NCBI GenBank assembly: GCA_003223455.1
Contig: QHVE01000024.1
Coordinates: 23,468 to 63,783 of the forward strand
Length of the DNA stretch: 40,316 nt
Source: Gemmatimonadota bacterium
GTDB taxonomy: Bacteria; Gemmatimonadota; Gemmatimonadetes; Gemmatimonadales; Gemmatimonadaceae
Reading direction: 5' to 3'
Below, piece by piece: positions 1 to 40,316 of this stretch. The translations under genes and the position numbers were made by a program. Below the pieces are notes generated by a model. It made no database searches. It saw only the letters and a program-made list of their open reading frames with translations, and had not been told where the DNA came from. Each line of letters starts with the position of its first letter. Within the stretch, counting starts at the first letter, position 1.

Positions 1-134
1 CATGGCTACTCCAGGTACGGTCTGATCTAACTACGGCACGGACAGGTAAAGTTAGCTTCTATCAAGAGATAGGTCAAGCCAAGTGAAGCGGCTGCAGAAG
101 GTTGGCACGGTGGCGCCACCATGGTCCGTTTGCT

Positions 135-187
135 TTTTCCACATGGCTCGGATAGCTTCGCTGCCCCGCCTTCCCGAGTTATCCACA
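135..187. promoter_or_regulatory. DnaA boxes upstream of dnaA
   Basis: A perfect TTATCCACA DnaA box lies at 179-187, only 7 bases before the dnaA ATG, and a TTTTCCACA variant box lies at 135-143. Boxes this close to the start suggest DnaA autoregulation and one half of a bipartite origin (inference). The rest of 1-134 shows no gene or recognisable signal. Confidence 0.7.
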
Positions 188-194
188 TCATCTC

Positions 195-512
195 ATGACG
201 CTATCGGCGACCGAAGTCTGGACGCGTATCCTCGACCGAGCGCGACATGAACTCCCGGAACAAACGTTTCGGACATGGCTGGAGCCGACCGAGCCTCTCG
301 CTCTTGAAGGCGACACCATCATCGTGGGCTCCCCCGATCAGTTTGCCGCCGATTGGAACGAGTCGAAGCACGCGCAGCTTCTGACCAGCCTCGCTCCGAT
401 CGCGCTTGGCCATCCGCTTTCCGTAGTCTTTCGCGTCCATGAAGAGCGGAAGACACGGAATCAGCCGCGCCAGAACAGCGACAGAAACAGGGCGGCATCA
501 ACGCACAACTGA
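195..512 (+). CDS. dnaA: DnaA domain I segment (dnaA 5' part, frame-broken)
   Basis: This is the first part of the replication initiator DnaA. The first ~80 residues (VWTRIL, then PEQTFRTWLEP and a VVFRV end) match domain I, which in DnaA mediates self-association and helicase loading. The ATG at 195 follows a DnaA box and has no clear Shine-Dalgarno sequence. After the H-E-E at 438-446 the frame runs into meaningless sequence and stops at 512. The frame one base back is open from 443 and reads a plausible acidic, Gln-rich linker (A-E-D-T-E-S-A, then APEQRQKQGG) directly into domain III. So the normal DnaA reading requires a switch between about 443 and 512. A missing base near 446, an authentic mutation, or two separately translated chains are all possible. 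Confidence 0.75.
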   Translation: MTLSATEVWTRILDRARHELPEQTFRTWLEPTEPLALEGDTIIVGSPDQFAADWNESKHAQLLTSLAPIALGHPLSVVFRVHEERKTRNQPRQNSDRNRAASTHN

Positions 513-538
513 GTGATCGTTACACGTTCGACCACTTC

Positions 539-1552
539 GTGATCGGCAAGTCCAATGAGCTCGCGGCTGCCGCTGCCCACGCCGTGTCACAGGCCCCAGG
601 GCGCGTCTATAACCCGCTGTTCCTCTATGGAGACACGGGACTGGGAAAGACCCACCTCATGCAGGCCGTCGCTCATGCGGTGATGGAACGGCAACCCGAG
701 ACACGCATCACGTTCATTGGTACCGAGCAGTTCACCAATGAAATGATCGGTTCGATTCGGGAACGGACCACTCAGGAGTTTCGGCGTCGCTATCGAGAGA
801 CTGATCTTCTTTTGGTCGATGACGTCCAGTTCCTGAAAGGAAAAGAGTCGACACAGGAGGAGTTCTTCCACACGTTCAACGCGCTCTACGAAGCCGGCCG
901 TCAGATTATTCTGACGAGCGATCGGCCTCCATCCGAAATTCCTGGATTAGAAGCCCGACTAGTCAGCCGCTTTCAGTGGGGAATGGTCGCCGACATCGAG
1001 CTACCGGATGTAGAGCACCGGATCGCCATCCTTCGGAACAAGGCGATGCTCGATCACCTCGAGATGACGATCCCCGAGGACGTCATTCGGTTCATTGCTG
1101 AGCATGTCCGCTCGAATGTGCGGGAGCTCGAGGGATCTATCATCAAGCTCCTCGCCTATGCCTCTCTAAAGCACCGCGAGATCACGGTGGATGTGGCCCG
1201 CGAGGCTCTCCGTGATAAGCTTCGCCCAGGAGAGGCGGCAAGCGCTGCTGCCGTTGGGCTCAACACCGAGGCGATCCAGCAGGCGGTTGCAAAGGAGTGG
1301 GGAGTCACCACGGAAGGATTGCGCTCCAAAACGCGAACGAAAGCACTCACCGCTCCGCGACAAGTTGCCATGTACTTGATGCGCGAGTTACTGGGGCTGC
1401 AACTGGTCGAGATTGGGGCAGCGTTTGGCGGGCGAGATCACTCGACGGTCATTCATAGTCTCGAACGCGTCACCACCACGCTGCGGGAGGAGCCCTCCTT
1501 CGCCCAGCGTGTGGCTCGGTTACGGGCTTTGCTCGAGAGCCTTGCTACGTGA
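539..1552 (+). CDS. dnaA: DnaA domains III-IV (dnaA 3' part)
   Basis: This is the AAA+ ATPase and DNA-binding part of the chromosomal replication initiator, which binds DnaA boxes and melts oriC. Seen in the translation: Walker A GDTGLGKTH, Walker B LLLVDDVQF, sensor I region ILTSDRPP, the arginine-finger region RLVSRFQWG, and the DnaA signature FGGRDHSTVIHSLERV near the C-terminus. The GTG at 539 is only the first common start codon. In-frame coding similarity extends upstream to about 443 through L-S-D-R-Y-T-F-D-H-F, the conserved entry to domain III, so a 539 start would delete real sequence. A CTG at 509 overlaps the stop of the upstream segment and could allow coupled reinitiation, though I see no good ribosome binding site. 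Everything after 539 is intact. Confidence 0.85.
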   Translation: MIGKSNELAAAAAHAVSQAPGRVYNPLFLYGDTGLGKTHLMQAVAHAVMERQPETRITFIGTEQFTNEMIGSIRERTTQEFRRRYRETDLLLVDDVQFLKGKESTQEEFFHTFNALYEAGRQIILTSDRPPSEIPGLEARLVSRFQWGMVADIELPDVEHRIAILRNKAMLDHLEMTIPEDVIRFIAEHVRSNVRELEGSIIKLLAYASLKHREITVDVAREALRDKLRPGEAASAAAVGLNTEAIQQAVAKEWGVTTEGLRSKTRTKALTAPRQVAMYLMRELLGLQLVEIGAAFGGRDHSTVIHSLERVTTTLREEPSFAQRVARLRALLESLAT

Positions 1553-1859
1553 GAGCCCTCGGCCAGTTTTATCCACATACTAGATGGATGAATCCCAGTC
1601 TTTTCCCTGTAAAAGCGGGCAAATTCCACCTGTTTACCACACGTGATTTCGTTAAGAGGTCAATCGATGTGGATTCGGCCAGGATCCCACATACACTCCA
1701 CCGGAGTACGACTCCGGACAACTGCTGTTGGCCGTACGAGTTCGGCTCCTTTTCCACAAGTCGACAGTCACTACGACTGCTACTGGATTGAACTCTTCTA
1801 AAGAGTAGAACAGTAGGCAGCTGCCATTTTGTGCACACACCCCCACAACAGGAGCGGTG
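1553..1859. other. Putative oriC region between dnaA and dnaN
   Basis: This 307-base gap holds no convincing gene. It contains a perfect DnaA box TTATCCACA at 1569-1577, a TTTTCCACA variant at 1750-1758, and a weaker minus-strand match (TGTGGATTC) at 1668-1676. A small inverted repeat (actctt/aagagt) sits at 1792-1806 and could be a weak dnaA terminator. With the boxes before dnaA this looks like a bipartite oriC. No long AT-rich unwinding element is obvious, so the melting site is not located. Confidence 0.55.
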
Positions 1860-2972
1860 ATGCGGTTTACAATTTCCCGAGAGAAGCTGCAGGAAGGGCT
1901 AGCGGCGGTAGCGGCGAGCATTCCCGCCAAGACGACGCTGCCCGTTCTTGCAAACATTCTCGTGGAGACTACGGACAAGGGGATCCGTCTCTCAGGCACG
2001 GACCTGGATATTGCTGTCAGTACCGAGGTCGCGGCGGATGTAGAGGCCGCTGGTGCCATCACCATCCCTGCAAAGAAGCTCGCCGAGATCGCACGCGAGC
2101 TACCGCCGTCACCGGTGAAAATCGCAGCTGCTGGGGAGCAGCGGGTCACACTCGATTGTGGACGGTCTCATTTCAAGATTCTGGGACTGCCTCGAGATGA
2201 ATTCCCCAGCTTTCCCAGTGTTCGTTTTAACGAAAGCTGGCGGATCCGGTCAGGGGATCTTCAGAAGCTGATCTCGCACACATCGTTTGCGGTCAGCACA
2301 GAAGAGAGTCGGCCCATTTTGAATGGGGTGCTCTGGGAACTCAAGCCTGAAGCAATGCGCATGGTCGCGACGAACGGACATCGCCTGGCAAAAATGGAGG
2401 TGCCGATCAAATCGGGTGGAGCACCTGCAAGCGATTTGATCGTGCCCCCAAAGGCACTCGAGCAAATTCGTCGCCTTTTCCCGGCGGACGAAGAGCTCGA
2501 GATCGCCCGTGGGGACAATCACCTTGGCTTTCGTTCACCCTTCACCGCCGTATTTACGAGACTCATTGAAGGGCCCTATCCGAACTACGATCAGGTCATC
2601 CCACGTGACAACGATCGTGTCGCAGTCGCGGATAAGATTGCACTCACGAGTGCCCTGAAACGCATGTCCGTGATTGCGTCTGATCAAACACATCGTATCC
2701 GCCTGTCGTTCAACAGTGGAATACTCCGCTTCAGCGTTCAAACACCCGACTTGGGTGAAGCCACCGATGAATTGGCTGTGAGATACACCGGGGATCAACT
2801 GGATATCGGGTTCAACGCCAGCTACCTGCTGGAGATTCTTCGATATATCCCCACGGATGAGGTGAAGCTGACGTTCAAGGCGCCCGAACGTGCCGCCACG
2901 ATTGAGCCAGAGGGATGGAATGATTCAGCAAGCTACCTCTGCCTCGTAATGCCGCTTCGCCTCGTCGACTGA
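1860..2972 (+). CDS. dnaN: DNA polymerase III sliding clamp (beta subunit)
   Basis: DnaN is the ring-shaped processivity clamp that tethers polymerase III to DNA. The 370-residue product has the family's usual length. It begins MRFTISREKL and shows clamp landmarks: LPVLANIL, ETTDKGIRLSGTDLDI, the domain 2 stretch RPILNGVLWE and MVATNGHRLAKM, and the C-terminal VMPLRL. I chose the ATG at 1860 over the GTG at 1857 because AGGAG at 1850-1854 sits 5 bases upstream. It follows the origin region after dnaA, the usual order. The next genes are not recF and gyrB, which often follow dnaN. Confidence 0.97.
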   Translation: MRFTISREKLQEGLAAVAASIPAKTTLPVLANILVETTDKGIRLSGTDLDIAVSTEVAADVEAAGAITIPAKKLAEIARELPPSPVKIAAAGEQRVTLDCGRSHFKILGLPRDEFPSFPSVRFNESWRIRSGDLQKLISHTSFAVSTEESRPILNGVLWELKPEAMRMVATNGHRLAKMEVPIKSGGAPASDLIVPPKALEQIRRLFPADEELEIARGDNHLGFRSPFTAVFTRLIEGPYPNYDQVIPRDNDRVAVADKIALTSALKRMSVIASDQTHRIRLSFNSGILRFSVQTPDLGEATDELAVRYTGDQLDIGFNASYLLEILRYIPTDEVKLTFKAPERAATIEPEGWNDSASYLCLVMPLRLVD

Positions 2973-3021
2973 CTTACCGGCGATCTATGACGCCTTCTGA
3001 CCCCCTCACCGGAAAGCGTAC

Positions 3022-3669
3022 GTGAATACGCTTCAAACGCTGGCCCAAGCTGCCGGCGTTGCGTATGCGGCGGGGCTCAACCTGTATGCAACGGTCGTCG
3101 TCATCGGACTCGCATCACGTCTCGGTTGGATCGGGCCTCTCCCAGGAAGCTTGGCGGGAATCACATCGTGGTGGGTCATCGGTCTCGCCCTGACCCTGAC
3201 AGCGATCGAGTTCTTTGCATCGCTCGTCCCCGCCATTGCATCGGCGTGGGATACGGTTCACTCTCTCGTGCGCCCGCCCGCGGCCGCGGCGCTGGCCGCT
3301 GCCACAGCGTGGCACGGCGATCCTGTATTCGTGCTCGTTGCTGCATTGTTGGGTGGCGGTCTGGCCGTCACGACCCACACGACGAAGCTCGGACTCCGGT
3401 ACGCTGTGGATGCTTCACCCGAGCCGGTGAGCAACGGAGTGATGAGCATCTCCGAGCTCGGGCTCGTGACGGCCATTATGCTGACCATCTGGAGCCATCC
3501 CTACATCACACTCGCCGTTGCGCTCATCGCCCTTTTCGGGCTCATCATTCTGGTGCGTTTGATCTGGCGCACGTTGCGCCAAGTACTCTCCGGCCGCTGG
3601 GTCCCGCACCGCGGCTTTCGGCAGGAAGCGCGGACTAGCGATCGACTCGAGAATCGCGAAGAGGACTGA
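3022..3669 (+). CDS. DUF4126 family membrane protein
   Basis: A 215-residue integral membrane protein of the DUF4126 type; function unknown in the family as far as I know. The start is GTG with GGAAAG about 5 bases upstream. The N-terminus (LAQAAGVAYAAGLNLYATV) and the segment AWDTVHSLVRPPAAAALAA are characteristic. There are about five hydrophobic segments: roughly residues 10-32, 45-70, 95-115, 143-160 and 162-180. The tail after residue 185 is basic and soluble. It lies about 50 bases after dnaN and may be cotranscribed. It converges on rnpB across an AT-rich inverted repeat. Confidence 0.8.
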   Translation: MNTLQTLAQAAGVAYAAGLNLYATVVVIGLASRLGWIGPLPGSLAGITSWWVIGLALTLTAIEFFASLVPAIASAWDTVHSLVRPPAAAALAAATAWHGDPVFVLVAALLGGGLAVTTHTTKLGLRYAVDASPEPVSNGVMSISELGLVTAIMLTIWSHPYITLAVALIALFGLIILVRLIWRTLRQVLSGRWVPHRGFRQEARTSDRLENREED

Positions 3670-3696
3670 AAAGCCCCTGGCGGCCAAAATATTAGC

Positions 3697-3724
3697 AAAG
3701 TAATAATTATTTCTTTATTACTTT
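3697..3724. repeat. AT-rich perfect inverted repeat between DUF4126 gene and rnpB
   Basis: Arms AAAGTAATAA (3697-3706) and TTATTACTTT (3715-3724) are perfectly complementary over 10 bases with an 8-base loop. The surrounding 3686-3730 is strikingly AT-rich for this genome. It sits between two convergent transcription units, so a bidirectional terminator or processing stem is possible, but the stem has no GC pairs and would be weak. Confidence 0.5.
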
Positions 3725-3751
3725 TATGATCGCACGCAGGGAGATGAGAGT

Positions 3752-4129
3752 GGACGCTGCCGGCCTGTAAGCCGGGTTCTGTCGAGTGTGAGCTCGTGAC
3801 GGTCATTCCTCTGGGAGCGTGGTCACCCACGCTCTCGAGCAGCCTACCCGCAGCGTCTTGATCGGGACGGGCCGTCCCTCGCTGCCTATTTGGCCTTGCT
3901 CCCGCTGGGGTTTGCCATGCCACAGGTGTTACCACCTGCGCGGTGAGCTCTTACCTCACCGTTTCACCCTTACCTGTGCCCGACGAACCGGGTCATCGGC
4001 GGTCTTTTCTCTGTTGCACTATCCGTCGAGGCGGGTGCCTCGCCCAGGCGTTACCTGGCAGCGTGCCCTATGGAGCCCGGACTTTCCTCGAGTGCTCGCG
4101 CACCCGCGACCATCCGGCCGACAGCATCC
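3752..4129 (-). ncRNA. rnpB: RNase P RNA (type A)
   Basis: This is the catalytic RNA of RNase P, which trims tRNA 5' leaders. Read on the minus strand it contains the conserved GAGGAAAGTCCGGGCTCC near the 5' end, GGGTGAAACGGTGAGGTAAGAG in the middle (positions about 3943-3972), and ACAGAACCCGGCTTAC near the 3' end. The termini are fixed by a 14-base-pair P1 helix between 4116-4129 and 3752-3765, perfect except for two G-U pairs. A TATCTT -10-like hexamer at 4136-4141 places transcription start at about 4130, matching the P1 end. I see no strong -35. About 378 nt is a normal length. Confidence 0.96.
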
Positions 4130-4135
4130 ATTTAA

Positions 4136-4141
4136 AAGATA
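4136..4141 (-). promoter_or_regulatory. Putative -10 element of rnpB
   Basis: TATCTT on the minus strand ends 6 bases before the first base of the P1 helix. The spacing to the inferred RNA 5' end is right for a -10 box. No convincing -35 hexamer lies 17 bases further upstream. Confidence 0.4.
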
Positions 4142-4258
4142 CATCATCCTGCCGATGACGAGGAGATGACGCCATGCTCCTAGACTGCCGCCGTTCCAGT
4201 CTACCGCCACACGGCCCGACCGGTGTGCGCTTCCCCACACTTGCTGGAGGTGGATCCA

Positions 4259-5164
4259 ATGTCTCACGGAGGAACGTCTCCCACAGAACTTCCCCCCATC
4301 GCCACGCTGCTCACTCCGGAAGAGCGACTTCGCGTCGATGCAGCCGGCGAAGGATGCTATCGCACGTTACATCGCGAAAGCGTCGATGACGTGATTCGAG
4401 ACTTGAAATCGCAGCAGGTTCAAGCGGTACTCGTGTCCGTGAGCTGTGCGAGCAAGTGCACCGCGCGAGTCGCCTCCCTCGTTCGCGAGTTCCCACGTAT
4501 TCCCGCCGTCGCGCTCCTCAGCGAATTCGAGCTTCGCACACCGCACGCCGTGCTCGCGCTCGGACAGTGTGGTATCAAACGCCTCGTCGATGTTCGACAG
4601 GCTGCTGGCTGGCGCGAGCTTCGCGGTACACTGATGGCAGATACCGGCGACGCCACTCAGCGCACCGTCCTGGGGCAGTTGGCCATTGACCTCGCGGGTG
4701 TTCCGAGTGACTGCTGGCAGTTCTTCGAAACGATCTTCACATGCTCCCCGAGGCTTGGAAACGTACGCTTGCTCGCCCGTCACCTCGATGTGACCGCGAG
4801 TACGCTGATGAGCCGCTTTTTCCGGGCCGGTGTCCCGACCCCCAAGCGGTACCTGGCAATGGCTCGCCTCGTTCGTGCCGCGCGGCTCTTCGAGAATTCA
4901 GGGTTCTCCATCGCAAATGTGGCCAATCATCTCGACTACAGCTCCCCGCAAAGCTTCGGACGTCACGTCCGTACGCTGCTGCACATCACCGCCGGTGAGT
5001 TCCGCGAACGGTATGACTGCGCGAGCATGTTCACGCAGTTCCGGTCGGGTCTGATCACCCCCCATCTTGACGGTCTCCATGTTCTGAGACCGCTCACTGC
5101 TCCGGCCGGTTGGGCAGCCGGACGCGCTAAGCGTCGACGGCGCGACGGGCAGAGCGGGGCATGA
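4259..5164 (+). CDS. AraC-type helix-turn-helix regulator with receiver-like N-terminus
   Basis: A probable transcription regulator of 301 residues. The C-terminal third (about residues 165-250) resembles the AraC/XylS DNA-binding domain: LARHLDVTASTLMSRFFRAG is a first helix-turn-helix, and SIANVANHLDYSSPQSFGRHVR fits the second, with the S-P-Q-S-F recognition region. The N-terminal half alternates strands and helices (VQAVLVSVS, IPAVALLSEF, CGIKRLVDV), suggesting a degenerate receiver-like fold without a phosphorylatable Asp at the expected place (inference). The ATG at 4259 has GGAGG about 9 bases upstream; the longer in-frame start at 4223 lacks this. The next gene, a kinase-like protein, starts about 50 bases downstream in the same direction, so the two may act together. 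Confidence 0.75.
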   Translation: MSHGGTSPTELPPIATLLTPEERLRVDAAGEGCYRTLHRESVDDVIRDLKSQQVQAVLVSVSCASKCTARVASLVREFPRIPAVALLSEFELRTPHAVLALGQCGIKRLVDVRQAAGWRELRGTLMADTGDATQRTVLGQLAIDLAGVPSDCWQFFETIFTCSPRLGNVRLLARHLDVTASTLMSRFFRAGVPTPKRYLAMARLVRAARLFENSGFSIANVANHLDYSSPQSFGRHVRTLLHITAGEFRERYDCASMFTQFRSGLITPHLDGLHVLRPLTAPAGWAAGRAKRRRRDGQSGA

Positions 5165-5212
5165 GACGGCAGGGCCATTCCGCGCCAACGTCCGTGCCCG
5201 TCGCTGGCAAGC

Positions 5213-6472
5213 TTGGTGCATGGCCCTCGCCTCGTGACCCTGCCATCCGATACGTCCCTGTCTACCACTCGGGCGGAACGTCGCACGTCCGACGCTCCAC
5301 TCGGCGACGCTCTCGCGACACTTGTGGCTTTCCACCTTCACCAGGACGTGGGAGAGCTCGCCGAGCGCTGGAGCGGACAGGCGCGCAGCGTTTCCTTGCT
5401 TCCCCAAGCGGATAGCCAACACCCGGACCACCTCACGGATGCCCACGAACTCGTCGAGGCTCTAATCGCGGGCCTGGCCAATGACGACGGCGTTTCGGAA
5501 GACCCGGTCGGGCACGGGATGCGGTTTGGAGTGTCCGCCTTCGAAGGGGGCGTGTCAGTCCACCACGTTCTGAAGGCGCTCGATCTCCTCGTGGCGATGA
5601 CGCTGTTCGCCATGGAGTCCGTGCTCAGTCGGACAGATGAGGTCCCTGGTGCCACTGCTGCGGACGGGATCAAGCTCTCGCGCCGTCTGCAACGCCGCGG
5701 GGCGTTGCTCTCGCTTGCTGCGACGCGGGGATACATGCAGGCGTACGGAGATGCGCTACGCGACCGCTTCCGGCAGGCACGCCACGATCTCAGGAACCCG
5801 CTCGGCACCATCAAGAGCGTGCTCGCCCTGATGGACGACGACGGTGTACCGCTCGAGACACGAGCGAATCCCAGCTTCCGCGCAATCGCGACCCGCAACG
5901 CACGGTCGCTCGAGGAGCTGATCGGGGATCGATTGAGTGATGCGGCCGCCCTGCTCCCGTCGCTCGCCGGTCAGATCGTATGGGTTCGCGACATCGTCTG
6001 CGAGGTACGACGCGAGCTTCGAGCCGACGCCGAGCGCCGGAGGGTCACGATCGTCGTCGAGCAAGAAGGTCCGCACGGACGGCTGGATGCCGCGGGGCTG
6101 GAGCTACTCCTTCGTGAGGTGCTGAAGGCGACGCTGCAGGAGTGCACGCTGGATGAAGGGGTGCACGTCGATTTCGAGCGAGCAAGCGGCTGGGCAATTC
6201 TGGTCGTCTCCCGCGAATCGGGACGTCCACCGATTCAGGACCCCGGTACGCTGGCGCGGCTGGGTGCACTGGCGGGACAGGTCGGCGCCACAGTCACGGC
6301 GGGGGAGCGGACGACAGTCGTGTCGATTCAGCTCGGTCCGAGTGAGATGGCCTCGTCCGCCGGGCGAGAACGTGCTGTGCCACGCGAGCCCGACGGATTA
6401 AGCGACGGGGAGGCGCGCCACGATGTCCGAGGCGCGCGCGAGAGCCAGCACGGGCAGGCCGACACCCTCTAG
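5213..6472 (+). CDS. Atypical histidine kinase-like signalling protein
   Basis: This 419-residue soluble protein has a DHp-type phosphoacceptor motif, RHDLRNPLGTIKSV, with the His at residue 191. About 180 mostly helical residues precede it, which may be an RsbRD-like sensory domain (inference). The C-terminal portion has the order of an ATPase domain, but I find no clear N-box and no DxGxG or GxGLG boxes; only the C-terminal T-T-V-V-S-I-Q strand is typical. It could therefore be a pseudokinase, phosphotransferase or scaffold. No membrane segment is seen. The start is uncertain (TTG 5213 or GTG 5216, weak ribosome site). The last 75 bases overlap the antisense end of pyrE, so the protein tail after about residue 385 is probably unstructured. 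Confidence 0.65.
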   Translation: MVHGPRLVTLPSDTSLSTTRAERRTSDAPLGDALATLVAFHLHQDVGELAERWSGQARSVSLLPQADSQHPDHLTDAHELVEALIAGLANDDGVSEDPVGHGMRFGVSAFEGGVSVHHVLKALDLLVAMTLFAMESVLSRTDEVPGATAADGIKLSRRLQRRGALLSLAATRGYMQAYGDALRDRFRQARHDLRNPLGTIKSVLALMDDDGVPLETRANPSFRAIATRNARSLEELIGDRLSDAAALLPSLAGQIVWVRDIVCEVRRELRADAERRRVTIVVEQEGPHGRLDAAGLELLLREVLKATLQECTLDEGVHVDFERASGWAILVVSRESGRPPIQDPGTLARLGALAGQVGATVTAGERTTVVSIQLGPSEMASSAGRERAVPREPDGLSDGEARHDVRGARESQHGQADTL

Positions 6473-6958
6473 CGCGTCACGCCCTCCTTCCTCGCGATCG
6501 ACCAGCGCCAGCACCCCCGCCACCGTGCCGCCGGCGGCGCGGACGGCTTCCACCGCGCGGAGCGCGGAACCTCCCGTGGTGATCACGTCCTCGATCACAG
6601 CAACGCGATCCCCTGTCTGGAACGGCCCCTCGATGAGTCGCCCCGTGCCATGCCCCTTGGCCTCCTTGCGCACGGTGAACGCACGAAGCGGCGAGGGCGT
6701 CTCGGCGCTCGCGTAGGCGATCGCATAGCTGATTGGATCGGCTCCCAACGTCAGGCCACCGACCGCGTGCACACGCCAGTCGACATCGCGAAGGGCGGCA
6801 AGCGCCAGCGGGCCGATGAGCGCAAGCCCGTCTGGGCTCATTGTGGTGAGCCGTGCGTCGATGTATAAGGTGGACTGCCGCCCCGAGGCGAGCGTGAATT
6901 GTCCGCGGCGCGCCGAGCGCTCAGCGAGAATCGAGAGTAGACGATCGTGAGTGGTCAT
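6398..6958 (-). CDS. pyrE: Orotate phosphoribosyltransferase
   Basis: PyrE joins orotate to PRPP to give OMP, the fifth step of pyrimidine synthesis. The product (186 residues from the ATG at 6958) shows the N-terminal orotate-binding pattern GQFTLASGRQSTLYIDAR and the type I PRTase PRPP loop VAVIEDVITTGGSALRAVE. It also has AVGGLTLGADPIS and the flexible-loop sequence FTVRKEAKGHGTGRLIEG. Length and motif order are normal. A longer start at GTG 6982 exists, but the family usually begins close to the DRLLSIL helix. The start codon overlaps the start region of the divergent histidine kinase, and the 3' end overlaps the upstream kinase-like gene by 75 bases. No other pyrimidine genes are adjacent. 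Confidence 0.95.
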   Translation of the reverse strand: MTTHDRLLSILAERSARRGQFTLASGRQSTLYIDARLTTMSPDGLALIGPLALAALRDVDWRVHAVGGLTLGADPISYAIAYASAETPSPLRAFTVRKEAKGHGTGRLIEGPFQTGDRVAVIEDVITTGGSALRAVEAVRAAGGTVAGVLALVDREEGGRDALEGVGLPVLALARASDIVARLPVA

Positions 6959-8765
6959 GGGCGTGGCTGACGTTAGTGGCACGGCAGAGGCAGGTCAATC
7001 GAGCGAGCGTGACGCCGAACACCGCGTCGGCCGCGGATTGCTCTCGCGCTTCATCGGAGCCGTCTTCCTCGTCCTGCTCGGCGGCTTGCTGTTGCTCGAT
7101 CAAGCGCTGATGCGCGCGAACGAAGAGCAGGCAGCGTTGGATGCGAAGTCCACTGCGCTTCTCGCCGAGTCATTCGTTCGCGCGCACGACATGCTGCTCG
7201 AACGTTTGATAGGCCTTCCGTTCGATCGGCCCGAAGGACGAGATAGCCTCTGGATTCGCGAGGAAGCGACGCGATGGCTCTCCAGCATGCCAAGCGTGCG
7301 ACACGCATGGGTCGTGGATGCAGACGGTCGTCGCGTGCTCGACGTCGATCGCTCGAATCACGCGCAAGGCATCGACTCGGCGGCGGTATTGGACAAACTG
7401 GATCGCGCGCAGATCCCGAATGCGCTCTCGATCTACGTTCGACACGACGCGGGTACGGGCGGGACGGACCGCGGTCTCATCGTGATGATGCGCTCGTTCT
7501 CGCCGCCCGCGCCCGTCAGCCCCGTCCGGGGCGGGCTCCCCTCATCGCTCCGCGGCGGTCTTCTGATCGAGGTCGATTCGCTTCGGACCTTCCTCGCCCG
7601 GACGTCACCCCGCAGTCGCGTCGCACTCCTGCTCATCGCCGGCAACGACACGATCACGCGTCTGAGGGGAGGCACGAATCGTTCGACGACATCCGACGCG
7701 ATGCACCATGGAGTAGTTCGCCTCCCTAACGGGGGCACCTGGACCGTCATGGCCAGCCATGCTCTCACGCCGCGCTCTCGGCGCCTGATGGTGTGGACGC
7801 TCGGTGTGGGGGGAGCCATTTTCCTCGCGTTCGGCCTCCTGCGCGAGCAGCGGCGCGCACTGCACGTCGCTGCTCGTTCCGTCGAACTCGAGCGGCTCTA
7901 CAGCGACGTGAAACGGGCGAACCAGGCGAAGAGCGAGTTCCTCGCCAACGTCTCGCACGAGCTGCGGACACCGCTCAACGCAATCGTCGGATTCGTCGAG
8001 CTCCTTCGAGACGGCTTTTACGGCGATCTCACGCCTCGCCAAGTACCTCCGGTCGACCGGATCGCCGCCTCGGCGACACACCTGCGGCATCTGGTGGACC
8101 AGGTGCTCGACATTGCCAAAATCGCGGCAGGTCGGCTGGAGGTGCACTCGGAAACGATCGTATTGCGCCCGTTCGTCCTCAACGTGGCGAGCGAACTCGA
8201 GTCACTCGTGAGTGAGAAAGGGCTGGCGCTCTCGATTACCGTCGGTGCCTCACTTCCGCGCGTTCGTACGGATCCGACGCATCTGCGTCAGATCCTCATC
8301 AATCTGATCGGCAACGCGGTGAAGTACACGCCGTCCGGCTCCGTCAGCGTACGCGCTCGGTTGCTCGGCGCACCAGAGGAGCTCGGGGCGCGGACGCCGA
8401 TGCCTCGCGCAGGCATGGACGACCCATCCGCCGCCGCCCTGCTGGCAAAGGCGCCTCGCAGCGGGATCTGGGTGGCACTCCAGGTGATCGACACCGGTGT
8501 CGGAATCGCCGCGACCGATCTCACGCGAATCTTCGACGAGTTCGAGCAAGTGAACGCGGGTCCGCGCGGCGACTCCATGCAACGCGGGACGGGCCTGGGT
8601 CTCGCCATCTCACGCCGCCTCGCGCGCCTCCTCGGAGGCGACATCAGCGTGGAGAGTGTGCTCGGCCGCGGTTCGACGTTCACGATCTGGCTGCCGGTGA
8701 GTCCGGCTGATCTGGCGCGTGAGCGCCCGGTCACAGGCGAGGTGCAGACGATACCGACGGCCTGA
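6957..8765 (+). CDS. Membrane sensor histidine kinase
   Basis: A hybrid-less two-component sensor kinase of about 602 residues. A membrane segment near residues 28-48 (FIGAVFLVLLGGLLLL) and a second near 277-295 (VWTLGVGGAIFLAFGLL) enclose a ~230-residue extracytoplasmic sensor region. The cytoplasmic part has a complete core: H-box SHELRTPLNAIVGF with His near 334, N-box LINLIGNAVKYT near 450, D-box VIDTGVGIA near 510, and G2 box GTGLGLAIS near 544. It should autophosphorylate. No response regulator gene is next to it, so its partner is unknown. GTG 6951 is an alternative start. Both starts overlap the pyrE start codon on the other strand, so the promoters must lie in the opposing coding regions or the true start is further in. 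Confidence 0.93.
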   Translation: MGVADVSGTAEAGQSSERDAEHRVGRGLLSRFIGAVFLVLLGGLLLLDQALMRANEEQAALDAKSTALLAESFVRAHDMLLERLIGLPFDRPEGRDSLWIREEATRWLSSMPSVRHAWVVDADGRRVLDVDRSNHAQGIDSAAVLDKLDRAQIPNALSIYVRHDAGTGGTDRGLIVMMRSFSPPAPVSPVRGGLPSSLRGGLLIEVDSLRTFLARTSPRSRVALLLIAGNDTITRLRGGTNRSTTSDAMHHGVVRLPNGGTWTVMASHALTPRSRRLMVWTLGVGGAIFLAFGLLREQRRALHVAARSVELERLYSDVKRANQAKSEFLANVSHELRTPLNAIVGFVELLRDGFYGDLTPRQVPPVDRIAASATHLRHLVDQVLDIAKIAAGRLEVHSETIVLRPFVLNVASELESLVSEKGLALSITVGASLPRVRTDPTHLRQILINLIGNAVKYTPSGSVSVRARLLGAPEELGARTPMPRAGMDDPSAAALLAKAPRSGIWVALQVIDTGVGIAATDLTRIFDEFEQVNAGPRGDSMQRGTGLGLAISRRLARLLGGDISVESVLGRGSTFTIWLPVSPADLARERPVTGEVQTIPTA

Positions 8766-8777
8766 CGCCGCCCGACT

Positions 8778-9755
8778 TCAGCGTCGGAAGATCGACTTCA
8801 TGCGCGAAAGGAGACCACCCGAGTCGGCGATCTCGCCCTGCTTCAGCGCGGTATCGAGCTCCTTCGCGAATGCCACCGAATCGGGATAGCGCTGCCGCGG
8901 ATCCTTGCTCAGGCCGCGCATCACGACGTGTTCCACGGCGGCGGAAAACTTGAGGCCGGGCTTGGCGCTGTTCAACGGCGTGGGCGGCTGTGAGAGCAGC
9001 TGCGAGAACATCTCCCGCGGCGTCTTCGCCGTGAATGGCAGACAGCCGCTCAGCAGGAGATAGGCAATGGTCGCGAGGCTGTACTGATCCGCCGCCGGTG
9101 TCACCAGCTCTCCCGACAACGCTTCCGGCGCCACGTACATCAGGGTACCGACGAAGAATCCGGCGCGCGTCAGCCGCTGCTCGGGCGCCATGTCGGTATC
9201 GGTGGCGATACCGAAGTCGAGCAGCTTCACCTGTCGGGTCGCCGGATCGTACATCACGTTGTCCGGCTTCAGATCGCGGTGGACGATGCCGACGGCATGT
9301 GCAGCCTGCACCGCGTCGGCGATCTGTGTGATGATCGTCGCCACTTCATCGGCCGGCAACGGCGCGTGTTGTTTGACGTACCGCTCGAGGAGCTCGCCCT
9401 TCGCCCACTCGATGGCGAGAAAGTGCAGCCCCGGGCCAGCTTCGCCGACCTCGATCGTCCGCACCACATTGGGATGCACCACGCGCTCACCGTAGTGGGC
9501 TTCGCGGACGAAGCGCGCCACCGCGGTCTTGTCCTGCCGCAGCTTCTCGCGCAGCACTTTTACCGCCACCTCACCGTGCGTCTTGTGCTCGGCGCGAAAC
9601 ACCGCCGACGTCCCCCCCTCACCGACTTCGTTCCGGAGGGTGTAGCCAGCAATCGTCTGTCCAATCAAGTTTTCTTTCGGCACGGCGCGAACGTAACTCC
9701 CGGTCGGGGTCCGGAGCAAGCGAACGGTGTCGCGGGGCGCCCGGTGGCGTGCCAT
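8778..9755 (-). CDS. Hanks-type serine/threonine protein kinase
   Basis: A eukaryote-like protein kinase of 325 residues. It shows the glycine loop VGEGGTSAVF (44-53), catalytic Lys66 in VAVKVL, catalytic loop HRDLKPDN (159-166), DFG (180-182) and APE (209-211), so it should be active. The kinase domain fills almost the whole chain. Only a short tail ending RMKSIFRR follows, and there is no membrane segment or PASTA repeat, so it is cytosolic. It converges with the histidine kinase gene (12-base gap) and is transcribed away from the cold-shock gene. Substrates cannot be guessed from context. Confidence 0.96.
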   Translation of the reverse strand: MARHRAPRDTVRLLRTPTGSYVRAVPKENLIGQTIAGYTLRNEVGEGGTSAVFRAEHKTHGEVAVKVLREKLRQDKTAVARFVREAHYGERVVHPNVVRTIEVGEAGPGLHFLAIEWAKGELLERYVKQHAPLPADEVATIITQIADAVQAAHAVGIVHRDLKPDNVMYDPATRQVKLLDFGIATDTDMAPEQRLTRAGFFVGTLMYVAPEALSGELVTPAADQYSLATIAYLLLSGCLPFTAKTPREMFSQLLSQPPTPLNSAKPGLKFSAAVEHVVMRGLSKDPRQRYPDSVAFAKELDTALKQGEIADSGGLLSRMKSIFRR

Positions 9756-9778
9756 TAGTCAGCACGCGCGCCGATTTC

Positions 9779-9807
9779 TTGACAAAAGTTCAGGCTGTTC
9801 CTATATA
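9779..9807 (+). promoter_or_regulatory. Sigma70-type promoter of the cold-shock gene
   Basis: A perfect TTGACA at 9779-9784 and TATATA at 9802-9807 are separated by exactly 17 bases. This is the clearest housekeeping promoter in the window. Start of transcription is expected near 9814, leaving a ~68-base leader before the ATG at 9882, long enough for the structured leaders seen in some cold-shock genes. Confidence 0.8.
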
Positions 9808-9881
9808 GGCGCCGCACGTCGAGTGGCGTGCCCAGCACCACGAAGCGCAGGATCGATTCACTCCGTTGGAGGCAGCGCGCA

Positions 9882-10082
9882 ATGGCCAGAGGGAAAGTGA
9901 AGTGGTTCAACGACGCAAAGGGGTATGGCTTCATCGAGCAGGAAGGGGGCGAGGATGTGTTCGTCCACTTCTCCGCGATCGCGATGGACGGATTCAAGAC
10001 GCTCGCTGAGGGTCAGGAAGTCGAGTTCGAGATCCAGACGGGCGCGAAGGGCCTCCACGCCGCCAACGTGCAGCGCGTCTAG
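9882..10082 (+). CDS. Cold-shock domain protein
   Basis: A 66-residue single cold-shock domain, an RNA/ssDNA-binding chaperone of the CspA family. It begins [18 protein letters not shown], carrying the RNP1 motif KGYGFI, followed by RNP2 DVFVHFSAI, and ends with the usual GPQA-like region in the form [12 protein letters not shown] chose the ATG at 9882 because GGAGG at 9868-9872 lies 9 bases upstream and the family always starts here; the open frame extends upstream to 9828 without similarity. A consensus promoter precedes it and a stem-loop follows it, so it is most likely monocistronic. Confidence 0.97.
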
Positions 10083-10108
10083 CCTTCCGCAGTATCCAGA
10101 TCCTGCTT

Positions 10109-10132
10109 CCGCCTGCCCGTCGTGGCAGGCGG
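10109..10132 (+). terminator. Stem-loop after the cold-shock gene
   Basis: CCGCCTGCC (10109-10117) pairs perfectly with GGCAGGCGG (10124-10132) around a 6-base loop, followed by TGCTGTTT. This is a plausible intrinsic terminator, although the T tract is short and interrupted. Confidence 0.6.
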
Positions 10133-10259
10133 TGCTGTTTCGGATCGATCTGGTGGCATGCGCGGTGGCACGTGCACGCTCCATGCGGCAGGGCCGTCAG
10201 GGTAGTTTGCTAGTGCGCGGATCGCATGTGTCCGCCGCTGCCTTCTGCCCTCGTGCGCC

Positions 10260-13200
10260 GTGACTGATCCGACCTTCTCGACCGCGCCCGTCGTATCCCC
10301 GCCGGCGCCGCCGCGCGTCTTCCTCATCGACGGCTACGCCCTCATCTACCGGGCGTTCTTCGCGCTGATCTCTCGTCCGTTGACGACCGCGCGGGGCGAG
10401 AACACATCTGCCGCGTGGGGGATCGTCAACTTCCTGCAGCGATTGCTCGCGAATCATCAACCGGAATATCTGGGCTGGGTGCACGACTCGGGGTTGAGCT
10501 TCCGCCACGAGCGCTATCCCGACTACAAGGCGACGCGCGAGAAGCTCACCGACGAGTTGCAGTCGGACTTCGATACGGGCATGGAGCGCATCTGCCAGCT
10601 CCTGGAAGCGTACCGGCTCCCGATCCTTTCGCTACGAGGCTACGAGGCCGACGACGTGATCGGCACGCTTGCTCGGCAGGCGGTGGATCAGGGCACAAAT
10701 GTCGTGATCGTTTCTGGCGACAAGGATTTCCAACAGCTGGTCCGACCAGGAGTGTGGTTGCTGAACCCCGGTCGTGGCGGTCCGGCCAGCGTCGAGGAGC
10801 AATGGGTCTCGGTGGAGAACGGTGCCGAACGGCTCGGCGTAGAGCCACGGCACGTCACCGACTACCTGGCGCTCGTCGGCGACTCGTCGGACAATGTACC
10901 GGGAGTAAAGGGCATCGGGGACAAGACTGCCCGCGATCTCGTCCACGAGTTCGGCGACCTCGAAACGATTCTCGGCGCAGCTTCGACGCTCACAAAGAAG
11001 CGCCCGCGCGAGGCGCTCCTCGAGCAGGGCCACCTGGCGAGGCTCTCGAAGGAATTAGTAACTATTCGCGAAGATCTTCCCCTCACGTTGCAGCTCGAGG
11101 AGATGCGCGTTCGCGAGCCCGATACCACGCGCCTGCGCCAGCTGTTCGTCGAGCTCGAGTTTCACACGCTTGCCCGATCGCTGGGCGACGTGGCGGCCAC
11201 GATCGCGGCGGCCGCCCCTCTTGGCGCCCCCGAGCCGACGACGGAGGCCACGCGGCCGACGACGCATTACGTCACCGTGGACACCATTCCAGCGCTCGAG
11301 CGCATGATCGCCCGGGCGCGCAAAGCGCCGTACATCGCGATCGACACCGAGACTGTGATCGAAATCGATAGCCCGCAGAAAGTCGATCCGCTGCGCTCGA
11401 TCCTCGTAGCAATCTCCGTCGCGGTCGGTCCCGGCGAAGCATTCTACCTGCCGCTGCGGCACCGCCCATTCCAGGCTGCACAGGGCGATTTGCCACTCGG
11501 CGACGCCGACGCGGAACCGGGCAGCGACGCGGACGAAGCGAACGAGGCCAAGTCGAAGCAGCCGCGCGCCAAGCGGGCGAGCGCGTCGAAGACCGCCGAG
11601 CCCTCCAGTATCGCGGCTCGCGCGCTCGCGGGCGGAGTGCCCCCCGTGAAGAATCTGCCCCCACTCGACGATCCGTCGATGGCCCCACTCCGGGCACTCC
11701 TCGAGGACCCCGCCGTTCCCAAGGTCGCGCAGAACGCGAAATACGACTTGCTGGTGCTCCGGCGCGCGGGCGTGACGCTGAGCGGACTCGTCTCCGACAC
11801 GATGCTCGCGAGCTATGTGCTTGATCCCGGCCGGCGCTCGCATGGCCTGGATCTCCTTGCACTCGAGTTCCTCGACCACACGATGACGAGCTACGAGGAT
11901 CTCTGCGGCAAGGGAAAACAGGGGCTCCCCTATGACGTGGTCCCGATCGGATGTGCGCGAGACTACTCGTGCGAAGACGCCGACGTGACGTGGCAGCTCG
12001 AGCAACGCTTCCGTCCACAGCTCGAAGCGCAGCAGATCTACGAGCTGTATCGCGACATCGAGGTGCCGCTCGTCGGTGTCCTCGCCGATCTCGAATGGGC
12101 GGGCGTCGAGATCGACATTCCCTGGTTCGCATCGCTCAAGGAGCGCTTCGCGCGCGAGCGTCAGCGCGTCGAACGAGAGATCTACGTGTCGGCGGGCGGT
12201 GAGTTCAACATCAACTCCAACCCCCAGCTTCGCGAGGTCTTGTTCGAACGCCTCAAGCTCCCGATCCTCAAGAAGACGGCGACGGGCCCGTCCACCGACG
12301 CCAGCGTGCTGCAGGAGCTTGCGGAAGCGGGGCACGAGCTACCCGTGCTGCTGATGGAATACCGCGAGCTCTCGAAGCTCGAGAGTACCTACATCGACGC
12401 GCTCCCACAGGCCGTCAACCCGCACACGGGGCGGGTACACACGTCGTTCAATCAAACGGTGGCGGCGACCGGGCGCCTCTCGTCGACCGAACCGAACCTG
12501 CAGAACATTCCGATCCGTCGACAGCTCGGACGCGACATCCGGCGCGGCTTCATTCCGAGGAAAGGTTGGCTCTTCCTCGCCGCCGACTATTCGCAGATCG
12601 AGCTCCGCCTACTAGCACATCTGTCTGGCGACCCTGCGTTCGTGCACGCGTTCAACTCGGGTGGCGACATCCATCGCCAGACGGCGGCGCTCATTTTCGA
12701 CGTGCCGCTCGAGCAGGTGACCCCGGAGATGCGCGGCCGCGCCAAGACGATCAACTTCGCCACGATCTACGGACAGGGACCGCACGCCCTCTCGCGCCAG
12801 CTGAAGATCTCGCATGCGGAGGCGAAGGAGTTCATCGAGCGGTACTTCGAGCGCTTCCAGCGCGTACGAGCCTATCTCGACTCGATGGTCGACTACGCTC
12901 GCGAGCACGGCTACGTCGAGACCATCTTCAAGCGCCGGCGCTACGTGCCGGAACTCCGTGATCGCAACTTCAACATCCGGGCATTCGGGGAACGAACCGC
13001 TGCGAACTCGCCGATCCAGGGTTCGGCGGCCGATCTGATCAAGATCGCCATGATCCGGATTCATGATCGGCTGCAGGCCGAACGACTCAGTGCCCGCATG
13101 TTGTTGCAAGTGCACGACGAACTCGTATTCGAGGTGCCAGGGCCCGAAATGGACGAGGTAACTGCCCTGGTACGAGCCGAGATGGAAGGCGCCGCGACCC

Positions 13201-13265
13201 TGTCGGTGCCCCTCGTGGTCGATGTCGGAAGCGGCAAAAACTGGCTCGAGACCAAGATGGGCTAG
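10260..13265 (+). CDS. polA: DNA polymerase I
   Basis: PolA fills gaps and removes RNA primers during replication and repair. The 1001-residue product has all three parts. The 5' nuclease (1-~300) shows GYEADDVIGTLA, VSGDKDFQQLV and GDSSDNVPGVKGIG. The 3'-5' exonuclease (~335-580) keeps the acidic residues of DTET (~361), NAKYDLLVL and YSCEDADVT, so proofreading looks intact. The polymerase part has motif A DYSQIELRLLAH (~776), motif B RAKTINFATIYGQG (~829) and motif C QVHDELVFEVP (~950). About 60 residues of charged, low-complexity sequence (~404-465, rich in Asp, Ala, Lys and Ser) are inserted in the exonuclease domain, making the protein longer than usual. The start is GTG, near the conserved FLIDGYALIYRAFFA. 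Confidence 0.97.
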   Translation: MTDPTFSTAPVVSPPAPPRVFLIDGYALIYRAFFALISRPLTTARGENTSAAWGIVNFLQRLLANHQPEYLGWVHDSGLSFRHERYPDYKATREKLTDELQSDFDTGMERICQLLEAYRLPILSLRGYEADDVIGTLARQAVDQGTNVVIVSGDKDFQQLVRPGVWLLNPGRGGPASVEEQWVSVENGAERLGVEPRHVTDYLALVGDSSDNVPGVKGIGDKTARDLVHEFGDLETILGAASTLTKKRPREALLEQGHLARLSKELVTIREDLPLTLQLEEMRVREPDTTRLRQLFVELEFHTLARSLGDVAATIAAAAPLGAPEPTTEATRPTTHYVTVDTIPALERMIARARKAPYIAIDTETVIEIDSPQKVDPLRSILVAISVAVGPGEAFYLPLRHRPFQAAQGDLPLGDADAEPGSDADEANEAKSKQPRAKRASASKTAEPSSIAARALAGGVPPVKNLPPLDDPSMAPLRALLEDPAVPKVAQNAKYDLLVLRRAGVTLSGLVSDTMLASYVLDPGRRSHGLDLLALEFLDHTMTSYEDLCGKGKQGLPYDVVPIGCARDYSCEDADVTWQLEQRFRPQLEAQQIYELYRDIEVPLVGVLADLEWAGVEIDIPWFASLKERFARERQRVEREIYVSAGGEFNINSNPQLREVLFERLKLPILKKTATGPSTDASVLQELAEAGHELPVLLMEYRELSKLESTYIDALPQAVNPHTGRVHTSFNQTVAATGRLSSTEPNLQNIPIRRQLGRDIRRGFIPRKGWLFLAADYSQIELRLLAHLSGDPAFVHAFNSGGDIHRQTAALIFDVPLEQVTPEMRGRAKTINFATIYGQGPHALSRQLKISHAEAKEFIERYFERFQRVRAYLDSMVDYAREHGYVETIFKRRRYVPELRDRNFNIRAFGERTAANSPIQGSAADLIKIAMIRIHDRLQAERLSARMLLQVHDELVFEVPGPEMDEVTALVRAEMEGAATLSVPLVVDVGSGKNWLETKMG

Positions 13266-13520
13266 ATGGGCGGCGGGTCCCGGTCGAGGCGCTCGCGCAT
13301 TGCAGAGTGCAGTGGTTCTGGCAAATCGAGCCGGTAGAATCACGATTGCACCGAGGCCACGGGCCTGTTAAACCAAAGCAGGACAAGCAGTTGCCGCCGC
13401 CACCCCCATCGGGCATCGCCCTTGCCTTGCCCTGGAGTGCGCGAAGTCTCCGCACTTCCCTCCCTCGCGCGGTACCTGCGGCACCCCCGCCGCACTCCCT
13501 TGTTCGTTCAGGACCCTCCG

Positions 13521-13907
13521 ATGCCGCGTACTCGGACCGGCTTCACCCTCATCGAGCTTCTGATCGTGGTCGTGATCATTGGCATTCTTGCCGCGATCGC
13601 GATCCCGAAGTTCCAGAACACCAAAGGCCGCGCGAACGCCGCATCACTCCGCAGCGACCTGCGAAATCTCGCCGTGGCGCAGGAGGCGTACTTCTTCGAG
13701 AAGGCCTCGTACGCCAGCGATACCGCACTACTCAACTACCGGCCGTCTCCGGGGGTCATCCTGTCCCTCTCGACTCCGGGCATCGGTGAGTGGGTCGCCA
13801 CGGCGACGCACCCGCTCTCGTACCCACTCCAGTGCGTCGTCTTCTACGGGGCGGTTTCGCCGACGCCGACACCGGCGACGGTCGAGGGTGTACCCGCGTG
13901 TCAGTGA
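13521..13907 (+). CDS. Type IV pilin-like protein
   Basis: A 128-residue prepilin. After a short basic leader (MPRTRTG) comes the class III signal FTLIELLIVVVIIGILAAIAIPKF, with Gly before the cleavage point, Phe+1 and Glu+5. Prepilin peptidase PilD should cut and methylate it. The mature part has a helix with RSDLRNLAVAQEAYFFE and a short C-terminal region with a single Cys pair (QCVVF and the final PACQ), which may form the D-loop disulfide. The ATG at 13521 has AGGA 7-10 bases upstream; the open frame extends further upstream without similarity. No pilus assembly genes are adjacent, so it could be a major pilin or a minor/pseudopilin. The 250 bases before it show no recognisable gene. Confidence 0.9.
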   Translation: MPRTRTGFTLIELLIVVVIIGILAAIAIPKFQNTKGRANAASLRSDLRNLAVAQEAYFFEKASYASDTALLNYRPSPGVILSLSTPGIGEWVATATHPLSYPLQCVVFYGAVSPTPTPATVEGVPACQ

Positions 13908-14031
13908 TCGTGCCCCGCTGAAGCACGATCGATGCACGACGCTCCGGCGACGACCTGAGGCCAGAGGAGCACCGCCGATCGCCGACGACACACTGCCGCC
14001 CTATCGGGAGTTCCGATCACGTCGTGAGGGA

Positions 14032-14271
14032 ATGATCCACGCCATGGACGGCGGCCTCTGGCTGCATCGCCACGTCTGGAAGGGGCGACCGATGGCTCAC
14101 CTGGTCTCGACCGACCGCGAGCGTCTCCTGCGCTACGGCGCATCGATCGGCATCGCGGCGTCGCGACTCCAGTTCAAGCCTCTCAGAGATCCGCGAACGG
14201 GTGTACGGCGTGACACATGGCACTGGGACCTGGGCGGCCCGTACCTTCCGCCGCCGTCTCGGGTCGACTAG
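14032..14271 (+). CDS. Small DUF4031-like protein
   Basis: A 79-residue protein whose pattern (LWLHRHVWKGRPMAHLVSTDRERLLRYGASIGI, then RLQF and DTWHWDLGG near the end) resembles DUF4031 proteins, small proteins of unknown function. GAGGGA directly precedes the ATG at 14032; ATG 14044 is an alternative. The open frame continues upstream for 150 codons, but that part is antisense-like and overlaps the pilin gene, so I exclude it. The end overlaps the convergent acyltransferase gene by 4 bases. Identification is from remembered family pattern and should be taken as tentative. Confidence 0.5.
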   Translation: MIHAMDGGLWLHRHVWKGRPMAHLVSTDRERLLRYGASIGIAASRLQFKPLRDPRTGVRRDTWHWDLGGPYLPPPSRVD

Positions 14272-15659
14272 CGATGTCGCTCCGCGGCGGGCGCGCCTCG
14301 CGCGATGAGCGCCTGCTCCAGCGCGAGCGCTTCGGCAAGCAACTCGTCGACGGCGGCCACGATCCGAGGCTGGAGGCTCGGATCGCCACGCAACGCCAGA
14401 AAGGACCTCGCGCGCTGTAATGCGCGCTCGAGCCGCCTCCCACCGACCCGCAGCGCGTGTGCAGCCGAGAAGATGATCGTGAGACCGGCAACCGCCACGA
14501 ACGGGCCACCCATCCGGGCCAGCACGACGAACAGCGCGACATACCAGAGCACGACGGCCGACAGCCCGAACAAAATCGTTCGCATCGCGGGTTGATCTCG
14601 CGATGTATCGCGCACCAACGAGCGTAGAGCCAGCGCGCGTGCGACGCGCAAGGGAATCCAGTGCGTCGCCCAGCCCAGCACCACCGCAACCCCCGCGCCG
14701 AGGATGAGCGGGCTTTCCCGCGCGACGAAGACCGCGGCGTCGGGAAGGCGGGTCGAGACACGCACGTCGGCGAGACGAATACCTCGGCGCTGCAGTTCGC
14801 GCTCGATCGTGTCGAGGCTCGACACGAGGGAATCGGCTGCGTCGATGAGATGTGGCGGGGCGTCCGCGAGCGCCGAGGTGGCCGCGTCGATGCGAAGCGC
14901 GAGCGCGGCCTCCTCGTCGAGTGACGGCGATTCCTCGACCGGCGCAGGCGCCCCTGCGAGCGTGACGAGCACGCGTGCGAGGCGAACGGCGCGCGCGGCT
15001 CGCTCCGCAGATGCGAAGTTGAGCGTCACCGCGCGCAGAGCTGCCTCGAGCGTCTGGGTGAGCTCCTGCGCATCGGCCATCGAGTGCTGGGCGAGCCATG
15101 CGTCGAGATCGAGCGCTTCGCCGATTCGGACGAGAACCCGGCTGTCGGGGCGCTCCTTCTCCTCGAAGATCAGCCCCATCGGGAGAAGCCGAATTCCCGG
15201 GACTTCCTCGTGATGTGCCTGCAGCGCCATTCGTGCGGCCCCAGACTTCAGCGGCGCAAGTGTCGGGTCATCGTGGCTGATTCCCTCGGGAAAAATGAGC
15301 ACCACACTGCGGGCCCGGAGCGCCGACGTCACCTGGGCGAACGCCTGCGCGTTTCGCTCGGGCGTGGCGGGCGCGCCGTCGTGCGCCTCGTCTTTCGCGC
15401 GACGCAACGGGACGACGCCGACGGCACGCAGCAGCAACGCGAGCGCGGGATGCTCGAACAGGGTAGCCTTGGCCGTCAGCAGCACGCGACGAGGAACGGC
15501 CGTGCCTACGAGCAGGGGATCGATCAGCGCATTGGGATGGTTCGCCAGGACGAGCAGCGGCACATCGCGAGGCACGCGCTCGCGCCCCTGCACGGCGATG
15601 TCGGCATAGTACCAACGCAGCGCGATCGCGGCCGTGCCGCGAAGCAGTTGGTAGAGCAC
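14268..15659 (-). CDS. PlsC-type glycerol-3-phosphate/lysophospholipid acyltransferase
   Basis: A membrane acyltransferase of 463 residues that probably transfers acyl chains in phospholipid synthesis. The N-terminal domain carries the block I motif ANHPNALIDPLL (His41, Asp47) and block III FPEG (124-127) with a following G-I-S-H. The C-terminal half is unlike standard ~240-residue PlsC. It has a helical region (~200-300), two or three hydrophobic segments near 320-340 and 370-410, and a helical tail rich in Leu and Ala. This larger form resembles fused acyltransferases of unassigned specificity. It lies 6 bases after the MFS gene on the same strand, so they are likely cotranscribed. Confidence 0.85.
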   Translation of the reverse strand: MLYQLLRGTAAIALRWYYADIAVQGRERVPRDVPLLVLANHPNALIDPLLVGTAVPRRVLLTAKATLFEHPALALLLRAVGVVPLRRAKDEAHDGAPATPERNAQAFAQVTSALRARSVVLIFPEGISHDDPTLAPLKSGAARMALQAHHEEVPGIRLLPMGLIFEEKERPDSRVLVRIGEALDLDAWLAQHSMADAQELTQTLEAALRAVTLNFASAERAARAVRLARVLVTLAGAPAPVEESPSLDEEAALALRIDAATSALADAPPHLIDAADSLVSSLDTIERELQRRGIRLADVRVSTRLPDAAVFVARESPLILGAGVAVVLGWATHWIPLRVARALALRSLVRDTSRDQPAMRTILFGLSAVVLWYVALFVVLARMGGPFVAVAGLTIIFSAAHALRVGGRRLERALQRARSFLALRGDPSLQPRIVAAVDELLAEALALEQALIARGAPAAERHR

Positions 15660-15665
15660 GACGCG

Positions 15666-17060
15666 TCAGGAGTGGGACGATCGCTCGGGCACGCGGCGAA
15701 GGAGTAGGAGGGACAGAGCGAACATTACTGCGACGGTCACCACCGCGGCACGATACGCGAGGCCCGTCCCGAGCCGCGGCTCCAGCCCGTCGACGGTCGC
15801 CGCCCAGATGAGCGGGCCGGCAACCGCCGCGGCGCGCGAGGAGAGGAGCATCAGGCTGAAGAAACGGCCCGCCTCCGTCTCAGGGACGAGCGACAGCAAG
15901 AGCGGCCGTTCCGCCGTCGGCACTCCGCCGAAGATCAGGCCGATGCCGAGCCCGACGATCCAGAACGCGCTCTGCGTCGGCACGAGGACCATGGCGATCA
16001 GGAGCGCGATCCACGCGACGATGATCGCGACCAGGGTGCGGCGGGCGCCGAAGCGATCCACGAGCCGCCCGATCGCGTAGCTACCGAAGATCGCCGGAAT
16101 CGTCAGCACGAGAAACAGCGTGATCTCGCTCCCCTGCTTGAAGCCCATCGCCTTCACCGCGTAGATCGCCATGAACGAAACGATGGTGCCGATTGCGTCC
16201 TGATAGAGAAACGACGCGATGATGAAGGCGAGCGCTCCCGGATACCGTTTTGCATCACGCAGCGTATGGCCAACGTCGACGAATGCCGCGCGCCACGCGA
16301 TGGCGGAGCGTTCCTCTCGCGGATGATGGTCGCGGCAGAACGCGAAGAGCGGCAACGAGAACAGCAGGAAGAGCAACGCTGTCGGCACGAAGGTAGACAC
16401 GCGTCCTGCGTGCGCCGAGAATGGCACGAGCGCACGCAGGAACGACATGGCGGCGTCCGGCAGCGCACCGAGCAACGGCAGCGTCCCATTGAAGAAGGGC
16501 GCGACGAGGAGCAGCCCGACGATCGTGCCAACGTACCCAACCGCGGTTCCGATTCCCGAGAGCCGCCCTCGTTCCTCGGGCGGTACGAGATCCGGCAGCA
16601 TGGCGTTGTAGAACGGCTGAGCGGCCTGATACGTGTAGTTGGCGACGATGAACGCGACGAGGATCCAGCCGAAGGTGCCGATCGTCGGATGCCAGCCTGC
16701 TGGCAGGCTCGACCCGCCGATCGTCTCGGCGCCCGCGACAGGGAGGGTGAGTTGGCCGAGGATGCCGATCGCGGCACAGGCGAGGCACGAGGCAATGGTG
16801 AAGCCCACGACCCACGGCTTTCGTCGCCGGCGCGCGTCGGACACGGCCCCGAGCACTGGAACGGACAGCACCACCAGGATGGACGAGATGCCATTGCCGA
16901 CCGCATATACCGTGTTCGAGGCCTGCAGGTCGGCGATGAGCCAGACCGAGAAGTACAATGTCGCGACGTTCATCGAGAAGATGGTGTTCGCGAAGTCGTA
17001 CAGGGCCCAGCTCGCACGCTCTCGTACGGGCGCACGTCCGGAAGGTAGCGCGGACATCAT
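15666..17060 (-). CDS. MFS transporter, UMF1/Atg22-like
   Basis: A 12-helix major facilitator of about 464 residues. The start MSALPSGRAPVRERASWALYDFANTIFSM is characteristic of the UMF1 family, whose members have the A-L-Y-D-F-A-N motif in the first helix; this resembles the yeast vacuolar effluxer Atg22 group. The MFS loop signature is visible as GAVSDARRRRKP, and a second copy of the loop appears as IGRLVDRFGARRT. Substrate is unknown; amino acid efflux is one family role. I took the ATG pair at 17057-17060; a TTG at 17114 is possible but its extra residues are not conserved-looking. It is transcribed towards the acyltransferase gene with a 6-base gap. Confidence 0.9.
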   Translation of the reverse strand: MMSALPSGRAPVRERASWALYDFANTIFSMNVATLYFSVWLIADLQASNTVYAVGNGISSILVVLSVPVLGAVSDARRRRKPWVVGFTIASCLACAAIGILGQLTLPVAGAETIGGSSLPAGWHPTIGTFGWILVAFIVANYTYQAAQPFYNAMLPDLVPPEERGRLSGIGTAVGYVGTIVGLLLVAPFFNGTLPLLGALPDAAMSFLRALVPFSAHAGRVSTFVPTALLFLLFSLPLFAFCRDHHPREERSAIAWRAAFVDVGHTLRDAKRYPGALAFIIASFLYQDAIGTIVSFMAIYAVKAMGFKQGSEITLFLVLTIPAIFGSYAIGRLVDRFGARRTLVAIIVAWIALLIAMVLVPTQSAFWIVGLGIGLIFGGVPTAERPLLLSLVPETEAGRFFSLMLLSSRAAAVAGPLIWAATVDGLEPRLGTGLAYRAAVVTVAVMFALSLLLLRRVPERSSHS

Positions 17061-17138
17061 CGGCCAGCGGGGGATATCTCGGTCATGAAAGCTCCCGTTC
17101 GTGTTGACGGCCAAGCTCGGCGACCCAAATTACCTCGC

Positions 17139-18092
17139 ATGGCTGCTCGCCGCTCCCATCGCACAGCATGCACGTTCCGAGTCGTCACAGTGGCGGCGAC
17201 GATCGCGCTCAGCTGGGGATGCCGAAACGACAAGCCGCCGGCACGCATCGACACGAGCTTTACCGCGGTGCCGGGTCATCTCGACTCGACGAGCGCTCCG
17301 ACGAGCACCAATGGCTGGGACGTCGCCGCGGGGCCGGTGCTGCTCGTGGCAGGGCCGTCGCCGGATGAGGCGGTGGTCTTCTTCGGCGCCGGCGGCGGTG
17401 CCACGGCGCCACTGGACACGGGGGCCGTCGACCAGGCCACCGCCACGCTGTTCGGGCGCGACAGCTCGCGCTTCACCGCCACCCTCGAGCTCCCGGCGGG
17501 TAACGACAACCCCGAGTGCCGGGTGTGGCCGTTGCGTAATCTGCACGCGACTGGCGCGGGGGGTGCCTGGTCGGTCGGCTTCGTGAGCCCGAACGTCACG
17601 CCGATCCCGCTCGACTCCGTCGATGCGCTTCCGGCGCGCGACAGCATGGCGCTCGCCGCGGAGGCTTCGCGGCTCGCGTCGACGGTCACGGCGAACACGT
17701 CACCTGCATTTGAAGGGTTGCGGTTCGCCGTCCACGACATCCGGCGCTTCGACGTCGCACCTGGCGTGCAGGTGTTGGCCGCGCACCTGATTCGTCGCGT
17801 GAACCAGGAAGCGGATCCACAGGAGGAGCAGACCTTGCTCGTCGCCGAGCGTGACAGCGGTGCCGCCGCCGGACGCTATCAGCTTGCTTATGCCGAGCGC
17901 TCCTTCGGCAAGGAGGAGCAGGTGAGCTCGAGCGAACTGGTGGCGGCAGTCCGCCTCGGAGCGAATGGTCCCCCCATGCTGGTCGTAGCCCGAGACGGCG
18001 AGACTGGCCTCGCCTACGCGCTGCTCGAGCGTACGAGCCCGCGCCACTGGCGCGTGCGTTGGACGAGCGAGCTCGCAAGGTGCGACGGCTGA
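17139..18092 (+). CDS. Exported protein of unknown function, possible lipoprotein
   Basis: I do not recognise this 317-residue protein. It begins with a basic n-region (MAARRSHRTA), a hydrophobic segment (FRVVTVAATIALSWG) and Cys28, which fits a lipoprotein signal although the -3 residue (Ser) is not typical. The mature part is soluble, alternates strands and short helices, and has conserved-looking GPVLLVAGPSPDEAVVFFG near residue 65. Codon use and GC match neighbours. I used the ATG at 17139 since it puts the signal sequence at the N-terminus; the open frame extends to ATG 17085. It is divergent from the MFS gene and converges on the permease operon end. Confidence 0.65.
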   Translation: MAARRSHRTACTFRVVTVAATIALSWGCRNDKPPARIDTSFTAVPGHLDSTSAPTSTNGWDVAAGPVLLVAGPSPDEAVVFFGAGGGATAPLDTGAVDQATATLFGRDSSRFTATLELPAGNDNPECRVWPLRNLHATGAGGAWSVGFVSPNVTPIPLDSVDALPARDSMALAAEASRLASTVTANTSPAFEGLRFAVHDIRRFDVAPGVQVLAAHLIRRVNQEADPQEEQTLLVAERDSGAAAGRYQLAYAERSFGKEEQVSSSELVAAVRLGANGPPMLVVARDGETGLAYALLERTSPRHWRVRWTSELARCDG

Positions 18093-18120
18093 CGGTCACC
18101 AGACACTGAAGCCTGTTCGG

Positions 18121-19044
18121 TCAGCGTCTCGTCTCCAGGGCACGCCCGAGTGCCGCCGGTGCGCGGGCGCGGCCAACCGCGCCGGCGAGTGCCGCGAGGG
18201 TGAGCGCATAGGGCACGACGAGGAAGACCTGATATGGCGCGTTCCACCCCATCGCCTGGAAGGCGTACTGCAACGCGCTCGCGGCACCGAAGAGCAGGGC
18301 GCCCGCGGCGACGCCATACGGTGTCCAGCGCCCGAGCACGACGATGGCAATGGCGATGAATCCTCGACCGGCGGACATCCCTTCGGCGAACGTACCGGCC
18401 TGCGCCAATACCAGCGTGCCGCCGGCGAGTCCGCCCAACACGCCGCCTGACAGGATCGCGAGCACGCGCAGACGGTCGACGGCGATCCCCGCCGCCTCGG
18501 CCGCTTCCGGGCGTTCCCCGATGGCGCGAAGGGCGAGCCCGGCGTGTGTGCGCGCGAGCCACCACGCCAGTGCGGGCGCAAGCAGGTAGAGGAAATACGT
18601 AATGGGTGGCTGCGAAAAGAGCGCCGCTCCGACGACCGGCAGTGTGGCCACGCCGGGAATGGCTACGGGCTCGCTCGTCGGAATTCTGAGTGCGGCGCCA
18701 CTGCTGCCGAAGAGCGCACGATAGAGCGTGCCCGTCGCGCCGACGCTGAGCAGCGTCAGCGCGGTTCCGGCGATGATCTGGTCGGCGCGAATCCAGATCA
18801 CGCAGAGCGCGAACAGCATCGCGATCACCAGACCTGCAAGCGCCGCTGCTGCGAATCCCGCGCCGATGCCGCCAGCCGTGGACGCCCCAACGAGAGCACC
18901 GAAGGCACCAGCGAGAATCGCTCCCTCGAGCCCGATGTTGATCAGACCCGCCCGTTCGACGAGCAGTTCACCGAGGGCCGCCAAGCCAAGCGGCACGGCG
19001 GTGCGGACAGTGGCCGCAAGGAAGGGCGAGAGAACGTCACTCAA
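18121..19044 (-). CDS. Nucleoside-type ABC transporter permease (second)
   Basis: The last gene of the uptake operon, a 307-residue inner-membrane permease of the BPD_transp_2 family, as in PnrCDE/Yuf-type nucleoside importers. About eight hydrophobic segments are visible. The patterns ERAGLINIGLEGAILAGAFGAL (family NIG-EG motif), AIGERPEAAEAAGI (cytoplasmic EAA-like loop contacting the ATPase) and AGRGFIAIAIVVLG support the assignment. Its start overlaps the stop of the first permease by 4 bases (ATGA type), so the two are translationally coupled and form a heterodimeric pore. Confidence 0.93.
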   Translation of the reverse strand: MSDVLSPFLAATVRTAVPLGLAALGELLVERAGLINIGLEGAILAGAFGALVGASTAGGIGAGFAAAALAGLVIAMLFALCVIWIRADQIIAGTALTLLSVGATGTLYRALFGSSGAALRIPTSEPVAIPGVATLPVVGAALFSQPPITYFLYLLAPALAWWLARTHAGLALRAIGERPEAAEAAGIAVDRLRVLAILSGGVLGGLAGGTLVLAQAGTFAEGMSAGRGFIAIAIVVLGRWTPYGVAAGALLFGAASALQYAFQAMGWNAPYQVFLVVPYALTLAALAGAVGRARAPAALGRALETRR

Positions 19045-20150
19045 GCGTCGACGGGTTGAACGTGCTCGCCGACGTCGGGCCGCTGTCGGCGCGATCGGAA
19101 GGACTGCGTCGCGACGACGGCGAGAATGAGTGCGGCCTCGATCACCGACACGAGTGTGGACGGCACACCAGCGTCACGCTGCATCGCGCCGGCGCCCGCC
19201 TCGAGCGCCCCGAACAACACCGCCGTCGCTACGACACGCCACGGATCGAGTCGCGCCAGCAGCGCGACCGCGATGGCGGTGTATCCGTAGCCGGGTGAGA
19301 TGTTCTCGTACAACGCGAACGTCACTCCGAGCACCTCCACGCCCCCCGCGAGCCCGGCAAGCGCGCCGCTCAGCAGGAACACGCGCGCCGTCGTCACGCG
19401 AACATCGATGCCACCAGCGCTCGTCGCTGCGGCAGGGTTCTCCCCGGCGGCCACCAGCCGGAAGCCAGCCGCGGTCCGCCGGAGCATCCATCCCGCGGCG
19501 ACGGCGACGGTCAGCGCGACGACAAAGCCCGAATGCAATCGTCCAGCCCCCGGGAGCCGCGGCAGATGGAGGGCATCGACGATGGTCGCACTCTGCGGGT
19601 ACACGTGGGTCGGCTCCTGTAGCGGCCCACGAACGAGGTATGACACGAGGTGCAGTGCGACGAAGTTCAGCATGATCGTGCTGATCACCTCGAGCACACC
19701 GTATCGCGCCCGCAGATATGCCGCGACGGATGCCCAGAGCGCGCCGCCGAGCGCCGCCGCCAGCAACGCCGCCGCGATCACCAAGGGGACGGTCACCGTG
19801 GCGGACGGCATCGCGAGTGCCACGGCCGCCGCTGCCGCGGCACCCACGAGGAGCTGGCCCTCGCCACCGATATTCAGCACTCCACCGCGAAACGCGAGCG
19901 CAACGGCCGCACCAGTCAGCATGAGTGGAACGGCGCGCACGAGACTCGCCGATGTGAACACGTACCAGGAGCCGAACGATCCCGTCCAGAGCGCGGTAAG
20001 ACCGCCCGCGATAGGGAAGCCCATGGCGAGCAGCAGCAGAGCTGCGGCTCCCCCGATAGCGACCACGACGGCCGCCACGACCGCGAGCTCGCGGTACGCC
20101 TCGCGCATCGCCGCGCTCATCCGATCGACCCGCCGTTCAGCGTTCGGCAT
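19041..20150 (-). CDS. Nucleoside-type ABC transporter permease (first)
   Basis: A 369-residue permease of the same family as the following gene. The signature GGVLNIGGEGQLLVGAAAA is the NIG-EG motif, and AAGENPAAATSAGGIDV is the EAA-like coupling loop. PGYGYTAIAVALLARLDPW matches the last conserved block. Around nine hydrophobic segments are seen. Its predicted start overlaps the end of the ATPase gene by 14 bases; a Met at residue 11 (about 20120) would remove the overlap. Together with the ATPase and binding protein it forms a complete importer. Confidence 0.93.
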   Translation of the reverse strand: MPNAERRVDRMSAAMREAYRELAVVAAVVVAIGGAAALLLLAMGFPIAGGLTALWTGSFGSWYVFTSASLVRAVPLMLTGAAVALAFRGGVLNIGGEGQLLVGAAAAAAVALAMPSATVTVPLVIAAALLAAALGGALWASVAAYLRARYGVLEVISTIMLNFVALHLVSYLVRGPLQEPTHVYPQSATIVDALHLPRLPGAGRLHSGFVVALTVAVAAGWMLRRTAAGFRLVAAGENPAAATSAGGIDVRVTTARVFLLSGALAGLAGGVEVLGVTFALYENISPGYGYTAIAVALLARLDPWRVVATAVLFGALEAGAGAMQRDAGVPSTLVSVIEAALILAVVATQSFRSRRQRPDVGEHVQPVDA

Positions 20151-21642
20151 GAGTCTCCGCGCCGAGCATCAACCGTCCGACGACGTCGCGGTCGATCGGT
20201 GCTTCCCGAACGGTGCCGGCGTAGACGACCAGCACTCGGCTCGCCAGGAGGAGCACCTCATCGATGTCGCTCGAGTACAGCACTACCGCTGCGCCAGCGT
20301 CGCGCGCGGCACGCAGCCGTGCGTGGACCTCGGCTGTCGCACGGACGTCGAGGCCGCGCGTCGGATTCTCCACGACGATCGCTGCGGTACTGGTCATGTC
20401 ATCGGCGTCGAGCTCGCGCGCGAGCACCAACTTCTGTTGATTCCCTCCCGATAGAGTCCGGATCGGCGCGCGTGGTCCCGGCGCTCGAACGTCGAAGGTG
20501 CGCATGAGCGACTCCGTTCGCGCGCCGATGGTGTTCCACTCGATGAGACCACGTCGCGTGCCGGCTCCGCGAAGCGCGACGTTCTCCACGAGGGGGCGGT
20601 CGAGGAGCACGGCATCTCGGTGGCGATCCTCCGGCACGAATCCGACCATGTCGGGACGCTCCAGGACACCCGTGACGACGGGCAACCGACCAGCCAGCGC
20701 TCGGAGCAGCTCGCGTTGCCCGCCTCCCTCCACACCGGCGACACCGACGATCTCCCCTGCTCCGATGACGAAGCTCGCGTCGCGCACGCGCACCATGCCA
20801 CTCGTGTCTGCGAGCGTGGCCTGCTCCGCGCGAAAGACCGGTATTCTCGACGAAGCTCGCGATTCGACCCGATCCGTTGCGGGAGTCTTGCCCACCTGCT
20901 CCCCGGCGCTCGCGGCGCCGAGCATCGCATCGGTCAGCGCTGCCGCGGTCGCATCCTTGCCGGCCACGACGAGCACGGTCCGTCCGCGACGCAGCACCGT
21001 GACATCATCCGCGATGCTCAACGCCTCGCCAAGCTTGTGCGTGATGAGGACAACGGCGTTTCCTTGATCGGCGAAGCTGCGCAGCCATCGGAGTAGCTCA
21101 GTACTCTCGGAGGGCGGAAGTACCGCGGTTGGCTCGTCGAGCACGAGCAGTCGTGCGCGGCGCATCAATGCCTTCGCGATCTCGACGCGCTGTTGCGCGG
21201 CGACCGAGAGCCGTTCGACCTGCACTTCAGGGTCAAGGCTGAAGCCCGTGCGTGCGGAGAGCTCGTGCAGCTCGCTGATCGTACGTGACAAGTCCAGCAT
21301 GCCATGGCCCCCGAGCGCGACGTTCTCCGCGACGGTCATCACCGGCACAAGTGTGAAGTGCTGGTGCACCATCCCGATCCCGAGCGCGATGGCGTTCGCG
21401 GGGCTGTTCAGCCGAACCTTCGCGCCATGCACCGCGATGGCGCCCGCGTCCGGCCGTTCCATCCCGTAGGCGATGCGCATGAGGGTGGACTTGCCCGCCC
21501 CATTCTCGCCGAGTAGCGCGTGCACGGTGCCGGCGCGCACGCGCAACGACGCCGATCGCAGCGCCTGTGTCGCGCCGTATCGCTTGTCGATGCCCTGTAG
21601 CACGAGCGCGATTCGCTCGTCGCCCCCGGAGGGCTCGGTCAT
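20137..21642 (-). CDS. Nucleoside-type ABC transporter ATPase (two ABC domains)
   Basis: A 501-residue fused ATPase that powers the two permeases, like YufO/RbsA-type proteins. The first ABC domain has Walker A LLGENGAGKST (43-53), the signature LSVAAQQRVEIAKAL and Walker B LLVLDEPTAVL. The second has a degenerate Walker A (VAGVEGGGQREL), an intact signature LSGGNQQKLVLAREL and the ENPTRGLDVRAT Walker B with Asn in place of Asp/Glu. This asymmetric pattern is normal for the family. I used the ATG at 21642, where similarity starts (MTEPSGGDERIALVLQGIDK). The open frame extends 72 codons upstream, antisense to nothing useful and overlapping the NIF3 gene. Confidence 0.95.
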   Translation of the reverse strand: MTEPSGGDERIALVLQGIDKRYGATQALRSASLRVRAGTVHALLGENGAGKSTLMRIAYGMERPDAGAIAVHGAKVRLNSPANAIALGIGMVHQHFTLVPVMTVAENVALGGHGMLDLSRTISELHELSARTGFSLDPEVQVERLSVAAQQRVEIAKALMRRARLLVLDEPTAVLPPSESTELLRWLRSFADQGNAVVLITHKLGEALSIADDVTVLRRGRTVLVVAGKDATAAALTDAMLGAASAGEQVGKTPATDRVESRASSRIPVFRAEQATLADTSGMVRVRDASFVIGAGEIVGVAGVEGGGQRELLRALAGRLPVVTGVLERPDMVGFVPEDRHRDAVLLDRPLVENVALRGAGTRRGLIEWNTIGARTESLMRTFDVRAPGPRAPIRTLSGGNQQKLVLARELDADDMTSTAAIVVENPTRGLDVRATAEVHARLRAARDAGAAVVLYSSDIDEVLLLASRVLVVYAGTVREAPIDRDVVGRLMLGAETHAER

Positions 21643-21652
21643 CGTGCGCTGA

Positions 21653-22441
21653 TCAGAGACCGGTGGGTGCCGCGACGAAGCTCCACGGAATTCCGAACGT
21701 ACGCTCGATCTCTTCGCCGAGCGCACGAACCCCGAACGTCTCGGTGGCGTAGTGTCCGGCGTAGAGCACCGCGATGCCGAGCTCGGTCGCTTCGACGGCA
21801 GTATGGTGCGGCCCCTCACCGACGATGAGCGTGTCGACACCCGCCGCGGACGCTTCATGGAGCGTATCGCTGGACGCGCCGGCGCCTGTGCAGAGTGCCC
21901 AGCGACGCGTGCGTCGCCCCGGGGTCACCCCGACCGTCACGAGGTGCCCACCTTCGCGCCGAGCGAGTACGTCGCACCGCGTGGCCAGCGTCGACGTCTC
22001 GACATCGGCGTCGCCCATGACGCCGATCGCGATGGATTGAAAGTGCGCGAACCCCGCACTCGGTATGAGCTCCAGCGTGCGCGCCATGATCGCATTGTTG
22101 CCCAGCGTCGGATGACGATCGAGAGGCAGATGCGACGCGTACACCGCGACGTCGTGCGCAAGCAATCGGCGCACGCGCTCAAAGACACGACCACGAAGTG
22201 GCTGCGCCCCGCCCCAGAACAGTCCGTGATGCACGACGAGCAGATTTGCATTGAGCGCGATGGCAGTATCGATGGTGTGCAGCGATGCATCCACGGCGAC
22301 CGCACAGCGCGTCACCGGACCATCGTGTTCGACCTGCACGCCGTTCATCGCGCCGGGATAGTCGGGCACCTCGTTCGTGCACAGTACTGTGTCGAGATGA
22401 CGAGCAATGTCGCCGAGCGGTGCCTGTGCCGAAGGAGGCAT
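21653..22441 (-). CDS. NIF3 / DUF34 dinuclear metal protein
   Basis: A 262-residue member of the NIF3 (YbgI, DUF34) family, widely conserved with disputed function; some members are annotated as GTP cyclohydrolase I type 2 without firm proof. The metal-binding residues expected in the family are present: His71-His72 in VVHHGLFWGG, Asp108 in ASHLPLDRH, and His230 and Glu234 in AGHYATETFG. PDYPGAMNGVQVEHDG is the typical N-terminal block. The length matches the short form without the inserted PII-like domain. It is 3 bases from the binding-protein gene and about 10 bases before the ATPase, so it is embedded in the transporter operon, a linkage that hints at nucleoside or nucleotide handling (inference). 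Confidence 0.93.
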   Translation of the reverse strand: MPPSAQAPLGDIARHLDTVLCTNEVPDYPGAMNGVQVEHDGPVTRCAVAVDASLHTIDTAIALNANLLVVHHGLFWGGAQPLRGRVFERVRRLLAHDVAVYASHLPLDRHPTLGNNAIMARTLELIPSAGFAHFQSIAIGVMGDADVETSTLATRCDVLARREGGHLVTVGVTPGRRTRRWALCTGAGASSDTLHEASAAGVDTLIVGEGPHHTAVEATELGIAVLYAGHYATETFGVRALGEEIERTFGIPWSFVAAPTGL

Positions 22442-22444
22442 GGG

Positions 22445-23512
22445 CTACGGTGTCGCCGCGAGCGGATCGAAACGCCGAGCGGCGAGCTCCGCGCGCACCG
22501 AATCCACGGCGTGCATCGCGGCGGCCGGGATGCGCGGGCGGAAGACGGGATTGATCTTCAGCGTGACGACATCGCTCTCGGTACCGAGCTTGATGACGCG
22601 CGGCTTGAAAGTGTGTGTACGCACCTCGCGCGCGACGGTGAGGAAGGCGTGTGGAAGATCGATCACGACGCTCGCGATGGTGATCTCGGGTGCGACGTCA
22701 TTCTGATCCGAGTTCGATCCGATGACGAGCGCCTTCTTCGTCTCGCGTGCTGCGCGGAACACGCCGAGCCCCGCGGCATCGGCATTCTGAAAGATCACGT
22801 CGGCGTTGCGGCCGATCTGGGCGAGTGCCTGCTCGCGTCCCGCGCTCACGTCGTCCCAGTTGCCGATGTACGACGTCAGTATCGTGATCTTTGGATTCAT
22901 CACGCGAGCACCGCGGCTGAACGCGGTGAAGCTCTCGCGTACCGGTGGAAGCTCAGTGCCGCCGATGACACCGATCACGTTCGATTTGGTCATTGCGCCG
23001 GCCAGCATCCCGGCCAGGTAGGATGCATCGGCGAAGGCGAACTCGATGCCGGCGACGTTCGCGCCGACGCTCGAGCCCGACGTGACGACGTAGATCGTGC
23101 GAGGATGATCGGGACCCACGCGCTTGGCGGCGTCCTGAAACTCGAAGCCGTGTCCGAAGACTAGGTCGTAGCCTTGCGAGCCGTACTGCCGGAACTGCTC
23201 GTCGAACTCAGCCGGCGTCTTCGTCTGGATGTGGCTCACAGTGGCGCCGAGGCTATCACGGATTCGCAAAAGTCCCTGATAGGCGCCACCATTCCACGAT
23301 TGGTCACTGATCGGCCCGGGCGTCAGTAGGGCGACTCGGAATGGTGACGCTGTGCTGTCTGCTAGATGTCCTGACGAGTCACGCGCTGAGCCCTGGTTTC
23401 CACAGGCGATCGAGAGAAGGAAGAGCCCCACGGAGCCCCAGGCGGCGAAAGCGCGTACCACAATGTGGAAACCTGTGGAAAACCTGTGTTTTCTACCTTT
23501 CGCCGATGCCAT
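22445..23512 (-). CDS. BMP-family ABC substrate-binding protein
   Basis: A periplasmic, probably lipid-anchored binding protein of the BMP/PnrA family, which binds purine nucleosides. The mature domain starts FRVALLTPGPISDQSWNGGAYQGL. It continues with the family blocks GYDLVFGHGFEFQDA, GIEFAFADASYLAGMLAGAMTK, GVIGGTELPPV and the late NADAAGLGVFRAA and IGSNSDQNDVAPE. A signal sequence ends at LSIAC (Cys37). The start is uncertain. ATG 23512 gives a long basic n-region. A GTG at 23461 would give a tighter signal (VVRAFAAWGSVGLFLLSIAC) and leave tandem DnaA boxes at 23464-23482 outside the coding sequence. It is the first gene of the operon with NIF3, ATPase and two permeases. Confidence 0.94.
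   Translation of the reverse strand: MASAKGRKHRFSTGFHIVVRAFAAWGSVGLFLLSIACGNQGSARDSSGHLADSTASPFRVALLTPGPISDQSWNGGAYQGLLRIRDSLGATVSHIQTKTPAEFDEQFRQYGSQGYDLVFGHGFEFQDAAKRVGPDHPRTIYVVTSGSSVGANVAGIEFAFADASYLAGMLAGAMTKSNVIGVIGGTELPPVRESFTAFSRGARVMNPKITILTSYIGNWDDVSAGREQALAQIGRNADVIFQNADAAGLGVFRAARETKKALVIGSNSDQNDVAPEITIASVVIDLPHAFLTVAREVRTHTFKPRVIKLGTESDVVTLKINPVFRPRIPAAAMHAVDSVRAELAARRFDPLAATP
23464..23482 (-). promoter_or_regulatory. Tandem DnaA boxes near the par locus
   Basis: On the minus strand, TTTTCCACA (23474-23482) is followed by GTTTCCACA (23464-23472). The starts are exactly 10 bases apart, placing both on the same face of the helix. A third, poorer match (GAAAACACA) lies at 23485-23493. 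They overlap the annotated N-terminus of the BMP gene if ATG 23512 is used. Confidence 0.5.
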
Positions 23513-23584
23513 AAGTGCTATGGATACTTTCAGTTACGCTCGTGTGGAGAAGTATGGCCGCAGTGAGGAGAACATTTGTCTCGC

Positions 23585-24532
23585 TCAGTCGAAGTCGCTG
23601 CGGGATGGACCGAGCACCAGATCCAGCAGACGTTCGAGGTCATCAGCACTGTAGAACGTGATCCGTACGACCCCCCGGTCGTTCCCGAGCGCTTGGACAT
23701 GCACGTCGGTCTGAAGATGCTTCCGTAGCTGCTCTTCGATGCGCTTCGTCGCCGGGTTCGTGCTGGCGCCTGCTGGCGAGGCGGTGGGGACAACGGACGT
23801 TTCGCGCTGAGGCGCCAGAGGCTCGGCCGTGAACGCTCGGGCCCTAGCCTCGACCTCGCGCACGGACAATTGGCGGGCGATGATCTCGTTGTCGAGTTCG
23901 AGTTGTCGGCGCTCGTCCTTGACCGGAAGGAGCGCCCGCGCGTGCCCCGCAGATATTTGGCCGCTCTCAACCATTTGTCGCACAGCAGGTTGCAGCGTAA
24001 GAATACGAAGCAGATTTGTGATCGACGTACGATCTTTACCTACCGCGTCCGCTACCTGCTGCTGCGTGAGACCAAACTCGTCGATGAGTCGCTGATAGCC
24101 TTCTGCCTCCTCGAGCGGGTTGAGGTCCGCTCGCTGAAGGTTTTCGACGAGCGCAAGCGTGAGCATCGCCCGGTCATCGAAATCGCGGATCAGAGCGGGG
24201 ATCTCGGACCAACCCAGACGAGTCACTGCGCGCAGGCGGCGCTCCCCGGCGACGAGCTCCCACTTGCCGTCCCCGCGTGCGCGGACGACCACAGGCTGAA
24301 GCAGGCCACTCGCTTTGATGGATGCTTCCAACTCGGCGAGCTCGGACTCGGTGAACGCCCGACGAGGTTGAAAGCGGTTCGGCTGTATGTCAGCGACGGC
24401 TATCCGCTGCAGGTCGGAGCTCGCCGGCGATTCGCTCTCGACTGGAGAGGACGGCGTCTCGCGCTGCTGCTTGGCAGTGGAGATGAGCGCTTCCAGTCCT
24501 CGGCCAAGCCTACGTGGTGTATCGCCGCTCAT
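23585..24532 (-). CDS. parB: Chromosome partitioning protein ParB
   Basis: ParB is the CTP-dependent clamp that loads at parS sites near the origin and spreads. The 315-residue protein begins RRLGRGLEALIS (the N-terminal ParA-contact peptide). It shows the CTP-binding ParB/Srx motifs PNRFQPRR, GLLQPVVVR and GERRLRA, plus LVENLQRADLNPLEEAEGY. A helix-turn-helix follows (GLTQQQVADAVGKDRTSITNLLR), then ISAGHARALL. The C-terminal dimerisation region ends DLERLLDLVLG. It overlaps parA by 4 bases, so the two are coupled. Confidence 0.97.
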   Translation of the reverse strand: MSGDTPRRLGRGLEALISTAKQQRETPSSPVESESPASSDLQRIAVADIQPNRFQPRRAFTESELAELEASIKASGLLQPVVVRARGDGKWELVAGERRLRAVTRLGWSEIPALIRDFDDRAMLTLALVENLQRADLNPLEEAEGYQRLIDEFGLTQQQVADAVGKDRTSITNLLRILTLQPAVRQMVESGQISAGHARALLPVKDERRQLELDNEIIARQLSVREVEARARAFTAEPLAPQRETSVVPTASPAGASTNPATKRIEEQLRKHLQTDVHVQALGNDRGVVRITFYSADDLERLLDLVLGPSRSDFD

Positions 24533-25362
24533 GCGGATGCCTCGTGCGCCTGATTGTCGATGCTGGTGAACTCGTGGTGCAGCGCGTTCGTCGCTTCCGT
24601 CTCGCGTGCGATCAGCTCGTGGGCGACTGCGATGTAGGCCTGTGCGCCGATGCTCTGCACGTCGTACAGCACGATCGGCTTGCCGAAGCTCGGTGCTTCC
24701 GCTAGGCGGACGTTGCGCGGAACAACGGTGTGGAATACCTGAGCCCCGAAGTAATCGCGAGCGTCCGCCGCGACCTGGCGGGACAGATTGAGTCGAGCGT
24801 CGTACATGGTGAGAAGCACACCAGAGATTGTGAGCGATGGGTTCACGCTATGCTGGATCAGGTGCACCGTATTGAGGAGCTGGCTCAATCCCTCCAGGGC
24901 GTAGTACTCGCACTGGACGGGGATCAAAAGAGCATCCGCTGCCGCCAGCATGTTGAGCGTGAGAAGTCCGAGCGAAGGAGGGCAGTCGATGAGGATGAAA
25001 TCGTACTCATCACGCACTTCCTGCACGGCGTTCCGCATCCGGTGCTCGCGATCAGGCGCATCGACGAGCTCGACTTCGGCGCCTGCCAAGTCAGGCGTTG
25101 CGGGCACCACGTCGAGATGCTGGAACTGAACGCCTCGAATGCGGGTGCTCGGGATGGTCGCCGCTCCGATCAGAATCTCGTACGTCGTTCGCTCGAAGGA
25201 GTCCCGCTCAATTCCTGTCCCGCTCGTCGCGTTGCCTTGGGGATCTCCGTCGATGAGCAGGGTGCGTCGCTCAGCGACCGCGAGACTGGCGGCGAGGTTT
25301 ACCGCGGTAGTGGTCTTCCCCACCCCGCCCTTCTGATTGGCGATCGCGATGACTCGGGCCAC
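24529..25362 (-). CDS. parA: Chromosome partitioning ATPase ParA
   Basis: ParA/Soj is a DNA-binding Walker-type ATPase that moves ParB-parS complexes apart. The 277-residue product has the deviant Walker A QKGGVGKTTTAVNLA at residues 10-24, Walker A' LLIDGDPQGNATSG, and Walker B FILIDCPPSLGLLTLNML. QCEYYALEGLSQLL and TMYDARLNLSRQV complete the family set. There is no N-terminal HTH, so it is the chromosomal (type Ib-like) form. The GTG start at 25362 is preceded by GGGGAG (25367-25372), and this ribosome site overlaps the stop codon of the upstream LAGLIDADG gene. The C-terminus is slightly longer than usual. Confidence 0.97.
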   Translation of the reverse strand: MARVIAIANQKGGVGKTTTAVNLAASLAVAERRTLLIDGDPQGNATSGTGIERDSFERTTYEILIGAATIPSTRIRGVQFQHLDVVPATPDLAGAEVELVDAPDREHRMRNAVQEVRDEYDFILIDCPPSLGLLTLNMLAAADALLIPVQCEYYALEGLSQLLNTVHLIQHSVNPSLTISGVLLTMYDARLNLSRQVAADARDYFGAQVFHTVVPRNVRLAEAPSFGKPIVLYDVQSIGAQAYIAVAHELIARETEATNALHHEFTSIDNQAHEASA

Positions 25363-25371
25363 AAGACTCCC

Positions 25372-25737
25372 CTAACGTTCGACGTCGCTGAAAGGCTCCG
25401 GCGAGGCAGCGGCGCCTCGCTCGAGAGCAAAGAACTCGGAGTGCTGGACCAACCACTGCTCGAACTGCTCGCGTCTCCAGCTCTCGGGTAAGTACGTGCG
25501 GAAGATGGGTATCGCGGCCTTGAGCGCTGGGCCACGGAGGAGCCAGGTGTAATAGTGCCGCGTCTGATGGCGATATGGGCCATAGACGCGCCCCCCAAGG
25601 CGGTCGGCGAGGTGTCGAATCGGAAACGGATCTCTCACGTGCACCTTCACCTGAAGGTACGGCTGGCGGCGGTCGGAGGTGAACGATCCCTCGCCGACAA
25701 TGAGCCCCATAATGTAGCCGATATCGAACTCTCGCAC
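25372..25737 (-). CDS. Small LAGLIDADG-family (homing endonuclease-like) protein
   Basis: A 121-residue protein with a single LAGLIDADG motif, IGYIMGLIVGEGSF at residues 6-19, with Glu16 where the catalytic acid belongs. After it come LQVKVHVRDPFPIRHLADRLGG and a later Y-Y-T-W-L-L-R-G strand, as in the alpha-beta-beta LAGLIDADG fold. One motif implies a homodimer like I-CreI, though it is shorter than that enzyme. It is free-standing, in no visible intron or intein. GTG 25737 is the only reasonable start; an in-frame stop lies four codons upstream and no Shine-Dalgarno is visible. A TAAGAT at 25744-25749 could be the -10 of a leaderless transcript (inference). Its stop overlaps the parA ribosome site, so it is coupled to parA and parB. 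It may act as a nuclease or as a regulator. Confidence 0.75.
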   Translation of the reverse strand: MREFDIGYIMGLIVGEGSFTSDRRQPYLQVKVHVRDPFPIRHLADRLGGRVYGPYRHQTRHYYTWLLRGPALKAAIPIFRTYLPESWRREQFEQWLVQHSEFFALERGAAASPEPFSDVER

Positions 25738-25755
25738 CCGAGAATCTTAAGCGCG

Positions 25756-25772
25756 TGTTCCACTCTGGAACA
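25756..25772. promoter_or_regulatory. parS-like inverted repeat upstream of the par operon
   Basis: TGTTCCA (25756-25762) and TGGAACA (25766-25772) flank CTC. The 17-base element tgttccactctggaaca resembles the ParB site TGTTCCACGTGGAACA but has three central bases where the canonical site has two, so the half sites are offset by one base. It could be a degenerate parS or an operator for the LAGLIDADG-par operon. A -35 position for that gene would fall inside it. Confidence 0.4.
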
Positions 25773-25831
25773 GAGCCACGTGGCACTGATCTGCTGGCGA
25801 GAGCGAGCAGATCAGACGAGCCACGTGGCAC
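25773..25831. repeat. Nested palindromes with CACGTG cores
   Basis: A 14-base sequence GAGCCACGTGGCAC occurs twice, at 25773-25786 and 25818-25831; each contains the perfect palindrome GCCACGTGGC. Between them CTGATCTGCT (25786-25795) and AGCAGATCAG (25806-25815) form a perfect 10-base-pair stem. Together the arms make a 20-base-pair hairpin interrupted by one small bulge. The shared CCACGTGG is the centre of parS-type sites. A role as ParB sites, nuclease target or RNA structure is not resolved by sequence. Confidence 0.7.
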
Positions 25832-25836
25832 ATAAT

Positions 25837-25868
25837 GCAGAAGAGCCCGCTATATCGGGCTCTTCTGC
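25837..25868 (-). terminator. Strong stem-loop after the SIMPL-domain gene
   Basis: GCAGAAGAGCCCG (25837-25849) pairs perfectly over 13 bases with CGGGCTCTTCTGC (25856-25868) around a 6-base loop. On the minus strand it follows the SIMPL-domain gene stop by about 45 bases, and the trailing ATTATGTG is a poor T tract. It probably ends that transcript before the par operon promoter. Confidence 0.65.
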
Positions 25869-25913
25869 CTAAGACGGCATCGGTTGCTCTCGGTTGAACG
25901 TCGGGCCGACCAG

Positions 25914-26669
25914 TTACTCTCGCGGGACGAAGGTCCAGCGCGCCGTTACAAAGACGTTTACGGTCTGCTGGCCTGGATTGATTGGCGTTTGCTCGGCCAT
26001 CGTAGTCTTACCTCGTGCCGCCATATCGAACATCGGACGAGGCGGCGCGGTCGGGCCCTGCGTCGACAGCTCGAGCAACGCACCGAGCCGCCCACCGGCG
26101 GCCTGAGCCATCGCCTCGGCATCGGCATGAGCGCTCGAAACCGCGAGCGCGATCGCTTGTCGCCTCGGCTCGTCGATTGACGAAGCATAGAACGAGAGTG
26201 AGTTGATCAAGTTCGCCCCGGCACCCAGCGCGGCATCGATGATCGCCCCCGCCTGTTCGATGCGCTTCGATTCTGCGCGAACGGAGTTCGTCACGACGTA
26301 ACCGATCACCTTCGGCGTACCACCCACCCGATCGTAGCTCATCTCGGGGTAAGCCGAGTAACCCTCGGTCGAGAGCTGATCCTTGGGAAGACCGAGGCGT
26401 CCGAGCACATCGAGCACGGCCTTGGTGCGTTCCGCGTTCGACGACGCGGCGGCGGCCGCGGTTGGCGCGCGCGTCTGCACGTTGACCAGCACCGAGACAC
26501 GGTCGGGAGTCACCTTCGCCTCGCCCTGGCCCGAGGTAACAAGCGACGGCGGCTGCCCGCCGCTCAGTGACGTCGAGGATTGCGCGAAAAGCGTCGCAGG
26601 CGCGTTGAACGGCGCTACTCCAGCCAGCGCGGAGGCGATCAGGAGACGAAACCACATCGAACGAATCAT
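25914..26669 (-). CDS. SIMPL-domain (DUF541) exported protein
   Basis: A 251-residue protein of the SIMPL/DUF541 family, periplasmic proteins such as BP26 and YggE with unclear, stress-related roles. It has a signal peptide (MIRSMWFRLLIASALAGVA, cleavage after ATLFAQ near residue 30). The family core follows: LVTSGQGEAKVTPDRVSVLVNVQT, LPKDQLSTEGYSAYPEM, VIGYVVTNSVRAE and a C-terminal VNVFVTARWTF. The ATG at 26669 has GAGGTG 5 bases upstream, better than the start four codons earlier. A 14-base inverted repeat lies 24 bases before the start. It is followed by a strong stem-loop, so it is probably not in the par transcript. Confidence 0.9.
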   Translation of the reverse strand: MIRSMWFRLLIASALAGVAPFNAPATLFAQSSTSLSGGQPPSLVTSGQGEAKVTPDRVSVLVNVQTRAPTAAAAASSNAERTKAVLDVLGRLGLPKDQLSTEGYSAYPEMSYDRVGGTPKVIGYVVTNSVRAESKRIEQAGAIIDAALGAGANLINSLSFYASSIDEPRRQAIALAVSSAHADAEAMAQAAGGRLGALLELSTQGPTAPPRPMFDMAARGKTTMAEQTPINPGQQTVNVFVTARWTFVPRE

Positions 26670-26692
26670 TGTGCACCTCAAGAGCGGAGAGG

Positions 26693-26706
26693 AATACCAC
26701 GGTATT
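26693..26706. promoter_or_regulatory. Inverted repeat upstream of the SIMPL-domain gene
   Basis: AATACC and GGTATT are separated by two bases and lie 24 bases before the gene's ATG in an AT-rich patch (TTAATTATCATT). This fits a repressor operator or a small 5'-UTR hairpin. The remaining sequence between this and 26889 shows no gene. Confidence 0.35.
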
Positions 26707-26889
26707 AATTATCATTGTGCTACTTATTCCCGCGTCGCCCGCGAGAATACACCGACGTCGACCGATCGCTCACCGCATCGGGCAGACGCACGATCGTCGA
26801 CGCTCGAAGGAGACGCTCCACGTCAGGGTGATTGCACATCGTTCGCTGCGATGGACGCCGGAAAACGGTGCGACCCTCTCGCCCGAGCC

Positions 26890-28938
26890 TCAGGGTGACT
26901 CCGTACTCGCCCACGTAGCGCGCAGTGAATCGCGAGACAGAGGCCAGAATCGCGGCAATGCGCCTTCACTATCGGAGGCCGGGCGCACCAGATACACGGC
27001 GCGTGACGGATATCGCGCCAACAACACCGTATCCCGCGCATGGAGATCGCGCGCGTACACGACATTCTCTCCATCCGCGACAAGGAACGGGAGATAGACC
27101 GTGAACCCTGCTCGATCTTCCTGCACGCGACGCACGCAGCGTGGCCCATACGGAGCGCCGGGGAGAAAACGCTCCGTTGAATCGACGGAAAACGGCGATC
27201 GGACGACTCGCGCCGAGTCGGCCAACAGTGGAAGCATCACCGCTCGCGCGACGGAGTCGCTCCCGCCCGTGCGCTCGAGCGAGCTGAGTCCACGCTCGAG
27301 CGCGCACGCATCGACGAAGTGATAGAGCGCCTGCGCCTCAGCGTGCGAGAGCCCACGTGCCCACAAGCGCACCATGAGCTGCGCGCCCCAGCTTTCGCGA
27401 ACGAAGACGATCGCGTTGCGTACTCCCGCCCGACGCGCGGCCCCGTCGACATCCCATCGCATCGTCCGCAGTCCGCTGCGGTACTCGCCTGCGCGCAGCG
27501 GTGTCATGATGACAAGCGCAATGAGCACGCTCACGAGCGCCGTGGACGTGACGATTCGATACGATGCACCGCGACCCCAGCGTGCGCGCCACTCCGGGAG
27601 CACACGCGCGCTCCAGAGTGCAAGCGCCGGCATGAGACAGACGTAGAATCGCGGTCCAAGATAGAAGCCGTCGTGCCAGTACGCGAAATACAGCGTCACC
27701 AGCATCGCGGAGCCCGCGAGCAGCACGCCATCGATGCGCCGCAACGCAGGCACCAGCAGCAGCGCTACGATCGCCGCGACGAGCGATGGAATCGGCGTCT
27801 CGAATAGGTAGGTCTGCAACCGAAGGAAGTAGAGGCTCACCAACTCGAAGCCCCGCGCAGGCGTATGTGCGACGCCCCATGGCGCGGCATGAAACCCGAG
27901 CTCGTGCCCCTTTCCCCAGAGCGCCTCGTACCCGAACAGCAATGGCGCGCCCGTCGTCCGCGCGTTGAACCACAACATCAGTGCGACGGGAATCGCGACG
28001 CCGATCCCTGACGCGATCAACGGCATGAGCTCGTGTCGGTTACGTATCGTGCGCCACACGAGCCACGCGGCGATCGGCAGCGCGAACGCCGCGGCATCGA
28101 CGGGACGTACGGTGGCGCCGAATCCCAGCGCGAGTCCACACGCGAGCGCACAGAGGGATCGGCGCTGCAGTGATGCTCCGGGTGCAGTGGCTCGTTCGAG
28201 CGCGAGCAATGCAGCACACACGCCAAGGAGTGTCGGCACGTGGTTCATCTGCGAGCCCGACATGAACACCATGTACGGCGCGAAGGCGAACAACAGCGAT
28301 GCGAGCAGCGACACACCCGGTCGATCGGCTTCCACGCCACGTGTGAACGCCGAGAAGCACCAGACCGCGAGCGCTCCACACAACGGAACGGCGATCCAGG
28401 CCGCGCCGAGCAGTACGCCGATGGCCAACACCGCGGGCCCGCCCGGGGGAAACTGCGAGAAGACACGACCGTCGCGCTCGACGAGATGCAAGGCACTGAA
28501 CAACTCCGGCGCCGGATCGAGCGGGCCGGCGATGCGGCCCGCCGCGAAGATGCGGGCCTGAAAGAGCTGCGCCACTTCGTCGACGAGCAGTGGGCGGCCG
28601 TTGAAGACCCAGAGCGCCGACAGGACATAGAGAGCGAACGACGTCAGGACGAGAAGAGTCGTCGTCAGACGTGGACGGTCCGTCCAGCGGCGAACCAGTG
28701 GATGCAATGCATCGTCGCGCCACAGCCGCTCCGAGCGCCGCGACAGCATGTAATAGAGCACGCCGACGCCGAACGCGATCGCACTGCCGGAGATCCACAT
28801 CTCCAGATCGCCGCCATACCGCGGCCAATCGCGTCCACCGCGAATCCAGTTGGCGATGGGGAGAAAGCCGAAGATGATGAGCACCGCCGCCGCCGCTCGC
28901 GCCGGCAGGCGCCCGGCGCGACTCGGCGGCGCGCTCAC
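26890..28938 (-). CDS. GT-C-type membrane glycosyltransferase-like protein
   Basis: A 682-residue polytopic membrane protein with about eleven hydrophobic segments in the first ~490 residues and a soluble C-terminal ~190 residues. The first periplasmic loop carries LLVDEVAQLFQARIFAAGRI, with an Asp-Glu pair at the position used by GT39/ArnT-like enzymes that take polyprenyl-phosphate sugars. SGSQMNHVPTLLG and the later YFAYWHDGFYLGPRFYVCLMPALALW also fit this superfamily. Donor and acceptor cannot be told. The start overlaps the mnmG stop by 4 bases (ATGA type), so it is probably read from the same message, where rsmG often stands. Specific function is inference. Confidence 0.75.
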   Translation of the reverse strand: MSAPPSRAGRLPARAAAAVLIIFGFLPIANWIRGGRDWPRYGGDLEMWISGSAIAFGVGVLYYMLSRRSERLWRDDALHPLVRRWTDRPRLTTTLLVLTSFALYVLSALWVFNGRPLLVDEVAQLFQARIFAAGRIAGPLDPAPELFSALHLVERDGRVFSQFPPGGPAVLAIGVLLGAAWIAVPLCGALAVWCFSAFTRGVEADRPGVSLLASLLFAFAPYMVFMSGSQMNHVPTLLGVCAALLALERATAPGASLQRRSLCALACGLALGFGATVRPVDAAAFALPIAAWLVWRTIRNRHELMPLIASGIGVAIPVALMLWFNARTTGAPLLFGYEALWGKGHELGFHAAPWGVAHTPARGFELVSLYFLRLQTYLFETPIPSLVAAIVALLLVPALRRIDGVLLAGSAMLVTLYFAYWHDGFYLGPRFYVCLMPALALWSARVLPEWRARWGRGASYRIVTSTALVSVLIALVIMTPLRAGEYRSGLRTMRWDVDGAARRAGVRNAIVFVRESWGAQLMVRLWARGLSHAEAQALYHFVDACALERGLSSLERTGGSDSVARAVMLPLLADSARVVRSPFSVDSTERFLPGAPYGPRCVRRVQEDRAGFTVYLPFLVADGENVVYARDLHARDTVLLARYPSRAVYLVRPASDSEGALPRFWPLSRDSLRATWASTESP

Positions 28939-30887
28939 CGTGGCTCGGTGGCGCGAGCCGACGCTGGATCCTTGCGGCGTCGCTTCTCGATTTCGATCAC
29001 GAGGTTCTGCAGATCCGTCGGACTCACTCCAGGCACCGACGCCGCATGCGCCAACGTCCGCGGACGGAGTACGGCGAGCTTCTGGCGCGCCTCGAAAGAC
29101 AGCGACCGCATCTCGTCGTAGGGGAGTGACTCTTCGAGCGCGAAGGCGCCCATGCGGCGCAGCTTGTCGGCCTGCGTGCGTTCGCGCTCGAAGTAGCCAG
29201 CGTACTTCAACTCGAGCTCCGTGCTCACGACGGCATCTCTCGGCAACTCGTCACCGACGCCGGCAGCGCCAAACAATTCGAGCAGAGACACATTCTGGCG
29301 TCGGGCGACATCGGCAATGCGCATGCTGTGCGCAAGCGGCGCACTTCGCGCAGCCGTCAGCACGACGTCCGCCTGCTCGGGTCGGATCGACGTGGACTCG
29401 GCGAGTCGCCGAGCGTCGTCCTCGGCACCGAGGCGGCGCTCGATGATCACGCGTTCTGCCTCATCGTAGACTCCCAGGACAAGACCGATGGATGCGAGAC
29501 GACGCAACGCATTATCCTGCCGGACGGTGAGTCGGAACTCCGAACGCGAGGTGAAGAGCCGATATGGCTCGTCGACGCCGCGCGTCACGAGGTCGTCGAC
29601 GAGCACGCCGATGTATGACGACTCACGTCCGAGCATCAACGGCGCTTCTCCCAGGACCCGACCCGCGGCGTTGGCGCCAGCGACGAGGCCCTGCCCCGCC
29701 GCCTCTTCGTAGCCCGTCGTGCCGTTGATCTGGCCAGCGAAATAGAGCCCGGGGATGGCGCGTACCTGGAGCGTCGGGTCGAGCTGCGTTGGCGGATAGT
29801 AGTCGTACTCGATCGCGTAGCCGGCGCGCGTCATCGCCACTGATTCCAATCCGGGCACGGAGCGCAGCACGTCGAGCTGCACCGGCGCTGGCAGCGACGT
29901 CGACAGCCCGTTGACGTACAGTTCGGAGGTATCGTGACCCTCGGGCTCGAGAAAGAGCTGATGGCGCTCAGCGTCGGGGAACTTCACGATCTTGTCCTCG
30001 ACCGATGGGCAGTATCGGGGCCCGCGCGATGCGATCGCGCCGCCATACATCGCCGACTCGCCGATGTGCGCCGAGATCAACGCCTTGCCCTCAGCGCCGA
30101 GGAAGGTGATCCAGCACGAGAGCTGGGACGGATGACGTGTCGCGCCGTTGGGCGACCGCCGCGGCGTGGTCCAGAAGTGAGACCACGAATAGTCGAACTG
30201 CTCGATCTCACTGTCCTGTCGGTCGAGCGCCTCCCAGCGCACCGAGCGGCCGTCGATCCGCGGCGGTGTTCCCGTCTTGAAGCGCGCTACCTGGAGTCCC
30301 GCCGCCTCCAGCTGCTCGGCGAGGTGGGTAGCGGACGTCTCCCCAGCACGCCCGCCTGCGAGTGAGGTCGTGGTGCCGATGTGGATCCGACCACGCAGAA
30401 ACGTGCCGGTGGTGATCACGACCGCGCGCGCGGAGAAGCGCCGGCCTTCGAGCGTCTCCACTCCGGCGACGGTGTCGCCGTCGAACACCAGGCGAGCCAC
30501 CGTGCCCTGGATCGTGCGAAGACCGGCGTGGGTTTCCAGGAGGGTCCGGACGGCGCGCCGATACAGGCCACGATCGCACTGCGCGCGCGGCGCCCAGACC
30601 GCTGGCCCCTTGCCGCGATTCAGCATGCGGAACTGCAGGGTGGCCAGGTCGGTCGCGCGCGCCATGATGCCACCGAGCGCGTCGACCTCGCGAACCACCG
30701 TGCCTTTCGCGACGCCGCCGATAGCCGGGTTGCACGACATCTGGCCAATCGTCTCGAGCGCGCTCGTGATCAGCCCCGTCCGTGCACCGCGTCGTGCCGC
30801 CGCGACGGCTGCCTCGGTCCCGGCGTGCCCCGCGCCAACGACGAGCACGTCGAAGTCATCCTCGAAGCCCAAGGAGTGCGCCGTCAT
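28935..30887 (-). CDS. mnmG: tRNA uridine-5-carboxymethylaminomethyl modification enzyme MnmG
   Basis: MnmG (GidA) works with MnmE to put the carboxymethylaminomethyl group on the wobble uridine of some tRNAs, using FAD and methylene-THF. The 650-residue protein has the usual length and motifs: FAD site DVLVVGAGHAGTEAAVAAAR, SCNPAIGGVAKGTVVREVDALGG, KGPAVWAPRAQCDR, GRAGETSA, FKTGTPPRIDGRS, RYCPSVEDKIVKF and GLYFAGQINGTTGYEEAAGQGL. The C-terminal helical domain for MnmE/tRNA contact is complete (LKYAGYFERERTQADKLRRM). The ATG at 30887 is divergent from a hypothetical gene 40 bases away. The usual mnmG-rsmG-parA-parB order is interrupted here: mnmE and rsmG are not in the window. Confidence 0.97.
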   Translation of the reverse strand: MTAHSLGFEDDFDVLVVGAGHAGTEAAVAAARRGARTGLITSALETIGQMSCNPAIGGVAKGTVVREVDALGGIMARATDLATLQFRMLNRGKGPAVWAPRAQCDRGLYRRAVRTLLETHAGLRTIQGTVARLVFDGDTVAGVETLEGRRFSARAVVITTGTFLRGRIHIGTTTSLAGGRAGETSATHLAEQLEAAGLQVARFKTGTPPRIDGRSVRWEALDRQDSEIEQFDYSWSHFWTTPRRSPNGATRHPSQLSCWITFLGAEGKALISAHIGESAMYGGAIASRGPRYCPSVEDKIVKFPDAERHQLFLEPEGHDTSELYVNGLSTSLPAPVQLDVLRSVPGLESVAMTRAGYAIEYDYYPPTQLDPTLQVRAIPGLYFAGQINGTTGYEEAAGQGLVAGANAAGRVLGEAPLMLGRESSYIGVLVDDLVTRGVDEPYRLFTSRSEFRLTVRQDNALRRLASIGLVLGVYDEAERVIIERRLGAEDDARRLAESTSIRPEQADVVLTAARSAPLAHSMRIADVARRQNVSLLELFGAAGVGDELPRDAVVSTELELKYAGYFERERTQADKLRRMGAFALEESLPYDEMRSLSFEARQKLAVLRPRTLAHAASVPGVSPTDLQNLVIEIEKRRRKDPASARATEPR

Positions 30888-30928
30888 GAACGAAAGATAG
30901 CGTTCACCGACAGTTGTGTGCGCACCAT

Positions 30929-31306
30929 ATGGTGGATGTGGACGTACGTCCTCGGTATGTTCGCGTCGCCGATTACCCGCTCTCGGAGCACATCATGGCT
31001 TTGCCAGTCGCCCAAGGCGTACCCACCCTATTCTTCCGGCGCGCGTCGTACGAGCGGTCCGGGCTCACGCGCGCTGCGCTCGACGCGAGGCTGGGGCTCA
31101 CCGACGCAGAGTTCCGCGTCGACGGCAATCTGGTCGCGATCGGTCCGATCTACGACGTCGACGCGCTCGGAACGCTGGTGGACGAGCTCGAGCAGACCGG
31201 TCTAGTCTATTACGACGACTACTTCGAACTGAGCGGAAGCTGGCCGGAGTGGTTGACCGTGCTCGTACGGGCAGCGGGCGCGGAAGGCGTCACGGCAGCT
31301 TCGTGA
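30929..31306 (+). CDS. Hypothetical protein
   Basis: I do not recognise this 125-residue soluble protein. It starts MVDVDVRPRYVRVADYPLSEH and has two regular parts: ASYERSGLTRAALDARLGLTDAEFRVDG (helical) and an acidic end region with Y-Y-D-D-Y-F-E-L-S-G-S-W-P-E-W. Codon usage looks coding, and no other frame is better. ATG 30929 is the first ATG of the open frame; 30995 is an alternative. It lies divergent to mnmG and overlaps the zinc-ribbon gene end by 17 bases on the other strand. Confidence 0.6.
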   Translation: MVDVDVRPRYVRVADYPLSEHIMALPVAQGVPTLFFRRASYERSGLTRAALDARLGLTDAEFRVDGNLVAIGPIYDVDALGTLVDELEQTGLVYYDDYFELSGSWPEWLTVLVRAAGAEGVTAAS

Positions 31307-31562
31307 GCTCATGGGAGGGGGCCACGGGACTCAACGGCCCCTGACGTAGCATGCCATGCCAGCCACACTCGTAGCACCAGCTCGTCCGGAATCGCGGCAG
31401 TAGACGATTCAGAAAGCTCGACTGGACGCGAAGCGTGACGGCGTCACAGTTCGGACACCGATCTCCCTCGGGGAGCAGGAAGAAAAACACCACCGTTGCT
31501 GCGACACCGCGGAGCACGAAGAACCCCACGAAAATCAGCAGGAAGATCACAGTGTCCGACAT
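31290..31562 (-). CDS. Small membrane-anchored zinc-ribbon protein
   Basis: A 90-residue protein with one N-terminal membrane helix (TVIFLLIFVGFFVLRGVAATVVFFFLL) followed by a treble-clef type zinc ribbon, C-P-N-C ... C-Y-E-C spaced by ~24 residues. The ribbon is probably cytoplasmic or bound to a partner; the role is unknown. ATG 31562 has GAGGAG 5 bases upstream; the open frame extends to 31577. The C-terminal 17 bases overlap the converging hypothetical gene. Confidence 0.75.
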   Translation of the reverse strand: MSDTVIFLLIFVGFFVLRGVAATVVFFFLLPEGDRCPNCDAVTLRVQSSFLNRLLPRFRTSWCYECGWHGMLRQGPLSPVAPSHELTKLP

Positions 31563-31669
31563 ACCGCTCCTCGGCACACGCTTCGACGAAGAAGGGCCTC
31601 GCGGTGTGCGCTCCAGCTACGATGCGTATGGCGTGCCACGCCGAGCCTCGCTCCGAGAGGCGGGTGTGC

Positions 31670-32197
31670 TCAGAGTCGCTGCTCCACGATAGCCCAGAGC
31701 TCAACGAAGGCGACATCGTCTTCGAGCCGCTCGATGCAAACCTCCTCTCCCTCGGCGACCGCGCTGCCATCGATGGTGCGCGCGCGGGCGGTGCGCTCGC
31801 TGCCGGCGTCCGAAAACGTGATCGACCCTTCGCCCTCGGGCGGGATGGCGGCCGACACAATGGCCACGTGCCCCTGGAGGGCGTACCGCGGATCGTCGGG
31901 ATCGTGCTCGGGCTGAAGTCGAGCCGTTGCAACGGCGAGTCGCGTGACGAGCACAGCCCAGACGATCCCGAGCACCGCAGCGACGAGGGCCCCGGTACCC
32001 GGTGACACCGTTCCGCGCCGAGTCAGGAGATACCCCGCGATACCAAACATCAGCAGAAAGCCGATGATCGCCGGCTCCGAACGCCGCAGCGGTAGCGCGT
32101 CGGCCGAACGCTGCCGCCGCCGCTCGGCGCCGAAGAACATGACGCGAACGCCAAGCAGCAGCCCAGCGATGAAGGCAGCCAGGAACAAATAGGTCAT
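31670..32197 (-). CDS. Membrane protein with NfeD-like C-terminal domain
   Basis: A 175-residue protein with a first hydrophobic segment (MTYLFLAAFIAGLLLGVRVMFFG), a second and third (residues ~42-58 and ~68-88), then a soluble C-terminal part. The C-terminal part, LQGHVAIVSAAIPPEGEGSITFSD and RTARARTIDGSAVAEGEEVCIERLED, resembles the OB-fold of NfeD proteins, which often go with SPFH/stomatin proteases. No such partner lies next to it. It starts 4 bases after the hydrolase gene stop on the same strand, so they form a unit. Confidence 0.7.
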   Translation of the reverse strand: MTYLFLAAFIAGLLLGVRVMFFGAERRRQRSADALPLRRSEPAIIGFLLMFGIAGYLLTRRGTVSPGTGALVAAVLGIVWAVLVTRLAVATARLQPEHDPDDPRYALQGHVAIVSAAIPPEGEGSITFSDAGSERTARARTIDGSAVAEGEEVCIERLEDDVAFVELWAIVEQRL

Positions 32198-32201
32198 CAG
32201 G

Positions 32202-33155
32202 TCAACGGCCGAGCGTCGAGCGGAAGAAAGCGATCGTCATCGGCCACGCCTGCCGCGCGGCGGCGAGATTGGCGCCGTTCTGGCCATCCTGCTGCCGCAG
32301 AAAGCCGTGGCCAGCACCAGCGAAGCTATGGGGCTCGAAGCGCTTGCCAAGAGCCTTCATCGCGGAATCGGCTGGAGGAACCGTCGCTCCGACCCGTGCG
32401 TCCTCCCCACCGTAGAGCCCAAGCACCGGAACCTTGACGCTCGCGAGCGAGGCAGTCGCCGGGGAAGTGCCATAATACACCACTGCCGCTCCCTGACCTG
32501 CCGGGCTCATGACCGCCGAATTGAACGATGCGGAACCACCCCAGCAGAAGCCCACGACACCGTAACGCTTCTCGGCGGCGGGCAATGACATCCCGTACTG
32601 ACCAACGGCGGCGATCTGGCGCTGCACGTCCTGTGACTGGAGCGAGCGGATTGCTGCCGTCGCCGCCTGGGCCTCGACCGTATCGGTGCCTGGGACCGGT
32701 GGGGCCTTCCCCGTGAGGAGATCGGGCGCGATGGCGATGAACCCGTCGGCGGCGAGTTGATCGGCCACGCCGCGCACCCAAGCCGAGAGCCCGAAGATCT
32801 CGTGCACGACGACGATGACCGGTGCCTTGCTCGAGCGCTCCGGATACACGACCCAAGCGCGGACGCTGTCGGAGGGGCCGGTTCGGACCATCACGTATTC
32901 GCCGTGGCGTGGCGACTTCGCCAGTCGTTCCGCCACGGTCGTTGCGCCGGCCGGAATTGTGGCCACGTCAGCCGTCGATCCCGTGGAGCCCACCGATGAA
33001 GACTCGTGAGCAGCGTGTACATCGGCTTCCGGCGGCTGCCGTGAGCACCCGATCGCCAACCCTGCTGCGAGGAAGCAGGCGGCGACACCAAGACGATGGA
33101 CGCGGGCGAGCACGGGGGCCGGGCCTACGCGTACGGACAAAGGAGTGGTCGACAT
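32202..33155 (-). CDS. Dienelactone hydrolase-family lipoprotein
   Basis: A 317-residue alpha/beta hydrolase of the dienelactone hydrolase family. The catalytic triad is visible: Cys204 in VGFCWGGS, Asp252 in YGGEDARVG and His283 in GAGHGFLRQQ. Conserved Glu119 (VVHEIFGLSAWV) normally activates the Cys. It is anchored outside the inner membrane by a lipoprotein signal ending GLAIGC (Cys37), unlike cytosolic catabolic enzymes. A ~40-residue Ser/Ala-rich linker follows. No aromatic degradation genes are adjacent, so the substrate is unknown. ATG 33155 is used; a TTG directly precedes it. Confidence 0.9.
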   Translation of the reverse strand: MSTTPLSVRVGPAPVLARVHRLGVAACFLAAGLAIGCSRQPPEADVHAAHESSSVGSTGSTADVATIPAGATTVAERLAKSPRHGEYVMVRTGPSDSVRAWVVYPERSSKAPVIVVVHEIFGLSAWVRGVADQLAADGFIAIAPDLLTGKAPPVPGTDTVEAQAATAAIRSLQSQDVQRQIAAVGQYGMSLPAAEKRYGVVGFCWGGSASFNSAVMSPAGQGAAVVYYGTSPATASLASVKVPVLGLYGGEDARVGATVPPADSAMKALGKRFEPHSFAGAGHGFLRQQDGQNGANLAAARQAWPMTIAFFRSTLGR

Positions 33156-33233
33156 CAACGGATGAGAGTGTGAGAGATATGGCGTTACAGCGTATGAACA
33201 GTATTTCGACAGTAACGTAACGGCGAAGCATAT

Positions 33234-34238
33234 TTAGGCTGATCGCACCGTGTCGGTGTCGAGAACGGATTCAAGAAATTCAACGACGCGCTCCTCTGCG
33301 TAGTAGCGGGGAGCCCACGGCGCGCGGCCTGAAACGAAACCGACGTGCCCTCCGCGTTGGTGAAATTCCACGGTCAGGAACCGGTTCCCTCGCGCAACGC
33401 GCTCGACCTGTCGAAGCACCAATGGTGGCAGCGCACTCAGCAGCAGCGTGGGCAGGCGGATCAACGACAGAAACTGCAGTGAGCTGGAGCGTCGGTAATA
33501 GTCCGCCGCGTCGTCGAATCCATGAACCGGCGCCGTCACGGCGTCGTCGAACTCGAACAAGGTGCGGGCCCGTTCGAGCGCAGTCGCGTCGAACAAGCCT
33601 GGGTCGTTCGCAAGCTTCGCGCGTGCCTTCGCGCGGAGTGTGCGCAGAAAGTGTCTCGTGTATACGCGAGCGAACCCTCGTTCGATGAAACGAGCGCCGC
33701 GTTCGAGGTCGAAGGGTACGGAGACGGCGGCTGCCGCACGCACCTCTTCCGGGAGATCTGCTCCACGCTCTCCAAGCCACTTGAGGAGGACGTTGCCTCC
33801 GAGCGAGAAGCCCGCCAGTGCGAGTGGCTGGCCCCGGTGCTCGTGGACGAGCCGCCGTACGACGCGATCCAGATCCGTGGTCTCACCGGAGTGATAGAGC
33901 CGACGCGCACGCGTCATCTCCCCGTTGCACGTTCGGAAAATCAACGCATCGACTGCCCAGCCGCGACGCTGTGCGAGTGCGAGCAGCCCGCGCAGATAAT
34001 GCGAGCGGATCGTGCCCTCCAGGCCGTGGAGCACGAGTAGTCGGCCCGCGTGGGGTGCGCTCACACTACGGGGCGTGAGGCGATGCAGCTCGATCTCGTC
34101 ACCGTCGCCCGTTGCCCAGCGTTCGATGCGTGTCTCGATCAATGGTGCACGACGCACGAGCTTTCCCCAGAGGGTTCGCAGGTGCGCGCCCGGTACCCAC
34201 CACGCGGGGGTATAGGTATACTCGCTGGGGCGGCTCAC
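33234..34238 (-). CDS. YheT-like alpha/beta hydrolase
   Basis: A cytosolic alpha/beta-hydrolase of the YheT/embryogenesis-associated group, probably an esterase. It starts near YTYTPAWWVPGAHLRTLWG, the typical N-terminal block. LLVLHGLEGTIRSHYLRGL is the oxyanion part, GFSLGGNVLLKWLGE holds the nucleophile Ser, and GGHVGFVSG the catalytic His. The usual Asp, expected in a D-D-P-F type turn, is replaced by SALPPLV, so the acid is unclear. GTG at 34238 puts the start by that first block; the frame remains open to ATG 34298. It is divergent from the ArsC-like gene, leaving ~60 bases between starts, which contain TATTAT at 34269-34274 as a possible -10 for the plus-strand gene. Confidence 0.88.
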   Translation of the reverse strand: MSRPSEYTYTPAWWVPGAHLRTLWGKLVRRAPLIETRIERWATGDGDEIELHRLTPRSVSAPHAGRLLVLHGLEGTIRSHYLRGLLALAQRRGWAVDALIFRTCNGEMTRARRLYHSGETTDLDRVVRRLVHEHRGQPLALAGFSLGGNVLLKWLGERGADLPEEVRAAAAVSVPFDLERGARFIERGFARVYTRHFLRTLRAKARAKLANDPGLFDATALERARTLFEFDDAVTAPVHGFDDAADYYRRSSSLQFLSLIRLPTLLLSALPPLVLRQVERVARGNRFLTVEFHQRGGHVGFVSGRAPWAPRYYAEERVVEFLESVLDTDTVRSA

Positions 34239-34300
34239 GTGACGGGTACGGGGGCGAAGCTCCGAATGGACGACCGTTCTATTATATCGGGCCTGCACGA

Positions 34301-34648
34301 ATGGACGTTCAGATCTTCGGAGTGAAGAAGAACGCGGATACGAGAAAAGCGCTCCGCTTCTTTGCCGAACGCCGGATCAAGACTCACTTCGTCGACCTCA
34401 TGGAGCGGGCAGCGTCCCGTGGCGAACTCACGCGCTTCGCCCAGAAGTTCGGCGCGACGGCGCTCATCGACGACACGGCGCGGCGCTTCGGCGAGCTCGG
34501 ACTGCGTACCGCCCGCTACGGCGACGAGCGGTGGTTGGAAATCCTCGTGAACGAGCCCTTGATCCTGAAGATGCCGCTCGTTCGATACGGAAACGCTCTG
34601 TCGATCGGCGCGATGGAGGCGATGTGGAAGGGGTGGTTGACGACGTGA
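34301..34648 (+). CDS. ArsC/Spx-fold protein lacking the catalytic cysteine
   Basis: A 115-residue thioredoxin-fold protein of the ArsC/Spx/YffB group. The start is MDVQIFGVKKNADTRKALRFFAERRI; the motif in reductases reads N-C-D-T or K-C-S-T-C, but here it is N-A-D-T, so the redox Cys is an Ala and the protein has no Cys anywhere. The later family blocks remain: HFVDLMERAASRGELTRFAQKFG, then NEPLILKMPLVRYGNALSIG. It is therefore unlikely to be an arsenate reductase; a binding or regulatory role like Spx is possible (inference). It precedes the ABC-F gene with a 28-base gap. Confidence 0.88.
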   Translation: MDVQIFGVKKNADTRKALRFFAERRIKTHFVDLMERAASRGELTRFAQKFGATALIDDTARRFGELGLRTARYGDERWLEILVNEPLILKMPLVRYGNALSIGAMEAMWKGWLTT

Positions 34649-34676
34649 GCGCAGGGCCGGCGCGCGGCAGAGCATC

Positions 34677-36638
34677 GTGACACAGGTCGCCATCGGCGGC
34701 GTGGCGGTCGAGTTCGGGGCCACGACCCTCTTCTCGGACGTCACCTTCACGATCGCTGCAGGGGAGCGGTGGGGGGTGGTCGGCCGGAACGGCTCGGGCA
34801 AGACCACTCTGTACAAGTTGCTGACCGGTGCGCTCGCGCCCAGCGAGGGAACGGTATCTCGCCAGACGGGACTCTCCCTCTCACTTCTCGGACAGCACCG
34901 CGAGTTCGGCGATGCTGCCACGGTCTGGGCGGCGGCGGCAGGTCCATTTGCCGAGCTTCTGGCCCTCGAGCACTCCCTTGCGGAACAAGCTCACGCACTT
35001 GCGGAAGTGAGCGATGGAGCGGCACTGTCGCGATATGGACGCGACCTCGAACGATTCGAGCGCGAAGGCGGGTATACCATCGCCCCGCGGGTCGATGCCG
35101 TGTTGCAGGGCCTCGGGTTCGATCCGACCGCAGCGCGCGAGCAACCGCTCCACCAATTGAGCGGGGGCGAGCGGGGCCGGGTCGGGCTGGCTCGCCAGCT
35201 GGTGGCACCCTCCGACATCCTGCTCCTCGACGAGCCGACGAATCACCTGGACCTCGAAACCACGCGATGGCTCGAGGACTACCTGCGTGAGCTCGATCGA
35301 ACGCTGGTACTGGTGAGCCACGATCGCGCCTTTCTCGCGGCAGTGGTCGATCATGTACTGCATTTCGAGGGTGGGACGGCGGTCCCCTATGCTGGTGGCT
35401 ACGAATCCTTCGTGCAACAGCGCCAGGAGCGACGCCTCTCGCAGCAGCGTGCCTTCGACAAGCAGCAGCGGGTCGTAGCGAGCGAGGCCGACTACATCGG
35501 TCGCAACATCGCCGGGCAGAACAGCCGGCAGGCCAAAGGGCGACGCAAGAAGCTGGAACGCCTTCCCCGGCTCAGTGCGCCGGCTGGCGAGGAGGGCACG
35601 ATGACGCTCCGACTCGACATCGCCGAGCGGGGGGGCGATCAGGTCGCCGTCGCCGAGAACGTGACGATCGCCGTGGGCAATCGCACGCTGATCGAGCGCT
35701 TTAGCGGACGCGTGGTGCGTGGAGACCGACTGGGCATCATCGGTCCGAACGGCGCCGGGAAGTCCACGCTGCTGCGCGCCCTGGTCGGGGAGCGCTCGCC
35801 GGACGTCGGCGACTTGAAGGTCGGCAACTCCATCCGGGTGGCATACTACGACCAGCAACTCGGCCAGGTCCCGCTCGACAAGGTGCTGTACGACGTGATC
35901 GCCGAGCTGCGTCCCCAATGGGAGCGCCGGCTCGTCCAGGGACATCTCGGGCGGTTCGGATTCTCGGGGGACGAGGTGCAGCGACGTGCGTCGACGCTCT
36001 CGGGGGGCGAACGCGCCCGTGTCGCCCTGGCGATGCTGATGCTCACGCGCGCGAACCTGCTCGTGCTCGACGAGCCGACCAATCACCTCGACGTGGAGAC
36101 GATCGAGGTGCTGGAGGACGCGATCGAAGGCTATGATGGCACGGTCATCCTAGTGAGCCACGACCGCGCAATGCTCCGTGCGCTGGCAACGAAAGTCTGG
36201 GTCCTGCACGAGCGTCACATCACCGAGTTCGCCGGCAGCTTCGCGGAGTGGGAGGTGGTGAGTGAGGAACGCGCACATGCCGCGTCGGTGCGCGCCGCCG
36301 AGGAGATCGCTCTGCGCCGCGTGGACGAGAAGAAGCGCACGGCGCGGCGCGAGGACCGGCCCACGACGTCGGACGCTCGACGGCAGCTGCGTCAGGTGCA
36401 GGAACGCGCGACACGCGCCGAACAGGAGGTCGCCGAGCTGGAGCAGGAAGTCACGTCCGTCACGGCGACACTCGACGATCCCGAGCTCTATACTCGCCCC
36501 GGCGGGGTACAAGAGGCCAACCGGTTAGGCGCGCGGCTCGACAAGCTCCGGACACGCCTCGATGCCGCACTTGCAACGTGGGAGCAGGAGACCATAGCAC
36601 TCGAATCGCTCGAGCGCGAAACAACCTCGTCCCGATGA
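34677..36638 (+). CDS. ABC-F family ATPase (Uup-like)
   Basis: A 653-residue soluble twin-ATPase without membrane part. ABC-F proteins work on the ribosome or, as for Uup, also affect DNA precise excision. Domain 1 has Walker A GRNGSGKTTLY, LSGGERGRVGLARQL and LLLDEPTNHLDLET. Domain 2 has GPNGAGKSTLL, LSGGERARVALAML and LVLDEPTNHLDVET. The linker with NSRQAKGRRKKLERL and a P-site tRNA interaction motif-like helix lie between them. A C-terminal coiled coil (RRQLRQVQERATRAEQEVAELEQE) suggests the Uup type. It starts with GTG at 34677. Confidence 0.94.
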   Translation: MTQVAIGGVAVEFGATTLFSDVTFTIAAGERWGVVGRNGSGKTTLYKLLTGALAPSEGTVSRQTGLSLSLLGQHREFGDAATVWAAAAGPFAELLALEHSLAEQAHALAEVSDGAALSRYGRDLERFEREGGYTIAPRVDAVLQGLGFDPTAAREQPLHQLSGGERGRVGLARQLVAPSDILLLDEPTNHLDLETTRWLEDYLRELDRTLVLVSHDRAFLAAVVDHVLHFEGGTAVPYAGGYESFVQQRQERRLSQQRAFDKQQRVVASEADYIGRNIAGQNSRQAKGRRKKLERLPRLSAPAGEEGTMTLRLDIAERGGDQVAVAENVTIAVGNRTLIERFSGRVVRGDRLGIIGPNGAGKSTLLRALVGERSPDVGDLKVGNSIRVAYYDQQLGQVPLDKVLYDVIAELRPQWERRLVQGHLGRFGFSGDEVQRRASTLSGGERARVALAMLMLTRANLLVLDEPTNHLDVETIEVLEDAIEGYDGTVILVSHDRAMLRALATKVWVLHERHITEFAGSFAEWEVVSEERAHAASVRAAEEIALRRVDEKKRTARREDRPTTSDARRQLRQVQERATRAEQEVAELEQEVTSVTATLDDPELYTRPGGVQEANRLGARLDKLRTRLDAALATWEQETIALESLERETTSSR

Positions 36639-36651
36639 CGGAGATCCTCAC

Positions 36652-37416
36652 GTGACCCCCTGGGTGCTGCGCATCCTGATCGCCACCGTCCTGATGTTCT
36701 TCCTGCAGCAGACGGCGTCGGGCGTGACGTCGCTGCTGTATCTGGTGCCGACGGAGGTCCTGTCACGTCCGTGGACCCTCGTGACCTACATGTTCCTGCA
36801 CGCGGGATTGGGGCACATCTTCTGGAACATGCTCGGGCTGTATTTCTTCGGTCCGAGGGTGGAGTCGCGGATGGGATCGCCCCGGTTCATCACGCTCTAC
36901 CTCGTGAGCGGAATCGTCGGAGCGCTGTTCTCGGTAGCACTCGCGCCCCGCTATCCCGTCCTCGGGGCTTCGGGCGCGGTGCTGGGCGTGCTCATGGCAT
37001 TCGCACGCTTCTGGCCCCGCGAGCGGCTCTACATCTGGGGAGTCCTCCCCATCGAGGCGCGATGGCTCGTCATCATCTACGCCGCCATCGACATCCTGGG
37101 CTTCAACGGGTTCGGCCGACTCGGTGTCGCGAACGTCGCGCACCTCGGCGGATTCGCCGGCGCCCTGCTCTACCTGCTTTTCCTCGAGCGCCGCCAGGGC
37201 GCGCGCCGGTTCAAGCAGGCGACCGTGCCGCGCGTCGCGGAGTCGACGCTGGGCAACTGGCGCAACGTCGACCGTGGGAGCATCCACTCGGTGAACCGCG
37301 AAGAGGTCGATCGCATCCTGGACAAGATCAGCGCGTCCGGGCTCGCGAGCCTCACGCCGCAGGAGCGCCAGTTCCTGTCAAACTTCGTCCCACCCGACGA
37401 CCGGAAGCCGGCCTGA
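36652..37416 (+). CDS. Rhomboid-family intramembrane serine protease
   Basis: A 254-residue membrane protein with six core helices. The rhomboid pattern is clear: HAGLGHIFWNML (His55, Asn59), the GASG serine motif (Ser107) and VAHLGGFAGA (His164). It should cleave substrates in the membrane. A soluble C-terminal tail of ~70 residues (after RRQGARR) ends with a short helix LTPQERQFLSNFVP, which may bind cytosolic partners. GTG at 36652 has GGAG upstream. It lies 13 bases after the ABC-F gene. Confidence 0.95.
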   Translation: MTPWVLRILIATVLMFFLQQTASGVTSLLYLVPTEVLSRPWTLVTYMFLHAGLGHIFWNMLGLYFFGPRVESRMGSPRFITLYLVSGIVGALFSVALAPRYPVLGASGAVLGVLMAFARFWPRERLYIWGVLPIEARWLVIIYAAIDILGFNGFGRLGVANVAHLGGFAGALLYLLFLERRQGARRFKQATVPRVAESTLGNWRNVDRGSIHSVNREEVDRILDKISASGLASLTPQERQFLSNFVPPDDRKPA

Positions 37417-37425
37417 CGGCTCGGC

Positions 37426-38409
37426 TCAAAATTCGCCGATGAAGCCGATCTCGGGCTCGAGCACGTGTCCGTGCGCCTCACGCACCGCATTCTGTGCGTG
37501 GCGGATCAGCGCGATCACGTCGGCCGCGGTGGCGTGACCGAGGTTGACCAGGATGTTGGCGTGGATGTGCGAGATCTGCGCGTCTCCCACGCGATAGCCC
37601 TTGAGGCCGCACTGATCGACAAGACGGCCAGCGCCGATCCCCTCGATCTTCTTGAAGATCGATCCGGCGCTGGGATGCCAGTCCAGCCAGGGATGACGGC
37701 CCCCACGCCAGCTCAGGTTCTCCTGGATGATGCGATGCATCACATCCGGGTCCTTCCGTTCGAGCTGAAAGGTTGCCGCCAGGACGACGTCTCGCCGGTG
37801 ATGCAGGATCGTGTCGTCGTACCCGAATCGCATGTATGCCGCATCGACGGTCCGGCGTGTGCTCTCCTCGGTGAGGAGGTCGGCGGTCCGGAAGACCTCG
37901 GCGATGAACATCGTGCGCTCGCGCTCCGGAGCGGGCGACAGGAAATGCAGATTCTGCCAGATCGCCCCACCGACCGTGCTCGGGATGCCGACGTAGTGCT
38001 CGAGCCCGGACCACCCGCGTCGCACCGCTTCGGGAATGATCTTCGACATCACGGCACCGCTCTCGACCCAGAGGATGCCATCCTCGCCAAAGGTGAAGTG
38101 CGAGGCGACGTTTCGGATCACGAGCCCGCGCACTCCCTTGTCGGCGACGAGGATATTGGCGCCGAGGCCGAGCACGAAATACGGAACCTGTGCCTCGCGG
38201 GCGGTTAGGATGGCATCGGCGAGCGCGTCGGCGGTATCGGCCTCGAAGAAGAGGTCGGCTGGTCCGCCGATCTTGAACGTGGTATAGGGCGCGAGCGGCT
38301 CGTTCCGCTTCAGGCGCGGACCAGCGAGAGCGGTCGCGACGCGCTCGAGCGCAGCAGGATCGAACGCCGCGGCGCGGGTCGCGGACGAAACGGAGGGAAG
38401 CGTGGACAT
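37426..38409 (-). CDS. murB: UDP-N-acetylenolpyruvoylglucosamine reductase
   Basis: MurB reduces UDP-GlcNAc-enolpyruvate to UDP-MurNAc, with FAD and NADPH, an early peptidoglycan step. The 327-residue protein shows NEPLAPYTTFKIGGPADLFFE, VLGLGANILVADKGVRGLVIRN and the FAD loop VGIPSTVGGAIWQN. The C-terminal domain reads PSAGSIFKKIEG, GRLVDQCGLKGYRVGDAQISHIHANILVN and GHVLEPEIGFIGEF, which keep the active-site Ser and Glu. The stretch after TVGG (W-Q-N-L-H-F) differs from the N-A-G-A usual in MurB. It stands alone on the minus strand, apart from any division cluster. Confidence 0.95.
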   Translation of the reverse strand: MSTLPSVSSATRAAAFDPAALERVATALAGPRLKRNEPLAPYTTFKIGGPADLFFEADTADALADAILTAREAQVPYFVLGLGANILVADKGVRGLVIRNVASHFTFGEDGILWVESGAVMSKIIPEAVRRGWSGLEHYVGIPSTVGGAIWQNLHFLSPAPERERTMFIAEVFRTADLLTEESTRRTVDAAYMRFGYDDTILHHRRDVVLAATFQLERKDPDVMHRIIQENLSWRGGRHPWLDWHPSAGSIFKKIEGIGAGRLVDQCGLKGYRVGDAQISHIHANILVNLGHATAADVIALIRHAQNAVREAHGHVLEPEIGFIGEF

Positions 38410-38427
38410 GGGCCAGAGAAAGAAATC

Positions 38428-39846
38428 ATGAGCGTCGTACCTTCGCCACCGCGTGCGTCCCGCCGTCGGACGCCTATTCTCACGGCAGTGCTACTCGCGC
38501 TCGTGGCGTGGTGGCCACTCGCGGCGCAGCGCGCCGAGCTCGAGCGGCGCATCCGCCGGGACACGCTGCCCAACGGGCTCGAAATCATCGTCGTCGAGAA
38601 TCACGGTGTGCCGCTCACGACGATCGAGGCGGTCGTGCGGAACGGCTCGTTCACGCAGTCGCCGACGTACGAGGGGCTCGCCCACCTCTACGAGCACATG
38701 TTCTTCAAGGCGAACCGCTCGTATCCGGAGCCGGATGCCTTCGTCGCGCGCGCGTCGGAGCTCGGCGCAGTCTTCAACGCGCAGACACGCGAGGAGCTCG
38801 TCAACTACTACCTGACCGTGCCTTCGGACAGCACGGAGCCCGCCGTCGCGCTTCTTGCCACCGCGCTGCGCACGCCACTCTTCGTACGCGAAGAACTCGA
38901 CCGCGAGCGCTCGGTGGTGATCGGCGAGTACGACCGCATCGAGTCGGATCCGTTCTACGCACTGAACACGGCGACGGGCAAGGCACTCTGGGGGAGCGCG
39001 TGGAGCCGCAAGAACCCGCTCGGCGAGCGCGACGTGATCCTGCGCACGACACCCGAGCAGATGCGCACGATTCAGCGAAAGTATTACGTGCCAAACAACA
39101 CGGCGCTGATCGTCACGGGCGACATCGATGCGACGCGGACGTTCGCCACGGTGCGGAGGTATTTCGAAGACTGGCCCCGCACGGCCGACCCGTTCGCGAG
39201 CGATCCGATTCCGCCCGTGCCGCCGCTTGCGCAGAACAAGGGCGTCGTGGTCGAGCAGCCGGTCAACACGGTGATCGCGGTGATCCAGTGGGACGGACCG
39301 GGCGCGCACGCCGACGTCGCCGCGACGTACGCGGCGGATGTGTTCTCGGACGTGCTCAATCAGCCCGGCTCGCGCTTCCAGCGAAAGCTCGTGGACAGCG
39401 GCCTGTGGCAGTCGTTGATCGTGAACTACTACACACTCAACAACGTCGGCCCGATCACGATCAGCGGCGAGGTGGCGCCCGACAAGCTGCGTGCGGCGCT
39501 CGCCGCCCTCGAGAGTGAGCTCGAGGAAGTGGCGAAGCCGGGCTACATCACGAACGAAGCAGTCGAGGGCGTAAAGCGCACGCGCATCGTGGGCTCGATG
39601 GAGAGCCTGGAGCGCGCGTCGGGCTTCTCCCATCAACTGGCGTTCTGGTGGGCCGTAACGGGACTCGACTACTTCTTCGGCTACGTGGACACCATGGCGC
39701 GCCAGACGCCCGACGATCTTCGGGCCTACGCCTCGAAGTACATCGTGGGCAAGCCACGCGTCACCGGCGTTGTCCTGTCGCCCGAGACACGGCGAGCGCT
39801 GAAGCTGACGGAGGCCGAGCTGGCCACGAGCGGAGCCGTGCAATGA
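38428..39846 (+). CDS. M16 zinc metallopeptidase (catalytic)
   Basis: A 472-residue exported M16 peptidase. The signal peptide ends near residue 34 (LVAWWPLAAQ). The inverted zinc motif HLYEH gives His86, Glu89 and His90, and GEYDR provides Glu167 about 77 residues later as the third ligand, matching family spacing. A second M16 half follows (TPEQMRTIQRKYYVPNNTALIVTGDID and ANISGEV-like sequence). It probably degrades peptides in the periplasm as a dimer with the next gene. The next start overlaps its stop by 4 bases (ATGA), so they are coupled. Confidence 0.95.
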   Translation: MSVVPSPPRASRRRTPILTAVLLALVAWWPLAAQRAELERRIRRDTLPNGLEIIVVENHGVPLTTIEAVVRNGSFTQSPTYEGLAHLYEHMFFKANRSYPEPDAFVARASELGAVFNAQTREELVNYYLTVPSDSTEPAVALLATALRTPLFVREELDRERSVVIGEYDRIESDPFYALNTATGKALWGSAWSRKNPLGERDVILRTTPEQMRTIQRKYYVPNNTALIVTGDIDATRTFATVRRYFEDWPRTADPFASDPIPPVPPLAQNKGVVVEQPVNTVIAVIQWDGPGAHADVAATYAADVFSDVLNQPGSRFQRKLVDSGLWQSLIVNYYTLNNVGPITISGEVAPDKLRAALAALESELEEVAKPGYITNEAVEGVKRTRIVGSMESLERASGFSHQLAFWWAVTGLDYFFGYVDTMARQTPDDLRAYASKYIVGKPRVTGVVLSPETRRALKLTEAELATSGAVQ

Positions 39847-40316
39847 AGACGACGATCGGCGCGCTGATCGCTGCAACGCTGCTCTCCGCCACGGCGACAC
39901 CGGCTTCGTTCGCCTCGCCGGCCATGCGACCGGCCCACGCCGGGATGTCCACGGCACCGAGTCGCCCAGACACTGCGGTCACGACCAAGTTCGACGTCGA
40001 TGGCGTGACGGTCATCCTGCGTCGCAACACGGCGAACGAGGTGATCGCCGCGAATCTCTATCTGCTCGGTGGCGCGCGGCAGCTCACTCCGACGAACGCG
40101 GGCATCGAGGCGCTGCTGCTGCTCGCGAGCGAGCGCGGCACGCGCAAATTTCCTGGTGCGACCGTGCGGCAGCGCACCGCCACGCTGGGCAGCACCATCT
40201 CGATCGAGGCGAACGACGACTGGAGCGCCATCGGCCTCCACGCGATCCGCGGCACCTTCGACTCCACCTGGGCCATCCTGGCCGATCGCGTGATGGCCCC
40301 GACGCTCTCGCCCGGC
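39843..40316 (+). CDS. M16 peptidase-like subunit, partial (cut by window end)
   Basis: The ATG at 39843 opens a reading frame of 158 codons that runs to the window end without a stop. It has a signal peptide (MKTTIGALIAATLLSATATPASFA) and then an M16 N-domain: FDVDGVTVILRRNTANEVIAANLYLLGGARQLTPTNAG. At the zinc-motif place it reads GIEALLLLASERGT, with no H-x-x-E-H, so this is a non-catalytic partner of the preceding protease, an arrangement known for paired M16B proteins. The C-terminal part lies outside the window. Confidence 0.85.
   Translation, partial: MKTTIGALIAATLLSATATPASFASPAMRPAHAGMSTAPSRPDTAVTTKFDVDGVTVILRRNTANEVIAANLYLLGGARQLTPTNAGIEALLLLASERGTRKFPGATVRQRTATLGSTISIEANDDWSAIGLHAIRGTFDSTWAILADRVMAPTLSPG

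Follow-up and report, generated by a model that had tools for sequence, protein, structure and literature searches.

A LAGLIDADG-family gene at the chromosomal parABS locus of some Gemmatimonadota and its co-occurrence with altered parS sites

Homing endonucleases of the I-CreI and I-CvuI type are located in organellar introns; each chain carries a single LAGLIDADG motif and the enzymes are homodimers. The nearest precedent for the gene described here, though of another family, is the sporulation regulator WhiA (DUF199), a degenerate member of the LAGLIDADG proteins that carries a helix-turn-helix and is needed for parAB induction in Streptomyces (PMC3781837). Literature searches returned nothing joining LAGLIDADG proteins with Gemmatimonadota or their par locus, and those pairing LAGLIDADG or homing endonucleases with ParABS led to the WhiA/Streptomyces work and a general review; we found no earlier report of a link between a LAGLIDADG gene and the par locus.

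Like WhiA, the protein studied here is LAGLIDADG-derived, bacterial, apparently for the most part vertically kept and linked to parAB. WhiA, however, combines a larger degenerate LAGLIDADG domain, in which the catalytic residues are lost, with a C-terminal helix-turn-helix, whereas the present protein has one motif with its Glu retained, no extra domain was found in it, and its gene lies inside the par locus. With I-CreI and I-CvuI it shares one motif per chain and a similar predicted fold, but its gene is free-standing and chromosomal, lies next to parS and shows host-gene-like evolution.

The LAGLIDADG gene of the par operon

The window (the whole stretch of DNA analysed, 40,316 nucleotides) contains a reading frame that starts with GTG, has an in-frame stop just 5' and forms the first gene of a parA-parB operon on a Gemmatimonadota chromosome. 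It is single-copy in the 4.96-Mb genome. The features of the locus are:

25372..25737, minus strand: LAGLIDADG protein, 121 aa, single motif GLIVGEGSF with acidic residue Glu16
24529..25362, minus strand: parA, 9 bp downstream of the LAGLIDADG stop codon
23585..24532, minus strand: parB, overlapping the end of parA
25914..26681, minus strand: SIMPL (DUF541) gene, upstream neighbour of the par operon in the window's family
25837..25868, no strand assigned: hairpin, candidate terminator of the SIMPL gene

On its 3' side the gene is followed by parA (AAA_31, 1.9e-64) and then parB, and its TAG stop overlaps the GGGGAG that precedes the parA GTG start at 25362 (TAGGGGAGTCTTGTG). A preliminary description of this DNA had reported a 121-residue single-motif protein directly upstream of parA, with a stop codon overlapping the parA ribosome site; both points were confirmed on the sequence, and coupling to the operon holds. 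The same description placed mnmG beside the parA interval, which was mistaken: mnmG is the par neighbour in two related families, and the neighbour in the window is the SIMPL gene, of which the hairpin is probably the terminator.

Membership in the LAGLIDADG superfamily, first proposed from the motif, was borne out by a family profile and by the predicted fold. Searched singly, the window protein scored E 0.023 (16 bits) against Pfam PF00961 (LAGLIDADG_1), below the gathering cut-off of 23.1, a score of a divergent single sequence that weakens only the claim to the Pfam family. A four-member family profile matched LAGLIDADG endonucleases in the PDB at 1e-4, and all four members matched PHROG 5046 (window protein, E 1e-7), which is annotated there as HNH endonuclease. 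An AlphaFold2 model built from three sequences (pLDDT 76, pTM 0.63) retrieved I-OnuI variants, I-HjeMI and I-AniI as best Foldseek matches (E about 4e-4 to 8e-4), and VIA aligned it to the bI3 maturase (Z 10.0), I-CvuI (8.8), I-CreI (8.7) and WhiA in 8dy9 (7.6). By profile and by the predicted alpha-beta fold with its LAGLIDADG helix, the protein is thus a member of the superfamily. A Pfam search of the 121-aa protein detected no second domain and no WhiA-type C-terminal helix-turn-helix.

Of the 18 family proteins found, 17 retain Glu16 at the motif end, in keeping with the initial suggestion that nuclease activity is possible; judged from the motif, it would be the catalytic residue. His33 is retained at the same frequency, and one protein, that of G132, has lost both. 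This protein (L068, 2483-2842) reads GLLVGGGSF, with the acidic residue changed to Gly and His33 to Asn, and its gene is inverted relative to parA.

Distribution, age and selection

Profile searches covered overlapping sets of genomes: 179 of the family, 395 of the phylum, 288 of the order, 394 of the class, and 121 and 35 of families f5 and f7, respectively. The gene was found in 18 genomes, from the window's family (f1, 4) and from f5 (10) and f7 (4), and the most divergent copies in these three families of the class share 32-36% identity with the window protein. All placeable copies map to the parA locus; relative to the parS pair they occur on both sides, and relative to parA in both orientations. 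Comparison with relatives, proposed at the outset as a check, found the gene recurring at this locus across three families, and since homologous frames occur there in 17 other genomes, the window frame is not a chance one. Genetic linkage to parA and parS, as expected of a ParABS component, was thereby found. The gene is absent from most genomes and so dispensable. In G364 the contig end falls within parA, and in G467 a second LAGLIDADG fragment at a contig end was left unplaced; this partial copy (G467:C126:3-263, L032/L119) is nearly identical to the first and may be an assembly duplicate.

The gene is co-directional with parA in genera g1, g15 and g79 and divergent in g21, g78, g111 and g153. 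In g78, a genus of f7, genomes without it have the order parA-[parS pair]-pyrF, and in carriers it sits between the parS region and pyrF, divergent from parA. An extra reading frame separates parA from the LAGLIDADG module in G467, yet the altered sites described below still immediately precede the LAGLIDADG gene. Nine g79 genomes yielded a par locus, and all nine carry the gene. A g79 genome without it, G290, was considered as an empty allele and dropped, as it has no parA match and its parS-like match lies away from par genes. A match in G003 (L004, E 4e-4) was likewise discarded: it covered part of the query, lay inside a longer frame of another kind and disappeared when the profile was used.

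The window protein had no close match in phages or plasmids, and one distant match, an IMG/VR contig (L037), among viral sequences; an f5 protein gave a single, non-significant phage match (E 0.6), and a scan of genome contigs matched only the G002 record. The proteins of PHROG 5046 and L037 share a GxYGPY..H core and a small free-standing frame with the family (1e-7, 26-31% identity), but their context is viral, and no par genes were noticed in the flank listed.

Purifying selection on the LAGLIDADG gene is strong: its pairwise dN/dS was 0.04-0.17, against 0.00-0.17 for the parA genes of those pairs, and dS values were alike for both. Its tree separates f1 from f5/f7, as does the ParA tree. 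In AU tests, grouping of the f5 proteins as one clade was rejected (p 0.042) and that of the f7 proteins was not (p 0.077); the f5 result is a weak conflict and a hint of transfer. Presence is patchy, requiring nine changes by parsimony on the ParA tree, and because carriers in g1 and g78 branch outside the non-carriers there (moderate support), losses are suggested. The gene thus appears old in its locus, mostly vertically inherited, often lost and perhaps sometimes transferred. The preliminary description had offered a recently homed element as one possibility; the same-locus copies in three families at 32-36% identity, together with parA-like dN/dS and dS, do not support recent homing.

Altered parS sites upstream of the gene

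parS is among the most conserved of bacterial DNA sites. Non-carriers usually have about two palindromes, GTTTCACGTGAAAC or GTTCCACGTGGAAC, which we take to be the parS consensus and predict to be bound by ParB, ~80-370 bp upstream of parA. A genome-wide scan for GTTYCACGKGRAAC in 42 f5/f7 genomes (14 carriers and 28 non-carriers) found the canonical T form GTTYCACGTGRAAC in 26 of the 28 non-carriers and in none of the 14 carriers. The two remaining non-carriers were G214, which has no parA match, and G280, which has GTTGCACGTG variants. Since the four f1 carriers also have no fully canonical parS, it is missing from all 18 carriers (by genome-wide scan for f5/f7).

At the LAGLIDADG gene, 13 of the 14 f5/f7 carriers have a G form instead, as part of a longer element, GTTTCAC-GGGAAACNTGACG-GTGAAAC, which lies directly 5' of the gene in two copies per genome with its N13 conserved:

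27-bp carrier element, f5/f7 carriers: GTTTCACGGGAAACATGACGGTGAAAC, GTTTCAC-N13-GTGAAAC

Sites with this spacing, 27 in total, occur in all 14 f5/f7 carriers and in no non-carrier locus; G319 has one, with a diverged centre. The element is a pseudo-palindrome in which 18 of 27 positions match its own reverse complement, and its size and symmetry would suit a LAGLIDADG homodimer. It may be a parS split by a 13-bp insertion, or, equally, the product of a T-to-G change at the centre and an added downstream half-site; the insertion is only one possibility because, in g78 genomes that lack the gene, one canonical parS is likewise succeeded by ATGACGG. This copy, in L102 and L103, is the parS nearer parA, and the ATGACGG beside it may be a relic of the carrier element. 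The right half of the altered site, GGGAAAC, resembles the half-site of NBS, the site of Noc (PMC7383237). Noc, however, is a ParB paralogue, and carrier ParB keeps unchanged the residues that align to R173 and G201, which matter for the distinction between parS and NBS (PMC7383237); carrier ParB should therefore still read parS-type half-sites.

The raw association between the gene and loss of canonical parS is near-perfect, yet it counts related genomes many times. Among independent pairs on the ParA tree, gene and canonical parS changed in opposite ways in about 4.5 of 6 and in the same way in none (sign test, p about 0.06), so that the phylogenetically corrected association misses 0.05. 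These data suggest, mainly from f5/f7, that presence of the gene is linked to an altered centromere sequence.

The sites differ in the window's clade. Genus g1 has non-canonical, GTGCCACGTGGCAC-like palindromes whether or not the gene is present, two of them in the window:

25773..25786, no strand assigned: parS-like site 1, GAGCCACGTGGCAC (minus strand GTGCCACGTGGCTC), with an equivalent pair in congeners
25818..25831, no strand assigned: parS-like site 2, GAGCCACGTGGCAC, 45 bp from site 1
25756..25772, no strand assigned: TGTTCC-N5-GGAACA element, between parS-like site 1 and the LAGLIDADG start

Because the sites are the same in G003, which lacks the gene, and in G002, which has it, the link to parS rests mainly on f5/f7. 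TGTTCC-N5-GGAACA lies directly before the gene in three of the four f1 carriers (G000, G002 and G132, the last base differing in G132) and is absent from the fourth, G023, and from every non-carrier examined; it resembles parS-type arms around an altered centre. Between the two parS-like sites, a strong inverted repeat (CTGATCTGCTGGC/GCGAGCAGATCAG, 25786-25815) was seen in the window and was not noticed in congeners.

A proposed role at the centromere and its alternatives

We favour, at about an even chance of being right, a long-resident LAGLIDADG protein of the chromosomal ParABS locus of some Gemmatimonadota that would bind variant parS-type elements before its own gene. This reading builds on the predicted fold, the position of the gene, purifying selection and co-occurrence with altered parS, from which we infer the remaining steps. 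The protein would form a homodimer like I-CreI, each chain contributing one motif, and occupy the elements directly before its gene; once bound, it might autoregulate that gene together with the par operon, and reduce ParB loading at the centromere or steer it elsewhere. Because 17 of 18 proteins retain the acidic residue, the protein's likely origin is an endonuclease targeting canonical parS, which it may still be; if canonical parS is the target, carriers would hold an altered parS that escapes cutting and is immune. Two versions can be distinguished: the host may keep the protein for DNA binding, or it may be an endonuclease for which canonical parS is a substrate and the altered form is spared; the retained Glu favours the latter, and purifying selection with presence in every par-bearing g79 genome favours a host role. 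The domesticated DNA-binding regulator put forward in the preliminary description is compatible and, in a modified form, favoured here: its likely target is the upstream parS pair, which had gone unnoticed.

If the protein were instead an active homing endonuclease with no host role, it would cut the canonical parS of an empty allele and be copied in together with an altered, uncut parS. The joint retention of Glu16 and His33 and their joint loss in G132 fit such an enzyme, as do the absence of canonical parS from every carrier, the patchy presence with nine changes, the gene's position to one or the other side of the parS pair, and the rejected f5 clade. We nevertheless consider it somewhat unlikely, since homing elements are described as degrading after invasion of the target site (PMC13405050), and parA-like dS, strong purifying selection and presence in all nine par-bearing g79 genomes point to vertical descent and upkeep. 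An unlikely further reading makes the protein in effect a fourth ParABS component, an endonuclease targeting parS: carriers would have exchanged canonical parS for an uncut 27-bp variant read by both ParB and the enzyme, a private centromere would be enforced, and foreign or recombined DNA with ordinary parS would be attacked. A purely domesticated, WhiA-like transcription regulator of the par operon, with no nuclease activity and no role at parS as centromere, seems decidedly unlikely. It would agree with a gene that leads the operon and overlaps the parA ribosome site, with palindromes in the promoter region and with the dependence of parAB expression on whiA in Streptomyces (PMC3781837). 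Against it, the acidic residue of the motif is conserved, unlike in WhiA, and its retention suits a nuclease better; in g78 the gene is divergent from parA, before pyrF, and so not simply a par operon leader.

We find it very improbable that the gene is a passenger with no functional tie to par, ParB specificity having changed first and parS with it. Such an order of events would accord with ParB of f5/f7 carriers: G467 excepted, its recognition helix reads VSN or VTN where that of non-carriers reads VAN, with Ser/Thr in place of Ala ahead of the conserved Asn. Against it stand the constant linkage across three families in both orientations and the G467 locus, where the sites follow the LAGLIDADG gene and not parA. 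It could still be that ParB alone reads the altered sites, which would count against the favoured explanation.

On that explanation, the tracking of canonical parS loss by the gene across two families would be a natural case of centromere replacement and, after WhiA, a second, independent route of LAGLIDADG proteins into chromosome biology; it suggests a once-selfish DNA cutter that may now act on the chromosome's own centromere. The protein is small and the sites fit on short oligonucleotides, so the question is directly testable.

Two further features of ParB were observed. All members of genus g1 have Thr at the recognition-helix residue that precedes the conserved Asn. In G006 (L090), a genome with GTGCCACGTGGCAC sites, the Gly of parS-binding ParB at the position aligned to 201 is replaced by Arg (SAGHAR to TTRHAR), a Noc-like change.
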